The translations under genes were made by a program, and so were the position numbers. Shown here piece by piece: positions 1 through 64,000 of a stretch of DNA of 64,000 nucleotides. The first letter of the stretch is position 1. Every line of letters begins with the position of its first letter. The DNA is from Amycolatopsis balhimycina FH 1894 (GTDB taxonomy: Bacteria > Actinomycetota > Actinomycetes > Mycobacteriales > Pseudonocardiaceae): the NCBI RefSeq assembly GCF_000384295.1, contig NZ_KB913037.1:536762-600761 (forward strand), in the 5' to 3' direction. The notes under the pieces were generated by a model, which saw only the letters and a program-made list of their open reading frames with translations, was not told the origin of the DNA and did no database searches.

Positions 1-1
1 G

Positions 2-433
2 TTCGACGACGCCGTCCGCGCGCTGGCCGGACGGCGGGTCGACGCCATGCTGTGGTCGGGCGGGGTGCCGACCCCGAAGCTCGCCGACCTCACCCGCACC
101 ACGCCGATCGCACTGTTGCCCCTCGATGCGGTGGTGCCCGCGCTGCGCGCCACGTACGGACCGGTGTACGACCAGGTCCAGGTGCCCGGCGGCGCCTACC
201 GCGGGGTCGGCGCGCTGGGCACGATCGGCGTCGCGAACCTGCTCGTCTGCTCGCCTTCCCTGCCCGGCGACGTCGCCGCGGCTGTGGTCCGGCTGCTCGT
301 CGAACGCGCCACCGCCCTGGTGCCCGCCGAAGCCGTCGGGACGCAGTTCCTCGACGTGCGGACGCTGATCGGGACGCAGCCGGTGCCGCTGCAGCCGGGC
401 GCGGCGGCCGCGTACCGGGCACTGCACGGTTGA
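2..433 (+). CDS. TAXI-family TRAP transporter solute-binding protein, C-terminal part
   Basis: Only the last 143 codons are in the window; the frame is open from base 2 and the start lies to the left. Motifs fit the C-terminal lobe of TAXI substrate-binding proteins: a DAMLWSGG segment followed by PTPKLADL, a PLD segment, a GGAYRGV turn, then GVANLLVCSPSLP and a PLQPGA segment near the end. Such proteins capture a solute outside the membrane for a fused TRAP permease, which would be encoded nearby but is not seen to the right. Substrate unknown. The next gene starts 14 bases after the stop. Confidence 0.75.
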   Translation, partial: FDDAVRALAGRRVDAMLWSGGVPTPKLADLTRTTPIALLPLDAVVPALRATYGPVYDQVQVPGGAYRGVGALGTIGVANLLVCSPSLPGDVAAAVVRLLVERATALVPAEAVGTQFLDVRTLIGTQPVPLQPGAAAAYRALHG

Positions 434-447
434 ACTAGATTGGGCGC

Positions 448-870
448 GTGACCGAACCCCGCCGCCCCATCGTCGAGATGCCGCTGCGCGTGCGCTACCA
501 GGAGTGCGACGGCCAGGGCATCGTCTTCAACGCCCACTACCTGGCCTATGTGGACATGTGTTCCTTCGAGGCGGAGAAGGCGCTGTTCGGCTCGCACGAG
601 CAGTTCCTGGTGCACGGTACCGACGTCGTCGTGGCAGAGGCGAACCTGAAGTTCCGGGCCCCCGCCCGCTACGACGAGGAACTGGTCGTCTCGCAGTACC
701 TGAACCACCTCGGCACGACGTCGCTGATTTTCGACTTCGAGATCCATCGCGGCGAGACGCTCCTCCAGGCGGCGACCCTCCGGTACGTCTTCGTCGACCC
801 CGCCACGTTGCGGCCCACGGCTCCGCCGGACGCGGTCCGCAAGGTCTACGCGACCCTGCTCGAAGGCTGA
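448..870 (+). CDS. Acyl-CoA thioesterase, YbgC/4HBT hotdog fold
   Basis: A 140-residue protein of usual length for single-hotdog thioesterases. The N-terminal RVRYQECDGQGIVFNAHYL matches the 4HBT signature, with acidic and Asn residues around the active site and the long hotdog helix after it. It probably hydrolyses an acyl-CoA or 4-hydroxybenzoyl-CoA-like thioester in the cytoplasm. The GTG start follows a weak ribosome site. It lies 3 bases before trmL on the same strand, so the two are likely co-transcribed. Substrate cannot be inferred. Confidence 0.8.
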   Translation: MTEPRRPIVEMPLRVRYQECDGQGIVFNAHYLAYVDMCSFEAEKALFGSHEQFLVHGTDVVVAEANLKFRAPARYDEELVVSQYLNHLGTTSLIFDFEIHRGETLLQAATLRYVFVDPATLRPTAPPDAVRKVYATLLEG

Positions 871-873
871 GCC

Positions 874-1341
874 GTGTTCCGCATTCTCTTCTACCACCCG
901 GAAATCCCGCCGAACACGGGCAACGCGATCCGGCTCGCGGCCAACACCGGGTGCGAGCTGCACCTGGTCGAGCCGCTCGGGTTCACGCTGGAGGACAAGC
1001 AGCTGCGCCGCGCCGGGCTCGACTACCACGACCTCGCGCGGGTGCGCGTCCACGCTTCACTGGCCACGGCCTGGGAAGTGCTGCTGCCGGCGAAGGTGTA
1101 CGCGTTCAGCGCCACGGCGACCCGGCTGTACACGGACGTCGCCTACACACCAGGGGACGTGCTGATGTTCGGGCCGGAGTCGGTGGGACTGCCCGCCGCG
1201 GTCCAGGAAGCGCCCGAGGTGACCGACCGCGTGCGGCTGCCGATGCTGCCGACGAGCCGCTCGCTCAACCTCGCCAACACCGCCGCGATCACGGTCTACG
1301 AAGCCTGGCGCCAGAACGGCTTCGCGGTTTCGCAGGCCTGA
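874..1341 (+). CDS. trmL: tRNA (cytidine/uridine-34 2'-O)-methyltransferase, SPOUT family
   Basis: At 155 residues it is typical TrmL length. It has the SPOUT knot motifs: HPEIPPNTGNAIRLAANTG at residues 8-26, a FGPES segment in the middle and LPMLPTSRSLNLANTAAI near the C-terminus, which form the SAM-binding trefoil knot. TrmL methylates the ribose of wobble base 34 in certain tRNA-Leu isoacceptors, using SAM. The GTG start at 874 is chosen because it begins right after the upstream stop and gives the family N-terminus. Confidence 0.88.
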   Translation: MFRILFYHPEIPPNTGNAIRLAANTGCELHLVEPLGFTLEDKQLRRAGLDYHDLARVRVHASLATAWEVLLPAKVYAFSATATRLYTDVAYTPGDVLMFGPESVGLPAAVQEAPEVTDRVRLPMLPTSRSLNLANTAAITVYEAWRQNGFAVSQA

Positions 1342-1360
1342 CCCGCCCCCGCCCCGGCGC

Positions 1361-1409
1361 CCTGAATGACTCATTCAGGGCTTGCGAGGTCCTGAATGAG
1401 TCATTCAAG
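1361..1409. repeat. Pair of 15-bp palindromes (TGAATGA-TC-TTCA family)
   Basis: Two near-copies lie 11 bases apart. The first, TGAATGACTCATTCA, has perfect 7-bp arms around one central base. The second, TGAATGAGTCATTCA, differs at the centre. They sit between trmL and the next gene. Related pairs occur at 50181-50236, and a degenerate copy lies inside each of the two 77-bp repeats at 2961-3041 and 30305-30385. Confidence 0.8.
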
Positions 1410-1451
1410 ACACCGGGCGGGCGGCGTGACCGGCTCCGGTAGGTTCGCCGG

Positions 1452-1982
1452 ATGCGACAGCAATTCTCGAGTGCGGAGGGGTTCCTGGGGGCGCTCATCG
1501 GCGCCGCGTTCGGCACCGTGTTCGTCGTCGTCAACTCGGGCGACCCGCTTCCCGCGGCGGCCGGCTGGGTGCTTCGCGCTCTCGCCGTCGTGGCGCTCGC
1601 GGCCGTGGTCGTCCTCGGTGTCCGCGCCGGCGGGCGGCCGACACTCGAAGGCCGGCCGATGTTCGGGCCGAGCTACCGGGTCATCGTCGTCGGCGAAGTC
1701 GTGCTGCTCGTCGCCGGGTTCTTCGTGCTCAGCCTGCTGGACGCGCCGGTGCAGGCCAACGTCGCCTGGATCGCGACGGTCGTCGGGCTCCACTTCGTCG
1801 CGCTGGCGTCCGCGTGGAAGGCCCGCGCGATCCTGGTGGTCGGCGGGGTCCTGACCGTGCTCGGCGTCGTCGGCCTCGCCCTGCTGGGCACGCCCGCGCT
1901 GCCGTGGGTGCCGTTCGTCAGCGGCGTCCTCTCCGGGGTGACCCTGCTCGGCGGAAGCCTGTACGGCGTCCGCCGAGCCTGA
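1452..1982 (+). CDS. Multi-pass membrane protein of unknown function
   Basis: A 176-residue, very hydrophobic protein with about six predicted membrane helices (roughly residues 10-25, 36-58, 76-96, 102-116, 123-142 and 148-170) joined by short polar loops. No catalytic or transport motif is recognised. The ATG at 1452 follows the palindrome pair. The gene ends one base before the stop of the convergent VWA gene, so the two transcription units meet tail to tail. Function cannot be assigned. Confidence 0.6.
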   Translation: MRQQFSSAEGFLGALIGAAFGTVFVVVNSGDPLPAAAGWVLRALAVVALAAVVVLGVRAGGRPTLEGRPMFGPSYRVIVVGEVVLLVAGFFVLSLLDAPVQANVAWIATVVGLHFVALASAWKARAILVVGGVLTVLGVVGLALLGTPALPWVPFVSGVLSGVTLLGGSLYGVRRA

Positions 1983-1983
1983 G

Positions 1984-2964
1984 TCACGGAAGTCTCTGCC
2001 CGAAGAACAGGCTGGCCGCGGCGCCGATCATGAGGATCAGGGTGCCGGCCACGACCCAGGGTTTGCTCGCGTCGGCGTCCTTCAGCTCGTAGCCGATCTG
2101 CTCGCCGAGGTCGCCGTAGACCTTCTTCAGCTCCTCGGCGCTGGCCGCCTTGTAGAAGTCGCCGCCCGACAGCCGGGCGATCTCGCGCAGCGACTCGTCG
2201 TCCACGCTCACCGGCTGGGCCTTGCCGTCGATGTCGACCGAGCCGTGGGTGGTGCCGAAGGAGATCGACGAGATCGGCACCCCGGCCTGCTTCGCCGCCT
2301 GCGCCGCGGTGTACCCGCCGCGCGCCGCGTACAGGTCCTCCGGCACGGTCTGCTTGCCGTCGGACATCAGCACGATCCGCGCGGGCGGCGGCCCGTCGGC
2401 CCCGCCGACGACGGTGGAGAAGCTCTCGATCGACTGCAGCGCCGCGAAGATGCCTTCACCGGTCGCCGTCGACTGCGCCAGCTTCAGGTTCTCGATCGCC
2501 TTGATCACGCCGTTGCGGTCCGTCGTCGGGTTGACCAGCACCGTCGCCGTGCCCGCGAACGAGATCAGCCCCAGGTTGATCCCCGGCGTCATGTTCCGCG
2601 CGAAGCTCGTCGCCGCGTCCTGCGCCGCCTTCAGCCGCGTCGGGAGGACGTCGGTCGCCTCCATCGACAGCGACACGTCGATCACCAGCATCACCGTCGC
2701 CCGGTTGCGCGGCACCTTCTGCTCGGCGGTCGGCCCGGACAGGGCCACGGTGAGCAGCAGCAGCGACAGCACGATCAGCACCGCGGGCAGGTGCCGGACC
2801 CAGCCCTGGCTCTTCGGCGCGACCTTGTCGAGGAGGTCCAGGTTCGCGAACCGCATGGTCCGCTTGCGGCGAGCGCGCTGCGCCAGGACGTACCCGACGG
2901 CGACCGCGGCCACCGCGATCAGCAGCAGGAACCACCAGGGCGCGGTGAAGCCGGTCAAACTCAT
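1984..2964 (-). CDS. VWA-domain membrane protein, BatA-like (Rv1481-type)
   Basis: A protein of about 326 residues: N-terminal membrane helix, a second helix near residue 60, then a von Willebrand A domain with the metal site DVSLSMEATD near residue 95, and a C-terminal helix ending near the terminus. The ATG at 2964 is preferred over the GTG at 2970 because it gives an ATGA overlap with the preceding small ORF and has GAGG upstream. It is the last gene of a moxR-DUF58-VWA operon, the order seen in mycobacteria (Rv1479-Rv1481). MoxR ATPases with VWA proteins are thought to act as chaperones or insertion machines at the envelope; the exact role is unknown. Confidence 0.85.
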   Translation of the reverse strand: MSLTGFTAPWWFLLLIAVAAVAVGYVLAQRARRKRTMRFANLDLLDKVAPKSQGWVRHLPAVLIVLSLLLLTVALSGPTAEQKVPRNRATVMLVIDVSLSMEATDVLPTRLKAAQDAATSFARNMTPGINLGLISFAGTATVLVNPTTDRNGVIKAIENLKLAQSTATGEGIFAALQSIESFSTVVGGADGPPPARIVLMSDGKQTVPEDLYAARGGYTAAQAAKQAGVPISSISFGTTHGSVDIDGKAQPVSVDDESLREIARLSGGDFYKAASAEELKKVYGDLGEQIGYELKDADASKPWVVAGTLILMIGAAASLFFGQRLP

Positions 2965-3041
2965 GCGCACACCTCGCTGACGCTCGATGCAGCCTGAGCC
3001 GGCAACGCTGTGTCGAATGGTTCGTTCGCAGGCTCACTCAC
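2961..3041 (-). CDS. 26-codon small ORF carried by a 77-bp repeat, translationally coupled on both sides
   Basis: The GTG start overlaps the DUF58 stop as GTGA, and the stop overlaps the VWA start as ATGA. The predicted peptide begins with VSEPANEPFD and is hydrophilic. A second copy at 30305-30385 has 68 of 81 identical bases and 18 of 26 identical residues. The element ends with GAGG 7-9 bases before the next start, so it supplies a ribosome site to the downstream gene. It may be a true small protein, a translation relay, or repeat DNA that happens to stay open. Substitutions between the copies are not concentrated at third positions, which argues against strong protein-level selection. Confidence 0.6.
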   Translation of the reverse strand: MSEPANEPFDTALPAQAASSVSEVCA

Positions 3042-3982
3042 GCCACACCCCCGGACCAGCGGCGCTTGCGGGCGACGACGAACCGCACCATGTCGGCGAT
3101 CCAGTCGGCGTCCGTCCGCAGCGTCAGGTGCGCCGCACCCGCCCGCCGCAGCCCGGCCGCCACCTTCTGCCGGTGGGCGTGGGCCGCGGCCCCGAACTCC
3201 TTGCGCAGCAAGGCCGAAGCGTGCACTTCGCGTTGTTTCCCTGTCTCCGGGTCGGCCAGCACGACGGTGCCCACCTCGGGCAGGTCGACGTCGCGCGGGT
3301 CGAGGACTTCGATCGCGATCAGTTCGTGGCGCCCGCCCAGCGCCCGCAGCGGCCGCTCCCAGGACGTGTCGCCCAGGAAGTCGGAGATCACCACGGCCAG
3401 GCCGCGGCGGCGCGGCGGACGGCGCAACGCCTCCAGCGCCTGGGCGAAGTCTCCCCGGGTGCCCTCGGGCGCGCGCGGCGTCTCGGCCAGCTTCCGGACC
3501 AGCCCGCGGGCGTGCGCCATGCCGCCACGCGCCGGGATGCGGGCCGTGTCGGCGCCGGTGGAGATCAACGCGCCGATCCGGTTGCCGCCGCCCCCGGTCA
3601 GGTGCGCGACCGCCGCGACGGCGCAGACCACCAGGTCGCGCTTCTCGCACAGCGCGGTGCCGAAGTCGAGGCTCGCCGAGAGGTCGGCGACCACCCACGT
3701 CTCCAGCTCGCGGTCGGCCACGGTCTCCCGGATGTGCGGGGTCGTGGTGCGGGCGGTGACCGCCCAGTCCATCCGGCGCACGTCGTCGCCGGGCTGGTAC
3801 GGGCGGGCTTCGCCGGGCTCGGACCCCGGCCCCGGCACCAGGCCGAGGTGGTTGCCCTGCAGCAGGCCGTCGAGCCGGCGGCGGACGTCGAGCTCCAGCG
3901 TCCGCAGCCCGGCTTCCAGCCGGTCGCCCCGCAGCACCGGGGGCGCCCACGAAGGGCGGGGGCCTTTCTCGTTCTTCGCCAT
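3038..3982 (-). CDS. DUF58 family protein (Rv1480-type)
   Basis: A 314-residue protein starting at the ATG at 3982, 7 bases after the moxR stop. It contains the DUF58 core: ARPYQPGDDVRRMDW near residue 50, then WVVADLSASLDFG, a VWA-like fold with an incomplete metal site. DUF58 proteins accompany MoxR ATPases almost universally and are thought to be part of the same envelope-associated complex. A longer frame upstream reads through moxR in another frame and is not credible. Its stop overlaps the start of the 26-codon ORF. Confidence 0.87.
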   Translation of the reverse strand: MAKNEKGPRPSWAPPVLRGDRLEAGLRTLELDVRRRLDGLLQGNHLGLVPGPGSEPGEARPYQPGDDVRRMDWAVTARTTTPHIRETVADRELETWVVADLSASLDFGTALCEKRDLVVCAVAAVAHLTGGGGNRIGALISTGADTARIPARGGMAHARGLVRKLAETPRAPEGTRGDFAQALEALRRPPRRRGLAVVISDFLGDTSWERPLRALGGRHELIAIEVLDPRDVDLPEVGTVVLADPETGKQREVHASALLRKEFGAAAHAHRQKVAAGLRRAGAAHLTLRTDADWIADMVRFVVARKRRWSGGVA

Positions 3983-3989
3983 CGCCGGG

Positions 3990-5063
<1,074 letters not shown>

Positions 5064-5221
5064 TCTGCCTCCTCGAAAGTCGTGCGCCGCCCCGCGACGG
5101 TGATCACGCGGTGCGACCGTACTGCGTCCCCCGGTCGTCCGTCCGTCCGGCACGCGGGCACCCACGATCAGCCAACACGGTCACCGGTGTGACATCTGTG
5201 AAGGACGTCCGGTTCCCGCGC

Positions 5222-5767
5222 TCAGCGATGGCGTTCGAGGTCCTCGGGGGTGTCGATGTCGTCCGCTTCGCCCCGTTCGGCCGGGACCTCGGTGACGGCC
5301 AGCCCGCCCAGCACCCGGCGCACCGACGCGTTCTCCACCTGCGCCGGAAGGGCCGCTCGCAGCGCCACGACGCGCCAGGCGCCCAGCAGCCACTGCCGCT
5401 CCCCCGCCGCGTCGACCAGGACCGCGCCGTCGCCGGGGCCGATCGACGCCACCAGGCGGTCCACTGTGGACCTCCGGACCCCCGGCAGGTCGGCGGCCAG
5501 CACCACGACCGCCTCGACGTCGTCGGGCACGAAGACCAGCCCGGCGGCCAGTGCCGCCACCGGCCCGCTGCCCGGTACCGCTTCCCGGGTCCACACGACG
5601 TCGAAGCCGGAGCGCCGGGGACCGACGGCGATCACCCGCTCGGCGCCGTCGAGGGCGTGGATCGCGCGGGCCAGCAAGGGCTTCCCGCCCACCGAGAGGG
5701 CCGGTTTGTCCACACCGGACAGCCTGCGGGCCGAGCCCCCGGCCACCACGATCCCCGCGTAGCGCAT
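5222..5767 (-). CDS. mobA: Molybdenum cofactor guanylyltransferase
   Basis: A 181-residue nucleotidyltransferase. The N-terminus MRYAGIVVAGGSARRLSG carries the G-G-x-S-x-R-L-G-type NTP loop, followed by DKPAL as in MobA. The metal-binding aspartate lies in VLAADLPG. MobA joins GMP to molybdopterin to give bis-MGD or MGD cofactor for oxidoreductases. The ATG at 5767 gives the family N-terminus. No other molybdenum gene is in the window. The 158-base gap between it and moxR must hold the moxR promoter. Confidence 0.85.
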   Translation of the reverse strand: MRYAGIVVAGGSARRLSGVDKPALSVGGKPLLARAIHALDGAERVIAVGPRRSGFDVVWTREAVPGSGPVAALAAGLVFVPDDVEAVVVLAADLPGVRRSTVDRLVASIGPGDGAVLVDAAGERQWLLGAWRVVALRAALPAQVENASVRRVLGGLAVTEVPAERGEADDIDTPEDLERHR

Positions 5768-5849
5768 CCCGGGAACACTAGCGGCCCGGCACAGGGGAGG
5801 TGAAGCCCGCGTCCGGCATACCCGGGGTCCCGGACCAGGGAGGCCGGCC

Positions 5850-5993
5850 ATGACCTCCACCGCCGAGCCGCGCGTCCCGGGAGGTCCGCGAGCCGGTCCA
5901 CGCGGCGGACCCCGAGGTGACCGAAACCCGGCAGATCATCGCGGACAACCGGGCCGGCGGCCGGCGCAAGCCGAAGCGCGAAGGAAGGCCTGA
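5850..5993 (+). pseudogene. Small degenerate ORF, probably frameshifted
   Basis: An ATG at 5850 with an AGGGAGG-like site upstream opens a 47-codon frame ending at 5993. Only the first 10 codons have the G/C-ending codons normal here. From about 5880 the strong G/C third-position signal moves to the next frame, which reads EVREPVHAADPEV and then IADNRAGGRRKPKR, while the original frame becomes rich in A/T-ending codons. This looks like a small gene broken by an indel. The family is not recognised. Confidence 0.3.
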
Positions 5994-5994
5994 T

Positions 5995-6714
5995 TCAGCG
6001 TCCCACCACGAGGTAGGTCAAGCCCAGCACGCCCCGATATTCGCCGACGTACTCGCGCAACCGCCTGCCGAGCCACTCCCGTACCTCCGCCGCCCGCGGG
6101 TCGGCCGGGTGGGCCAGGAGCCACTCCGCGAGGGCTGCCCGCGAGGTCGACTCGAAGTCGTCCCATTCCAGCTGGTCGGCGGCGCTCAGGTGCAGCACCT
6201 GCCAGCCGGCCGCGGCGGCGGTGTCGAGGAGCTCCGGCAGCGGGAGGATGCCGTCACCGAAGATCTCCAGCGCCGCCGGGGACGGCGGAGCCGCCCAGAA
6301 CCCGTCGCCGAAGAGCAGCCGGCCGCCCGGCGCCACGACGTGGGCGAGCCGGTCCAGCGCCGCCTTCGTGGAGCCGAAGGCGTGCGACGCGCCGATGCAG
6401 AACCCTCGTTCGACCGGTTCGTCCCAGGTCGCCGCGTCGGCCTCGACGAACTCGATCCGCGCGGTCAGGCGGCGTTCGCGGGCGGCCGAGCGGCCGCGGG
6501 CGAGCGCGGCCGCGTCGGTGTCGACCCCGGTGGCGCGCAGCCCCGGCGCCCGCCCGGCGGCGCGCAGCAGCAGCTCGCCCCAGCCGCAGCCGAAGTCGAC
6601 GAGGTGTCCCGCTTCGAGGGCCATCCGGTCCAGCAACAGCTCCGCATGGGCCTCGGACAGGGGTGTGTTCCAGCGCATCCGGGTGCGCCGCAGCGCGTTC
6701 AGTTCGTCGTCCAC
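5995..6714 (-). CDS. Class I SAM-dependent methyltransferase
   Basis: A 239-residue protein with a Rossmann methyltransferase core: SAM-binding motif I VDFGCGWGELLL near residue 40, the motif II acid in GVDTDAAAL, and VEADAATW as motif III. The C-terminal half has helices that could close over the substrate. The acceptor is unknown. It lies 45 bases downstream of the ripA-like gene on the same strand and could be co-transcribed with it. In mycobacteria ripA and moxR are closer, so this gene and mobA may be later insertions in the cluster. Confidence 0.78.
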   Translation of the reverse strand: MDDELNALRRTRMRWNTPLSEAHAELLLDRMALEAGHLVDFGCGWGELLLRAAGRAPGLRATGVDTDAAALARGRSAARERRLTARIEFVEADAATWDEPVERGFCIGASHAFGSTKAALDRLAHVVAPGGRLLFGDGFWAAPPSPAALEIFGDGILPLPELLDTAAAAGWQVLHLSAADQLEWDDFESTSRAALAEWLLAHPADPRAAEVREWLGRRLREYVGEYRGVLGLTYLVVGR

Positions 6715-6759
6715 CGGAGCGATCTTGGGGGTCGGACGGCGCCGGCGTCGAGCGAGTTT

Positions 6760-8073
6760 TCAGCCGACGAGGCGGGTCGCGTACGGCATGATCCCGCCGT
6801 AGCGCACCGGCGCGATCCGGACGCGCAGGCCGGACTCCGGCGCTTCGACCATCTGGCCGCCGCCGAGGTAGAGCGCGACGTGGTGGATGCCGCCCGGACC
6901 GCCCCAGAACAGCAGGTCGCCGCGGCGCATCCGGGACAGCGGCACCTGCCGCCCCGCCGAGTACTGGTAGCCGCTGTAGTGCGGCAGCGAACGGACCCCG
7001 GCGAAGGCGTAGATCATCAGGCCGGAGCAGTCGAAGCCGATCTTGTTGTAGTCGCCGTAGCTGTCGGCGACGCCGCCGTCGCGGATGCCGCGGCTCGGGC
7101 CGCTCGCGTTGCCGCCACCCCAGGCGTACGGCATGCCGATCCGGGACAGCGCCCGCGCGATCACCGCCTCGATCGACGAGCCCGCCGGGCCCGCGGGCGC
7201 CGGACCACCCGACGGACGGCCACCGCCCCCGGCGGAGGCGAGCGCGGCCTGACGGGCCCGTTCTTCGTCCTCGCGCTGCTTCTGGGCGAGCCAGTCCTGG
7301 TAGCGCTGCCGCTGCCCCTGCAGGCCGCTGACCTTGGTCTGCGCGGCGTAGAGCTGTTGCTCGACGTCGGACTTGTTCTTCTCGAGCCGGGTGTTCTGCG
7401 ACGCCTGGTCGTCCTGCGCCCGCACGGCGACCGCCTGCGCGGTGTCGGCGCCGTTCTTGGCCTGCCGCGCGGCGTCCTGCTTCTGCTGGGCGATCTCGGC
7501 GGCCTTGCGGGCCGCGGCGTCCTTGTTCGACTTTTCGGTCTGCGCCTGCTGGAGCCGGTCCAGCGCGTTGAGCCGGTCCCCGCCGACGGCGTCGAGGAGC
7601 TGGGCGCGGGCGAGCATGTCCTTGGGGCTGTCGGCGCCGAGGTACGCCGAAAGCGAGCCGACCGTGCTGCCCTGCTGGAAGCTGGCGGCGGCGAAGGACT
7701 TGAGGTCGGTGCGGGCCTTCTCGATCGCCGCGGCCGCCGCGTCCGCCTCGGTCCGGGCGGCCTTCGCGTCGTTCTCCGCCTGCGCCGCGGCGTCCTGCGC
7801 GGTCTGCAGGTCGACCAGGGCCTTGTTGGCCTCTTCCTGTTTGAGCTCGACGTCGTCCCGCAGCTGCGTCAGCTTCTGCTCGGCCTGGGCCAGCTGATTG
7901 GTCAGCCGGCCGACCTCACCCGCCTTCGCGTTCGCGTCGGCCTTGCCCGCCTGGATCTCGGAGTCGCTGGGGTTGGGCGGCGGCGGGGGCGCCGCGAGGC
8001 CCGTGCCGCCGGCGCCGAACAAGATCACCAGGGCGAGCGTGCTCACGGTGAGTCCACGGCGCGCCTTCCGCAC
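6760..8073 (-). CDS. RipA-like secreted NlpC/P60 peptidoglycan endopeptidase
   Basis: About 437 residues from the GTG at 8073 (GGGGGA lies upstream; a longer start at 8109 is possible). A basic N-terminus and hydrophobic stretch form a signal peptide ending near LAAPPPPP. Next comes a long Ala/Gln/Lys-rich coiled coil of about 220 residues, a Gly/Pro linker, and an NlpC/P60 domain. The catalytic Cys is in GFDCSG (about residue 349), His in IHHVALY (about 398), and Glu in MVEAPE (about 410). The insert before the Cys and the LPHYSG motif are RipA hallmarks. RipA-type enzymes cut D-Glu-mDAP bonds during daughter-cell separation. It is divergent from acnA, as in mycobacteria. Confidence 0.87.
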   Translation of the reverse strand: MRKARRGLTVSTLALVILFGAGGTGLAAPPPPPNPSDSEIQAGKADANAKAGEVGRLTNQLAQAEQKLTQLRDDVELKQEEANKALVDLQTAQDAAAQAENDAKAARTEADAAAAAIEKARTDLKSFAAASFQQGSTVGSLSAYLGADSPKDMLARAQLLDAVGGDRLNALDRLQQAQTEKSNKDAAARKAAEIAQQKQDAARQAKNGADTAQAVAVRAQDDQASQNTRLEKNKSDVEQQLYAAQTKVSGLQGQRQRYQDWLAQKQREDEERARQAALASAGGGGRPSGGPAPAGPAGSSIEAVIARALSRIGMPYAWGGGNASGPSRGIRDGGVADSYGDYNKIGFDCSGLMIYAFAGVRSLPHYSGYQYSAGRQVPLSRMRRGDLLFWGGPGGIHHVALYLGGGQMVEAPESGLRVRIAPVRYGGIMPYATRLVG

Positions 8074-8256
8074 GTCGCGTCCCCCGCGCTGTCCCGCCAC
8101 GACCGCCACCTCCGCTCACCTGCGCACACCGTGCGTCACTGCAGTCACACCACTATCACAAGCATCAGCGGAAACTTACACACCGTAGGCACCAATTCCC
8201 CTCATTGAGGGACCCCCGCATCAGATGGCGCAGCCCACACCGCGTGTCGTCTTGAA

Positions 8257-8286
8257 CCCCAAACAGGACGCGCGTACTGTTTGGGG
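8257..8286. promoter_or_regulatory. AcnR-type operator upstream of acnA
   Basis: A perfect inverted repeat with 10-bp arms (CCCCAAACAG and CTGTTTGGGG) around a 10-base loop. Inside it, bases 8264-8279 read CAGGACGCGCGTACTG, which fits the AcnR consensus CAGNACnnncGTACTG that I recall from corynebacteria and mycobacteria. It lies 133-162 bases before the acnA start, between acnA and the divergent ripA-like gene. An AcnR-like TetR gene at 27109 has a one-mismatch version in front of it. Binding is inferred, not shown. Confidence 0.7.
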
Positions 8287-8418
8287 CACCGCGAGGTGTG
8301 GCATCCCCGATCCGGTCCTACGGTGGGGGTGCGCGACACTCGCCCCCACCGAACCCGACCGAACTGACCCGGGAGCCCGGCCGCACCGGCCGCGGCGTCC
8401 CCGCCACTGGAGTTAGAC
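8287..8418 (+). other. acnA upstream leader with a GC-rich hairpin
   Basis: No gene is seen between the AcnR-type operator and the acnA start. A hairpin can form at 8322-8350, with GGTGGGG pairing with CCCCACC and an inner GCG/CGC step. It lacks a T tract, so a leader structure is more likely than a terminator. The distance between the operator and the start codon suggests a 5' untranslated region of up to about 120 bases. Confidence 0.4.
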
Positions 8419-11232
<2,814 letters not shown>

Positions 11233-11243
11233 GGTTTCCGCTC

Positions 11244-11284
11244 CGAAGGCCTCCCCATCGTGCAGGTGGGGAGGCCTTCGTTTC
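11244..11284 (+). terminator. acnA terminator
   Basis: Perfect 14-bp inverted repeat CGAAGGCCTCCCCA / TGGGGAGGCCTTCG with a 9-base loop, followed by TTTCGG. It starts 12 bases after the acnA stop. Confidence 0.85.
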
Positions 11285-11299
11285 GGTACCGTGGCGGCC

Positions 11300-12088
11300 A
11301 TGGGGGAACTCGATCTCGGCGACGGCACGCTGTCCTACGAAGAGCGCGGCACCGGACGGCCGGTGGTCTTCCTGCACGCGGGCGGGATGACCCGCGCGAT
11401 GTGGGACGAGCAGTTCGCCCACCTCGCCGGGACGCATCGCGTCCTGCGCTACGACGCCCGCGGCGCGGGCGATTCGTCGGATCCGCCGCCGGAGTTCTCG
11501 CACCGCGAGGACCTGAAGAAGCTGCTCGACACCCTCGACGTCGAACGGCCGGTGCTGGTCGGATGTTCGTTCGGCAGCCGCGTGTTCCTCGACTTCGCGG
11601 TGGCGCACCCGGACCGCGTGGGTGGCCTTTTCCTCAGCTCGCCCGGAATCAGCGGCATGGAGTTCCGGGATCCCTACGTGCTCGGCCTGGTGGCGAAGAC
11701 CGCCGAGGCGGCCCGCTCCGGCGATGGCCCCGGTGTCCTCGAATCGGTGCTGCGGCTGTGGGTGGACGGGCCGCACCGCACGCCCGCCGAGGTCGACCCG
11801 GAGGTCCGGGCGTCCTGCCGCACCATGCTGCTGGACAACGCCCGGAAGGGGCACCCGGCGCCGGTCATCGGAACCGAACTGGGCGCGATCGGCCGCGTCG
11901 CGGAACTCCGGGCCCGCACGCTCGTCGTGACCGGCGACCTGGATTCGACGGACATCTTCGCGGTGGCGGACCTCGTGGAACGCGAAACGCCGCACGCCCG
12001 CCATGCCCGTGTGCCCGGCGCCGCGCACATGGTGAACCTCGAGCAGCCCGCCCGGTTCGGCGAGCTGCTCGACGAGTTCCTCGCCTAA
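11300..12088 (+). CDS. Alpha/beta hydrolase
   Basis: A 262-residue alpha/beta hydrolase with all expected elements: oxyanion-loop HAGG near residue 28, nucleophile elbow GCSFGS (Ser near residue 91), acid in TGDLDSTD and catalytic His in GAAHMVN. A cap domain of about 60 residues lies between. It resembles 3-oxoadipate enol-lactonase-like hydrolases, but the substrate is unknown. The ATG at 11300 is chosen; a GTG at 11291 is possible and neither has a clear ribosome site. Its stop overlaps the stop of the convergent MgtC remnant. Confidence 0.78.
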   Translation: MGELDLGDGTLSYEERGTGRPVVFLHAGGMTRAMWDEQFAHLAGTHRVLRYDARGAGDSSDPPPEFSHREDLKKLLDTLDVERPVLVGCSFGSRVFLDFAVAHPDRVGGLFLSSPGISGMEFRDPYVLGLVAKTAEAARSGDGPGVLESVLRLWVDGPHRTPAEVDPEVRASCRTMLLDNARKGHPAPVIGTELGAIGRVAELRARTLVVTGDLDSTDIFAVADLVERETPHARHARVPGAAHMVNLEQPARFGELLDEFLA

Positions 12089-12250
12089 GCGGGCACGGCT
12101 TCCCAGCGGACGCTGGACACCGACGGTTCCAGCGACAGCCGCGACACCGCCGCCTCCATCTGGGCGTCGTCGCGCTGGTCGCCGATCAGCTCGGCGCGGA
12201 CCTCGACCGTGCGGTCCTCCCGGTCCGTGCTCAGCACCGACAACAGCAAC
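12085..12250 (-). pseudogene. Remnant of an MgtC/SapB family gene (C-terminal end only)
   Basis: On the minus strand a G/C-third-position frame of about 55 codons ends with a stop at 12085-12087. It reads DREDRTVEVRAELIGDQRDD, then MEAAVSRLSLEP and SVSSVRWEAVPA. This is the C-terminal ACT-like domain of MgtC/SapB-type membrane proteins. The membrane domain that should precede it is missing; sequence upstream runs directly into the 3' end of the next hydrolase gene. It is a truncated relic, most likely from a deletion. Confidence 0.65.
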
Positions 12251-12295
12251 CAAGTCGCTGTAGCCGAGGACCCGGTCCCCGCGCTGTGACGAGCA

Positions 12296-13150
12296 CTACG
12301 CCCAGAAGCGGCGCAGGTGCGGCACGAGGTCCTCGGGCCGCTCGTCGGGGAAGAAGAGCTTCGCGCCGGGCACCTCGACGACCTCGGTGACGCCCGGGAC
12401 GGTGTCCCGGAACCGGTACGCCCACTCGACGCCGAAGTTCGGGTCGCCGGTGCCCCACACCAGCAGCGTCGGCACCCGGAACCGCGCGAGCAGCGGCTCG
12501 ATCGTGTCGAGCTCCTTCCCCTGGATCGACGTCAGCATGCGCTCGAACTGCCGGGCCGACTCCAGCGTGCCGAACACCGGCTCCACGTAGGCACGAAGGA
12601 GTTCTTCCGGCACCAGCTCGGGGTGTTCGTAGCCGCCGCCGAGCACGGTCGTCCGCGCCTGCTCCGGGTTCGCGGCGAGCCGGACGGACACCGGCGCCAG
12701 CTCGCCGCGTTCGGCCAGTTCGACGACCGGCCGGAACGCCTCCGGCGGCAGGTTGCCCTCCGTGTCGCAGTTGGTGAGGGTGAGCGTCCGGAGCCGGTCG
12801 GCGTGGTGGACGGCGAAGACCTGCGCGATCGCGCCGCCGGTGTCGTTGGCGACCAGGTCCAGCTCGTCGAGTTCGAGCGACGCGCAGAAGTCTTCGAGCA
12901 GCCGGGCCAGTCCGCCCAGGCTGAGGTCCTGCTCGGGCGTCACGGGCGAGCCGCCGTGGCCCGGGAGGTCGAGGGCGACGCAGCGGCGCACGCCCGCCAG
13001 CTCCGTCATCGCCTTGCGCCACAACAGGCCGTTGATCCCCACGCCGTGCACGAAGAGGGCGACCGGCCCCTCGCCGACGTCGGTGTAGGCCACGTCGCCG
13101 GACGCGGTCGACACGCGGCCACGCTGCTCCGCCCAGGTCTTCAGGTCCAT
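12296..13150 (-). CDS. Alpha/beta hydrolase, haloalkane dehalogenase-like, without the usual catalytic His
   Basis: A 284-residue alpha/beta hydrolase. HGVGINGLLW is the oxyanion loop. The nucleophile elbow ANDTGGAIAQ has Asp in place of Ser, as in dehalogenases and epoxide hydrolases. The acid is in GTGDPNFG. Where the family normally has GH followed by an acidic patch, this protein has PGAKLFFPDERPEDL, so the expected His is replaced by Lys. Divergent transcription from the TetR gene at 13241, with a perfect palindrome between them, suggests control by that repressor. Natural substrate unknown. Confidence 0.75.
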   Translation of the reverse strand: MDLKTWAEQRGRVSTASGDVAYTDVGEGPVALFVHGVGINGLLWRKAMTELAGVRRCVALDLPGHGGSPVTPEQDLSLGGLARLLEDFCASLELDELDLVANDTGGAIAQVFAVHHADRLRTLTLTNCDTEGNLPPEAFRPVVELAERGELAPVSVRLAANPEQARTTVLGGGYEHPELVPEELLRAYVEPVFGTLESARQFERMLTSIQGKELDTIEPLLARFRVPTLLVWGTGDPNFGVEWAYRFRDTVPGVTEVVEVPGAKLFFPDERPEDLVPHLRRFWA

Positions 13151-13171
13151 CGGTAGAGTCCCTCCAGAAGT

Positions 13172-13214
13172 AAACCGACTGTCGGTCTAGTATCAACAGA
13201 CCGACAGTCGGTTT
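13172..13214. promoter_or_regulatory. TetR operator between divergent hydrolase and tetR
   Basis: Perfect 17-bp inverted repeat AAACCGACTGTCGGTCT / AGACCGACAGTCGGTTT with a 9-base spacer. Each arm also contains its own palindrome, ACCGAC-N-GTCGGT. The site covers the promoter region of both divergent genes, as expected for an autoregulating TetR repressor. Confidence 0.85.
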
Positions 13215-13240
13215 GTCAACGACGGAGGCAGCCGACCCGC

Positions 13241-13819
13241 ATGAACAAGAAGATCGACCGCGGCCAGGCGACCCGCGAGCACCTCGTCGCGGTCGCCACC
13301 GGCCTGTTCACCGAACACGGCTACGACGGCACCTCGATCGAGGCGGTGCTGCGGACCGCGGAGGTGAGCCGCGGTGCGCTCTACCACCACTTCCCCGGCA
13401 AGGACGCGCTGTTCACCGCCGTGCTCGACGCCGTCTACGAACAAGTCGAAGCCGACGGCGCACGAGCCGTCGAAGGGATCACCGAGCCGGTGGCGGCGTT
13501 GCGTGCGGCGTGCCGGGCCTGGATCCGGATCACCGCGGACCCGGTCGTGCGGCAGGTGCTGCTCATCGACGCGCCGGCCGTTCTCGGCTGGCAACGCTGG
13601 CGGGAACTGGACGAGCGACGCACCCTCGGCAAGATCAAGGCGGCGTTGCGGTTCGACGGCCGGATCCCCGCCGCACGGGTCGACCTGTTCGCGCACGTGC
13701 TGCTCGCCGGGATGAACGAGATCGCGATGCTGGTCGCCCGGGCCGAAGACCACACGAGCGCGGCCGCCGAAGGCGAGGCTGCCGCCGGCGACCTGCTGGA
13801 TCGGCTGCTCGGAGCTTGA
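13241..13819 (+). CDS. TetR/AcrR family transcriptional regulator
   Basis: A 192-residue regulator. The N-terminal helix-turn-helix spans residues 9-55, with TSIEAVLRTAEVSRGALYHH as the recognition part. The C-terminal ligand domain is alpha-helical and not classifiable by eye. It is divergent from the dehalogenase-like hydrolase and probably represses that gene and itself through the palindrome at 13172-13214. GGAGG lies 12 bases before the ATG. A strong bidirectional hairpin follows the gene. Confidence 0.9.
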   Translation: MNKKIDRGQATREHLVAVATGLFTEHGYDGTSIEAVLRTAEVSRGALYHHFPGKDALFTAVLDAVYEQVEADGARAVEGITEPVAALRAACRAWIRITADPVVRQVLLIDAPAVLGWQRWRELDERRTLGKIKAALRFDGRIPAARVDLFAHVLLAGMNEIAMLVARAEDHTSAAAEGEAAAGDLLDRLLGA

Positions 13820-13832
13820 CCCGAAGCAGGAA

Positions 13833-13872
13833 AAGGGCCGGGTGCCGCCGAAATCGGCGGCACCCGGCCCTT
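13833..13872. terminator. Bidirectional terminator
   Basis: Inverted repeat with perfect 19-bp arms and a 2-base loop; each arm runs from AAGGGCC to GCCGCCGA or its complement. A flanking A run on one side and TT on the other let it work for both convergent genes, tetR and the secreted peptidase. Confidence 0.9.
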
Positions 13873-13885
13873 GTCTTCCGGTCGG

Positions 13886-15520
13886 TCAGCCCTGCGCCGC
13901 CGTCTCGAACGGCTGGACGTTCGGCTGGAACACCTGGCCGCTCGCCGGCACCTTGAGGTCGGTCAGGTAGTCGGCCACGGCCTTGTCGACGCCGAGGGCG
14001 TCACCGAGGATGCAGTGGCCGAACGCGTCGACCGACAGCAGCCGGGAGTTCCCGAGCTCGGCCGCCATCCGCTGCCCGAACTTGTACCGCGTCGCCGGGT
14101 CGTAGTAGTTGCTGACGACGACCACCGGGACGTCGGTCTTGGCGTGCCACGGGCCGCGGTAGGTGTCCGGCCGCTTCGCCGGCCACACCGGGCAGCCCGC
14201 CGTGTCGGCGAACGTCTGGTAGCGGCCGAAGGTCGGCGACTCACGCTCCCACTTGGCGGCGATCGACGGCACCTGCTCCTGGCTGATCCTGAACGGCTTG
14301 TCGGAGCAGTTGACGGCGAAGTACGAGTCGTCACCGAGGTACGGGCTGTCCGGGTTCTGGTCCGCCAGGCCCCGCTTGCCCTTCGTGATCACCTTCAGCT
14401 GCTGGGGCCGTACGGCCTGGGCCTGCGCACCCGCCGGGTGGATCGCGGTGTAGAGCGCCTGCAGGTCCTCGGCCAGGCTGGGGAACGCCGAAGGCGAGTA
14501 CAGGGAGCCCGAGACCCCGCCGGTGAACTGGTTGATGTCGACCGTGCCGCCGGGGAGGGTGATCGGCTGCTTGCGCAGGTACTCCCGCAGCTCGTCGAAC
14601 TTCGCCCGCGGCGAGCCGTCGCTGAAGGCGCACTTCGCGCCGACCTGGTCGCACCGCTTCAGGAACCCGTCCAGCGAGACTTCGAAGCCCTGTGCCCGCT
14701 CCCGGTCGTACTCGACGCCGTCGCTGGTCCGCAGAGCCGGGTCGACGTTGCCGTCGATCACGATCGCCCGCGACTGCTTCGGGAACATCGACGCGTAGGT
14801 CGAGCCGATCAGCGTCCCGTACGAGAAGCCGACGTAGCTCAGCTTCCGGTCGCCGACCGCCGCGCGCAGCGTGTCGAGGTCGCGCACGACGTCCTTGGTG
14901 GACATGTGGTTCAGCAGCGAACCCGCGTTGTTCTTGCAGAACTGGCCGTAGTCGCGGTAGCTGGCCAGCGTGCCGGAGATCTGCGCGCGGGTCAGCGGCA
15001 CCGGGATCTGGGCCGAGAAGACCTCGTCGGCGTCCTCCTGCGTGGTGAAGCAGCGCAGCGGGTTGCTCTGCCCGACGCCGCGCGGGTCGAATCCGACGAG
15101 GTCGAAGCGGTCGAGGACCTGCGGCTGGAAGTAGTACTGGCCGCTGATCGGCATCCGCAGCCCCGAACCGCCGGGGCCGCCGGGGTTGAGGAACAGCGAG
15201 CCGACGCGCTTGTCGGGCGTGCGGGCGGCGCGCTTCAGCAGCGCGATGTCGATGGTGCCCAGCGCGGCGTTGTCGTGGTCGATCGGCACGCGGTAGCGCG
15301 CGCAGCTGTAGAACTTCACCTGGTCCGCGGGAACTCCGGCGAGCGTGTCCGCGGAGCAGGCTCCCCAGTTGACGGCGGCGGTCGCGCCGACGACGGCGGG
15401 CTTGACCACCGAGTCTTCGGCCGCCGCGGCGGTGCCCGCCGTCCCGGCCAGCCCCACCCCCGCCACGAGCGCCCCCACCAGTGCGAACGACCGCACTCGG
15501 GCCTTTGCAGTTCTCGGCAA
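13886..15520 (-). CDS. Secreted alpha/beta hydrolase, tripeptidyl aminopeptidase (TAP) family
   Basis: A 544-residue exported peptidase of the S33/TAP-like group (relatives SlpD, SlpE, Tap). The signal peptide spans about residues 1-34, ending in AAAA. The oxyanion region is NPGGPGGSG, the nucleophile lies in GFSYGTLIG, the acid near YYDPATRY, and His in FGHCILG within the C-terminal TAP domain. Such enzymes remove N-terminal peptides from secreted substrates. The TTG at 15520 is supported by GGGAGGA about 7 bases upstream. The gene ends into the shared terminator. Confidence 0.87.
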   Translation of the reverse strand: MPRTAKARVRSFALVGALVAGVGLAGTAGTAAAAEDSVVKPAVVGATAAVNWGACSADTLAGVPADQVKFYSCARYRVPIDHDNAALGTIDIALLKRAARTPDKRVGSLFLNPGGPGGSGLRMPISGQYYFQPQVLDRFDLVGFDPRGVGQSNPLRCFTTQEDADEVFSAQIPVPLTRAQISGTLASYRDYGQFCKNNAGSLLNHMSTKDVVRDLDTLRAAVGDRKLSYVGFSYGTLIGSTYASMFPKQSRAIVIDGNVDPALRTSDGVEYDRERAQGFEVSLDGFLKRCDQVGAKCAFSDGSPRAKFDELREYLRKQPITLPGGTVDINQFTGGVSGSLYSPSAFPSLAEDLQALYTAIHPAGAQAQAVRPQQLKVITKGKRGLADQNPDSPYLGDDSYFAVNCSDKPFRISQEQVPSIAAKWERESPTFGRYQTFADTAGCPVWPAKRPDTYRGPWHAKTDVPVVVVSNYYDPATRYKFGQRMAAELGNSRLLSVDAFGHCILGDALGVDKAVADYLTDLKVPASGQVFQPNVQPFETAAQG

Positions 15521-15632
15521 GACATATCCTCCCTAGGTCACGGCCGCACGGTCGGACCGTCACGGCGCGTTACCCGGGTGAGACTGGCACAAACCGGTGA
15601 ATCCCGTCACCGGCCAAACGGATGGTGGGCGC

Positions 15633-16109
15633 CTACCGTACCGGCCGGTTCAGCACGAAAACCGGCAACGGCCGGTTCGCCTCCCGCTGCTCCATCCGAT
15701 ACCCCGGCCAGAACTCGAGCAGCTCGGCCCACATCCGGTCGTACTCGTCGCCGTGCAGCTCCCGCGCGACGGTTTCGACCGGCTTGCCGGCCAGCGCCAC
15801 CTGGCACTTCGGGTCGGCACGCAGGTTCAGCGCCCACGCCGGGTCGTTCGGGCGGCCCCAGTTGGACGCCGTCAGCACGAAGTCGCCGCCGCGCGGGAAG
15901 TAGAGCAGGTTGGTGCTGCGCGGCTGCCCGCTCTGGCGGCCGGTCGTCGTCAGGCGCAGCGACGGCAGCCCGGCGAGCGCCACGAGGCTCACCCGGCCGC
16001 CGAACGCCTTGTGCAGTTTCTTGTCCGCCCAGACGACGAACCGGGCTGTGCGCATCAGCCACGGTTTCGTGCCGGCGGCCCGGGCCAGTGCCCGGAGAGG
16101 ATTAGCCAC
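15633..16109 (-). CDS. Nitroreductase/deazaflavin-dependent oxidoreductase (DUF385, Ddn-like)
   Basis: A 158-residue split-barrel protein of the F420-dependent Ddn family: LRLTTTGRQSGQPRSTNLLYF is the typical F420-phosphate-binding stretch, followed by LTASNWGRP and LRADPKCQVALAG. Such proteins use F420H2 to reduce small molecules. The GTG start lies inside the end of egtD, with an 8-base overlap, so it is the fifth gene of the ergothioneine operon, in the place where egtE is often found. Whether it acts in that pathway is unknown. Confidence 0.82.
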   Translation of the reverse strand: MANPLRALARAAGTKPWLMRTARFVVWADKKLHKAFGGRVSLVALAGLPSLRLTTTGRQSGQPRSTNLLYFPRGGDFVLTASNWGRPNDPAWALNLRADPKCQVALAGKPVETVARELHGDEYDRMWAELLEFWPGYRMEQREANRPLPVFVLNRPVR

Positions 16110-17079
16110 GCACGGATCTTGCCAGGCTCACCCCGAACCGCTGCTGGGAGTCGGTCCACCAGCGCTCCAGCGCGAACCCGGCCGCGGCCAGCTCGGCCTC
16201 GACGCCGCTCGGGCGGAACTTGGCCGAGATCTCCGTGCGGACGTGCTCCCCTTCGGCGAAGGTCACCGTGAGGTCCGCGCCCGGGATCTCGACCGTGAGT
16301 GCCCGCCGGGCCCGCAGCCGCATCTCGATCCACTCGTTCTCCGCGTCCCAGTGCGAGACGTGCTCGAACTCGTCGAGGTCGAAGTTCGCGCCGAGGCGGG
16401 CGTTGATCACCCGCAGCACGTTCTTGTCGAACTCGGCGGTGACACCCGCGGCGTCGTCGTAGGCGCGTTCGAGAATCCCGGGGTCCTTGACCAGGTCGGT
16501 GCCGAGCAGCAGCCACTCCCCTTCGTCGAGCACCTCACGGACCGAGCGGAGGAAGGCCGCGCGCTCGGCGGGCAGGAAGTTGCCGATCGTCCCGCCGAGG
16601 AACGCCACCACGCGGGGCTGGCCGTCCGGCAGCAGGGCAAGGTGCTGGGTGAAGTCCCCGACGACACCGCGGACGGTCAGTCCCGGGTAGTCCCGCGAGA
16701 TCGCCTCGGCGGCGTCGGCCAGCGCGGACTCGGACACGTCGAGCGGGACGAACGCCTCCAGGGTCCCGTGCCCGGTCAGCGCGTCGAGCAGCAGCCGGGT
16801 CTTCTCGCTCGACCCCGAGCCCAGCTCGACGAGCGTGTGCGCGCCGGTCAGTTCCGCGACGTCGCCGGCGTGCGCGGCCAGCACCTCGCGTTCGCTGCGG
16901 GTCGGGTAGTACTCCGGCAGCTGGGTGATCTTCTCGAACAGCTCGCTGCCGTCGGCGTCGTAGAACCACTTGGGCGGCAGCCACTTCCGCGCGGCGGTCA
17001 GCCCGGCGACGACGTCCGCGCGCAGTTCCGCGGTGACGGCGTCGCCGGAGCGGTGGTGGTCGAGATCGACTTCGGTCAT
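16102..17079 (-). CDS. egtD: L-histidine N-alpha-methyltransferase
   Basis: A 325-residue SAM methyltransferase that adds three methyl groups to histidine to give hercynine, the first committed intermediate of ergothioneine. The family N-terminal substrate region LPPKWFYDADGSELFEKIT is followed by LPEYYPTRSE and the SAM motif LVELGSGSSEKTR. Length matches mycobacterial EgtD. The ATG overlaps the egtC stop as ATGA, showing translational coupling. Order in the operon is egtA, egtB, egtC, egtD and then a Ddn-like gene. Confidence 0.95.
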   Translation of the reverse strand: MTEVDLDHHRSGDAVTAELRADVVAGLTAARKWLPPKWFYDADGSELFEKITQLPEYYPTRSEREVLAAHAGDVAELTGAHTLVELGSGSSEKTRLLLDALTGHGTLEAFVPLDVSESALADAAEAISRDYPGLTVRGVVGDFTQHLALLPDGQPRVVAFLGGTIGNFLPAERAAFLRSVREVLDEGEWLLLGTDLVKDPGILERAYDDAAGVTAEFDKNVLRVINARLGANFDLDEFEHVSHWDAENEWIEMRLRARRALTVEIPGADLTVTFAEGEHVRTEISAKFRPSGVEAELAAAGFALERWWTDSQQRFGVSLARSVRG

Positions 17080-17831
17080 GGACGCTCCTCGGTCAGGGGC
17101 AGCAGGTCGACGCCGGCCGCCGTGGCGCGCACGGCGTGGTGGTCGGGGACGGGTCGCCAGCGGGGGTCGCCGTCACAGGGTTCGGAGGACAGCAGCACGC
17201 CGGCCGGGGTTTCCAGCACGGACAGCGCGTGGGTCCAGGCGGTGCCGATCAGCGTTTCGCCGTCGGTGAGCAGGAAGTTGAGCCGGGAGCCGGGCGCGGC
17301 CGTCTCGACGGCGACGGTCATGGCCGCCACCGCTTCCAGCGGGTCCTCGCCCGTGGCGAGCCGGGCGCGCAGGATCGCCCAGAGCACCGCCGAGTCGGTC
17401 GGGGCCTCCAGGGTGAGCAGCTCGGTGACCGGCAGGTCCTTGGCGAGCTCGGCCAGCGAGCCGGGCCAGCCGCGGACGAAGCCGTTGTGGCTGAACAGCC
17501 AGCGCCCGGCGGTGAACGGCGCCGCGGCCGGTTCGGTCACCGGCATGCCGGTGGTGCCGTTGCGGACCGCGGCGACGAACGCGCCCGAAGTCACCGCGGC
17601 CGCCAGCGGCGGCAGCGTCTCGTCCGTCCACAGTGGAGTGGACCGGCGGTGGCGCAGCGGCGCCGAGCCCGGGCCGGGGTACCAGCCCAGCCCGAACCCG
17701 TCGGCGTTGACCGAGCCGCCGCCGCGCATGTCCGCCGGCTTGTACGACTGCACCAGCAGCGAATGCGGCGCGTGGAAGAGCACCCCGGCGGGCGAAAGCG
17801 GCTCGCCGAGGTAGCCGATGTGGCGGCACAT
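17076..17831 (-). CDS. egtC: Gamma-glutamyl-hercynylcysteine sulfoxide hydrolase
   Basis: A 251-residue class II glutamine amidotransferase-fold enzyme. The mature N-terminus starts with MCRHIGYLG, where Cys2 is the Ntn nucleophile once Met is removed. NADGFGLGWY is the conserved fold segment. EgtC removes glutamate from gamma-glutamyl-hercynylcysteine sulfoxide. The start at 17831 is fixed by the N-terminal Cys; longer upstream frames are shadows of egtB. It begins 4 bases after the egtB stop and overlaps egtD by 4. Confidence 0.93.
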   Translation of the reverse strand: MCRHIGYLGEPLSPAGVLFHAPHSLLVQSYKPADMRGGGSVNADGFGLGWYPGPGSAPLRHRRSTPLWTDETLPPLAAAVTSGAFVAAVRNGTTGMPVTEPAAAPFTAGRWLFSHNGFVRGWPGSLAELAKDLPVTELLTLEAPTDSAVLWAILRARLATGEDPLEAVAAMTVAVETAAPGSRLNFLLTDGETLIGTAWTHALSVLETPAGVLLSSEPCDGDPRWRPVPDHHAVRATAAGVDLLPLTEERP

Positions 17832-17835
17832 GCGC

Positions 17836-19188
17836 CTACTCCACCTCGCCGGGTGCCGCGTCGCGCGCGGTGCGGAAGCCGGCGAAGATCTGCCGCCGGA
17901 TCGGGTAGTCCCAGTTGCGGAACGTGCCCCGGATCGCCGCCGCGTCGGTGCCGAACGACCCGCCGCGCAGCACCTTGTGCTCCGGGCCGAAGAACACCTC
18001 CGAGTACTCCCGGTACGGGAAGGCGGCGAAGCCCGGGTAGCCGTGGAAGTCCGTGCTCGTCCACTCCCAGACGTCACCGATCAGCTGGTGCACACCGGTC
18101 GGCGACACCCCGGCGGGGTACGCGCCCACCGGCGCCGGGCGCAGGTGGCGCTGGCCGAGGTTGGCGTGTTCGGCCGACGGTTCTTCGTCGCCCCACGGAA
18201 AACGGCGCGAACGGCCGGTCGCCGGGTCGAACCGGGCCGCCTTCTCCCACTCGGCTTCGGTCGGCAGCCGCCGCCCGGCCCAGGCCGCGTACGCCTCGGC
18301 TTCGTAGTAGGAGACGTGCACGACCGGTTCGCCGGCGGGAACGCGCTCGTGGACACCGAAGCGGGTCCGCCACCAGCCGTCCTGCTCCCGCTGCCAGAAC
18401 CGCGGCGCGGTGATGCCGCTGTCCGTCCGGTACGCCCAGCCGGGCGGGCTCCACCAGCGCTCGTCGTCGTAGCCGCCGCTGTCCAGGAACTCGGTGTAGG
18501 CCCCGCACGTGACCGGCACCGTGTCCATCCAGAACGCGTCGACAGCGATCTCGTGCGCCGGGCGCTCATTGTCCAGCGCCCACGGCTCGGCCGAGGTGCC
18601 CATCGTGAAGGCCCCGCCCGGGATCAGGACCTCCGAGGGCAGCGCGCCGGACCGCGCGGGCGGCGGCTCGGGCGCGTGCAGCACCGGGTCGCCCTTGCGC
18701 AGCTGGTGGGTGGCCAGCATGGTCTCGTCGTGCTGCTGCTCGTGCTGGGTGATCATGCCGAAGGCGAAGGCCTGCTCGGTCAGCCGCCTGCCCTCCATCG
18801 GCGCGTGCTCCAGCACGTCGAACGCCTTCTCGCGGACCTGCTTGACGTACGCGCGCGCCTCGGCCGGGCCGAGCAGCGGCAGCTCCGGCCGGTCGGCGCG
18901 GGCGTGCTGGAAGGCGTCATAGATGTCGTCGATTTCCGGCCGCAGCGGTTCCCGGCCGCCGACGTCGCGGACCAGCCACAGCTCCTCCTGGACGCCGATG
19001 TGCGCCAGGTCCCAGACCAGCGGCGACATCAGCTTCGAGTGCTGGCGGATCAGATCCTCGTCGTCGACCGCGTCGGTCAGCGCGACGCTGCGTGCCCGGG
19101 CGCGGGTCAGTGCCTCCGCCGCGCGGGCGCGCAGGTCCTGCGCGCTCAGTTCGCCCAGTGTCCGTTCTCCCAAGGCCTCTGTGCTCAT
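17836..19188 (-). CDS. egtB: Hercynine oxygenase (sulfoxide synthase)
   Basis: A 450-residue non-haem iron enzyme that joins hercynine and gamma-glutamylcysteine with O2 to make the C-S bond of ergothioneine. The N-terminal DinB-like domain supplies the iron triad: His63 in DLAHIG and His149/His153 in the HEQQHDE motif. The C-terminal FGE-sulfatase domain contains IPGGAFTMG, RLPTEAEWEKAAR and LRGGSF. The ATG at 19188 overlaps the egtA stop as ATGA, with a GAGG site upstream. Confidence 0.95.
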   Translation of the reverse strand: MSTEALGERTLGELSAQDLRARAAEALTRARARSVALTDAVDDEDLIRQHSKLMSPLVWDLAHIGVQEELWLVRDVGGREPLRPEIDDIYDAFQHARADRPELPLLGPAEARAYVKQVREKAFDVLEHAPMEGRRLTEQAFAFGMITQHEQQHDETMLATHQLRKGDPVLHAPEPPPARSGALPSEVLIPGGAFTMGTSAEPWALDNERPAHEIAVDAFWMDTVPVTCGAYTEFLDSGGYDDERWWSPPGWAYRTDSGITAPRFWQREQDGWWRTRFGVHERVPAGEPVVHVSYYEAEAYAAWAGRRLPTEAEWEKAARFDPATGRSRRFPWGDEEPSAEHANLGQRHLRPAPVGAYPAGVSPTGVHQLIGDVWEWTSTDFHGYPGFAAFPYREYSEVFFGPEHKVLRGGSFGTDAAAIRGTFRNWDYPIRRQIFAGFRTARDAAPGEVE

Positions 19189-20444
19189 GCTTCGCTCCTC
19201 GATCGATACGCGCGCCCCAGCACGCTCTCGCTGATCTCGGTGATCGACTCCTCCGCCAGCCCGGTCGCGCCCAGCTCGGCGCACCCGACGTCGGCCAGCG
19301 CCGCCGCCGTGGCCGCCAGCTCCGGGTCGGCGAGACCGCGGCGCGCCGCGGTCTCCCACCGGTCCGCGACCGGTGCGCAGAGGTCGCGCACCTTGTCCAC
19401 AGTGGACGGCCGGGCGAGCAGGGCGGTCACCAGTGCCACCGGGGGCAGCCACTCGTCCGGCGGTTGCGCGTCGAGGTACCGGATCTCCAGGTACCCCTGC
19501 GGGCGGACCGGGGTGAACATCGTGGTGAGGTGGTAGTCGAGATCCGCCACCGTGGGCCTCGGCAGCAGGGCCGCGGCCCCCCGGCCGCCGATCCAGTCGG
19601 CGAAGGTCAGCCCCTCCGGCGCGTCCCACGGCCGGTCGCCGCGGCGCAGCACCATCAACGGGGTGTCCATCAGGCGCTCGGCCCACGCCGCCGCCGGATC
19701 GCCGTCGGCACGCGCCGTGCGCGTGCGGACCGCCTCCGTGTCGTGCACGGCCAGCCACCTCGCGGAGGCGTGGCCGGTGTCGCGCCCGGCGTGGACGCGG
19801 GAGTTGGCGAACAGGGCGAGCAGCGGCGGCCCCATCGCGTGGGCGGCCGCCCACCGCGCCGCGTAGTTCTCCGGCTCCCCGGCGTCGACGCAGACCTGCA
19901 GGCCGGCGGTGCTGCACATCATGGTGACGCCGCCGGGCCCGATCGGCGTGAACCGGCGTTCCATGGCCGCGTACCGCGGCGTGTGCAGGACCCGGCGTGG
20001 CGCACGATGGGCGTCGATGCCCGTTTCGCCCAGTTCGAGGCCGTGCCGGGCGAGGCGGTCACGCAGGTGGTGGAGGTCGGCCGTGACAGCTGCGGCGAGG
20101 TCGCGCAGGGAGGCCTGGGGAAGTGCCGAGATCTCGGCCTGGCCCCCGGGCTCGAGGCTCACGGGTGAGCCGGCCGGGAGGGGCGAGGCGGGGCTGTCGG
20201 GGCGGAGCGTCCGCGGGGTGTGCGGACCCAGCGCCGTGGCGAGGACGTCGGGATCGAGGGGTCTGGCCGGGTCGTCGGCGTGGTGCACGGTGAACTCCAG
20301 CTCCACGCCGGTCAGGCGGGGTGGTCCGTGCTTGAAACACACCGATGCGACGTACGCCTCGCCGGCCGCGCGGTCCGCCAGGACCCGCGCGGTGCGGTTC
20401 GACGCACTACCCGACTTCTCGGGGAAATCGTGCACCGTCTGCAT
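19185..20444 (-). CDS. egtA: Glutamate-cysteine ligase of ergothioneine synthesis
   Basis: A 419-residue ATP-dependent ligase of the GCS2-like actinobacterial type that makes gamma-glutamylcysteine for EgtB. Recognisable parts are GVELEFTVH (glutamate and metal site), LEPGGQAEIS, MCSTAGLQVCVDAG and a LEIRYLDAQP segment. The ATG at 20444 has AGGAA 6 bases upstream; longer starts run into the promoter. It is the first gene of the minus-strand egtABCD operon, whose promoter must lie in 20445-20565, shared with the 3' end of the LysR gene upstream. Confidence 0.93.
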   Translation of the reverse strand: MQTVHDFPEKSGSASNRTARVLADRAAGEAYVASVCFKHGPPRLTGVELEFTVHHADDPARPLDPDVLATALGPHTPRTLRPDSPASPLPAGSPVSLEPGGQAEISALPQASLRDLAAAVTADLHHLRDRLARHGLELGETGIDAHRAPRRVLHTPRYAAMERRFTPIGPGGVTMMCSTAGLQVCVDAGEPENYAARWAAAHAMGPPLLALFANSRVHAGRDTGHASARWLAVHDTEAVRTRTARADGDPAAAWAERLMDTPLMVLRRGDRPWDAPEGLTFADWIGGRGAAALLPRPTVADLDYHLTTMFTPVRPQGYLEIRYLDAQPPDEWLPPVALVTALLARPSTVDKVRDLCAPVADRWETAARRGLADPELAATAAALADVGCAELGATGLAEESITEISESVLGRAYRSRSEA

Positions 20445-20565
20445 GTCCGTTCCTGTTCCGTGTGATGGAACTTCTTGACTTCGGACGCTACACGCGGGGT
20501 ACGACAAATTCAGGGCCGATCCTGCGCTGCGGGAGCAGATCACCACTCCGTAAGACGTTCCCGGA

Positions 20566-21492
20566 TCAGGGCAATGCGGGCTCGGTGCCCAGGCCGAGCT
20601 GAGCCGCCGACGCCCGCACGGCGTCGATCACCAGGTGCAACGCGGGCCGGCGGGACGCGGTGCGCCGGTAGGCGATCGAAACCGTCCGGAGCAGCGGCGT
20701 GGTGAGCGTGACGACGTCGATCCCCGGCGGCCGCAGCAGCCGCAGCCCCAGATCCGACACGAGCGTGATCCCGAGCCCGGCCCCGACCATCGCCATCGCC
20801 GTCGACTGCTCCTCGACCTCGTGGTTGATCTTCGGGGCGAAGCCGTGCCGCTGGCAGGCCGTGCGCATCGCGCGGCCGAAGTGCGACTTGGGGCTGGCCA
20901 GGATCCAGGGGTGCTCGGCGAGCTCGTCCAGCGACGCCGACCCCGAGGGGACCGCGCCCCGCGGCACCGCGGCGTGCAGCCGTTCCACGGCCACGACGGC
21001 CCGTTCGAGCCCGGCGTCCCAGGTCGTCGGCGCGTCGGAGTACTCGATCACGAACGACAGGTCGAGACGGCCGTCCCGGACCGCCTCGGCGGTGTCCTCG
21101 GGGGCCAGTTCGCGGGTGCGCACCTCGATGCCGGGGTGCTCGCCTGCCAGCACGGTCAGCGCCGTCGGGAGCAGGCCGGAGGCCACCGACGCCCACACCC
21201 CGGCGGTCAGCCGGACCGTGCGGGACTCCTGGGCCTCCTCCAGGGCGAGCGTCGCGCGCTCCACCGAACCGAGGATCTCCTCGGCGTGCTCGGTCAGCAG
21301 GGTGCCCAGCTCGGTCAGCTGGACGCGCCGGCCGAGCCGCTCGAACAGCTTCGCGCCGACGTCCCGTTCCAGCTGCGCGAGCTGCTGCGAAACCGCCGAA
21401 GCGGTGTAGTGCAGCGCGGCGGCCGCCGCGGTGACGGTGCCCCGGCGGTGCAGCTCGCGCAGCATCCGCAAGCGGTGCAACGAAAGCTCCAT
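20566..21492 (-). CDS. LysR family transcriptional regulator
   Basis: A 308-residue LysR regulator. The winged helix lies at residues 4-62, with VTAAAAALHYTASAVSQQLA as the helix-turn-helix. The co-inducer domain follows from about residue 90. It is divergent from the amino-acid dehydrogenase gene at 21614 across 121 bases, a classic LysR arrangement, so control of that dehydrogenase is the simplest guess. The gene ends 121 bases before the egtA start, so it and the egt operon are probably separate units. Confidence 0.9.
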   Translation of the reverse strand: MELSLHRLRMLRELHRRGTVTAAAAALHYTASAVSQQLAQLERDVGAKLFERLGRRVQLTELGTLLTEHAEEILGSVERATLALEEAQESRTVRLTAGVWASVASGLLPTALTVLAGEHPGIEVRTRELAPEDTAEAVRDGRLDLSFVIEYSDAPTTWDAGLERAVVAVERLHAAVPRGAVPSGSASLDELAEHPWILASPKSHFGRAMRTACQRHGFAPKINHEVEEQSTAMAMVGAGLGITLVSDLGLRLLRPPGIDVVTLTTPLLRTVSIAYRRTASRRPALHLVIDAVRASAAQLGLGTEPALP

Positions 21493-21613
21493 ACACCAAA
21501 CCTAAACGAGATCGTGCACGTTCGTTAAATGGACGGGCGGGCGCCCGGGGGCGCACGCTCAGGGTGGCGGTCACCCCCGGCCGCCCCGGACCCCCCTGGA
21601 GGTGAGTGGCCTG

Positions 21614-22813
21614 ATGACCCCGAGCAACGCCGAACCGCTGATGCGGCTCACGTGGACCGACCCCATCACCGGCGCGCACGGCTACCTGGTCGTGCACAGC
21701 CTGGTCTCGGGCGTCGCCACCGGCGGCACCCGGATGCGGGCCGGCTGCACGATGAGCGAGGTCGAAGACCTCGCCCGGGGCATGGCCGGCAAGACGGCGA
21801 CGTTCAACCTGCCGGTCGGCGGCGCCAAGGGCGGCATCGACTTCGACCCGAAGGACCCGCGCGCGTTCGACGTCCTGAAGCGGTTCTGCGCGTTCCTGCG
21901 GCCGTGGCTGGACGCCCACTGGGTGACCGCGGAGGACCTCGGCGTGCCGCAGCACCTGATCGACTCGGTGTTCGCCGAGCTGGGGCTGGAGCAGTCGTAC
22001 CACGCCGCGATCCGCCGTTCGGCCGATCCGGCCCGGACCCTCCGCCGGGTGCAGGCGGGCCTCAACGCGCCGGTCCCCGGCGGGTTCCTGCTCGGCGACG
22101 TCGTCGGCGGCTACGGCGTGGCGCAGGCGTGCCTCGGCGTCGCCGCCGCGTGGGACTGGGACGCCGGGGAGACGACCGTGGCGATCCAGGGCATCGGCAC
22201 GATGGGCGGCGGGGCGGCCTGGTACCTGCACGAGGCGGGCATGAAGGTCGTCGCCGTGGCGGACGCCGCGGGCACCCTGTTCGCGCCGCAGGGTCTCGAC
22301 GTCCCGGCACTGCTCGAGCTGCGCGACCGCTTCGGCGAAGTGGACCGTTCCCGGCTGCCTGCCGGGGTCCGGACGCTGGCGCGGGAAGCGGTCGTCGGCA
22401 TCGACGCGGACATCTTCGTGCCGGCCGCGATCTCCTACGCCCTGCGCCCGGACAACGAAAACCTGGTCAAGGCCAAGGTCGTCGTCGAAGCGGCCAACGC
22501 GGCGACGACGCCGGAAGCGGAGGCCGCGCTGTCGGCGCGGGGCGTGGCGGTCGTGCCGGACTTCGTCGCCAACGCGGGCGCGGCGGCCTGGGCGTGGTGG
22601 CTGCTGCTGGGCGAGGTCGGCGCCGACCCGGCCGACTCGTTCCTGCGGCTGCGCACCGAGATGCAGGCGAAGGTCGCGCTCCTGCTGGCGGAGTGGAACA
22701 TGGACCGCCTGCCGCTGCGCCTCACCGGGCTCAAGCTGGCCGAGGCCAACCGCGCCCGGCGGGCCGAAGCCGCACTCGCCCCCGAAGGTGAGCCGGGACT
22801 GCTCATCCCGTAA
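21614..22813 (+). CDS. Glu/Leu/Phe/Val dehydrogenase family protein
   Basis: About 399 residues. The catalytic region LPVGGAKGGIDFDP contains the active-site Lys. The NAD(P)-binding Rossmann motif is AIQGIGTMGGGAAW near residue 180, and VPAAISYALR and VEAANAATTPEA follow as in glutamate dehydrogenases. It oxidatively deaminates an amino acid; specificity cannot be read by eye. The ATG at 21614 is preferred because GGAGG is 11 bases upstream; the GTG at 21602 overlaps that site. The C-terminus is convergent with the iminopeptidase gene, 3 bases away. Confidence 0.87.
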   Translation: MTPSNAEPLMRLTWTDPITGAHGYLVVHSLVSGVATGGTRMRAGCTMSEVEDLARGMAGKTATFNLPVGGAKGGIDFDPKDPRAFDVLKRFCAFLRPWLDAHWVTAEDLGVPQHLIDSVFAELGLEQSYHAAIRRSADPARTLRRVQAGLNAPVPGGFLLGDVVGGYGVAQACLGVAAAWDWDAGETTVAIQGIGTMGGGAAWYLHEAGMKVVAVADAAGTLFAPQGLDVPALLELRDRFGEVDRSRLPAGVRTLAREAVVGIDADIFVPAAISYALRPDNENLVKAKVVVEAANAATTPEAEAALSARGVAVVPDFVANAGAAAWAWWLLLGEVGADPADSFLRLRTEMQAKVALLLAEWNMDRLPLRLTGLKLAEANRARRAEAALAPEGEPGLLIP

Positions 22814-22816
22814 CGG

Positions 22817-23764
22817 TCAGCCGCGGTCCGCGAAGCGGTCGGTCGCGTTGATCAGGGCCTCCTGCATCGGCGCGACCGACGTCGTGTGCCCGACGTCCTG
22901 GAGCATCACCAGCTCGCTGCCCGGCCAGGCGTGGTGCAACAGCCACGGCGTGCCGACGAGGTTGCTCGTGTCCAGCACGCCTTGCACCAGCACCGCGGGG
23001 ATGTCCGCGAGCTTGCCCGCCTCGCGCAGGATCACACCGTCCTCGAGGAACGCGCGGTTGCTGAAGTAGTGGGTGACCAGCCGGGCGAAGCAGAGCCGGT
23101 AGGACGGGTCCTCGAACACGTCGTGCGGCGGCACTCCGGGGAGCATCGCGTCTTCCCAGGCGCACCAGTCGCCGGCCGCCTTGTGGTGAACGGCCGGGTC
23201 CGGGTCCAGCAGCAGCCGGTGGTACGCGGCGGACAGGTCGCCGTCGCGCTCGCTCTCCGGCACTCCCCGGCGGAACTTCTCGAAGGCTTCCGGGAAGTAC
23301 GCGCCGAGACCGCGGATGAGCATCTCGATCTCGATGAAACGGTCGGTGGCCAGGCCCATCAGGACGATCTCGCTGACCCGGCCGGTGTGCCGCAGCGCGT
23401 AGGTCAGGCTGAGCACCGATCCCCAGGAACCGCCGAACAGCAGCCACTTCTCGATGCCGAGGTGGGTGCGGAGCCGCTCGAAGTCGGCGACCAGGTGGTC
23501 GGTGGTGTTGGCCGACAGATCGGCGACCGCGGCGCCGGCGTGGGGCGTGCTGCGGCCGCAGCCGCGCTGGTCGACGAGCACGGCGCGGTACCGCGCCGGG
23601 TCGAAGTAGCGGCGGAGGTTCGCCGAGCACCCGGTGCCGGGCCCGCCGTGCACGACCAGTGCGGGCTTACCTGCCGGGTTCCCGCAGGTCTCCCAGTACA
23701 TCCGGTGTCCGTCGCCGACGTCGAGCATGCCGTGGTCGTACGGTTCGATCTCGGGATACACCAT
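22817..23764 (-). CDS. pip: Proline iminopeptidase
   Basis: A 315-residue S33 peptidase that releases N-terminal proline from peptides. It shows the family HGGPGTGCS oxyanion motif, DQRGCGRSTPH, the nucleophile elbow GGSWGS (Ser), a cap domain, VQGVLDT for the acid and DVGHTTS for the His. The ATG at 23764 is chosen because GGAAGG lies 7 bases upstream and MVYPEIEPY is the usual N-terminus; a start 12 codons earlier is open. Cytoplasmic; no signal peptide. Confidence 0.92.
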   Translation of the reverse strand: MVYPEIEPYDHGMLDVGDGHRMYWETCGNPAGKPALVVHGGPGTGCSANLRRYFDPARYRAVLVDQRGCGRSTPHAGAAVADLSANTTDHLVADFERLRTHLGIEKWLLFGGSWGSVLSLTYALRHTGRVSEIVLMGLATDRFIEIEMLIRGLGAYFPEAFEKFRRGVPESERDGDLSAAYHRLLLDPDPAVHHKAAGDWCAWEDAMLPGVPPHDVFEDPSYRLCFARLVTHYFSNRAFLEDGVILREAGKLADIPAVLVQGVLDTSNLVGTPWLLHHAWPGSELVMLQDVGHTTSVAPMQEALINATDRFADRG

Positions 23765-23819
23765 CGGCGCCCTTCCCCCGGAATACGACAGCGCTGTCAC
23801 ATTAGCGCCTTTTCCGGGC

Positions 23820-24569
23820 TCAGCCGAGGGTTTCGGCCAGCTCGGTGAGCGTTTCGGCCAGCTCCCGCGGGCCGGCCGGGCCGATGTGGATGACCGCGTC
23901 GTCGTCCGAGCCGGTCGTGTAGCTGAGGTAACGGCCCCAGTCGGTGTCCGCGTAGTGGAGTGGCTGCCCCAGGCAGGAGTGACGCCCGACGTCGTCGCGG
24001 CGGCCGGCGTAGAGCTCGCCGCTGCCGGTCACCGGCCGCCGCACCAGGCTGACGACGTCGGCGATCGCCGGGTCCAGCGGGTAGGCGTCCGGCCCGCGGC
24101 GGGCCGCCTCGCTCAGGTCCGCCACCCGGACGGCGCGCGGGTGGCCGCCGCCGGGGCCGACCGGCGGCAGCTGCTCCACGAGCGCTTCGGCGAGCCGGTT
24201 CCGGTCGATCTCCTGCACGCCGACGTGGGTCCCGTCGGAGACCGCCAACACCGCCTGGAGCCCCTTCGCCGCGGCGAGCACCCCGTAGGTCCGCCCGTCG
24301 GCGCCGACCCAGCCGTAGCACTCCCGCGCCGGGCTGACCAGCAACGGGAGCCAGTCGAGGAAGTCGACGGTGGTGCGGCCCTTGGCGTCGACCAGGCCGG
24401 CCTCCGCCAGCGCGGCGTCGATCCGCTTGCCGGCCTCCGCACGCTCGGCGTCCGAAAGCCACAGCGGCTCCGGGCGCAGGGTGATGTGCAACTGGCCGGC
24501 CTGTTCGCGCTCGGCCAGTGCGGCCAGCGCCTCGACCGGAACGTCCACCCGGCCTGCTGCCACGTCCAC
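23820..24569 (-). CDS. EspG-like ESX (type VII) secretion chaperone
   Basis: A 249-residue EspG family protein. Features are the VDVPVEALAAL N-terminus, mixed alpha/beta organisation and the C-terminal segment ADTDWGRYLSYTTG. In mycobacteria EspG proteins bind PE-PPE heterodimers in the cytoplasm and deliver them to the ESX machine. It is the last gene of a four-gene minus-strand operon, 4 bases after the WXG/PPE-like gene, whose product is the likely client. No ESX core component (EccC, EccD and so on) is in the window. Confidence 0.82.
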   Translation of the reverse strand: MDVAAGRVDVPVEALAALAEREQAGQLHITLRPEPLWLSDAERAEAGKRIDAALAEAGLVDAKGRTTVDFLDWLPLLVSPARECYGWVGADGRTYGVLAAAKGLQAVLAVSDGTHVGVQEIDRNRLAEALVEQLPPVGPGGGHPRAVRVADLSEAARRGPDAYPLDPAIADVVSLVRRPVTGSGELYAGRRDDVGRHSCLGQPLHYADTDWGRYLSYTTGSDDDAVIHIGPAGPRELAETLTELAETLG

Positions 24570-24573
24570 CCGC

Positions 24574-25899
24574 CTACTCGCCGATGACCGGCGGGCTGGT
24601 CCGCTGGTCGGTGCCGAAGATCGCGTCCGGGTCCGCTTCGATCAGGAAGTCCGGACGCTGGTGCTCGTCGTCTTCCTCGCCTTCGCCCCGGCGGCCGCCC
24701 GGGCCCATCGGCCCGAGCTGCCCGGACCGCGAGGCGGCCGACCGCGCCGCGGCGGCTTCGGCCGCGGCCGCGTTGCCGAGGCTGCCCATCCCGGAGCGGC
24801 CCCCGCTGCCGAGCCCGCGCTCCCCCGCCGAGCCGGCCCCGGAGCCGCTCCCGCCGCCGGTGCCGGTTCCGCCGCGACCGGTCGGGTCGAGCAGCCGCCC
24901 GCCGGCGTTGCCGCTGTTCGGCCCGCGCCCACCGGGACCGGTGCCCGGTTCCTCCCCGAAGGTGGCCGAGTAGTTCTGACCGCCGCCCCCGCCGGTGGAG
25001 GTCGGGTAGAAGTCGATCCCGCCGGACGGCGGCGGGGTCTTGCCGGGCCGGTCGCCCGGCCGCTCCCCCGGCTTGACCGGCGTCGGCACCGGCGTGCGCG
25101 TCGTGTGGGTGGTGTCGTCGCCCCCGCCGGGCCGGTCCGTCCCACCCGGCCGATCCGTGCCGCCGGGCCGGTCGGTGCCACCCGGGCGGTCGGTCCCTCC
25201 CGGGCCGTCGGTGCCGCCCGGCCGGTCGGGCCCGCCGGTGTGCGTGGTGTCGACGCTGGTCGTCGACGTGTGGTCGTCCGCGCCGGAATCGCCGCCCCCG
25301 CTGTTCCTGGGCGGCGTCCCGGGCAGGACCACCTTTCCCGGCGTCGTCGGCCGGGTGACCGAGATGGCGGCACCGTCGGCCTCGAGCACGCCGTAGTCCG
25401 TCGGGAGCGCCGCCCTCGTACCGCTGGTGACACTGCTGTACTGGTCCATGACGCGGACGTTGGTTTCGTTGGCCGCGTTGTACTTGGCGACGCCTTCTTG
25501 GTAGTTGTCGATGTCGTCCTTGGCCATGAACGGCCCGGCGATCGGGATGGCGGCCTTGAGCCCGGTGGTCCACGGGTTGGGTTTCTCGGGCTTCGGCGGC
25601 ACTTCGACGACGGCGTTGCCGGAGTGGTCGAAGATGTCGGCCTGGGTGTCGACGGAGACCTGGGTGACGTCCAGCGGCGCGGCGGTCTCGGCGAAAGCCT
25701 GTTCCAGGGGCCCGGCCCCGGCGTTCGCGGCGTCGGCCGCGTTCCCTGTCCAGGCCTGCTTCATCCGGTCCTGCAGCGCCTTGATGCCCTGCGCGCGCGT
25801 CATGTAGGCCGAGGACAGCTCGGACACCTTCCCCGCGGCCTCGCGGAGGCCGGAGGTGTCGCCCTGCCTGAAGTTGTCGTAGATCTGCTTGCCGTCCAC
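24574..25899 (-). CDS. WXG/PPE-like protein with Gly/Pro-rich repeats, probable ESX substrate
   Basis: A 441-residue protein. Residues 1-100 are helical with a WTG motif at residues 50-52 (KQAWTGNAAD), as in WXG100/PPE helical hairpins. The middle and end are disordered and rich in Gly, Pro, Thr, Asp and Arg, with six GGTDRP-type repeats near residues 225-260 and an acidic end. No clear YxxxD/E signal was found. Encoded next to EspG and preceded by a lipoprotein and a small helical protein, it is probably exported through an ESX system and works at the envelope. Function unknown. Confidence 0.7.
   Translation of the reverse strand: MDGKQIYDNFRQGDTSGLREAAGKVSELSSAYMTRAQGIKALQDRMKQAWTGNAADAANAGAGPLEQAFAETAAPLDVTQVSVDTQADIFDHSGNAVVEVPPKPEKPNPWTTGLKAAIPIAGPFMAKDDIDNYQEGVAKYNAANETNVRVMDQYSSVTSGTRAALPTDYGVLEADGAAISVTRPTTPGKVVLPGTPPRNSGGGDSGADDHTSTTSVDTTHTGGPDRPGGTDGPGGTDRPGGTDRPGGTDRPGGTDRPGGGDDTTHTTRTPVPTPVKPGERPGDRPGKTPPPSGGIDFYPTSTGGGGGQNYSATFGEEPGTGPGGRGPNSGNAGGRLLDPTGRGGTGTGGGSGSGAGSAGERGLGSGGRSGMGSLGNAAAAEAAAARSAASRSGQLGPMGPGGRRGEGEEDDEHQRPDFLIEADPDAIFGTDQRTSPPVIGE
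25123..25230. repeat. Six tandem 18-bp repeats inside the WXG/PPE-like gene
   Basis: Six in-frame 18-bp units, each coding for a GGTDRP hexapeptide with small variation. Consensus on the plus strand is close to GCCGCCGGGCCGGTCGGT. Copy number is likely to vary between strains by slippage. Confidence 0.85.
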
Positions 25900-25902
25900 T
25901 CG

Positions 25903-26526
25903 TCAGGCCCCCTTGAGCGTGGTGACGACGGCGGCCGCCACCTTCTGCGCCGCGGCGCAGGAATCCTGCTGACCTTCGTAGCCGCCGGCGTACACCCCGA
26001 TGGCGAGGTCATCGGCGACACCGACGTCGAGGCTGCAGTTGCCGTTCGGGCGCCGGTCTTTCTTGTCGATGTAGATCGCGGGATAGCCTTCGACGTCCGG
26101 CGCCTTCTCGAGGAACGGGAACTGGCCGTTCTCGTGCGCGCCGTACAGCCCGGTCAGGCCGCCCAAGCCCCGGTCCCGGTTGCCGGTCGCGATGATGACC
26201 TGCATGCTGACCCCCTCGCCAGAAATCTTCCAGGCGCATCCCGGTCCACCCGCCCCGAACCCGTTGTCCCGCAGCTGGGTGTCGCCCGCATCCGTGAACC
26301 GCAATGAGGACAGCACCGAAGCCGGCACGATGTCGCACGGCTTCGAGGTGTACTTCGAAACGTCGAGCGGCGCGGAAACCTTCGGCACGTCGGGGTTGAC
26401 CGACGCGCCCGGCGACGCAGAGGCGTTCGGCGCGGGCGACGCGCTACCGGTCTTCTCGGAGGAGCACCCCGCGAGCAGCAGCAGAACGGCTGCGACAGCG
26501 ACGCAAGCAGGCAGACGCACGGTCAC
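25903..26526 (-). CDS. DUF3558-like lipoprotein
   Basis: A 207-residue lipoprotein. The signal peptide ends in the lipobox LLAGC near residue 21, followed by a Ser/Ala/Pro linker. The globular part starts with KPCDIVPASVL and has GFGAGGPGCAWK and a late Cys pair, as in DUF3558 proteins of actinobacteria. The GTG at 26526 overlaps the stop of the preceding gene as GTGA. It lies 3 bases before the WXG/PPE-like gene. Position suggests a surface-anchored partner of the ESX-associated products. Confidence 0.8.
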   Translation of the reverse strand: MTVRLPACVAVAAVLLLLAGCSSEKTGSASPAPNASASPGASVNPDVPKVSAPLDVSKYTSKPCDIVPASVLSSLRFTDAGDTQLRDNGFGAGGPGCAWKISGEGVSMQVIIATGNRDRGLGGLTGLYGAHENGQFPFLEKAPDVEGYPAIYIDKKDRRPNGNCSLDVGVADDLAIGVYAGGYEGQQDSCAAAQKVAAAVVTTLKGA

Positions 26527-26924
26527 ACCGTCCGGAAGGGGTCGGCCATGCCGTGGTCGGTGGCGACCGTCTTGGTCTGGGCTTCCTTGAGCTTCTTGAG
26601 GTAGTTCTGCACGTACTTCAGCATCGAGTCGTTCTGGTCCTGGAGCGCTATGAGGGAGTCCATCGTCGTCGACACGTACCCGTCGCTGACCGCGTCCTTG
26701 CCCGGCGACGTGAGCACCCCGATGATGTAGGTGATCTTGTCCTTGTCGTCGACGATCTTGTCCAGCTCGGCTTCCCACTGGCCGATCACCGACGCGAGTT
26801 CCTCGGGGTCCATCCGGAACTGGCCGCCCCCGCCGCCACCGCCGCCGTAGACGCGGCCGCGCTCGCCGAGGATGTCGCCACCCCAGACCGCCTGGACCGC
26901 CTGCCCGGCTTCGCCGATGATCAC
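26523..26924 (-). CDS. Small helical ESX-associated protein, PE-like
   Basis: A 133-residue protein. A Gly-rich stretch near residue 30 is followed by helices with FRMDPEELASVIGQWEAELD, a segment similar to the first helices of PE or EsxA-like proteins. No WXG motif or clear secretion signal is seen. GGGAAGG precedes the GTG at 26924; a start at 26948 is also open. It is the first gene of the lipoprotein, WXG/PPE-like and EspG operon and may pair with the WXG/PPE-like protein. Inferred from context. Confidence 0.6.
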   Translation of the reverse strand: MIIGEAGQAVQAVWGGDILGERGRVYGGGGGGGGQFRMDPEELASVIGQWEAELDKIVDDKDKITYIIGVLTSPGKDAVSDGYVSTTMDSLIALQDQNDSMLKYVQNYLKKLKEAQTKTVATDHGMADPFRTV

Positions 26925-27055
26925 GCCCGCACCTTCCCCTCGGCTCACCCACCGTGATGGGACGAAGATTAGCCAACCGTCTCACTTCGTGTCAGCGAAT
27001 CGCCGCAACGTTCAGACGATGGGGGCGGGCGAGTGGTTCCGGGCACTCCGGGTCA

Positions 27056-27071
27056 CAGTACGTACGTACGG
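27056..27071. promoter_or_regulatory. AcnR-type operator upstream of the AcnR-like gene
   Basis: CAGTACGTACGTACGG matches the remembered AcnR consensus CAGNACnnncGTACTG with one mismatch (G for T near the end). It lies 37 bases before the TetR start at 27109, as expected for autoregulation. Compare the exact match at 8264-8279 in front of acnA. Confidence 0.6.
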
Positions 27072-27108
27072 ATTGCGAGATGCCGGTCCGCGGTGCCAGG
27101 ATTTCAGG

Positions 27109-27714
27109 ATGCCACGCGTAAGCCAGGATCACCTCGACGCACGCCGGCGCCAGATCCTCGACGGCTCGCGCGTCTGCTTCGCGCGCTACGGCTACGAAGG
27201 TGCCACAGTCCGGCGCCTGGAGGAAGCCACCGGGCTGTCGCGCGGGGCCATCTTCCACCACTTCCGCGACAAGGAGTCGCTCTTCCTCGCCCTCGCCGAG
27301 GACGACGCGCTCCGGATGGCCGACGTCGTCGCCGAACAGGGCCTCGTCCAGGTGATGCGGGACCTGCTGGCCGGCGGGGACCACCCGGCCGACTGGCTCG
27401 GCACCCGGCTGGAGGTGTCCCGGCGGCTGCGCACCGACCCGGAGTTCCGCGCTCGCTGGGCCGAGCGGTCGCAGCAGCTGACCACCGCCACCCGGCTGCG
27501 TCTGCTGCGCCAGCGGGAGGCCGGGAACCTGCGCGACGACGTCGACGTCGACGTCCTCACCGCGTTCCTCGAGCTCGTCCTCGAAGGACTGGTCTCGCAC
27601 CTGGCCATGGGCCTGCCCGCGGCCGGCCTCGGCCCGGTGCTCGATCTCGTCGAGGAAACCGTGCGGCGCCACCGGCCGGGCACCGGTGCCGGAGCGGACC
27701 GGCGGGCGGAGTGA
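27109..27714 (+). CDS. acnR: AcnR-like TetR regulator of aconitase
   Basis: A 201-residue TetR protein. The HTH region CFARYGYEGATVRRLEEATG and SRGAIFHHFRDKESLFLALA, together with MADVVAEQGLVQVMRDLL, closely resemble AcnR of corynebacteria and its mycobacterial homologue (Rv1474c), as I recall them. AcnR represses the aconitase gene. Here it is not next to acnA but about 16 kb away; matching operator sequences before both genes support the assignment. The ATG at 27109 begins the conserved region; earlier starts run into the promoter. Confidence 0.72.
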   Translation: MPRVSQDHLDARRRQILDGSRVCFARYGYEGATVRRLEEATGLSRGAIFHHFRDKESLFLALAEDDALRMADVVAEQGLVQVMRDLLAGGDHPADWLGTRLEVSRRLRTDPEFRARWAERSQQLTTATRLRLLRQREAGNLRDDVDVDVLTAFLELVLEGLVSHLAMGLPAAGLGPVLDLVEETVRRHRPGTGAGADRRAE

Positions 27715-27770
27715 GCGCGCCGACACACCGGCAACGCCAGCGGCGGGTGCGGGAGACACGTTAAGCTGGT

Positions 27771-27793
27771 CCGCATATCCACCGCATATCCGC
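27771..27793. repeat. Direct repeat CCGCATATCC x2
   Basis: CCGCATATCC occurs twice with a 12-base period in the 210-base region before the CNNM gene at 27925. The same region holds GTCACCCGG...GGGTGAC (27844-27873) and a hairpin TCCGCC/GGCGGA (27902-27917) close to the start codon. These may be operators or a leader structure; none is assigned. Confidence 0.45.
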
Positions 27794-27924
27794 AGTACAC
27801 GCCGATTTCTTGCTAGGAGTGACCGTTTCGTGCGCGCAGCGCAGTCACCCGGTGACAGTACCGGGCCGGGTGACCGACCCGGCTGTCCGATAGGTTCATC
27901 CTCCGCCGCCGAGGCGGACGCGGA

Positions 27925-29268
27925 ATGATCCAGATCCTCTTCGCCGTGCTCGGCGTCCTCCTCTTCGTACTGCTGACGGTCGGCACCGGGCTCGCGGTCG
28001 CCGCCGAGTTCTCGCTGACCGCGCTTGAGCGCAGCACCGTCGAGGCCAACGTCCGCCAGGTCGGCGACCGCCGGGCGCTGGCCGTCCAGAAGGCGCACCG
28101 GACGCTGTCGTTCCAGCTCTCCGGCGCCCAGGTCGCGATCACGCTGACCACGCTCATCACCGGGTACCTGGCCGAGCCGCTGATCGGCGAGCTCGTCCGG
28201 CCGCTGCTCACCGGCGTCGGATTCCCGGCAGGGTTCGCCGCGGGCGCGTCGATCGTGCTCGCCCTGGTGCTGGCCACGTCGCTGTCGATGATCCTCGGCG
28301 AGATGGTGCCGAAGAACCTCGCGATCGCCCGGCCGTTGCCGACCGCGCGCGCGGTCACCGGCTACCACTCGCGGTTCTCCGCGCTGTTCCGCTGGCTCAT
28401 CACGCTGATGAACAACAGCGCGAACTTCCTCGTGCGCAAGTTCGGCGTCGAACCGCAGGAAGAGCTGCGGTCCGCGCGTTCGCCGCAGGAGCTGGGCTCG
28501 ATCGTGCGCTCCAGCGCCGAAAGCGGCACGCTCGACACGTCCACCGCGGAGCTGCTGGACCGCTCGCTGCGGTTCGGGGAGCGCACCGCGGAGGAGCTGA
28601 TGACGCCCCGCGTGCAGCTCGAGTCCCTCGCCATCGGCGACACCATCGCCGACCTGATCGACATCTCGCGCCGGACCGGGTTCTCGCGGTTCCCGGTGCA
28701 CGCCGAGGACCTCGACGACGTCCGCGGCGCCGTGCACGTCAAGCAGGCCTTCGCCGTGCCGGCCGCGGAGCGGGGGCAGGTGCCGATCGGCTCGGTCATG
28801 CGGCCGGTACCGACCGTGCCCGAGTCCCTGCCCGGCGACGACCTGCTCAACCGCCTGCGCGACTCGCGCTTCCAGCTGGCGATCGTCGTCGACGAGTACG
28901 GCGGCACGGCCGGGCTGGTCACCCTGGAGGACGTCGTCGAGGAGATCATCGGCGACGTCCGCGACGAGCACGACGAGCGCGAGGCACCGGCGTCGCAGCA
29001 GGTCGGCACGGACAGCTGGCTGGTGTCCGGCCAGCTGCGCGCGGACGAGGTCACCGGCGTCACCGGGTTCCGGATGCCGGACGGCGACTACGAGACCATC
29101 GCCGGGCTGATCCTCGAGCGGCTGGGCAAGATCCCCGCCGAGGGGGACGCCACGGAGGTCGACGGCTGGCGGCTGACGGTGACCACCATGGACAAGCGCC
29201 GGATCGCCGAGGTCGAGGTCGCCCCGGTCCCCGCCACCGCGGCCCAGGAGCCGGAGGTGGCCTCGTGA
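27925..29268 (+). CDS. CNNM/CorC-type membrane protein with CBS pair (first of two)
   Basis: A 447-residue protein of the hemolysin C/CorC group. It has an N-terminal DUF21 membrane domain (about residues 1-190, with MILGEMVPKNLAIARP), a CBS pair (MTPRVQLESL and IVVDEYGGTAGLVTLEDVVEE) and a C-terminal transporter-associated domain ending near GWRLTVTTMDK. CNNM/CorC proteins are linked to Mg2+ and Co2+ transport. The stop overlaps the next gene as GTGA. Mycobacteria carry a similar pair (Rv1842c/Rv1841c, from memory). Confidence 0.88.
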   Translation: MIQILFAVLGVLLFVLLTVGTGLAVAAEFSLTALERSTVEANVRQVGDRRALAVQKAHRTLSFQLSGAQVAITLTTLITGYLAEPLIGELVRPLLTGVGFPAGFAAGASIVLALVLATSLSMILGEMVPKNLAIARPLPTARAVTGYHSRFSALFRWLITLMNNSANFLVRKFGVEPQEELRSARSPQELGSIVRSSAESGTLDTSTAELLDRSLRFGERTAEELMTPRVQLESLAIGDTIADLIDISRRTGFSRFPVHAEDLDDVRGAVHVKQAFAVPAAERGQVPIGSVMRPVPTVPESLPGDDLLNRLRDSRFQLAIVVDEYGGTAGLVTLEDVVEEIIGDVRDEHDEREAPASQQVGTDSWLVSGQLRADEVTGVTGFRMPDGDYETIAGLILERLGKIPAEGDATEVDGWRLTVTTMDKRRIAEVEVAPVPATAAQEPEVAS

Positions 29269-30308
29269 GCGACTGGCTGAACATCGCCCTCGTCGTGGTC
29301 CTGCTGCTGGCGAACGCCTTCTTCGTCGGCGCGGAGTTCACGCTGATCTCCTCGCGGCGGGACAGGCTCGAGGCGCTGCTGGAGCAGGGCAAGACGCGCG
29401 CGAAGATCGTCATCAACGCCAGCAAGCACGTGTCGCTGATGCTGGCCGGCGCGCAGCTGGGCATCACCATCTGCTCGCTGCTGCTCGGCCGGCTCGGCGA
29501 ACCCGCGATCGCGCACCGGCTGGCGGCGGGCTTCGACCTGCTGGGCCTGCCCGAGGCGCTGCTGCACCCCATCTCGTTCGCCATCGCGCTGGCGTTCATC
29601 ACCGTGGCGCACGTGCTGATCGGCGAGATGGTGCCGAAGAACCTCGCCATCGCCGAGCCGGAGCGGCTCGCGCTGTGGCTGGTGCCGGCGCACGTCGCGT
29701 GGGTGAAGGTGGCCAACCCGTTCATCTGGCTGCTGAACTTCGTGGCGAACTCGCTGCTGCGCGCGTTCCGCGTCGAGCCGAAGGACGAGCTGGAGACGGC
29801 GTACACGTCCGACGAGCTGGCCGAGCTGCTCAGCGAGTCGCGGCGGGAAGGCCTGCTCGACCAGTCCGAGCACGAACGGCTCGCCCAGACGCTGTCCTCG
29901 GTGCAGAAGACGGTCGCGGACGTGCTGGTGCCGACGGCCGAGCTGACGACGCTGCCGTGCGGGCCGACCGTCGGCGAGGTCGAGCGGGCGGTGTCCTCCA
30001 CCGGCTTCTCCCGGTTCCCGGTGTGCACCGACGACGGGCGCCTGACCGGCTACATCCACGTGAAGGACATCCTCGACCTCGCGGGGCAGGACCCGGCGAC
30101 GGTCGTCCCCGCGGCGAAGACGCGGGCGCTGACCGAACTGCGCGCCGACGCCCGGCTCGACGTCGCGCTTTCGGCCATGCGCAAGGAACGCAGCCACCTC
30201 GCGCGGGCGCTCGACGCGGCCGGGAACGCGGTCGGCGTCGTCGCGCTCGAAGACCTCGTCGAGGAGTACGTGGGCACCGTGCGCGACGGGACCCACGTGG
30301 GCGCATGA
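29265..30308 (+). CDS. CNNM/CorC-type membrane protein with CBS pair (second of two)
   Basis: A 347-residue paralogue of the preceding protein. It keeps the DUF21 membrane domain (LIGEMVPKNLAIAEPE) and the CBS pair (GFSRFPVCTDDGRLTGYIHVKD) but ends after the CBS domain without the transporter-associated domain. The two are probably subunits of one complex. The GTG start overlaps the previous stop. Its own stop overlaps the start of the 26-codon repeat ORF as ATGA. Confidence 0.88.
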   Translation: MSDWLNIALVVVLLLANAFFVGAEFTLISSRRDRLEALLEQGKTRAKIVINASKHVSLMLAGAQLGITICSLLLGRLGEPAIAHRLAAGFDLLGLPEALLHPISFAIALAFITVAHVLIGEMVPKNLAIAEPERLALWLVPAHVAWVKVANPFIWLLNFVANSLLRAFRVEPKDELETAYTSDELAELLSESRREGLLDQSEHERLAQTLSSVQKTVADVLVPTAELTTLPCGPTVGEVERAVSSTGFSRFPVCTDDGRLTGYIHVKDILDLAGQDPATVVPAAKTRALTELRADARLDVALSAMRKERSHLARALDAAGNAVGVVALEDLVEEYVGTVRDGTHVGA

Positions 30309-30385
30309 GTGAGCCTGCGAACGAATCATTCAACACTGCGCGTTCGGCTCAGGCCGCGCCGAGCGTCAGCGAGGCGCGCGCATGA
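30305..30385 (+). CDS. 26-codon small ORF, second copy of the 77-bp coupled repeat
   Basis: It starts as ATGA over the stop of the CNNM gene and ends as ATGA over the start of the next gene. The predicted peptide begins MSEPANESFN. GCGCATGAG is repeated exactly at 30301-30309 and 30378-30386, 77 bases apart, as if a 77-bp unit had been inserted at a single ATGA junction and regenerated it on both sides. The element ends with a GAGG ribosome site for the next gene. The core GAACGAATCATTC is a degenerate version of the 15-bp palindrome at 1361-1409. Confidence 0.6.
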   Translation: MSEPANESFNTARSAQAAPSVSEARA

Positions 30386-31263
30386 GCGGGGTCGAGATCC
30401 TGGCCGAACCGGACTGGCTGGCCCGGGAGGCGGCCCACGTCGAGCGGATGCGCCGGTGGACGGTCCCGCACCAGGAGCGGCGGGCGCGTGCCGAGAAGCA
30501 CCCGGTGCTGGACTTCCTGTTCACCTACTACTCGTACCGGCCATCGTACCTGGAGCGGTGGCAGCCCGGGCCCGGCGTCGTCCTCGCCGGGCCCGCCGCG
30601 CGGCGCTTCCTGGACCGCAAGGGGTACGTCGCGACGGCCGGCGGTGTCGAGCTGGATCCGGCGGGCTTCACCGAGGGCAAGGCCCGGACGGCCGAGTTCG
30701 TCCTCGGCCTGCTGACCGCGACGGCGTCGCGCGCGCCGCGGCTGAGCTGCTTCGGCCTGCACGAGTGGGCGATGGTCTACCGCGAACCCGCCGATTCGGT
30801 GCGGCACGACCAGGTACCGCTCCGGCTCGGCTCGGCGGGCACCGACGCCGTCGTGGAGTCCCTGGACATCCGGTGCGGGCACTTCGACGCGTTCCGCTTC
30901 TTCACGGCGGACGCGCGGCCCCGCAACGAGCTGACGCCGTCGAGGGAGACGCAGGTCGCCCTCGAACAGCCCGGGTGCCTGCACGCGAACATGGACCTGT
31001 TCAAATGGGCCTACAAGCTCGGCCCGTTCGTGCCCGCGGAGCTCGTCGCGGACTGTTTCGAGCTGGCCGTCGAGATCCGGACGCTCGACATGCGGGCGAG
31101 CCCGTACGACCTGGCCGGGCTCGGTTACCCGCCGGTGCGCATCGAAACCGCGCCGGGGCGGGCCGAGTACGCGCGGGCCCAGGGTGAGTTCGTGCGCCGG
31201 GCGGACCCGCTGCGTCATCGCCTGATTGCGCATTGCCATCGCCTGGTCAGCGCAGGACCCTGA
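30382..31263 (+). CDS. Conserved protein annotated in relatives as 3-methyladenine DNA glycosylase-like
   Basis: A 293-residue soluble protein typical of actinobacteria: an N-terminal HVERMRRWTVPHQERR stretch, HPVLDFLFTYYSYRP, then SCFGLHEWAMVY, ESLDIRCGHFDAFRFF and NMDLFKWAYKLGPF. Homologues are often labelled 3-methyladenine DNA glycosylase, but I see no HhH-GPD motif, so the label should be treated with caution. It is translationally coupled to the 26-codon ORF and the two CNNM genes, forming one operon. Confidence 0.65.
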   Translation: MSGVEILAEPDWLAREAAHVERMRRWTVPHQERRARAEKHPVLDFLFTYYSYRPSYLERWQPGPGVVLAGPAARRFLDRKGYVATAGGVELDPAGFTEGKARTAEFVLGLLTATASRAPRLSCFGLHEWAMVYREPADSVRHDQVPLRLGSAGTDAVVESLDIRCGHFDAFRFFTADARPRNELTPSRETQVALEQPGCLHANMDLFKWAYKLGPFVPAELVADCFELAVEIRTLDMRASPYDLAGLGYPPVRIETAPGRAEYARAQGEFVRRADPLRHRLIAHCHRLVSAGP

Positions 31264-31379
31264 ACGCGCGCAACTGTGAGTCAGATTATTCTCTCTCCGA
31301 TACTCACCTGTTAGGGTGATAACGGTTTGATTGCATCGCAGCGCGTGCTTGACGTGCGCTCACGCCCGAAAGGATGACG

Positions 31380-32792
31380 ATGGGGCGACACACCCGGGAC
31401 GAGGAGCCGGTGCCGCACCCTCTGGACCGCACGCCGAGCGTCCCCGCCGAGGGCCGGCCGGCCGCTCCGGGCCGCCCGCACCCGGGTGAGACCACGGCGT
31501 TGCCGCTGGTCGCCGGCCGCGGTGAGGCCTCGGGTGCCTTCCGCAAGCCCCGGCGCAGCTCCATCTCCGACGCCTTCGGGATCGCCGGTCGCGCCTCCCG
31601 GGCTTCCGGCCGCAGCGAATCGTCCGGCTCCTACTTCGTCCCCGCGAACGAAACCCCCGCCCCGGCCGCGACAGCCCGCCGCGGAGAAACCTCCGGCGCC
31701 TACCCGGCCGCGAGCCGCGGCCCGTCGTCCGGCGCCCAGCCCACCCGGCGCGGCGAAGCTTCCGGCGCCTACCCCGCCGCCGTCCGCGTCGAACCCGCGG
31801 TCGCTCGTCCCACCCGCCGCGGGGAGGCTTCGGGCCCCTACCCCGCGACCCGCCGCGACGAGTCCGCCGCCGAGCGGACCGAGGTGATCGCGCGGCTCGA
31901 GACCGCCGATGACCATCCGGTCGCAGCGCGCGGCGAAACATCCGGATCCTTCCGCGCCGTCGCCGATGTCCGGACGGCCGAGCGCACCGCCGACCGGACC
32001 CCCGACCGGACCGAGGTCACCGGGGAACACGAAGTCACCGGCAAGCGCCGCGCCCGCCGCGACAGCACCACCGAAGGCGAAGGCCGCCGCCGCGCGCCCG
32101 GCCGTGGTGACACCACGGGCCCGCACCGCACCTCGGACAAGGGCGAGACGACCGGTTCGCACCGGGTCGTCGGCAAGAGCGACGCCACCGGCTCCCACCG
32201 CATCGTCGGCAAGAAGGCCCCCCGCCGCCGGATCGCGGGCTGGCCGATCGCGTGCCTCGTGCTGGCCGTGCTGATCGGGCTCGGCGTGATCGGCTGGAAC
32301 TGGGCCGACAACGAGCTCAACAGCCGGGCCGAGGCGCAGGCCGCCAGCTGTTCGGGCGGCACCTCCCAGATGCGGGTGGTCGTCACCCCGAGCGTGCAGA
32401 AGCCGCTCGCCGCCGCGGCCGAGCGCTGGAACCAGGCCGCCACCGTCGTCCACGGCCAGTGCGTGCACGTGACGATCGACGCGAAGGCGTCGTCGCAGGT
32501 GCTCGACGCGCTGGTCGGCCGGGCCGGGCTGGACTCGATCGGCGGGCTCCCGGCCGCCTGGCTGCCCGAGTCGTCGTACTGGGTGAGCGAGCTCACCACC
32601 AAGAAGCCCGAGATGATCGGCTCGCCCGCCCAGTCGGTGGCGAACGCCCGGTCGGCGGACTACCCGTTCATCGGCCTGACGGGCCAGGGCATCGACGACA
32701 CCGTGCTGCGCGCCGCCCAGACGTTCCGCGAGTACCTCGAGCAGCCCGCCCAGCAGGCGGACTTCGCCGCGGCGGGGATCAAGACCGCCTAG
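31380..32792 (+). CDS. Single-pass membrane protein with repeat-rich cytoplasmic part and reduced substrate-binding domain
   Basis: About 470 residues. Residues 1-270 are disordered and basic, with repeated RRGE-(A/T)SG-(A/P)YPA units and repeated TTG-(P/S)HR units. One membrane helix follows (WPIACLVLAVLIGLGVIGW). The outer part of about 170 residues begins SCSGG and resembles the N-terminal lobe of substrate-binding/VWA proteins (VVVTPSVQKPLAAAAERWNQ), then continues as their last segment (YPFIGLTG, AQTFREYLEQPAQQADFAAAG), with little between. The ATG at 31380 has GAAAGG 6 bases upstream; 31374 is too close to it. Function unknown. Confidence 0.65.
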   Translation: MGRHTRDEEPVPHPLDRTPSVPAEGRPAAPGRPHPGETTALPLVAGRGEASGAFRKPRRSSISDAFGIAGRASRASGRSESSGSYFVPANETPAPAATARRGETSGAYPAASRGPSSGAQPTRRGEASGAYPAAVRVEPAVARPTRRGEASGPYPATRRDESAAERTEVIARLETADDHPVAARGETSGSFRAVADVRTAERTADRTPDRTEVTGEHEVTGKRRARRDSTTEGEGRRRAPGRGDTTGPHRTSDKGETTGSHRVVGKSDATGSHRIVGKKAPRRRIAGWPIACLVLAVLIGLGVIGWNWADNELNSRAEAQAASCSGGTSQMRVVVTPSVQKPLAAAAERWNQAATVVHGQCVHVTIDAKASSQVLDALVGRAGLDSIGGLPAAWLPESSYWVSELTTKKPEMIGSPAQSVANARSADYPFIGLTGQGIDDTVLRAAQTFREYLEQPAQQADFAAAGIKTA

Positions 32793-33565
32793 ACGCGGGT
32801 GCCGTTGTCGAGCTCGGCGACGACGGCGAGGTCGTCGTCGGCCAGCTCGAAGTCGAAGATCCCGAAGTGCTCACGGGTCCGGGTCGTGGTGACCGAAGCC
32901 GCCACCGCGACCGTGCCCGTCTGCAGGTGCCACCGGAGCACGATCTGGGACGGCGTCTTGCCGTACTTGGCCGCGAGCGCGGTGACCGTCTCGTCGGCCA
33001 GCAGCGCCGAGTTCGCGGCCGGGCTCGACGCGACCGTCAGAATGCCGCGCTCGGAGTGGAATTCCCGCAACGCGAGCTGCTGCAGCCACGGGTGCAGCTC
33101 GACCTGGTTGACCGCGGGCACCGAGCCGGTCGCGTCGATCAGCCGCCGCAGCTCGGCGACGCCGAACCCGGCCACGCCGACCGCGCGGACCCGCCCTTCG
33201 GCACGCAGCCGGCCCAGGACGCGCCAGGTGTCGGTGAAGGCGCCTTTCGTGCCGTCCAGCAGGCACAGGTCGGCCCGCTCGAGCTCCAGAGCGGCCAGCG
33301 CCCGGTCGGCCGCGCGGCGGGCCGTGTCGTAGCCCTGCGCCGGCACGTGCACGGTGACGAACAGTTCTTCGCGCGGCACTTCGGCCGCGGCGAGCACCGC
33401 GCCCACCGCCGCCTCGGTCCCCGGCGCCGTGTCGATGCCGCGGAAACCGGTGTCGAGGGCGATGCGGACGGCGCGGCCGGTTTCGGCCGTGGACAGGCCA
33501 GCGACGCCGAACAGCAGCTGGGGGATGCGGACTCCGTCGGACAGGGCGAGCGAAGGGACGGGCAT
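32789..33565 (-). CDS. Aldo/keto reductase fold protein lacking Tyr, Lys and His of the catalytic tetrad
   Basis: A 258-residue (beta/alpha)8 protein with clear AKR landmarks: FRGIDTAPGTEAAVGAVL where functional enzymes have a YGNE-like motif, then NQVELHPWLQQ and LRWHLQTG. The Asp of IDTA is kept. The Tyr position is lost, the Lys of the TTKLW motif is replaced (VTVHV), and the His of the IHWP motif is absent (LLDGT). It is therefore probably not a normal reductase. Its stop overlaps that of the convergent gene by 4 bases. Confidence 0.75.
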   Translation of the reverse strand: MPVPSLALSDGVRIPQLLFGVAGLSTAETGRAVRIALDTGFRGIDTAPGTEAAVGAVLAAAEVPREELFVTVHVPAQGYDTARRAADRALAALELERADLCLLDGTKGAFTDTWRVLGRLRAEGRVRAVGVAGFGVAELRRLIDATGSVPAVNQVELHPWLQQLALREFHSERGILTVASSPAANSALLADETVTALAAKYGKTPSQIVLRWHLQTGTVAVAASVTTTRTREHFGIFDFELADDDLAVVAELDNGTRV

Positions 33566-33606
33566 CAAACCGGTGATCCTCACTTCGGATGCTGCGCGGA
33601 CCCCCA

Positions 33607-34416
33607 TCATCCCACCCGGGCGGCCCGCTCGCGCAGATACGCCGCCGTCCGCTGGTCCGCCGGGAAGAAGGATTCGATCATCAGCTCCGCCACGGTGACG
33701 TCCAGCGGGGTCCCGAACGTGGCGACCGTGCTGAAGAACGTCAGGTCGGCGCCTTCGTGGCGGAACCGCAGTGGCACGAAGATGTCACCCGGTCCGGGGA
33801 CCTCCACCTCGGGCACGGGCTGGTCGCACGGGTAGCCGCGCAGCTCGTCCAGGAGTTCGGCGAGACCGGCGTCCGCGGTCTGGCTCACCTGGCGCCGCAG
33901 CCGGCCCAGCAGGTGCGCGCGCCACTCCCCCAGGTTCAGGATGTGCGGTGCCATGCCCTCGGGGTGCAGGGTCGCGCGCAGCACGTTGGTGGTCAGCTCG
34001 GGCGCGATCCCGGCCACGAACAGCCCGGTGCCGGCGTTGGCGTCGACGAGGTCCCAGTTCCGGTCGGCGACGGCGGCCGGGTACGGCTCATGGCTCGCGA
34101 GCAGCTGCCGGACGGCCTCGCGGACGGCGGACATCCCGGGGTCCGGCAGCGCGTTCTCCGTGTAGGCGGGCGCGTAGCCGGCGGCCAGCAGCAGCCGGTT
34201 GCGTTCCCGCAGCGGCACGTCGAGGTGCTCGCCGAGCCGCAGGACCATGTCCCGGCTTGGCTTGGACCGGCCGGTTTCCACGAAGCTGAGGTGGCGGGTC
34301 GAGATGTCCGCGGAGATCGCCAGGTCGAGCTGACTGATCCGGCGCCGGTCACGCCATTGCCGCAGCAGTTCCCCCACCGGCCGCTGCCGCGCGGACGCCT
34401 GCACAGTAGTCGTCAC
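33607..34416 (-). CDS. XRE family regulator with MmyB-like ligand domain
   Basis: A 269-residue regulator. The helix-turn-helix is at residues 11-70 (RRISQLDLAISADISTRHLS), with FVETGRSKPSRD typical of the group. A MmyB-like C-terminal domain follows (AVADRNWDLVDANAG, then EWRAHLLGRLRRQ) and probably binds a small hydrophobic ligand. It is divergent from the SnoaL-like gene. Two ATTAC-N7-GTAAT palindromes lie between them, the likely operators. Confidence 0.85.
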   Translation of the reverse strand: MTTTVQASARQRPVGELLRQWRDRRRISQLDLAISADISTRHLSFVETGRSKPSRDMVLRLGEHLDVPLRERNRLLLAAGYAPAYTENALPDPGMSAVREAVRQLLASHEPYPAAVADRNWDLVDANAGTGLFVAGIAPELTTNVLRATLHPEGMAPHILNLGEWRAHLLGRLRRQVSQTADAGLAELLDELRGYPCDQPVPEVEVPGPGDIFVPLRFRHEGADLTFFSTVATFGTPLDVTVAELMIESFFPADQRTAAYLRERAARVG

Positions 34417-34451
34417 ACCGGCGACGCTACGACGATCACCGGGCGGCTGCC

Positions 34452-34493
34452 ATTACTTCGGAGGTAATGCCTTCGCATTACCTCGCACGTAAT
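34452..34493. promoter_or_regulatory. Tandem ATTAC-N7-GTAAT operators
   Basis: Two palindromes, at 34452-34468 and 34477-34493, with identical 5-bp arms and 25 bases between centres. They lie in the XRE/SnoaL intergenic region, the first 35 bases before the XRE start. They are much more A/T-rich than their surroundings. Confidence 0.75.
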
Positions 34494-34576
34494 CGACGCG
34501 CCGCCGCGGCTGCGCCAAAGTCGGTTCCAGCGCAGGACGACGACGAATCCGTTGTCCCCCAACGAAAGGAACCACC

Positions 34577-34936
34577 ATGACCGACGTCCGCGGCCTCGTC
34601 GAGCAGTACATCGCGGTGTGGAACGAGACCGACGCCGGCAAGCGGCGGGCCCTCGTCGCCGACGTCTTCACCGAGGAGGTCGGCTTCACCGACCCGCTCG
34701 GCGCCGTCACCGGGCACGACGGGATCGACCAGCACGTGGCCGGGGCCCAGCAGCAGTTCGGCGGGCTCACCATCAGCCTGCCCGCCGAGCCGGACGCCCA
34801 CCACGATCTGGCGCGATTCCACTGGCACCTCGGCGCGCCCGGCGCCGAGCCGGTCGCCATCGGGTTCGACGTCATCGAGATCGAGGACGGCCGGATCGCC
34901 AAGGTGCACGGCTTCCTGGACAAGATGCCCGGATGA
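34577..34936 (+). CDS. SnoaL-like/NTF2-fold polyketide cyclase-type protein
   Basis: A 119-residue single-domain protein of the NTF2 superfamily: VEQYIAVWNETDAGKR, FTEEVGFTDPLGAVTGHDGI, and C-terminal FDVIEIEDGRIAKVHGFLDK, forming the cone-shaped fold. Members can be isomerases, cyclases or ligand-binding proteins. GAAAGGAA lies 6-10 bases before the ATG. Divergent from, and probably controlled by, the XRE regulator at 33607. Confidence 0.83.
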   Translation: MTDVRGLVEQYIAVWNETDAGKRRALVADVFTEEVGFTDPLGAVTGHDGIDQHVAGAQQQFGGLTISLPAEPDAHHDLARFHWHLGAPGAEPVAIGFDVIEIEDGRIAKVHGFLDKMPG

Positions 34937-34988
34937 GCCGGAGCGCGCGGGCTCCCGGGCAGGGGAGCCCGCACGCCACCCCGCACCG

Positions 34989-36164
<1,176 letters not shown>

Positions 36165-36282
36165 TTACGCCACCCGAACGCTATAGATCACCTGCTGATG
36201 AGGACCTGGCAATGAGCTGTGAATCTCCTCTGCGTGAGGGGGTCGGACGGCGGCGCGGCCGGCCCACGGGGAGGATGGGGGC

Positions 36283-36777
36283 ATGACGACCGTAACCAAC
36301 GCCGTGCGGCCCCGCACGGCGGAAAAGACCCGCCGCGGCTGGGCGCGGCTGGCGCGCGCCGCGACGACGTCCGTCGCGGCCACGGTCCTCAGCCAGGTCG
36401 TGCTGCTGGCGGTCCTCGCCACCGGCGGCGTGCCGGCGCTGGCGAGCACGCTGGCCTGGGCGGCGGGCGCCGTGCTGAACTTCCTCGTCACCCGGCGCTG
36501 GGTCTGGGGCCGCACCGGGCGGCCGCGCGTCCGGCGCGAACTGCTGCCCTACCTGGCCGTGATCGGCCTCGGCGGGCTCATCTCGATCGGCCTGACGACG
36601 CTGGCCGGCTCACTGCTGACGAGGGCGGACCTACCGCACTTCTGGTGGGTCGTGCTCGTCGACGGCGCGTACATCGCCGGTTACGCGCTGGTCTTCGCCG
36701 TCAAGTTCACCCTGCTCGACCGGGTCGTGTTCGGCCGCGGCGCAGCACGTATCCCCGCCACCACGTCCCGGTCATGA
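36283..36777 (+). CDS. GtrA-like membrane protein
   Basis: A 164-residue protein with four predicted membrane helices (about residues 26-48, 52-70, 90-110 and 120-148) and the family motif LNFLVTRRWVW. GtrA-type proteins are thought to flip polyprenyl-phosphate-linked sugars across the membrane. GGGGAGGA lies before the ATG. The gene is convergent with the glycosyltransferase fusion gene and overlaps its 3' end by 71 bases, with both reading frames intact. Confidence 0.85.
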   Translation: MTTVTNAVRPRTAEKTRRGWARLARAATTSVAATVLSQVVLLAVLATGGVPALASTLAWAAGAVLNFLVTRRWVWGRTGRPRVRRELLPYLAVIGLGGLISIGLTTLAGSLLTRADLPHFWWVVLVDGAYIAGYALVFAVKFTLLDRVVFGRGAARIPATTSRS

Positions 36778-38881
36778 CGCGGGCGTAGTTGGCGCCGTAG
36801 ACGAGGCTGCCGCCCTTCTTGCTCTTGCCCGCCTTGCGCAGCCGCATGCTCATCGGCAGCTCGGTGACCCGGGCGCCGCGCGCGGTCACGCCGAGCAGCA
36901 GCTCCGACGACTGGTACTGCGGCTCGTTGAGCGGCACCGAACACGCCAGCTCCGCCCGCATCGCGCGGAAGCCGAACGACGTGTCGGTGATCCGCCGCGC
37001 GGTCAGCACCGACGCGAGCGCCGCGAACACCCGCACCCCGAGCCACCGGACTCGGCTGTCGGCTTCCTCGTGCCCGAGCCGCCGGGACCCGGTGACGAAG
37101 TCGGCGGTGCCGTCGGCGACCGGGCGGACCAGAGCCTCGAGTTCGCTGTTGTCGTACTGGCCGTCGGCGTCGGTCGTGACGACGTACTCGGCGCCGGCCC
37201 TGGCCGCGAGGTGGTAGCCCAGCCGCAGCGCGGCGCCCTGGCCGCGGTTGCGCGGGGCGACGCAGACGTACGCGCCGTGGTCTTCGGCGATCGCGGCCGT
37301 GTCGTCGGTGCCGCCGTCGACCACCACCAGCACGTCGACCGGCATGCCGAGGCACTGGTCGGGCATCTTTTCCAGGACTTCGCCGATGCCGTCGGCCTCG
37401 TTGTAGGCGGCGATGACGACCGTCAGCGGAGCGAGCGTCAGGTCGGGGTGGCGGCCACGGAAGTCGTCGAGCGCACCCTGGTCGACGTCGTCGGGGAAGG
37501 CGGCGAGGCGTTTCCGGCCGGCCGACGTCAGCGTCGTGAGGCCGAGCGCGCCGGCCACCGGCAGCAGCACCAGCGCCGGGATCTGGTAGCGCCAGGAGAA
37601 CTGGAACACGGCGGACGCGAAGAGCAGCAGGAGCCCGCTTGACGCCGCGAGCAGTGCGCCCGCCTGCGCCCGGTCCAGGGGCTTCTTGCGGCGGAACACC
37701 GTCAGCAGCCCGAGCAGCGCGCCGATGCCGAGCGCCGCTCCCGGGACGTACCCGCCGTCGAGCTGGTAGTCGCGGAGGACCTTCGCCAGTGGCTGGTCGA
37801 CGCCCGCGGTGACGCCGTCGTTCTGCAGCGTGACCAGGTCGATCAGCGGCCGGTCGGCCCACTGCGGGTACGTGAGCTGGAACTGCCAGCGGTCGAGGGG
37901 GACGTCGGCCGGGTCCTGCTCGCGTGTCCAGGCGAAGCTCTTGGAGAAGTCGTTCAGGATCGCTTCGGCGACGTCGCCGGGCTGGGCCTTCAGGACGTCG
38001 ATCGCGAACTCGTGCGCCAGGGCCGCCTTGTCCGCGCCCGGGGGCAGCGGGCCCGGCCAGTTCGGGTCGAGGTCGGCGTGCGTGTAGTTGTCCACCAGGC
38101 GCGTCTCGCGCGGCTCGGCCGGGCAGAAGACCATCAGGGCCGGGTCGAGGTGGAGGTTCGCGCAGTCGGCGACCGCGGCCGTCCGGCCGTAGAGCATGTT
38201 CCCGGACGGCCCGGACAGCCCCCACTTGCCGGTCTCCGAGTGCACCCGCGCCGAGTAGGGCACCAGCACGACGAGCAGGCCCACCAGGCCGACGCCGGCC
38301 CGGCGCCAGCCCGCCCAGTGTCGCCACGCTCCCCCGGCGGTGACCAGGAAGACCAGCAGCGGGAGGGCGAGCGAGATCCCGATCAGCCGCGTCAGCACGC
38401 CGAAGCCGAGCAGCAGGCCGGCGGCTCCGGCACGCTTCCAGCCCGGGGTGCCCCAGCCGAGCAGCAGCCAGAGGAGCCCGAGCAGCACCGCCTCGAACGT
38501 CACCTCGGACATGATGTTCTGCTCGATCTGCAGCTGGTACGCGTCGAGCAGCACCGGCGCGGCGGCGAGCGCGCCTACCCACGGACGGCCGCCGAGGCGC
38601 AGGACCAGGCCGTAGACGCCGATCGCGATGAGCAGGCCGCCGGCGTGCTGCACCGCCGCCACCCAGGCCAGCCCGCCGACGGCCAGCAGCGGCCGCAGCA
38701 CCAGGTCGTAGCCGATCGGGTCGAGCTGGTCGGCGCGCAGGGCGTGCAGGTTGTCGATGTAGCGGAACGAATCGATGAACAGCAGCGCGGGCCGGTAGGC
38801 CAGCCAGGTCAGCACCCGGAGGACGATCGCCGGGACGAGAAGCAGGAGGAGCGGCCAGTGGCGCCGGACGAACCGCTTCAC
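36707..38881 (-). CDS. Fusion of a GT-C membrane glycosyltransferase and a GT2 polyprenyl-phosphate glycosyltransferase
   Basis: A 724-residue protein with two domains. Residues 1-460 form a many-helix GT-C-type glycosyltransferase (start KRFVRRHWPLLLLLVPAIV; an outer loop DPIGYD; FSWRYQIPAL). From about residue 486 comes a GT2 domain of the dolichol-phosphate mannose synthase type (VVIAAYNEADGIGEVLEK, the VVVDGGTDDT loop, DADG near 572, TDTSFGFRAM). One half could make a polyprenyl-phosphate sugar and the other use it. The GTG overlaps the epimerase stop (GTGA), so the two genes are coupled. Confidence 0.8.
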   Translation of the reverse strand: MKRFVRRHWPLLLLLVPAIVLRVLTWLAYRPALLFIDSFRYIDNLHALRADQLDPIGYDLVLRPLLAVGGLAWVAAVQHAGGLLIAIGVYGLVLRLGGRPWVGALAAAPVLLDAYQLQIEQNIMSEVTFEAVLLGLLWLLLGWGTPGWKRAGAAGLLLGFGVLTRLIGISLALPLLVFLVTAGGAWRHWAGWRRAGVGLVGLLVVLVPYSARVHSETGKWGLSGPSGNMLYGRTAAVADCANLHLDPALMVFCPAEPRETRLVDNYTHADLDPNWPGPLPPGADKAALAHEFAIDVLKAQPGDVAEAILNDFSKSFAWTREQDPADVPLDRWQFQLTYPQWADRPLIDLVTLQNDGVTAGVDQPLAKVLRDYQLDGGYVPGAALGIGALLGLLTVFRRKKPLDRAQAGALLAASSGLLLLFASAVFQFSWRYQIPALVLLPVAGALGLTTLTSAGRKRLAAFPDDVDQGALDDFRGRHPDLTLAPLTVVIAAYNEADGIGEVLEKMPDQCLGMPVDVLVVVDGGTDDTAAIAEDHGAYVCVAPRNRGQGAALRLGYHLAARAGAEYVVTTDADGQYDNSELEALVRPVADGTADFVTGSRRLGHEEADSRVRWLGVRVFAALASVLTARRITDTSFGFRAMRAELACSVPLNEPQYQSSELLLGVTARGARVTELPMSMRLRKAGKSKKGGSLVYGANYARVMTGTWWRGYVLRRGRTRPGRAG

Positions 38882-39813
38882 GGGGTCGGGAGGCCGGAGA
38901 AGTACTTCCACGCCGTCGCCAGGCCGTCGGTCAGCGAGACCTCCGGCCGGTAGCCGATCGTCCCGGCACTCGCCGAGACGTCGACGACGACCGCGGGCAT
39001 CTCCCCGGCCGGGGCTTCGACGTGCTCGACCGGCAGCTCCGCACCGGTCACCTCGCGCACGGCCTCGACCATCTCGAGCACGGACACCGAGCGCCCGGCG
39101 CCGACGATCGCGCGGCCGGAGTAGCCGCTGTCGAGGGCCAGCAGGACCGCGTGGACGACGTCGTCGACGTGCACGAGGTCGCGGCGCTGCCGGCCGTCGC
39201 CGTAGACCTTGACACCGGTGCCGGTCAGCGCGGCCCGCATCATCCGCGGCACGAAACTGTCCTTGTGGGACATTCCCGGACCGTAGACGTTGGTGAACCG
39301 CAACGCACACGTCGTCATGCCGTACGCCCCGGCGTAGCCCGACAGCAGCATTTCGCACGCCGCCTTGGTGGCGCCGTACGGCGTCAGCGGGCGCAGCGGC
39401 AGGTCCGGGGTGATGGTCGTCGTGCCGACGTTGCCGATCACCGCGTTGGTCGAGGCGAACACGAACTTCGGCACGTCGTGCCGGCGGGCGAGTTCGAGCA
39501 GTTCTTGTGTGACGAGGACGTTGTCGGCGAAGGTGTCTTCGGGCAGCTCGACCGACTTCAGCACCGACGTCAGCGCGGCGAGGTGCACGATGCCCGCGGT
39601 TTCGCGGGTCACGGCCTGCTCGCGGACGGCCGCCTCACGAAGGTCGCCGGTTACCACGCGAACGCCGTCGAGCTCTTCGGGGAAGCGGACCCGGTCGACG
39701 ACAGTGACCGGGACGCCCCGGTCGCGGAGGGCGCGCACGACGGCCCGGCCGATGAAGCCGCTGCCGCCGGTCACGACCACGGACATCCGATCAGGACCGT
39801 GCCCATTCGCCAT
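38878..39813 (-). CDS. NAD-dependent sugar-nucleotide epimerase/dehydratase
   Basis: A 311-residue GalE-like protein: NAD loop VVVTGGSGFIGRAVV, HLAALTSV, FASTNAVIGNVG (Ser/Thr catalytic region), YGATK for the Tyr/Lys pair, then LRFTNVYGPGM. It probably supplies a nucleotide sugar to the coupled glycosyltransferase fusion. The ATG at 39813 gives the standard N-terminus. A long hairpin lies between it and gcvP. Substrate not identifiable by eye. Confidence 0.82.
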   Translation of the reverse strand: MANGHGPDRMSVVVTGGSGFIGRAVVRALRDRGVPVTVVDRVRFPEELDGVRVVTGDLREAAVREQAVTRETAGIVHLAALTSVLKSVELPEDTFADNVLVTQELLELARRHDVPKFVFASTNAVIGNVGTTTITPDLPLRPLTPYGATKAACEMLLSGYAGAYGMTTCALRFTNVYGPGMSHKDSFVPRMMRAALTGTGVKVYGDGRQRRDLVHVDDVVHAVLLALDSGYSGRAIVGAGRSVSVLEMVEAVREVTGAELPVEHVEAPAGEMPAVVVDVSASAGTIGYRPEVSLTDGLATAWKYFSGLPTP

Positions 39814-39850
39814 GGCCGTCAACCTACCTCCCGTTCCTATGCGACTGTTC

Positions 39851-39893
39851 GTGAAGGCCACCTTCAGGAACTTGTACTTCCTCAAGGTGGCCT

Positions 39894-39897
<4 letters not shown>
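39851..39897. terminator. Long hairpin at the end of gcvP
   Basis: Perfect 14-bp arms GTGAAGGCCACCTT and AAGGTGGCCTTCAC enclose a 19-base loop that itself has AGGAA/TTCCT. The hairpin overlaps the gcvP stop codon (39894-39896), so translation ends within it. There is no T tract. It may be a transcription terminator or mRNA stabiliser, or a copy of a dispersed repeat. Confidence 0.6.
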
Positions 39898-42779
<2,882 letters not shown>

Positions 42780-42832
42780 GATGGCCTCCTGGGGACAGCG
42801 GTGCCGGACCGGGACGGCGATGTCCTGGTCCT

Positions 42833-43048
42833 CCCCACTCTGTCCGTACCTCCTTATGGAGGCGCCTGAGAGTTTCGCCCGCAGGTTGAGCCGGGCTTGC
42901 ACCGTCGGCGGGGCCGTCAGGTGGTGACCTGACGACCCGCTTTCCAGAGGCGTCTCGTCCGCGCGGTCCAGGGTGCCTGAGAGGTTCCGGGGAGGACTTG
43001 CTCCTTCGGCGCCGAGCTCACTATGAGGCTCGGTCTCTCCCGCGCGGA
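42833..43048 (-). ncRNA. Tandem glycine riboswitch (gcvT motif, two aptamers)
   Basis: On the minus strand, aptamer 1 (about 43048-42958) has closing arms TCCGCGC/GCGCGGA, GGGAGAG, then GCCGAAGGAGCAA and CCTCTCAGGCA. Aptamer 2 (about 42957-42833) has CCGACGGTGCAAG, GAAACTCTCAGG and CGGACAGAG. These are hallmark glycine-aptamer sequences in the standard tandem order. Aptamer 2 has an extra stable stem (GTCAGGT/ACCTGAC). It ends about 54 bases before the gcvP start. Glycine binding is expected to switch gcvP on. Confidence 0.93.
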
Positions 43049-43094
43049 TTCGTCGACCGCAGGGAAAACCTTACCCCGTCTGCCGTAGCGGTGA

Positions 43095-43673
43095 TCAACC
43101 GGTCTTGCGGGCGTTGCGGCGCTGGGTGAGTTCGTCCGGTTCGTGCGTCTCGACGATGCCGCCGTCGGCGCGTTCGGCTTGGAACTCGTGGATGGTTCCG
43201 CTGATTTCCTGCATCGCCCCGCTGACCGCGATGCCGAAGACGCCCTGTCCGCCCTGGAGCAGGTCGACGATCTCCTCCGGCGAGGTGCACTCGTAGACGG
43301 TGGTGCCGTCGGAGAAGAGCGTCACGCGCGCGAGGTCGCGGACGCCGCGGAGGCGCAGGTGGTCGACGGCGACCCGGATGTTCTGGAGGGAGACCCCGGT
43401 GTCGAGCAGCCGCTTGACCACCTTGAGCACCAGGATGTCCTTGAACGAGTACAGCCGCTGCGAGCCGGAGCCGTGCGCGGTGCGGATGCTGGGCGCGACC
43501 AGCTTCGTCCGGGCCCAGTAGTCGAGCTGACGGTAGGTGATCCCGGCGATCTGGCACGCGGCCGGGCCGCGGTAGCCCACCAGCTCGTCGGGCAGCGAGT
43601 CGTCGGGGAACAGTTCTCCCTGCTCACCAGTCGCGACCTCGACAGGCTGCTTCTCGGAACCAGCCTCGACCAC
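43095..43673 (-). CDS. MerR family regulator, Rv1830-type
   Basis: A 192-residue MerR-like protein with GYRGPAACQIAGITYRQLDY as the DNA-binding start, then SQRLYSFKDILVLKVVKRLL and a C-terminal acidic tail. It matches the regulator that sits between the bifunctional nuclease and gcvP in mycobacteria. The GTG at 43673 has GGAGG 5 bases upstream. Here a TetR gene and a trx-MerR pair separate it from the nuclease gene. Targets are not visible. Confidence 0.82.
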   Translation of the reverse strand: MVEAGSEKQPVEVATGEQGELFPDDSLPDELVGYRGPAACQIAGITYRQLDYWARTKLVAPSIRTAHGSGSQRLYSFKDILVLKVVKRLLDTGVSLQNIRVAVDHLRLRGVRDLARVTLFSDGTTVYECTSPEEIVDLLQGGQGVFGIAVSGAMQEISGTIHEFQAERADGGIVETHEPDELTQRRNARKTG

Positions 43674-43925
43674 GCAAGCCTCCCCTCGCCCGACCTGGCG
43701 GCCGGCGAATGACAGCCGGACGGTCCCAGGAGCGGGACCCACCGGAGATCAACCGCCACGATCCGGCCCCAGACCGTGAATCACACCGTGGCGATTTACC
43801 TCCTCCGACGGTAAGCGCCCGGACAGTGCCGGTCAACGCGACGCGCGGCAAGCCTCAACGGTCGGATGAGCCTTTGAGCCGTTCGCCGTACCCCGATCAC
43901 CGTCCGGCCAAACTCGGTGGACACG

Positions 43926-43964
43926 TTTTACTCAGCCGTGTTAATTTTTACTCATGCGAGTAAA
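43926..43964. promoter_or_regulatory. Operator overlapping the tetR start codon
   Basis: Perfect palindrome TTTACTC-ATGC-GAGTAAA at 43947-43964, with the ATG of the start codon at its centre. TTTTACTCA also occurs upstream at 43926-43934, 20 bases before the second copy. A TTAATTTTT stretch just before the palindrome could be a -10 region, consistent with a leaderless or near-leaderless, self-repressed transcript. Confidence 0.7.
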
Positions 43965-44586
43965 CCCGGACCTCATGGCCGAAATGGGCCTCAGCGTCAC
44001 CGAAGCCGCGCGCCGCGCGCAGATCGTCGGCGCGACCATCGGCGTCCTCGCCGACCTGGGCTACCGGCGCACCACGTTCGCCAAGATCAAGGAGCGCGCC
44101 GGGCTCAGCAGCACCCGGCTGATCTCCTACCACTTCACGAACAAGGCCGGCCTGATGCAGGCCGTGCTGAGCACGGTCGTCGAGACGAAGCACCAGTTCC
44201 TCACCGAACGCACCGGCGGCGAGCTCGACCCCGCCGACCGCCCCGGCTACCTGCGGGCGCACATCGAGACGTCGATCGCGTTCCTGCGCGCGTACCCGGA
44301 ATGCGTCCGGGCCCTGACCGAGCTGGCCGCCAACGCCGACGACGCCGACGGCTGGGTGATGACGAAGGTGCTGGTCGACGACCTGCGCGTGCACGGCCTG
44401 GCCCGCCAGCTCAAGCAAGGCCAGGCCGAGGGCGTGTTCGGCGAGTTCACGCCCGAGGTGATGGCGATGTCCATCGCCCAGGCCGTCGACGGCGTCGCCG
44501 CGGCCTACGCGGCCGACCCTTCGTTGGACGTCGAAACGTACGGCCGCGAGATCGCCGAGACCTTCGTCAAGGCGACCGCGCCTTAG
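43954..44586 (+). CDS. TetR family transcriptional regulator
   Basis: A 210-residue TetR protein. The HTH is LADLGYRRTTFAKIKERAG with LSSTRLISYHF. The all-helical C-terminal domain is not classifiable. The ATG at 43954 is the first possible start and sits in the palindrome; an ATG at 43975 is an alternative that would leave the palindrome in the leader. It is convergent with trx, and their stops overlap by 4 bases. It interrupts the conserved BFN-MerR-gcvP order. Confidence 0.85.
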   Translation: MRVNPDLMAEMGLSVTEAARRAQIVGATIGVLADLGYRRTTFAKIKERAGLSSTRLISYHFTNKAGLMQAVLSTVVETKHQFLTERTGGELDPADRPGYLRAHIETSIAFLRAYPECVRALTELAANADDADGWVMTKVLVDDLRVHGLARQLKQGQAEGVFGEFTPEVMAMSIAQAVDGVAAAYAADPSLDVETYGREIAETFVKATAP

Positions 44587-44912
44587 CGGGCTTGGTCGAG
44601 GCGTTCCTCGATGCGGGCCTTCGGGAACGCGCCGACGATCGTCGTCACGGGCTCGCCGTTCCGGAAGAGGATCATCGTCGGCAGGGACATGACCTGGTAC
44701 GCCCGGGTCGTCTCCGGGTTCTCGTCGGCGTTGATCTTCCGGACGGACAGGGCGCCGGCGCGCTCGACGGCCAGCTGCGCCAGCACCGGGCCGACCATCC
44801 GGCAGGGCCCGCACCAGGTGGCCCAGAACTCGACCAGCACGGGCAGGTCGCTGCCGAGGACCTCGGCGGCGAACGTCGCATCGGTGACTTCGGAAACGGC
44901 GACAGCGGTCAT
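44583..44912 (-). CDS. Thioredoxin
   Basis: A 109-residue thioredoxin with the WCGPCRM active site near residue 33 and cis-Pro in SLPTMILF. It reduces protein disulfides in the cytoplasm. GAAGGAG lies upstream of the ATG at 44912. It follows a MerR gene by 11 bases on the same strand, suggesting a small redox operon controlled by that regulator. Confidence 0.93.
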   Translation of the reverse strand: MTAVAVSEVTDATFAAEVLGSDLPVLVEFWATWCGPCRMVGPVLAQLAVERAGALSVRKINADENPETTRAYQVMSLPTMILFRNGEPVTTIVGAFPKARIEERLDQAR

Positions 44913-44923
44913 GGCGGGCTCCT

Positions 44924-45319
44924 TCACGGGCGCGGGGATTCGGGCACGACACACGGATCGGGCGCCTGCCGGGTGAGGGCGCCGGCGAGCTTCGCGGCCA
45001 GTTCCGCGCGAATGCCGCCGAGCCGCGCGAGGAGCGCGTCCGCTTCTTCCAGCTTGCGGCGGTACACCTCGATCGAGCTCGCGCACGAGTCGCCGGTTTC
45101 GTGGCCGCTGCGCAGGCAGTCGACGAAGGGCCGGGTCTCGTCGAGGGACAGGCCGATCGTCTGCAGTGTCTGGATCTCTTTGACCAGGTGCAGGTCGTCC
45201 TCGTCGTACTCGCGGTAGCCGTTCGCCGAGCGACGGGCCGCCAGCAGGCCCTGGGCCTCGTAAAACCGCAGCGCACGGGTGGTGACACCCGTGCGCTGCG
45301 CAAGCTCTCCGATCCGCAT
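44924..45319 (-). CDS. MerR family regulator, probably redox-linked
   Basis: A 131-residue MerR regulator: MRIGELAQRTGVTTRALRFY is the DNA-binding head, followed by the long dimerisation helix. Cysteines occur at FVDCLRSG, GDSCASS and DPCVVPES. They do not form the SoxR cluster pattern but could sense metal or oxidants. It is co-directional with thioredoxin 11 bases downstream. The promoter region has TTGACG/CGTCAA dyad symmetry, fitting MerR-type control. Confidence 0.85.
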   Translation of the reverse strand: MRIGELAQRTGVTTRALRFYEAQGLLAARRSANGYREYDEDDLHLVKEIQTLQTIGLSLDETRPFVDCLRSGHETGDSCASSIEVYRRKLEEADALLARLGGIRAELAAKLAGALTRQAPDPCVVPESPRP

Positions 45320-45336
45320 GTCCCCGACGCTAGACG

Positions 45337-45352
45337 TTGACGTCCGCGTCAA
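45337..45352. promoter_or_regulatory. MerR-type dyad in the merR-trx promoter
   Basis: TTGACG-TCCG-CGTCAA, perfect 6-bp arms with a 4-base spacer, lies 18 bases before the merR start and covers the likely -35 element (TTGACG on the minus strand). Confidence 0.5.
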
Positions 45353-45391
45353 GGCAAGTAACGGGACTCGCCGCGTGAGAATTTCGGGGGT

Positions 45392-45436
45392 CCGGGGGAC
45401 TGCCCCCGGGCGGGGTCTGGGGGCTGCGCCCCCAGA
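45392..45436. repeat. Two G-tract/C-tract hairpins
   Basis: CCGGGGGACTGCCCCCGG at 45392-45409 and a second hairpin at 45416-45436 (TCTGGGGGC pairing with GCCCCCAGA). They lie between the merR promoter region and the end of the BFN gene. Such twin hairpins are common dispersed elements in actinobacterial genomes, as I recall, and may also insulate transcription. Confidence 0.55.
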
Positions 45437-45493
45437 AGACACACACCTGGCCGCCTGTGGCGAGCGCGTTCCGCGAGCGCGCTCGCCCGCGGA

Positions 45494-45967
45494 TCAGGTG
45501 TCGGCTCCGCGGAAGTCTTCCGGGGAAACCGAGTCGAGGAACTCGCGGAACTTCTCGACCTCGTCCTCCTGCTCGTCCGGGATGATCAGGCCGGCCTCTT
45601 CCAGCACCGCGTCCACGGCGTGGATGGGGACGCCGATCCGCAGGGCCAGCGCGACCGAGTCGCTCGGCCGGGCGGACACCCGGATGTCACCGTCGAAGAC
45701 GAGCTCCGCGAAGAACGTGCCCTCCTTCAGGTCGGTGATGACGACCTGCTCGAGCTCCCGGCCGAGCGCCCCGATGACCTCTTTCAGCAGGTCATGCGTG
45801 AGCGGACGGGCCGGGCGGACTCCCTGCTGCTCCAACGCGATGGCGGTCGCTTCGACCGAGCCGATCCAAATCGGCAGGTACCGTTCACCCTCGGTCTCCC
45901 GCAGCAACAAGATCGGCTGATTCGCGGGCAGCTCGACCCGCACACCGACGACGCGCATTTCGCTCAT
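45494..45967 (-). CDS. Bifunctional nuclease (BFN) family protein
   Basis: A 157-residue protein starting at the ATG at 45967 (MSEMRVVGVRVELP). It has the BFN/DUF151 pattern: PILLLRETEGERYLPIWIG, RPLTHDLL, and RPSDSVALALR near the end. It is the Rv1829 counterpart, in the conserved ftsR-BFN-MerR order. The acidic C-terminal tail is typical. The biological role in actinobacteria is not established. Confidence 0.87.
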   Translation of the reverse strand: MSEMRVVGVRVELPANQPILLLRETEGERYLPIWIGSVEATAIALEQQGVRPARPLTHDLLKEVIGALGRELEQVVITDLKEGTFFAELVFDGDIRVSARPSDSVALALRIGVPIHAVDAVLEEAGLIIPDEQEDEVEKFREFLDSVSPEDFRGADT

Positions 45968-46183
45968 CGGGCTTCGCCTCCCTCTCGTGCACACGGGCTT
46001 CAGCGCCGAAACGGCTTCGCGCCGCCACTGTCGACGCTACCCGTCATCCGTGCGCTGTGCTCGCTGTCCGGACTCTCTCGGTTCGCCTGCCGCAAACCCG
46101 TGCCTTCACGGTACGGCATGCGGTGCCGAACATTCAGTCATTGACATGGGACCGCAAAGAGGATCTCACTGCCCCGTTACCGG

Positions 46184-46930
46184 TCAACACCCGGAGACGT
46201 CGCGGATTCCGGCCTTGACAAGGAGCGTGTGCAGGGTCACGGACAGTGCCGCGAGCTCCCGCACCACCTCGTCGGCCCGCGACTTGGCCTCCGGGTCACG
46301 ATGCCGGTACACCGGCGTCACGATCTGCTCCAGCAGGCCGACCTCGCGGTCGGCCGCAGCGCGGAAGGCACGCAGGTGTCTCGGCTCGATACCGAATTCG
46401 GTCATCGCCTTCACCGTCCGCGCGACCAGCACCGCGTCCGGGTCGAAGAACCCGGCGGGACCGGACCGGACCAGGCCGTACTGCTGCAGTTCGGCCAGTG
46501 CGGGCGCGTCGATGCCGGCCTGCTCCAGGAGTTCCTCCTGGGTCAGGCGCAGCTCCTTGCCCGCGGTGAAGTCGTCCGCCATCGGCAGGCCGACGTTCTC
46601 CGCCGGCGCGTCGATGGGCACCAGCCGGCGCGGCGGCCGGGGCACGGCCGCGGCGGACCCGTTGCCCGAGTCCGCCGCGTCCAGCTGCTCCTTGATGACC
46701 TTCAACGGAAGGTAGTGGTCCCGCTGGGCGGCCAGGACGAACCTGAGACGCTCCACGTCCGCCGCGGCGAACTGCCGGTACCCCGACGGCGTCCGGCCCG
46801 GCTGGACCAGGCCTTCGGCTTCGAGGAACCGGATCTTGGAGATGGTGACATCGGGGAAGTCCCCGCGCAGCTGCGCCAGGACGGCCCCGATGCTCAACCC
46901 GTCACGTTGTGGCCGTCCGGCCGCCGTCAC
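46184..46930 (-). CDS. ftsR: MerR-like regulator FtsR (Rv1828-type)
   Basis: A 248-residue MerR-like protein: SIGAVLAQLRGDFPDVTISK and IRFLEAEGLVQPGRTPSGYR form the DNA-binding head. A second helical domain (LTQEELLEQAGIDAPALAEL) follows. Its corynebacterial homologue FtsR activates ftsZ, as I recall. The GTG start overlaps the garA stop, so the two are translationally coupled, as expected from the conserved gcvH-garA-ftsR order. Confidence 0.85.
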   Translation of the reverse strand: MTAAGRPQRDGLSIGAVLAQLRGDFPDVTISKIRFLEAEGLVQPGRTPSGYRQFAAADVERLRFVLAAQRDHYLPLKVIKEQLDAADSGNGSAAAVPRPPRRLVPIDAPAENVGLPMADDFTAGKELRLTQEELLEQAGIDAPALAELQQYGLVRSGPAGFFDPDAVLVARTVKAMTEFGIEPRHLRAFRAAADREVGLLEQIVTPVYRHRDPEAKSRADEVVRELAALSVTLHTLLVKAGIRDVSGC

Positions 46931-47397
46931 TGCGCCCCCTGGCCCCCGTGCCCCGGGCCGGTCAGGAAGACCAGGCGGAACTTCCCGATCTGGACCTCGT
47001 CGCCGCCGGCGAGGACGGCCTGGTCGACCGGCTCCCGGTTGACGTAGGTGCCGTTGAGGCTGCCGACGTCGATGACGACGAACTCGCCGCCCTCACGCCG
47101 GAATTCGGCGTGCCGGCGGGAGACCGTGACGTCGTCCAGGAAGATGTCGCTGTCCGGGTGCCGTCCGGCGCTGGTGGTGTCGCGGTCGAGCAGGAACCGC
47201 GAACCCGCGTTCGGGCCGCGCTTCACGACCAGCAGGGCCGAACCCGCCGGCAGGGCGTCGACACCCTGGACCGGGGCCTCCGGGGCCGGGACGGACTCGT
47301 GGCCTTCGGCTTCGGCCAGGAAGTCGGCCCGGAAGACAGAGGTCCGCTCCGGAGACTGCTCCGGGGGAACGCCGCCGGGCCCGTCGTTCGTGCTCAC
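46927..47397 (-). CDS. garA: GarA/OdhI-type FHA protein
   Basis: A 156-residue protein. The N-terminal regulatory tail holds ERTSVFRADFLAE (residues 17-29), followed by an FHA domain with SAGRHPDSDIFLDDVTVSRR and GSLNGTYVN. GarA/OdhI inhibits 2-oxoglutarate dehydrogenase and adjusts glutamate metabolism, relieved by Ser/Thr kinase phosphorylation of the tail. The mycobacterial tail has adjacent Thr21 and Thr22; here the first is Arg18 and only Thr19 is kept. The GTG at 47397 starts the conserved frame. Confidence 0.92.
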   Translation of the reverse strand: MSTNDGPGGVPPEQSPERTSVFRADFLAEAEGHESVPAPEAPVQGVDALPAGSALLVVKRGPNAGSRFLLDRDTTSAGRHPDSDIFLDDVTVSRRHAEFRREGGEFVVIDVGSLNGTYVNREPVDQAVLAGGDEVQIGKFRLVFLTGPGHGGQGAQ

Positions 47398-47522
47398 CTG
47401 AGCTCTCCTCCACACATGCTGTGTTGCCAGTACTCAAGAACGTGTAGCTGCCAACGTACCGTGCCTGATCGATTCTCCGAGCCCCGGCTCCCCGAACCGG
47501 CGCAGTGCGCCTCCGGCGGGGT

Positions 47523-47906
47523 TCAGCCCTTGGTCAGCGCGTCGTACGCTTCGGCCTCCAGCAGGGCTTCGAGCCCCGACGGGTCGTCGAGCCGGATCTC
47601 GATCAGCCAGCCCTCGCCGTACGGGTCGCTGTTGATCAGCTCCGGCGAGTCGGCGACCCCGTCGTTGACCGCGACGACCTCGCCGTCGACCGGCGCGAAC
47701 AGCTCGGAGACGCTCTTGGTCGACTCGACCTCGCCGAAGACGTCGCCCGCGCTCACCTGCCTGCCGACCTCGGGCAGGTCGACGAACACGACGTCCCCGA
47801 GCTGGTCCTGCGCGTACTCGGTGATGCCCACCCGGACGAGCGTCTCCTCGCGGGTGGCGACCCACTCGTGTTCCTCGGTGTAGCGAAGCTCTTCAGGAGC
47901 GGACAC
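47523..47906 (-). CDS. gcvH: Glycine cleavage system H protein
   Basis: A 127-residue lipoyl carrier. The lipoylated Lys is in GEVESTKSVSEL, and LRYTEEHEWV is the family N-terminus. It shuttles the aminomethyl group from GcvP to GcvT. The GTG start has GGGGACC upstream. It lies about 5 kb upstream of gcvP on the same strand in the conserved pgsA-gcvH-garA-ftsR neighbourhood. gcvT is not in the window. Confidence 0.95.
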   Translation of the reverse strand: MSAPEELRYTEEHEWVATREETLVRVGITEYAQDQLGDVVFVDLPEVGRQVSAGDVFGEVESTKSVSELFAPVDGEVVAVNDGVADSPELINSDPYGEGWLIEIRLDDPSGLEALLEAEAYDALTKG

Positions 47907-48007
47907 CAGCGGTCCCCTTTCATGCCCTCACTGGCGAAAACGTGCTGGGCGAAGTCTTACACCCACACGGCGCAGCCGCCCGCCACGACCCGGGGAAAGG
48001 GCCACGT

Positions 48008-48625
48008 TCAGTCGTCTCCGGCGCCGCGCAGCGCGTTGCGCGCCTGCACGACGTAGAGCACGCCCGACCAGACGTAGAGGACCGCGCCCCAGATCGTGAA
48101 GGCGTAGCCGATCGGCCGGGCGACCGCGGCGACGTCCGAGCCGCCCTGCGCGAGCAGCAGGAGCGGGAAGGCGTACATCAGGACGAAGGTCGCGCCCTTG
48201 CCGAGGTAGGTGACCTCGGGCGGGGCGAAGCCGCGGCGGCGCAGCGCGAACACGCAGCCGCCGAGCACGGCTTCCCGCAGCACGAGCGGCACGACGACCC
48301 ACCAGGGGATGATGTCGCGGACCAGGAACGCGATGAGCGTCGCGAGGATGTACAGCCGGTCGGCCGCCGGGTCGAGCAGCTGCCCCAGCCGGGACATCTG
48401 GTTGAGCCAGCGGGCCAGCTTGCCGTCGAGCCAGTCGGTCAGGGCGCTGAACACCAGCAGGGCGAGCGCCCAGCCGTCCTCCTTCGGGCCCAGCAGCAGC
48501 CAGAGGAACACCGGCACGCCGGCCAGCCGCAGCAGCGACAGGATGTTCGGGACATTGAAGGCCTGCTTCAGCAGGGACGGTTCGGCGCTCGCCTGAGCGG
48601 CTGGGTCCGGCGCGGCTGTGCTCAC
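48008..48625 (-). CDS. pgsA: CDP-alcohol phosphatidyltransferase, PgsA-like
   Basis: A 205-residue integral membrane enzyme with the CDP-alcohol signature DWLDGKLAR...GQLLDPAADR (D-x2-D-G-x2-A-R-x8-G-x3-D-x3-D) and about five membrane helices. It probably makes phosphatidylglycerol phosphate or a related phospholipid from CDP-diacylglycerol; the exact alcohol is not certain. It corresponds to the pgsA2 position in mycobacteria. Confidence 0.85.
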   Translation of the reverse strand: MSTAAPDPAAQASAEPSLLKQAFNVPNILSLLRLAGVPVFLWLLLGPKEDGWALALLVFSALTDWLDGKLARWLNQMSRLGQLLDPAADRLYILATLIAFLVRDIIPWWVVVPLVLREAVLGGCVFALRRRGFAPPEVTYLGKGATFVLMYAFPLLLLAQGGSDVAAVARPIGYAFTIWGAVLYVWSGVLYVVQARNALRGAGDD

Positions 48626-48682
48626 CGGCCAATTAAACAGCGGAAGGGGGCCGGGCCGCCCGGTGGTGCGGCCCGGGCGGCG

Positions 48683-48892
48683 TCAGCTCGCGCGGTGGTG
48701 GCTCCAGCCGCGTCGCTGCAGCTCCGCGCTGCTCAGCGACTCGGGACGGCCACGGAAGTCGGTGCCCATCCAGCGGGCGCGGCCGATGCGTCCCTCGAGG
48801 ACGTACGGACGGCCGCCGCACCAGACCACGGTGCAGGGGACGGTCGGCGGACTGGACGGGTCTTCGGTGCTGGTCACAGCGTCGTCGTTCAT
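48683..48892 (-). CDS. Small conserved protein of unknown function
   Basis: A 69-residue protein starting at the ATG at 48892 (MNDDAVTST). The second half is basic and well structured, with PCTVVWCGGRPYVLEGRIGR and RWMGTDFRGRPESLS. A Cys pair (PCTVVWC) could bind metal. The gene lies upstream of pgsA on the same strand, 57 bases away. Homologues of unknown role seem common in actinobacteria. Confidence 0.55.
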   Translation of the reverse strand: MNDDAVTSTEDPSSPPTVPCTVVWCGGRPYVLEGRIGRARWMGTDFRGRPESLSSAELQRRGWSHHRAS

Positions 48893-49207
48893 CGCTCTCA
48901 CGGGCTCGGGACGGGTTTCGGGGACGGGAAGCTCTGCGGCCTCCACCAAGATCTTCGGTCCCCGAGGCCGGAATGTTAACGGGAACGCCGGGAATTAGAC
49001 CGATCGATTCTTCATGGCAGCGTGAGGTTTCGGAGCGTGAACGGAATGTTAATTGTCCATTGTGGACGGTCTTTCGGCGGCCACCGGCGCGGGCCGCCGC
49101 CCGGCTGGAGTAATCTCCGGCACACTCGTGGGCGAGCCGGTCCACGGGGCCCCGGCCGGGATGGGCCAGAATGACCGGGTCGGCCTGACCGGGGAGGAAC
49201 GATCGCG
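48893..49207. other. Intergenic region between divergent genes
   Basis: No gene is seen. GGAATGTTAA occurs twice (48970-48979 and 49043-49052) and GTCCA-TTG-TGGAC lies at 49055-49067. It must hold the promoters of the small protein gene (minus) and of the lipoprotein pair (plus). It is markedly more A/T-rich than its flanks. Confidence 0.5.
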
Positions 49208-49723
49208 GTGCCCCACCCAGCCACCACGAGGACGTGGCGGCCGTTGCTCGCGGCCTGCCTCGCCGTCCCCGCGCTCGCGGCCTGCGCCGGCGACCCGGCC
49301 GCGCAGGCGCCCCCTCCCCCGCCTTCCTCCGCGGCAGCGGCGCCCACCACGGCGACGCCGCCGGGCACCACTCCGCCGCCCTCGGCCGCGACCGGCGGTA
49401 CGTCCGCGCCGGCCCCGGTGACCAAGCCGTCCGGAGCGCCGCCGACGGTGCCCGGGTCGTGCGGCACGGTCACCGCCGCCAGCGGGCTCACGCTGTACGT
49501 CTTCGACAGCGGCTCCGCCGGGGTCACCTGCGCCACGGCGACCAAGCTCGTCGGCGACTTCCACCGCAAGATCGCCGGGCGCCAGGGCACCGGCTCGAAC
49601 GACGCGGTGAACGAGACCGTCGACGGCTGGCTGTGCACGTCCGGTCCGCCCGCCGCGCAGGGCGGCACCACCTGTACCAAGGGCGAGCAGACGGTGTTCG
49701 CCGCCGTCGTGCCGTCCGAGTGA
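49208..49723 (+). CDS. Lipoprotein, first of a tandem pair
   Basis: A 171-residue lipoprotein with a signal peptide ending in the lipobox ALAAC (Cys near residue 26), a Pro/Thr/Ala linker of about 50 residues, and a small domain with CGTVTAASG, VTCATATKLVGDF and GWLCTSGPP. GGGGAGGAA lies 8 bases before the GTG. The domain is shared with the next gene, so the pair arose by duplication. Function unknown; cell-surface location inferred. Confidence 0.7.
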   Translation: MPHPATTRTWRPLLAACLAVPALAACAGDPAAQAPPPPPSSAAAAPTTATPPGTTPPPSAATGGTSAPAPVTKPSGAPPTVPGSCGTVTAASGLTLYVFDSGSAGVTCATATKLVGDFHRKIAGRQGTGSNDAVNETVDGWLCTSGPPAAQGGTTCTKGEQTVFAAVVPSE

Positions 49724-49757
49724 GTCCGCTGCCGTCCCGTCCGCTCCTGAAGGGCCC

Positions 49758-50162
49758 ATGAAGACACTCGCGTACCCCCTGCTGCTCGTCGCCGCGACCG
49801 CCGCACTGGCCGGCTGCGCGGGCGGCGACCCGGCGCCCGTCAGTGCGGCAGTCTCGCCGTCCGCCACTGTCCCGGCCGCGGTGGCGGCAGTCGAGTCGAC
49901 GGCACCGGGCGTGCCCTGCGGCGAAGTCCCGGGTGCGGGCGGCGCGAAGACAGCCGTCGTGGCCCACGGCAAGGTGGACTGCGCCGCGGCGACGAAGCTG
50001 CTGAAGGACTACTTCGCGAAGCTGACCCCGGCGGAGGCCGCCTCCGCGGACGGCCCGGGCCCGGTGGTGCTCGACGAGTGGACGTGCGGCAGCGGCCCGA
50101 ACGACCCGGTGACGGCGTGCTCCACCGAAGACGGCCGCCAGGTCGAAGGCACGCGCGCCTGA
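49758..50162 (+). CDS. Lipoprotein, second of a tandem pair
   Basis: A 134-residue lipoprotein (signal peptide with lipobox LAGC near residue 20). The domain matches the preceding protein: PCGEV, VDCAAATKLLKDYFAKL, EWTCGSGP and a final Cys, giving the same four-Cys pattern. The linker is shorter. It lies 34 bases after the first gene, so the two are co-transcribed. The stop is 19 bases before the palindrome pair at 50181. Confidence 0.7.
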   Translation: MKTLAYPLLLVAATAALAGCAGGDPAPVSAAVSPSATVPAAVAAVESTAPGVPCGEVPGAGGAKTAVVAHGKVDCAAATKLLKDYFAKLTPAEAASADGPGPVVLDEWTCGSGPNDPVTACSTEDGRQVEGTRA

Positions 50163-50180
50163 CCGCCCGCCCCACCGCAT

Positions 50181-50236
50181 GTCATGAACGAGTCGTTCAT
50201 GACGTCTGAGGTCATGAACGACTCTTTCATGACGTC
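50181..50236. repeat. Pair of 15-bp palindromes at a convergent gene end
   Basis: TGAACGAGTCGTTCA (perfect) and TGAACGACTCTTTCA (one mismatch), about 18 bases apart and each flanked by ATGAC/GTCAT-like bases. The second supplies the stop codon of the acyl-CoA synthetase gene (50227-50229). Same family as 1361-1409. Confidence 0.75.
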
Positions 50237-51963
50237 CGCGGCCCCGGTGAGCTGCCGGAGTCAGGACTTGGGTCGGGGAAGTCCTCCTCGCGGTACTCCG
50301 TCGCTTCGGCGCGCTTCGGGTCGCTCTCACGACCTCGCAGCTCGACGCGGCGGATCTTGCCCGAGATCGTCTTCGGCAGCTCCGCGAACTCGAGCCGCCG
50401 GATCCGCTTGTACGGCGCCAAGTGCTCGCGGCAGTACGCCAGGATCGACCGCGCGGTCGCCGCGTCCGGGGAGAACCCCGCGGCCAGCACGACGTACGCC
50501 TTGGGCACCGCGAGCCGGATCGGGTCGGGGGCCGGGACCACCGCCGCCTCCGCCACCGCCTCGTGCTCGATGAGGACGCTCTCCAGCTCGAACGGCGAGA
50601 TCCGGTAGTCCGACGCCTTGAACACGTCGTCCGTGCGCCCGACGTACGTGATGTAGCCGCGCTCGTCGATCGAACCGACGTCACCGGTGTGGTAGTAGCC
50701 GCCGCCGAACGCCGCCGAGGTGCGCTCGTCGTCGTCCGCGTAGCCCGTCATCAGGCCCACCGGGCGGTGGGCGAGGTCGAGGCAGATCTCGCCCTCCGAT
50801 GCCCGCTCGCCGCTGATCGGGTCGACCAGCGCCACCACGAACCCGGGCAGCGGGCGGCCCATCGAGCCGGGCACGACGTCCTGCCCCGGCGTGTTGGCGA
50901 TCTGGACGCTGCTCTCCGTCTGCCCGAAGCCGTCGCGGATGGTGACGCCCCACGCCTTCCGGACCTGGTCGATCACCTCGGGGTTGAGCGGCTCCCCCGC
51001 GCCAACGACCTTGCGCGGCGGGGTCTTCAGCGCCGTCAGGTCGGCCTGGATGAGCATCCGCCACACCGTCGGCGGGGCGCAGAAGCTCGTCACCCCGCAC
51101 CGGTCCAGCTGCGCCAGCAACGCGCCCGCGTCGAACCGGTTGTAGTTGTAGAGGAATACCGTGGCCTCGGCGTTCCAGGGTGCGAAGAAGTTGCTCCACG
51201 CGTGCTTCGCCCAGCCCGGCGAGGAGATGTTCAGGTGGACGTCGCCCGGTTCCAGCCCGATCCAGTACATCGTGGAAAGGTGGCCCACCGGGTACGAGAC
51301 GTGCGTGTGCTGCACCAGCTTGGGCTTCGCCGTCGTGCCGGAGGTGAAGTAGAGCAGCAGCGGATCGCCGGCCCGGGTCGGGGCGTCCGGCGTGAACTCC
51401 GGCGACTGCGCGAACGCGGCCGAGTACGAAAGCCAGCCCTCGACCGGCTCGCCCACGGCGATGCGCGTGTAGTCGCCTTCGATTCCGTCGAACTTCGGCG
51501 CGTCCACCGCCCGGACGACGACGTGCTTGGCCGCGCCGCGCTCGACGCGGTCGGTCAGGTCGGCCGGCCCGAGCAGCGTGGACGCCGGGATGATCACGGC
51601 GCCGAGCTTGATCGCGGCGAGGATCGTCTCCCACAGCTCGCCCTGGTTGCCCAGCATGAGGATCAGCCGGTCGCCGCGGCGGACGCCGAGGACGCGCAGC
51701 CAGTTCGCCACCTGGTTGGACCGGCCCGACATCTCGGGGTAGGTCCAGCGGCTCTCGCTGCCGTCCTCTTCGACGATCCACAGGGCGTCCCGCTCGGCGT
51801 TGTCGGGGTCGTGCGCGACGACGTCGAACCAGTCGATCGCCCAGTTGAACTCGTCGAACTCCGGCCAGGCGAAGTCCCGGTAGGCCGTGTCGTAGTCCTC
51901 GCGGCGGGCCTGCAGGTAGTCCCGCGCGACGCGGAACGCGTGGTGGACAGTCGAAGCGCTCAC
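50227..51963 (-). CDS. AMP-binding acyl-CoA synthetase
   Basis: A 578-residue ANL-superfamily ligase of the medium-chain acyl-CoA/acetyl-CoA synthetase type. Motifs: YFTSGTTAKPKL (P-loop A3), DGFGQTESS (A5), YYHTGDVGSID (A7), FKASDYRISPFELES (A8) and SGKIRRVELR with the catalytic Lys near the end. It activates a carboxylic acid to its CoA thioester. A crotonase gene lies 10 bases upstream on the same strand, suggesting a fatty-acid or aromatic-acid catabolic pair. The last residues before the stop are encoded in a palindromic repeat. Confidence 0.88.
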   Translation of the reverse strand: MSASTVHHAFRVARDYLQARREDYDTAYRDFAWPEFDEFNWAIDWFDVVAHDPDNAERDALWIVEEDGSESRWTYPEMSGRSNQVANWLRVLGVRRGDRLILMLGNQGELWETILAAIKLGAVIIPASTLLGPADLTDRVERGAAKHVVVRAVDAPKFDGIEGDYTRIAVGEPVEGWLSYSAAFAQSPEFTPDAPTRAGDPLLLYFTSGTTAKPKLVQHTHVSYPVGHLSTMYWIGLEPGDVHLNISSPGWAKHAWSNFFAPWNAEATVFLYNYNRFDAGALLAQLDRCGVTSFCAPPTVWRMLIQADLTALKTPPRKVVGAGEPLNPEVIDQVRKAWGVTIRDGFGQTESSVQIANTPGQDVVPGSMGRPLPGFVVALVDPISGERASEGEICLDLAHRPVGLMTGYADDDERTSAAFGGGYYHTGDVGSIDERGYITYVGRTDDVFKASDYRISPFELESVLIEHEAVAEAAVVPAPDPIRLAVPKAYVVLAAGFSPDAATARSILAYCREHLAPYKRIRRLEFAELPKTISGKIRRVELRGRESDPKRAEATEYREEDFPDPSPDSGSSPGPRTS

Positions 51964-51973
51964 GCTACCTCCT

Positions 51974-52816
51974 CTATTCGCCCTTGAACTCCGGCTTCCG
52001 GCGCTCCATGAAGGCCTGGACCGCTTCGCCGAGGTCCTTGCTGGGCAGGAACGCCGAGTTCCACGCCGCGACGTACCGGAGGCCGTCGGCGACCTGGCGC
52101 TCGGTGTTCGCCGCCAGTACCTGCTTCGTACCCTGCACCACCAGCGGCGGGTTCGCAGCGATCTCCCCGGCGAGTTCGCGGGCGGCCTTCAGCACGGCTT
52201 CCTGGTCCGCGTGGACGTCGTTGACCAGGCCGATCTTCTCGGCGCGGGCGGCGTCGATGTCCTTGCCGGTCAGGGCCAGCTCCCGCAGATGCCCTTCGCC
52301 GACGATCGAGGCCAGCCGCTGGAGGCTGCCGAGGTCCGCGACGATCGCGACACGCACTTCGCGGACGCTGAACTTGGCGTCAGCGCTGGCCAGCCGGACG
52401 TCCGCGGCCGCGACGACGTCGACCCCGCCGCCGATGCACCAGCCGGACACGGCCGCGACGACCGGTTTGCGGCATTCCGCGATCGAGCTGACCGCCGCCT
52501 GCAGCGACCGGACCTGGTCGAGGAACGCCGTGCGCGGGCCGGCCAGGTTGTCCGGGCCCAGCATCGGCGCCCAGTCGCCCATCATCGCCGGCAGGTCGAG
52601 GCCGTAGGAGAAGTTCGTCCCGCTGCCGGTCAGCACCACGGCCCTGACCTGCGGGTCAGCATCCAGCGCGCGGAACACCTGCGGCAGCTCGCGCCAGAAG
52701 TCCGGCCCCATCGCGTTGCCCTTCGACGGGCCGAGCAGCGTCACTTCGGCCACAGGGCCGTCGACGTCGACCTTCAGGGACACGAGGTCGGGCAAACTGT
52801 CAGCAGTAGCGGTCAT
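51974..52816 (-). CDS. Enoyl-CoA hydratase/isomerase family protein, dienoyl-CoA isomerase-like
   Basis: A 280-residue crotonase. The oxyanion residues lie in SYGLDLPAM and SGWCIGGGVDVVAAADVRLAS. FSVREVRVAIVADLGSLQRL carries the Glu and Asp found in delta(3,5)-delta(2,4)-dienoyl-CoA isomerases, so this activity is more likely than simple hydration. It is co-directional with and 10 bases before the acyl-CoA synthetase gene. The ATG at 52816 gives the standard N-terminus. Confidence 0.85.
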   Translation of the reverse strand: MTATADSLPDLVSLKVDVDGPVAEVTLLGPSKGNAMGPDFWRELPQVFRALDADPQVRAVVLTGSGTNFSYGLDLPAMMGDWAPMLGPDNLAGPRTAFLDQVRSLQAAVSSIAECRKPVVAAVSGWCIGGGVDVVAAADVRLASADAKFSVREVRVAIVADLGSLQRLASIVGEGHLRELALTGKDIDAARAEKIGLVNDVHADQEAVLKAARELAGEIAANPPLVVQGTKQVLAANTERQVADGLRYVAAWNSAFLPSKDLGEAVQAFMERRKPEFKGE

Positions 52817-52954
52817 GGGGTCATCTTGACCCATGCTCGCGGCGACCCGCCATTGGCACCTTGTCAATTGACCCCATGGTCACCGTGCCAACCTGGTCGG
52901 GGGATGCTTTCCTGAAAGAGACTCACCCCCACGACACGGGGAGGACGGTGGGAC

Positions 52955-53824
52955 ATGAGCCCGGCCAGCGCGACCGCGATCGAACCCGAACCCCCCGCCG
53001 CGCCCGCCCGGCGCGAGTCCCGCCCGATCGAGCTGACCGGCTCCTTCGACCACGAGGGACACCGGCTCTGGTACACCGAGTTCGGCAGCGGTGACAAGGT
53101 CGTCGTCCTCACCCACGGCATCATGCTGACCCGCCGGATGCACGCGCCCCTCGCGCGCCGGCTGGCCCGCGCCGGCTTCCGGGTGATCACCCTCGACCTG
53201 CTCGGCCACGGCGACTCCGACCGGCCGACCGAGTCGTGGCTGTACTCGATGCCCTCGTTCGCCGAGCAGACCCTGGCGCTGCTGGACCACCTCGAGGTCG
53301 AGTCGGCCGTCATCGGCGGGACGTCGCTGGGCGCGAACGTCTCGCTGGAAGTGGCGGTGCTGGCCCCCGAGCGGGCACGCGGGCTGGTCGTCGAGATGCC
53401 GGTGCTGGACAACGCGATCGTCGCCGGGCTGTTCACGTTCGCGCCGTTGCTGATGGCGGCCCGGTTCCTGCCGTTCACGGTGCAGGCGGTCGCGCTCGCG
53501 GCGTCGGTGGTTCCGCACGGCAACCAGTGGGTCGACGTCGTGACGGACACGCTCTCGCAGCGCCCGGCCCCGATGGCGGCGCTGCTGCATGGCGTGCTGT
53601 TCGGCCGGATCGCGCCGCCGAAGTCGGTGCGCCGCAAGATCACCACGCGCGCGCTGGTGATCGGCCACGAGGGCGACCCGATCCACCCGTTCGGCGACGC
53701 GGACACCCTCGCCGCCGACATGCCGGACGCGGAGTTCGTCCAGGCCCGCAGCCCGGTCGAGCTCAGGCTCGACCCGACCCGGCTGTCGGACGCGATCCGG
53801 GACTTCGCCGCGAGCTGCTACTGA
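52955..53824 (+). CDS. Alpha/beta hydrolase
   Basis: A 289-residue hydrolase: THGIMLTRRMH (oxyanion loop), LDLLGHGDSDRPTES, nucleophile elbow GGTSLGAN, and GHEGDPIHPFGDA for the acid. No clear catalytic His follows at the usual place (QARSPVELRLDPTRL). GGGAGGA precedes the ATG. Divergent from the crotonase gene and convergent with the TetR gene, whose end it overlaps by 7 bases. Substrate unknown. Confidence 0.75.
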   Translation: MSPASATAIEPEPPAAPARRESRPIELTGSFDHEGHRLWYTEFGSGDKVVVLTHGIMLTRRMHAPLARRLARAGFRVITLDLLGHGDSDRPTESWLYSMPSFAEQTLALLDHLEVESAVIGGTSLGANVSLEVAVLAPERARGLVVEMPVLDNAIVAGLFTFAPLLMAARFLPFTVQAVALAASVVPHGNQWVDVVTDTLSQRPAPMAALLHGVLFGRIAPPKSVRRKITTRALVIGHEGDPIHPFGDADTLAADMPDAEFVQARSPVELRLDPTRLSDAIRDFAASCY

Positions 53825-54507
53825 ACGCGCTTTGAGATGCGGGCCGCGATGCCGTCGAGGACGAAGCCGAGGCCGATGCGGAAGGTCTGGTCGGCGTCCA
53901 GGTGGGGGCCGTCGCGCACCATCGTGGCCAGCGCCGGGAACCTGCCGGTGGCGAAGGTCCGCTCCAGATAGGGCCCGAAGGTGGCCTGCCACTGCCTCTT
54001 GTCCATCCCGGAGACCCGCTCGGCACGCCGTTCGGTGATCTCGCGGCGTACCGCGCCGGTCACGTACGCGGTGACCGCGGCGACCCCCGGCACGACCGTG
54101 TCCAGGTCGACGCCGTCCATCGCGGCCAGCACCGCCTCTCCCCCGGCCATGGTGTTCGGCCCGAGCTGCGGCCGGCCGCCGAGCAGGTCGGCGAGCCATT
54201 CGTGCCGGTGCGCCGCTTTCCGGGTGGCTTCGGCGAGGGAACACAGCACCTCCCGCCACCCGTCGCCGACCGGCCGGATCTCGGCGTAGACCGCGTCGAC
54301 CATCAGGTCGAGCAGCTCTTCCTTGGTGGCGATGTAGCCGTACAGCCGCATCGGGCCGACGTCCAGCGCGGCGGCGACCTTGCGTAGCGACACCGCGTCC
54401 AGGCCGTCCGCGTCGGCCAGCCGGATCGCCGCCCCGACGATCCGCTCGCGGCTCAGCGAGGCCGGTACCGGCCGATCCGGCGGCTCCGGCCGCTCCCACA
54501 CCAACAT
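53818..54507 (-). CDS. TetR family regulator with TetR_C-type domain
   Basis: A 229-residue regulator. The HTH lies near residues 20-65 (GLDAVSLRKVAAALDVGPMRLYGY). The C-terminal part (HEWLADLLGGRPQLGPNTM) resembles the ligand domain of tetracycline-repressor-type TetR proteins. Divergent from a TetX-like monooxygenase gene, with a palindromic operator between. This arrangement suggests that it represses that gene until a ligand, perhaps a polyketide, binds. Confidence 0.87.
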   Translation of the reverse strand: MLVWERPEPPDRPVPASLSRERIVGAAIRLADADGLDAVSLRKVAAALDVGPMRLYGYIATKEELLDLMVDAVYAEIRPVGDGWREVLCSLAEATRKAAHRHEWLADLLGGRPQLGPNTMAGGEAVLAAMDGVDLDTVVPGVAAVTAYVTGAVRREITERRAERVSGMDKRQWQATFGPYLERTFATGRFPALATMVRDGPHLDADQTFRIGLGFVLDGIAARISKRVQ

Positions 54508-54533
54508 GCCGGTGACGATACAACGCCTGTCGC

Positions 54534-54563
54534 GATACACTGTATTTGTCAATACACTGTATC
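54534..54563. promoter_or_regulatory. TetR operator in front of the TetX-like monooxygenase
   Basis: Inverted repeat with outer arms GATACA/TGTATC and inner arms GTAT/ATAC around TTGTCA. ATACACTGTAT also occurs as a direct repeat in it. It lies between the divergent TetR and monooxygenase starts. Confidence 0.75.
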
Positions 54564-54575
54564 GAAGGGGGAACC

Positions 54576-55685
54576 ATGACGATCGCCATCGTCGGCGGCG
54601 GGATGGGCGGCCTGACCCTCGCCCGGGTGCTGCACGTGAACGGCATCGAAGCCGTCGTGTACGAACGGGACTCTTCGCGTACCGCTCGCGATCAGGGCAG
54701 CATGCTCGACATCCACTCCGGGCAGCGGGCACTGCGCGAGGCCGGTCTGCTCGAGGAGTTCTTCGCGATCGCCCGCGGCGAGGGCCAGGACATGCGGCTG
54801 CTCGAGCCGGACGGCACCCTGCTGCACCAGGAGGACACGCCCGACGACGCCCCGCTCTTGCGCCCGGAGGTGGACCGCGCCGATCTGCGCGACCTGCTGC
54901 TGGACTCTCTTCCCGAGGACACGGTGCGCTGGGGGCACGTGTTCAAGTCCGCCGGCGACGGCCGGCTGCACTTCGCCGACGGGAGCAGTGCGCCGTACGA
55001 CCTGCTGGTCGGCGCGGACGGCGCGCAGTCCCGGGTCCGCCCGCTGCTCACCGACGTCCGCCCGGCACCCATCGGCAAGAACGTCGTCGAGATCGGCATC
55101 CCGGACATCGACCGCACGCACCCGGACCTGGCGGCGATGGTCGGGCGCGGCACCTACTGGGTGGTGGGCAACGGAATTTCCCTGGCGGCGCAACGCAACG
55201 GCGACGGCCGCGTCCGCATCGGCGTCAGCTTCACCAACACCGCCGAAGACTGGTTCGCCACCAGCGGGATCCCCTTCGACGACCCGGCCGCCGCCCGGGC
55301 GCGGCTGATCGAACTGCTCCCGGGCTGGGACCCGCGGATCACGGCGCTGATCGCCGCCTGCGACGACCGGGTCGTGCCACGGTCGATGACCACGCTCCCG
55401 GCCGGCCTGACCTGGCCGTCGAGGCCGGACGTCACGCTGCTCGGCGACGCCGCGCACCTGATGCCGGCGGTGGGAGAAGGCGCGAACATGGCAATGCTCG
55501 ACGGCGCCTCACTCGGCCTGGCCCTCGCCGCGCACCCGGACGACTTCGCCACCGCCGTCGAAGAGTACGAACGCGAGATGTTCGAACGCGCCGGCGCCGC
55601 CGCCCGCAGGTCCGAGGACATGCACGAACTCATGATGTCCCCGGACGCCGCCCGGAAACTGCAGGCGTTCTTCCAGCCGAGCTGA
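54576..55685 (+). CDS. FAD-dependent monooxygenase, TetX-like
   Basis: A 369-residue flavoprotein hydroxylase: FAD motif VGGGMGGLTLARVL, EAVVYERD, DQGSMLDIHSGQRAL, a DG-type motif (LVGADGAQSRVR) and GDAAHLMPAVGEGANMA. The DIHSGQRALREAGL region and the overall order closely match TetX, which hydroxylates and inactivates tetracyclines. It may act on a polyketide or other aromatic compound; tetracycline resistance is not shown. The ATG at 54576 follows AAGGGGG. Regulated by the divergent TetR. Confidence 0.85.
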   Translation: MTIAIVGGGMGGLTLARVLHVNGIEAVVYERDSSRTARDQGSMLDIHSGQRALREAGLLEEFFAIARGEGQDMRLLEPDGTLLHQEDTPDDAPLLRPEVDRADLRDLLLDSLPEDTVRWGHVFKSAGDGRLHFADGSSAPYDLLVGADGAQSRVRPLLTDVRPAPIGKNVVEIGIPDIDRTHPDLAAMVGRGTYWVVGNGISLAAQRNGDGRVRIGVSFTNTAEDWFATSGIPFDDPAAARARLIELLPGWDPRITALIAACDDRVVPRSMTTLPAGLTWPSRPDVTLLGDAAHLMPAVGEGANMAMLDGASLGLALAAHPDDFATAVEEYEREMFERAGAAARRSEDMHELMMSPDAARKLQAFFQPS

Positions 55686-55686
55686 A

Positions 55687-55770
55687 ACCCGGAACTCGCG
55701 TGATTGAGCCCGGAACTCGCGTGATTGAAGACGTGACTCGCGTGATCAGCGGGGCATCACGTGTGATCAG
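55687..55770. repeat. Tandem degenerate ACTCGCGTGATT repeats
   Basis: Four imperfect units of about 20 bases: CCCGGAACTCGCGTGATTGA twice, then GACGTGACTCGCGTGATCAG, and ATCACGTGTGATCAG last. They fill the gap between the monooxygenase and siroheme synthase genes (convergent) and run into the cysG stop codon. Possibly a terminator-like or repeat element. Confidence 0.6.
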
Positions 55771-56983
55771 CAGGGGCCAGTGCGGCGACCGGGCCGATCA
55801 CGATCACCGCGGGTGGGCGGACGGACGCGGCCGCCGCGTCCGCCGCCACCTTGTCCAATGTGGACCGGAGGGTGCGCTGGGTGCGCATCGTGCCGTCCTC
55901 GACGATCGCCACCGGGGTGTCCGCCGGGCGGCCGCCGTCCAGGAGGGCCTTCGCGAACTGCGGGAGCCGCTCCACGCCCATCATCAGCACGATCGTGCCG
56001 CGCATCCGGGCCAGCAGGTCCCAGTCGACCAGGGACCGGTCGTCGCCGGGGGCGACGTGGCCGGAGACCACCACCACCTCGTGGGCGACGCCGCGGTGGG
56101 TCACCGGGACGTCGGCGGCCGCGGGCACCGCGAACGCGCTCGTGATGCCCGGGACCATCGTCACCGGGACGCCCGCTTCGGCGCAGGCCAGCACCTCTTC
56201 GAAGCCGCGGCCGAACAGGTACGGGTCGCCGCCCTTGAGCCGGACGACGAACTTGCCCTCCTTGGCGCGCTCGATGAGCGTGCTGTTGATGACGTCCTGG
56301 CTGGCCGCGCGGCCGTACGGGATCTTCGCCGCGTCGACGATCTCCACCTCCGGCGCGAGTTCGCCGAGCAGCTCGCGCGGTGCCAGCCGGTCGACCACGA
56401 CGACGTCCGCGCGCGACAGGAGCCGCCGTCCGCGGACCGTGATCAGCTCCGGGTCGCCCGGGCCGCCGCCGACCAGCGCGACCCCGGGCAGGCTGCCCTC
56501 CGGGTGGGGCCGGCGGCCGTCCTCGATCGTGCCGTTGTGCAGGCCGTCGAGCATCGAGTCGCGGACCGCGGCCGAGCGCAGCGGCTCGCCGCCGGAGAGG
56601 ACGCCGAACAGCAGGCCACCGTGCCGCCCGGACGCCGGGGTCACCGCGCTGCCCGACTCGCCTTCGTCGGCGCGGACGCAGAACACCCGCTCGCGCTCGG
56701 CCTCGGCACAGACGGCCGCGTTCACGTCTGGGTCGTTCGTGCAGGCCAGCGCGTACCAAGCAGCGCGAAGATCGCCCTCGGCGTAAGGGCGTTCGTGCCA
56801 GACCAGCTCGCCCGCGTCCACCATTCCCTGCACCGACGGCGTGGTGTGCGGCGACACCAGTTCGACGCGGGCCCCCGCGCTGATCAGCCGGGGCAGCCGG
56901 CGTTGGGCCACGGTGCCGCCGCCGATCATCACGACGCGGCGGCCGGTGAGCTGGAGGCCGGAGAGGTAGTGCGGGTCGTCCAT
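55757..56983 (-). CDS. cysG: Siroheme synthase
   Basis: A 408-residue multifunctional enzyme. The N-terminal precorrin-2 dehydrogenase/ferrochelatase domain begins with LTGRRVVMIGGGTVAQRRL. The C-terminal uroporphyrinogen-III methyltransferase domain starts near residue 167 with LVGGGPGDPELITVRG and has VRLKGGDPYLFGRG and VPGITSAFA. It turns uroporphyrinogen III into siroheme for nitrite and sulfite reductases. The start is 47 bases after the VWA/DUF2201 gene on the same strand, possibly in one operon with the MoxR gene. Confidence 0.92.
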   Translation of the reverse strand: MDDPHYLSGLQLTGRRVVMIGGGTVAQRRLPRLISAGARVELVSPHTTPSVQGMVDAGELVWHERPYAEGDLRAAWYALACTNDPDVNAAVCAEAERERVFCVRADEGESGSAVTPASGRHGGLLFGVLSGGEPLRSAAVRDSMLDGLHNGTIEDGRRPHPEGSLPGVALVGGGPGDPELITVRGRRLLSRADVVVVDRLAPRELLGELAPEVEIVDAAKIPYGRAASQDVINSTLIERAKEGKFVVRLKGGDPYLFGRGFEEVLACAEAGVPVTMVPGITSAFAVPAAADVPVTHRGVAHEVVVVSGHVAPGDDRSLVDWDLLARMRGTIVLMMGVERLPQFAKALLDGGRPADTPVAIVEDGTMRTQRTLRSTLDKVAADAAAASVRPPAVIVIGPVAALAPADHT

Positions 56984-57030
56984 GGCCGGGAGTCTATTTA
57001 GGGTTCACGCCCACGACAGCCCAGCGTGGG

Positions 57031-58914
57031 TCACGCCACCCGGAAGACCGGCCCGCGCGCCACGAACGGCAGCCGCGCACCCCGCGGCACCAGGTACGCG
57101 TGCTCGCGGCGCGGCCGGACGTGGTCGCACTGGGCGTCGGTGATGATCAGGATCGGGCCATCGGCCGGGAAGTCGTCCGCCCGCTGCAGCAGGTCGACGC
57201 CCGGCTGCAGGATCGTGCCACCGCGGCCGCGCACCTTGACCCGGCCCGCGATGTCCTCCACCGCGAGGTACCCGGCGTCGTAGGCGACGGCGTCGCAGAA
57301 CACCACGCGCGCCGCCGGGACGTCCCGGGCCAGCGCGTACGACGCGATCGCCCCCAGGGCCTTGCCCAGCAGCTCGGCGTTCATCGACCCCGACGTGTCC
57401 AGCACGACGCCGAAGGTGACGCGCCGATCGAGCCGTTCCGGGCGGACGCGGCCCGGGCGCGGGATGTCCGGGGTCGCCGACTGGCGGCGCGACGCCCGCG
57501 CGTAGCTGCGCACCGGCAGTTCGACGCGGACGTGCTCGTCGAACCAGCGGGCCAGCTGCGCGTCCCACGGCAGCGGCGGGTGATCCAGGGCCCGGATCTC
57601 CTGCTCCAGTCCGGCCGGCAGGAGCCCGCGGCCCCGGGCGTGGTGGTATTCGAGCCCCTGGGTGAGCGCCCGGCGGTAGAACTCGTCGAGGTCGACGCCG
57701 CCGGCCCGGTCGCCGTCGCGCCACGGCAGCGGCCGGGTGTCCCGCTTCGACGACCGGCGCTGCGCCGCCTCCGGCTCGGACAGCCAGTCGCCCAGGACGT
57801 CCCCGGCCTCGCGCGAGCCGAGGGTCAGCAGCTTGCGTGCCCGCCGGATGTCGGTCGTCAGCGTGTCGTACACCGACTCCGCCGACATCCCGGTCAGCTG
57901 CTGGTCGTGCAGGGTGCCGTCGGGCAGTTCGCCGACGGCCATGGCGACCAGCCAGCCGTTGATCACGTAGTCGCAGGCGACGTTCCACAGGTACAGGTCG
58001 CGGCCCAGGGCCCGCCGGTCGTGCCGCAGCGCCGCGTGCAGCATTTCGTGCGCCAGGACGAACCGCCATTCCTCGGCGGTCAGGGCGGCCGCCGGGTTGA
58101 CGTAGATCTCGCCGTGTTCGGCGTCGACCGCCGCCAGGGAGATGTCCCAGGCGCGGACGACCTCGGCGTCGACGACCAGGGTGAACCCCGCGGCCACCGC
58201 GCCGAGGAGCGGGAACGACGAGACGAACCAGGACAGCGCGCGGTCCCACTCCCCGATCGCCCGCCGGTGCCGGGTCTGCCCGCGCGCGTCGGCGGCACGT
58301 TCCATGGCCTCGGTGGCCGAGGCGATCAGACCGCGGGCGAACCGTTCGGTCCAGGGCTTCGGCTTCCCGTGGTACTGCAGCTGCCAGCGGGACATCGGCT
58401 CCGCGAGCGCCAGGCACGGCCGGCCGGTGCCCAGGTCGGCGAACGGCGCCGGAACGCCCGTTTCCCGCCAGGCGCGGGTCAAGGTCAGCTCCTCGGTACC
58501 GGGCAGTTCGGGCAGGTCCAGCACCGGTGTCCCGACGTGGACGGCCTCGGCGAACCGGTGCACGGCGACGCAGCACGCGGCGGCGTAGGCCGGGTCGACC
58601 TCGCGGTCCGGCGTGACCGCCTCCGCCTCGGTCAGCCGGTCCTCGTCGAGGTGGCCGAGGCCGAGGTGCAGCAGCACGTGCGCGAACACCCAGGCCCACT
58701 CGCCCGCCTCGGCGTCGCGGGCCCGGTTCGGCGTGATCGTTCCGCGGTCGGTGACGACAGCCCAGCTGCCCACCCCGGTCAGGCTCTCCTGGCTCAGGCT
58801 CGCGCCGCGGGCCAGGTGGTCGAGGACGGTGTGCGCGCGGACCTGGGCCCAGCCGTCCTCGATCGCCTTGGTCCGGCGCTCGCGGCGCTTGGCTTCGGCG
58901 CGGACGTTGCTCAT
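57031..58914 (-). CDS. VWA/DUF2201 putative metallopeptidase-like protein
   Basis: A 627-residue protein with three parts. The N-terminal part has HVLLH-LGLGH at residues 79-89, a zinc-motif-like site with Val for Glu. A second, intact HEMLH motif is at residues 289-293 (VLAHEMLHAALRH), as in DUF2201. A VWA-like domain follows near residue 490 with VVLDTSGSMN (metal site). It is coupled by ATGA overlap to the MoxR ATPase, which would act on or with it. Peptidase activity is possible but not shown. Confidence 0.8.
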   Translation of the reverse strand: MSNVRAEAKRRERRTKAIEDGWAQVRAHTVLDHLARGASLSQESLTGVGSWAVVTDRGTITPNRARDAEAGEWAWVFAHVLLHLGLGHLDEDRLTEAEAVTPDREVDPAYAAACCVAVHRFAEAVHVGTPVLDLPELPGTEELTLTRAWRETGVPAPFADLGTGRPCLALAEPMSRWQLQYHGKPKPWTERFARGLIASATEAMERAADARGQTRHRRAIGEWDRALSWFVSSFPLLGAVAAGFTLVVDAEVVRAWDISLAAVDAEHGEIYVNPAAALTAEEWRFVLAHEMLHAALRHDRRALGRDLYLWNVACDYVINGWLVAMAVGELPDGTLHDQQLTGMSAESVYDTLTTDIRRARKLLTLGSREAGDVLGDWLSEPEAAQRRSSKRDTRPLPWRDGDRAGGVDLDEFYRRALTQGLEYHHARGRGLLPAGLEQEIRALDHPPLPWDAQLARWFDEHVRVELPVRSYARASRRQSATPDIPRPGRVRPERLDRRVTFGVVLDTSGSMNAELLGKALGAIASYALARDVPAARVVFCDAVAYDAGYLAVEDIAGRVKVRGRGGTILQPGVDLLQRADDFPADGPILIITDAQCDHVRPRREHAYLVPRGARLPFVARGPVFRVA

Positions 58915-59972
58915 GCGCGCGCCGCCACCAGCCGCGGCAGGTCGCGGGCGGTTTCGACCAGGAACCACGACGGCAGCCGCGGGTTGCCGGCTTCGTCGTC
59001 GGCGATGACCAGCTGCGCCATCTCCAGGGAGATCTCGGCCAGCTCCACCAGCAGGCTCTTCGCCCGGAAGGCGAACTGGCGCACGGCCGCCGACGCGTGC
59101 CGCTTGTCCGCGGGCAGGTCCTTGACCAGCCGCGCGCGGAACGTCTCGGCGAGGAAGTAGAGCAGGTCCCGGTCACCCGGCTCGGCCGGCCAGCGCACCT
59201 CGCCCTTGAGGATGGCCTCGAGGTCGAAGGCGTGCCGGGCGACCTTGAGGTACGCGCGGAACGCGCCCGCGTGCGCCGGTGTGAGGGTGGCGTACGCCAG
59301 CAGCGCGACCGTCTCGTCGTCGGCCGGGTCACCGGCGGAGTGGAGCAGGTCGGAGAGCATGTGCCAGGACCGCGGCGTCGAAAACGGCTCCTCGGTCTTC
59401 GGCGGCGGGCTCCAGAGGTGGTCCGGCCGCTGGGTGAGGTACTCGACGACCCACGGGTGGATGCCGTGGCCCGCGGCCCACGCGAGCCAGTCGTCGGGCG
59501 CGGCGCGCAGGTGGACGTGCACCAGGCGGTTCACCAGTGCCGAGGCCATCGGCCGGGCGAGGGCCTGGTCGGTGGCGCGGTTGCCGGCGCCGATCACGAC
59601 CGAGCCAGGCGGCAGCTCGTACGAGCCGATGCGGCGGTCGAGGATGAGCGAGTAGAACGCCTTCTGGACGTCGGGTGCGGCGGCGTTCAGCTCGTCGAGG
59701 AACAGGCAGTACGGCTCGTCGCGCGCGATCTGCTCCGGCGGGCAGAACCGGCTGCGGCCGTCGACGATCTGCGGGACGCCGATGAGGTCTTCGGGCGCGA
59801 GCTGCGTGCCCAGCAGCGAAACGCAGTCGAGCCCCAGCGACGCCGCGAAGTCCCGGACGAGCGAGGACTTCCCGATTCCCGGCGCGCCCCAGAGGAACAC
59901 CGGCCGCACGACGGCGGTGGTGAGCAGGACTTCGGGCAGCCGGGCGGGCGTGACCGTGAGCTGGGCGTGCAA
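58911..59972 (-). CDS. MoxR-like AAA ATPase partnered with DUF2201 protein
   Basis: A 353-residue ATPase: Walker A WGAPGIGKSSLVRD, Walker B LFLDELNAAAPDV, sensor IGAGNRATD. The TTG at 59972 is chosen because GGAGG is 7 bases upstream and the next residues HAQLTVTPA fit; the frame before it reads into the promoter. The stop overlaps the start of the DUF2201 gene. This is the second MoxR/VWA pair in the window, unrelated in partner type to the one at 2-5 kb. Confidence 0.85.
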   Translation of the reverse strand: MHAQLTVTPARLPEVLLTTAVVRPVFLWGAPGIGKSSLVRDFAASLGLDCVSLLGTQLAPEDLIGVPQIVDGRSRFCPPEQIARDEPYCLFLDELNAAAPDVQKAFYSLILDRRIGSYELPPGSVVIGAGNRATDQALARPMASALVNRLVHVHLRAAPDDWLAWAAGHGIHPWVVEYLTQRPDHLWSPPPKTEEPFSTPRSWHMLSDLLHSAGDPADDETVALLAYATLTPAHAGAFRAYLKVARHAFDLEAILKGEVRWPAEPGDRDLLYFLAETFRARLVKDLPADKRHASAAVRQFAFRAKSLLVELAEISLEMAQLVIADDEAGNPRLPSWFLVETARDLPRLVAARA

Positions 59973-60062
59973 GCGCGGACCTCCTGTGTCAGGACATCCT
60001 CCTGCGACGCCCCCTTTCGTCCACCCATGGTCGCGCACCCACCCGGCTGCCGCATCCGAATT

Positions 60063-60308
60063 TCAGCTCGCGCGCCCCGAGGACGGGTACGGCAGCAGGG
60101 CCATCTCGCGCGCGTTCTTGATCGCCGTGGCGACCTGTTTCTGTTGCTGCGGCGTCAATCCGGTGACCCGGCGGGCCCGGATCTTGCCCCGGTCGGAGAT
60201 GAACTTCCGCAGCAGGTCGGCGTCCTTCCAGTCGACTTCGGTGATCTTGTTGGCGCGCAACAGGTTCACCTTGCGCTTGGCGGGACGGTCACGGTTCGGC
60301 TTCGGCAT
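60063..60308 (-). CDS. rpsR2: Ribosomal protein bS18, zinc-free paralogue
   Basis: An 81-residue bS18 without the CxxC-type zinc residues: [37 protein letters not shown] and [14 protein letters not shown]. The ATG at 60308 gives the usual length; a GTG at 60317 overlaps the rpsN stop. Such zinc-independent copies replace zinc-containing ones under zinc starvation. It is the last gene of the rpmB-rpmG-rpsN-rpsR operon, the same order as mycobacterial Rv2058c-Rv2055c. Confidence 0.92.
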
Positions 60309-60313
60309 CCGGC

Positions 60314-60619
60314 TCACCAGCTCGACTTCGCGACGCCGGGCAGCTCGCCGTTGTGGGCGGCCTGCCGCATCTTCACCCGCGACAGCCCGAACTTCCGCAG
60401 GTACCCGCGGGGACGCCCGTCGGCGGTGTCGCGGTTGCGGATCCGGGTCGGGCTCGCGTCACGGGGCAGCTTCTGCAGCGCGACGACCGCCCCGGCCTTC
60501 TCCTCCGGCGACGACGCCGGCGAGGCGACGACGGCCTTGAGCGCGCGGCGGCGTTCGACGTACCGCGCGGCGATCACCTTCCGCTGCTCGTTCTTCGCGA
60601 TCTTCGACTTCTTGGCCAT
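60314..60619 (-). CDS. rpsN2: Ribosomal protein uS14, long zinc-free type
   Basis: A 101-residue uS14 of the long, zinc-ribbon-free form: no CxxC pairs; [17 protein letters not shown], then [20 protein letters not shown] and [18 protein letters not shown]. The start overlaps the rpmG stop as ATGA. It belongs to the zinc-starvation operon and substitutes for the zinc-binding S14. Confidence 0.95.
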
Positions 60620-60786
60620 CAGCGCTCTTCCTTGAACTCGACGTGCTTGCGCGCGACCGGGTCGTACTTGCGCAGGACCATGCGGTCCGGGTCGTTGCGG
60701 CGGTTCTTCTTCGTGACGTACGTGTAGCCGGTGCCCGCGGTGGACCGCAGCTTGATGATCGGCCGGACGTCGGTGCTCTTCGCCAT
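60619..60786 (-). CDS. rpmG: Ribosomal protein bL33, zinc-free paralogue
   Basis: A 55-residue protein: [20 protein letters not shown] at the start, [19 protein letters not shown], and a C-terminal FKEER. It has no Cys, whereas zinc-binding bL33 has CxxC pairs. The start overlaps the rpmB stop (TAATG) and the stop overlaps the rpsN start (ATGA). Part of the tightly coupled zinc-starvation operon. Confidence 0.95.
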
Positions 60787-61022
60787 TACAGCTTCACCCC
60801 CTTCGCCCTCAGCTCGGCGACGACGGCCTCGATGCCGCGCTTGTCGATCGTCTTCATGCCCTTGACGGAGACGCGCAGCCGCACCCAGCGGCCCTCACCG
60901 GCCACGAAGTACCGGCGGTTCTGAAGGTTCGGCTCCCACCGCCGGGACGTGCGGCGGTGGGAGTGCGAGACCTGCTTGCCGTAGCCCGGCTTGCGGCCGG
61001 TGACCTGGCAGACGGCGGACAA
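60786..61022 (-). CDS. rpmB: Ribosomal protein bL28, zinc-starvation paralogue
   Basis: A 78-residue bL28: [38 protein letters not shown], then [14 protein letters not shown]. It has a single Cys and no second CxxC pair. The TTG at 61022 is preferred: it matches family length, GGGAGG lies just upstream, and the ATG at 61058 would put the Zur-like box inside the gene. First gene of the minus-strand operon from the divergent Zur-like box. Confidence 0.9.
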
Positions 61023-61036
61023 GGACCCTCCCAAGT

Positions 61037-61057
61037 TGATAGTGGTTATCATTGTCA
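61037..61057. promoter_or_regulatory. Zur-like operator between divergent ribosomal operons
   Basis: TGATAGTGGTTATCA (61037-61051) has arms TGATA/TATCA and resembles actinobacterial Zur boxes, which share TGA..AT...ATTTTCA-like ends. TTGTCA follows. It lies between rpmB (minus) and the COG0523 gene (plus). Zur with zinc would repress both directions. Confidence 0.75.
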
Positions 61058-61100
61058 TCTACTCTACGCACCGTACCCCGCCCGCATTCCTGGAGCCGCA

Positions 61101-62030
61101 GTGACCCCTCACCCCCGCGTCCCGCTCGTCCTCGTCAGCGGGCTCGCCCCCGGCCCGAACGCCGCGCTGGCCGAGCTTCTGCGCGTCGCCGGGCCGGGCA
61201 CCGCCGTCGTCCACCACGACCTGCGCGAGATCCACTCCGGCGTCGTCCGCCGCCAGCTGCGGCTCGGCGAACACGACGAACTGTCCGTGCTGGAACTGGC
61301 CCACGGCTGCGTGTCGTGCACCCTGCGGGAGGACCTCCTCCCGCTGCTGCGGCGGCTGGCGCGGCGCCCGGAGGTGACCCGGATCGTCGTCCGGCTCGAC
61401 GAGGCCATGGAGCCGGAGCCGGTGAGCTGGGCGATCCGCAACGTCCTGGTCGGCGACCATCCGGTGCGCGACGACGTCGACCTGCGGGCCGTCCTCACCG
61501 TCGTCGACTGCGCGACCTGGCTCGCCGACGCGACCGGCGACGACGAACTGGCCGACCGGAACCTGCAGGGCAGCCCCGAGGACGAGCGGACGGTCGCCCA
61601 GGTCGCGCTGTCCCAGGTGGAGTTCGCCGACGTCCTCGTGCTGGCCGGCGCGGCCACCGACGCGTGGAGCGCCGCGAAGGCGTCCGCGGTGCTCGACCGG
61701 GTGGCGCCGTCGATCCCGCGGGTCGAGCTGGCGCGGATGTGGACGGACGTCTCCCCCGAACGCCACACCCTGGCGTCCCTGCGCTGGGACCCGGCGCACG
61801 GCGACCGGGCGCAGGAGCTCGTCGTGGTGACGGACCAGACAACGCCCGACGAGATCGACACGGCCCTGCGCGGCGCTCTACTGACCGACGAAGAACTGGC
61901 CGCCGGCCCCGGGGAGTGGCAGCGCTACCCGGACCCGTTCGGCGACTGGCACGAAGAGCCCTGCGAGGACACCGAACCCGACCCGGCGCGGCACGACGCG
62001 ACCGCGGCGAACCGAAAGGAAGACCAGTGA
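61101..62030 (+). CDS. COG0523/CobW-like protein with a degenerate P-loop, possibly Mrf-like
   Basis: A 309-residue protein of the CobW/YciC GTPase family fold. [19 protein letters not shown] carries the family Cys motif in the CVSCT form, and the C-terminal [11 protein letters not shown] tail is typical. The P-loop is broken: [16 protein letters not shown] lacks the GxxGxGK(S/T) lysine. In Mycobacterium smegmatis a related protein encoded with the zinc-free ribosomal genes, Mrf, recruits a hibernation factor (from memory). The GTG at 61101 starts the conserved part. It overlaps rpmE2 as GTGA. Confidence 0.8.
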
Positions 62031-62281
62031 AGAACGGCATCCACCCCGATTACCACCCCGTGGTTTTCAAGGACTCGTCCACCGGCGACAGTTTCCTGAC
62101 CCGGTCCACCATCACCTCCGACCGGACCATCGAATGGTCCGACGGCAACACCTACCCGCTCGTCATGGTCGACATCAGCTCGTGGTCGCACCCGTTCTGG
62201 ACCGGCACCCAGCGGATCATGGACAGCGCCGGCCAGGTCGAGAAGTTCCACCGCCGCTACGGGAAGCGAGGCAACCGCTGA
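62027..62281 (+). CDS. rpmE2: Ribosomal protein bL31, type B (zinc-free)
   Basis: An 84-residue bL31[57 protein letters not shown]. It has no zinc-binding Cys. The GTG overlaps the COG0523 stop and its stop overlaps the rpmF start (TGATG). It replaces zinc-containing bL31 under zinc starvation. Confidence 0.95.
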
Positions 62282-62430
62282 TGGCCGTCCCGAAGCGGAA
62301 GATGTCCCGCAGCAACACCCGGTCCCGGCGGTCACAGTGGAAGGCCGCCGTGCCGGACCTGGTGCCGATCAAGGTCGACGGCAAGGTTCAGCTGGTCCCG
62401 CGCCGGCTGATGAAGCACTTCCACTCGTGA
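62281..62430 (+). CDS. rpmF: Ribosomal protein bL32, zinc-free paralogue
   Basis: A 49-residue bL32 ([20 protein letters not shown] at the start and LMKHFHS at the end) without Cys, slightly shorter than usual. It overlaps rpmE2 by one base and the next small gene by four. Same zinc-starvation operon. Confidence 0.93.
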
Positions 62431-62615
62431 CGGTCCCGGTCACGGTGTTGTCCGGCTTCCGCGGCGCGGGCAAGACGACGTTGCTCAACCAACTGGTGTT
62501 CATCGGCGTCGACCTGGCCGGGGACGCGTTGCTCGCCGCGTTGGGTGACTGCCTCGGCGACGTCGCGACCGGGCCCGACCCGTTCCCGGAGTGGGGCCCG
62601 GTCCACGTCCACTGA
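62427..62615 (+). pseudogene. 62-residue mini-COG0523 gene: P-loop fused to the C-terminal tail
   Basis: It starts at a GTG overlapping the rpmF stop. Residues 1-23 are the intact N-terminus of a CobW/YciC GTPase, with a perfect P-loop GFRGAGKTTLLNQL. Residue 24 onward (FIGVDLAGDALLAALGDCL) jumps to the family's C-terminal end, finishing DPFPEWGPVHVH. The central 250-300 residues are missing, but the frame is kept and coupled to the operon. It is most likely an internally deleted pseudogene; a functional mini-protein is possible but unproven. Confidence 0.7.
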
Positions 62616-62653
62616 CTCGTGAGCGTTCCGGACGGCCCGGAGCGCTCACGAGT
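62615..62653. terminator. Bidirectional terminator between convergent genes
   Basis: Inverted repeat: ACTCGTGAGCG/CGCTCACGAGT (perfect 11 bp) with further TCCGG/CCGGA pairing inside. It lies exactly between the mini-COG0523 stop and the stop of the secreted lyase-like gene, touching both. Confidence 0.85.
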
Positions 62654-63327
62654 CACTTCTGGAAGAACTTCACGTTCTTCCACTGGGTCTGCGCGTTCGC
62701 CGCCTGGAGCGTGCCGTACACGCCGTACTTGAAGTAGTGCGTGCCCGTCGGGCCGGATCCGCTGGCCACGAGCTTGCCGCCGAGGTAGACGGAGACCTTG
62801 TTCGCGGTGGCGTCGTGGATGACGTTGACGTGCACCCACTTGCCGAAGACTCCGGTGGCGAGCACCTTGCCCAGGCCGCGGAGGGTGCCGCCGTCGGCCG
62901 CGTAGGCGCGGATCATCAACGTCGTCGCGCCGGGCCCGTCGTTGCCGAAGATCTGCATGCACGACTCGTCTTCGGTCGGACCGGCCACCTTCAGGTCGCC
63001 CTCGAAGTGGCGGAGCCCGGTCTTGTAGTCGTTGTGGACCCGGACCTCGACCCGGTTCGACGACTTGCTCAGCAGCTTGAACGTCTCCACCCCACCGGAG
63101 CGGCTGTAGGACACGCCGTCCTCGGCTGCCTGCGTCGTGGTGGCCCAGTCGTGCGGATGGGCGGTGCCGTGACTGACCACCTGGATCGTCTTCGAGGGGT
63201 CGACCTGGGTCCAGCCGGTGCCGATCACGGCGGCCTGCGGGACGGGCGCCGCCGAGGCGGCGGTGACCGGAATGGCCAGAGCGGCCGCGACCACGATGGC
63301 CAGTCCGGCCAGGCGCGGACCTGACAT
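62653..63327 (-). CDS. Secreted polysaccharide lyase-like jelly-roll protein (PL7/PL20-like)
   Basis: A 224-residue exported protein: signal peptide about residues 1-27 ending in ASAA, then a beta-rich domain. SNRVEVRVHNDYKTG, SCMQIFGND and HYFKYGVYGT correspond loosely to the R-x-E-L, Q-(I/V)-H and YFKAG motifs of alginate and glucuronan lyases, but key residues differ, so catalytic function is uncertain. AGGAG lies before the ATG at 63327. A perfect 18-bp palindrome upstream may be its operator. Confidence 0.65.
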   Translation of the reverse strand: MSGPRLAGLAIVVAAALAIPVTAASAAPVPQAAVIGTGWTQVDPSKTIQVVSHGTAHPHDWATTTQAAEDGVSYSRSGGVETFKLLSKSSNRVEVRVHNDYKTGLRHFEGDLKVAGPTEDESCMQIFGNDGPGATTLMIRAYAADGGTLRGLGKVLATGVFGKWVHVNVIHDATANKVSVYLGGKLVASGSGPTGTHYFKYGVYGTLQAANAQTQWKNVKFFQK

Positions 63328-63403
63328 GCCTTGCTCCTCTCCCTGAGCCGAGCGCGGCGTCGTCGCCACGCTTCCAAGGTAGCCGCCGAACATCGGATGT
63401 AAA

Positions 63404-63421
63404 GACCTTTCTTGAAAGGTC
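63404..63421. promoter_or_regulatory. Palindrome GACCTTTC-TT-GAAAGGTC
   Basis: Perfect 8-bp arms with a 2-base centre, 77-94 bases before the lyase-like gene start on its upstream side. It looks like a repressor site for carbohydrate-type regulation; the regulator is not in the window. ATCAA-N5-TTGAT follows at 63476-63490. Confidence 0.6.
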
Positions 63422-63504
63422 CCGATCAGCGGAATTCCTTACAGCCAGGGAGATCGTCGTGATTCAGACTGGACCATCAAGCCGATTGATCCGATGAAAG
63501 CACT

Positions 63505-63801
63505 TCAGTGGTCGTCGTAGTGGTCCTCGTGGACCGCGTGGCGGTGTCCGTCGTGCAGGTAGTCGACGTGCTCGCCGTGGGGCACCGCCACGTGGCCGCA
63601 GCCGTCGCCGTGGGTGTGGTCGTGGCCCGCGTGCGGTACGTGCCCCGCGATCTCGCACTCGTCGAAGTGGCCGTCGTGCGGCCGGTGCAGGTGCCCGTCG
63701 TGGGCGTAGTCGACGTGGTCGCCGTGCGGGACCGCCGCGTGGCCGCAGCCCTCGCGGTGGATGTGGTCGTGGCCGGCGTGCCGCACGTGCGGGCTGGTCA
63801 T
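63505..63801 (-). CDS. Histidine-rich two-repeat protein, probable zinc binder
   Basis: A 98-residue protein made of two similar halves of about 46 residues. Each contains HAGHDH, CGH then AVPHG, HVDY and HDGH motifs. Over a quarter of residues are His, with one Cys per half in the CGH motif plus another in between. Single-unit homologues are common in bacteria. Next to the zinc-starvation genes, a role in binding or storing zinc or another metal is likely. No signal peptide is seen. Confidence 0.7.
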   Translation of the reverse strand: MTSPHVRHAGHDHIHREGCGHAAVPHGDHVDYAHDGHLHRPHDGHFDECEIAGHVPHAGHDHTHGDGCGHVAVPHGEHVDYLHDGHRHAVHEDHYDDH

Positions 63802-63905
63802 CGGCTGCCCCTTCCAGGTGTGTCCATTTCGGACGGTAACACCGGGCCCGGCCCCGGCCCGGGCGAAACCTCCCGGCTCACCCGATAGCGGCGCTCGCGT
63901 CCGAG

Positions 63906-63939
63906 TTGATCAACCCAGGTTTATCAGTCTAGGTTGACG
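63906..63939. promoter_or_regulatory. Inverted repeat in front of the MarR-like gene
   Basis: TCAACC at 63910-63915 and GGTTGA at 63932-63937, with CCAGGTTTATCAGTCT between, which also gives an AGGTT direct repeat. It lies just before the GTG at 63943 and between two divergent genes; probably an autoregulatory site. Confidence 0.5.
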
Positions 63940-63942
63940 AAT

Positions 63943-64000
63943 GTGACGGACGAGGAGCTCCTCCAGGCGAGCGCCGACCTGCGCGTCGCCCTCGGCCGGC
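63943..64000 (+). CDS. MarR-like regulator, N-terminal fragment
   Basis: The last 58 bases start a frame at a GTG (MTDEELLQASADLRVALGR) that resembles the first helix of MarR family regulators. The ATG at 63941 is followed at once by a stop and cannot be used. The rest lies to the right. Divergent from the His-rich gene, with an inverted repeat between. Confidence 0.5.
   Translation, partial: MTDEELLQASADLRVALGR

Follow-up and report, generated by a model that had tools for sequence, protein, structure and literature searches.

A 77-bp unit in Amycolatopsis balhimycina FH 1894 is most probably a copy of a small, non-autonomous, MIRU-like mobile translational relay, the sequence of which probably also guides its insertion. 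It lies in a stretch of 64,000 nucleotides, here called the window, which is part of a 10.86-Mb single contig of this strain and holds a second copy on the opposite strand (Table 1). When the window was searched with the unfiltered model R2, both copies were found and the next match had E = 0.011, while Rfam gave no match up to E = 1 for window positions 30200-30500. The relay frames of the two copies are 84 percent identical (68 of 81 bases, 30305-30385 against the reverse complement of 2961-3041), as the initial annotation had stated, and its related counts held as well: both overlaps are exact, the 13 differences are spread over the codon positions (7, 2 and 4 on positions 1, 2 and 3), and the amino-acid changes, given as at least six, number 8 with the start codon included. 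The 9-bp direct repeat GCGCATGAG reported at 30301-30309 and 30378-30386 is likewise exact, these being its sole two plus-strand occurrences in the window. Two other very short frames on the minus strand, at window positions 15609 and 5106 (47 and 44 bases), also have NTGA overlaps with longer frames and show no likeness to the element by eye.

Table 1. Positions of the two units, their predicted pairing parts and the adjoining genes in the window
Feature	Position	Strand	Remarks
Focal 77-bp mobile unit	30306..30382	+	First TGA to base preceding second TGA; gap-free nine-copy alignment; empty site of relatives
Putative relay ORF of focal unit, 26 codons, MSEPANESFNTARSAQAAPSVSEARA	30305..30385	+	ATGA overlaps at both ends
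Left hairpin	30305..30326	+	Start-codon base 30305 opposite 30326; TGA faces GAA (tandem G.A); loop CCTG; based on covariation
Right pairing segment GGCTCA	30346..30351	+	Element positions 42-47; complement of right-junction TGAGC and one host base
Right hairpin CC-GA-GC-GTCA-GC-GA-GG	30359..30374	+	100% of counted cells paired, 39 sites
Right junction	30382..30388	+	Downstream ATGA start and host bases facing 30346-30351
Upstream gene, CNNM transmembrane and CBS domain protein	29265..30308	+	Stop overlaps element
Downstream gene, 293 codons	30382..31263	+	No Pfam or NCBIfam match
Second 77-bp copy	2964..3040	-	Model R2 match
Putative relay ORF of second copy, 26 codons, VSEPANEPFDTALPAQAASSVSEVCA	2961..3041	-	GTGA and ATGA overlaps
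DUF58 protein gene, upstream of second copy	3038..3988	-	
VWA/BatA-type protein gene, downstream of second copy	1984..2964	-	

A 90-bp query against the own genome returned nine full copies, and the likeness among them is not due to chance because all nine stand at E = 1e-15 or better, with only fragments following from E = 2.4e-4. These copies align without a gap, each measuring 77 bp from the first TGA to the second, and every one of them has NTGA at both ends, an open 26-codon frame and a second NTG that opens a frame of at least 130 codons (9/9). The downstream neighbours are mutually unrelated, comprising a TPP enzyme, a CoA-transferase, a phosphodiesterase, a permease, a glyoxalase, an amidohydrolase, a LuxE-like protein and the two window genes. 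At one locus (L006), the frame ending in the first TGA has only 72 codons, and a long coupled upstream gene is therefore not universal; at another (L004), the long upstream frame stops 4 bases inside the element. The left-end pattern recovered six of the nine copies and one site with 2 mismatches, and neither it nor the 90-bp query revealed a longer element with the same ends that could serve as an autonomous partner in the own genome. No tandem arrays were seen among the nine. At L010, a different palindromic stretch, GAAGGCCACCTTCAGGAACTTGAAGTTCCTGAAGGTGGCCTTC, adjoins a short partial match around position 1501. The nine copies also bear on the suggestion that the 9-bp repeat marks a target duplication: the identical run to the left of the TGA ranges from 0 to 9 bases, and since the constant part shared by both ends of all nine is TGAG alone, the repeat is not a fixed 9-bp target duplication.

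For the nine own sites, the flanks were joined and searched in the 80 genomes of the genus, with three places scored per genome. Each of the nine sites had matches spanning the junction among those listed, the highest identity being 98%, and the insert was absent in every one of the 20 fetched empty-site loci, which cover all nine sites with flank identities of 84-98%. At the junction, 17 of these loci align without a gap and three with a small gap, including both loci read for L004, where around position 1501 the own genome differs in length by one base from two relatives just before the insertion. All 20 empty loci read, again representing all nine sites, have (A/G)TGA at the target. Empty sites in relatives, which the initial annotation had proposed to compare, thus exist for all nine loci, and its interpretation of the unit as an insertion element is supported; both the insertion and the architecture of the unit are established, although any single empty site may have been either never filled or precisely cleared.

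At the focal site, 72 of the 79 other genomes align in one piece over the junction, at 69-96% identity. Of the remaining seven, one matches only in part, and in six the alignment breaks in two as it does in the own genome, where the pieces are 1-154 and 146-299. In the closest empty relative, the target reads TGAA instead of TGAG. In six other Amycolatopsis genomes (L369-L374), the focal junction carries a different unit, of 86 bp in five and of 80 bp in one, with ATGA at its start and end, an open frame in all six and a length of 2 modulo 3, and one junction has therefore been used by two kinds of relay unit. In the first of these loci (L369), the internal segment CTCATGCCGCCGCC is the perfect complement of the right end GGCGGCGGCATGAG.

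Across the genus, matches to the sequence-only model were found in 50 of 80 genomes (E up to 0.01), so that the suspected family, nine copies strong in the own genome, is borne out. From the genus matches listed, 97 distinct Amycolatopsis copies were fetched, of which 88 are exactly 77 bp long and the others 80 (five copies), 78, 76, 68 and 63 bp. The frame is kept from overlap to overlap in 90 of the 97; the seven failures comprise two with masked bases, three length changes and two diverged copies with a TAG just before the start codon. Among the distinct 77-bp sequences, the relay frame is open in 81 of 83, the other two having an in-frame stop near the end. Where enough flank was available, 79 of 92 copies are bordered on both sides by frames of 100 codons or more, the upstream one ending in the first TGA and the downstream one starting at the second, compared with 3.5% of 86 control NTGAG sites on the same strand of the same flanks and 8% of 200 on the other strand. 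Gene junctions are tied to either the insertion or the survival of the copies. Tandem arrays with 77-bp spacing occur in genomes G028 and G038, and further arrays in G215 and G201. Plasmid and phage collections gave no match at E up to 0.01 in three query-collection pairs (two plasmid, one phage). The DUF58-VWA junction that holds the second window copy (2961-3041) carries units in seven fetched Amycolatopsis copies, which fall into two sequence types, SEPANEP in the own genome and mostly RELATEP in the six others, and this site may therefore have been hit more than once.

Relatives extend well beyond the genus. In the family, matches were found in 86 of 249 genomes and 25 of 46 genera (E up to 0.001), and in the order in 187 of 397 genomes and 37 of 85 genera (E up to 1e-4); since each group was sampled and stricter filters were applied in these large searches, the copy counts are lower bounds. 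A fuller rescoring of four genomes gave 85, 77, 81 and 65 matches. At the level of the class, the left-end pattern hit 9 of 394 genomes, the matches tabulated including none to the reversed control pattern; one genome outside the order has 77. In genus g19, 72 of 74 copies read measure 77 bp, where two hits were skipped (no second TGA) and a TGA at 77 was preferred when present. A subfamily of this genus (L295, L296, L298 and L299) has a left end of TGACC instead of TGAGC, facing left-hairpin bases that read GG and a right junction that is TGACC at all four sites. Genus g53 carries 65-bp relatives and is Mycobacterium-like by its PbpA, which closely resembles Penicillin-binding protein A chains of solved structure that we take to be from M. 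tuberculosis. One such relative (L324, first TGA at 1503, read on the minus strand) sits exactly between the end of the PbpA frame and a frame beginning MSPRVGVTLSGRYRLQRL, which presumably resembles PknA, and has an open relay frame of 22 codons. The lengths of 65, 77, 80 and 86 bp are all 2 modulo 3, as a frame running from NTGA to NTGA needs.

Element bases were also found to match host bases at the target. Element base 22 covaries with the host base that immediately precedes the first TGA (122 distinct sequences), and among the 163 copies left after merging those with the same downstream start, the host and element bases are A-T in 103, G-C in 50, G-T in 7, A-C in 2 and A-A in 1. The left end follows the pattern DTGA-G-Y-GA-G / C-GA-R-C-GA-A-Y, with tandem G.A oppositions, and the right hairpin the pattern CC-GA-GC / GC-GA-GG. 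Further along, an internal GCTCA is the complement of TGAGC at the downstream start, a helix that RNAalifold predicted from the nine own copies; the same program gave no prediction of the left hairpin. Taking the nine own copies together, 98.5% of the 135 cells are paired, compared with 18.5-38.5% when the partners are slid by 1 to 3 columns, and over 39 sites with one copy each (alignment A5, from which 6 of 45 one-per-site references, tandem and diverged copies, were omitted) 96.4% of 585 cells pair, with 31 changes on both sides against 11.7 in shuffles (0/500). In the focal copy, the outermost right pair (30346-30388, equivalent to pair 42-84) is G-G and so unpaired.

The complementarity extends into the host, with a longest run above all 200 flank permutations in Amycolatopsis (80), in other genera (45) and in both combined (125). 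For these tests, for the tally of 163 copies above and for the column scan and flank comparison below, copies were merged only when their first 12 downstream bases agreed, leaving some same-site copies from different species, and the key tests were repeated with one copy per site. Base 22 then pairs with the host start base at 42 of 42 Amycolatopsis sites (38.5 expected), 55 of 56 g19 sites (43.2 expected) and 28 of 29 sites in other genera (21.5 expected), each with 0/5000 permutations. On the right, host base 84 pairs with element base 42 at 28 of 42 Amycolatopsis sites (16.3 expected, 0/5000); this pair gives no signal in g19 or the other genera with one copy per site, where the register is shifted and host base 82 pairs with element base 43 (48 of 56 g19 sites, 37.5 expected, 0/5000; 23 of 29 others, 16.0 expected, 13/5000). 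When all element columns were scanned, the host start base had its top-ranked partner in column 22 in each of the three sets, while host base 84 had it in column 42 (Amycolatopsis) and host base 82 in column 43 (the other two sets). Some non-guide columns are associated as well, for example column 73 with the host start base in g19 (0/200) and column 37 with host base -1 (1/200). Because copies taken one per site stand at different loci, shared element ancestry alone cannot link element to host bases. Base pairing between element and target is thus observed as an association, on the left with the host start-codon base and TGA, and on the right with TGA and the next host bases. The host left flank also shows an excess of identity to the right end of the element (2.76 against 2.16 in 67 Amycolatopsis copies with tandem copies removed, 0/2000 permutations).

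Such pairing could have been acquired after insertion. It is possible, if less probable, that it represents mRNA structure selected afterwards, by which the element would mask the downstream start until a ribosome on the small frame opens it, giving tighter coupling. That the pairing lies on the sense strand at a start codon, where RNAalifold predicts the GCTCA/TGAGC helix from the nine own copies alone, is in keeping with such a role. However, the association is already found at sites represented by a single fetched genome, where base 22 pairs in 24 of 24 (22.2 expected, 16/5000 permutations) and base 42 in 16 of 24 (10.5 expected, 69/5000). It also holds between near-identical g19 copies, compared in pairs that differ at no more than two other positions: where the host bases differ, so does base 22 in 27 of 32 pairs, and where they agree, base 22 differs in 10 of 41. 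Both results favour choice at insertion over later selection. Folding energy gives such an mRNA structure little support, being weakly below shuffles with a mean z of -1.41 for 30 Amycolatopsis copies and -0.54 for 30 others. The focal RNA is only mildly more stable than its shuffles (z -2.19), which, like the missing RNAalifold prediction of the left hairpin, weighs against our preferred reading as well.

As to the source of mobility, hairpins near both ends, as in IS608, and pairing between end segments and the target resemble the logic of that element, and the unit could on these grounds be a REP or IS200/IS605-type hitchhiker moved by a Y1 (HUH) transposase. We consider this improbable: a search for the Pfam domain Y1_Tnp hit none of the 80 Amycolatopsis genomes, although it was positive in 5 of 14 known control genomes, and of 10 copy-rich genomes from elsewhere a single one gave a match, which was partial.

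Even less credit can be given to the 26-codon frame as a functional conserved small protein that is copied around the genome. In the Amycolatopsis copies, the three codon positions vary alike (entropy 0.376, 0.494 and 0.432 bits), several third positions being nearly fixed while second positions of other codons are variable. The comparison of synonymous and non-synonymous changes suggested by the initial annotation gave a pN/pS of 0.63 in the true frame, which is below 1; the wrong frames gave 1.09 and 0.73, the latter a similar value, and there is no strong synonymous excess. The impression of that annotation, weak protein selection combined with exact length and overlaps, agrees with this value, with the 77 bp of 88 of the 97 fetched copies and with the frame kept in 90 of them. 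The openness of the frame in nearly all distinct 77-bp sequences speaks for a protein, as does a pN/pS below 1. In a stop-codon test that left out the two sequences with an in-frame stop near the end, free placement of changes predicted a stop in 8.9 of 81 copies and none was observed. With changes kept at their own sites, 1.9 were expected against 0 observed, which gives no separation. From codon-position variation, pN/pS and the stop test together, it follows that there is little constraint on the peptide although its frame remains open, and the first two of these measures led us to reject a conserved small protein. Other units at such junctions encode quite different peptides, and no NCBIfam match was obtained. 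Finally, that the copies are local duplications or slippage products without a mobile family, as the flanking direct repeat and the tandem arrays of G028, G038, G215 and G201 might suggest, is scarcely credible: plain slippage, raised in the initial annotation, is insufficient because the nine copies sit at unrelated loci with different flanking genes, and empty sites were found at all nine.

For the mobile relay that we prefer, the following course would account for these observations. The unit would insert in the reading direction of the gene, adding 77 bp, at an (A/G)TGA(G) in which the stop of an upstream gene overlaps a start, or else at a gene start alone. A ribosome finishing the upstream gene would re-start on the 26-codon frame and, at the TGA of the small frame, re-start again on the downstream gene. 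With the ribosome handed on in this way, insertion would be cheap and would therefore survive selection, which is what we mean by the putative role of translational relay. During insertion, pairing between element and target would help in target choice, so that the element sequence would itself guide insertion. On a broader view, for which we see the chances as evenly balanced, MIRU-like units throughout the order would be guide-directed mobile elements, in which two short guide segments pair with both halves of a start-codon target (left half (A/G)TGA, right half TGA with two or three further bases), guide variants select different start codons and the relay makes insertion nearly harmless. 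Units of this architecture form a class that ranges across the order, a single genome holding up to 85 matches, and they occur in soil bacteria such as Amycolatopsis, where they are open to study. Covariation with host bases offers a direct, testable lead on how the units find start codons, and the inserted relays are natural test cases of translation termination-reinitiation.

Among known systems, we liken the unit to the MIRUs by architecture, not by sequence homology to the M. tuberculosis units, and we term it MIRU-like, not MIRU. Both appear as short interspersed units at many loci (here nine own copies, and nearly half of the sampled genomes of the order, 187/397), both have an internal ORF that overlaps the upstream stop and the downstream start by 4 nt, and both form tandem arrays, here in other genomes such as G028 and G038. 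MIRU insertion at DTGA sites, reportedly described by Supply in 1997, has its counterpart in the (A/G)TGA empty sites, and lengths of 77 and 53 in MIRUs, as of 65, 80 and 86 here, are all 2 modulo 3. The MIRU architecture is described in portions of three papers (PMC12548453, PMC4128351, PMC4213456), with class I MIRUs given as 77 nt (PMC4128351) and the senX3-regX3 units as 77 and 53 bp (PMC4213456); MIRU-based typing is widely used for tuberculosis (PMC4128351). The senX3-regX3 MIRUs are placed only in M. leprae and the M. tuberculosis complex (PMC4213456), whereas the present units occur in Amycolatopsis and in 37 of 85 sampled genera of the order. Excerpts of the literature covered, which includes few subscription papers, mention no MIRU-like units in Amycolatopsis and no target guide for MIRUs. 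What is new here, and different from MIRUs as described, are the tandem-GA hairpins and the pairing of element bases with host target bases.

With IS608 the unit shares hairpins near both ends, and its complementarity to the target, seen as strong host-element covariation that may date from after insertion, is a possible parallel. In that member of the IS200/IS605 family, the target is described as being recognised through base pairing with element DNA (excerpt of PMC5934647). The present pairing differs in spanning host bases on both sides of the junction, and the unit in being 77 bp long with a relay ORF; no Y1 transposase was found in the 80 Amycolatopsis genomes. REP elements, associated with TnpA-REP (RAYT), are likewise high-copy short sequences and are thought to be non-autonomous mobile elements (PMC8266576, in part). 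However, REPs are palindromic, while the present units lie at start codons in gene direction and carry an ORF, and again no Y1 domain was found in these 80 genomes. The bridge RNA of IS110 has programmable guide loops that specify the target, according to parts of two reports (PMC11208160, PMC11208158). Guide segments specifying a target would be common to both systems, but the IS110 guide is a separate RNA that works with a recombinase.
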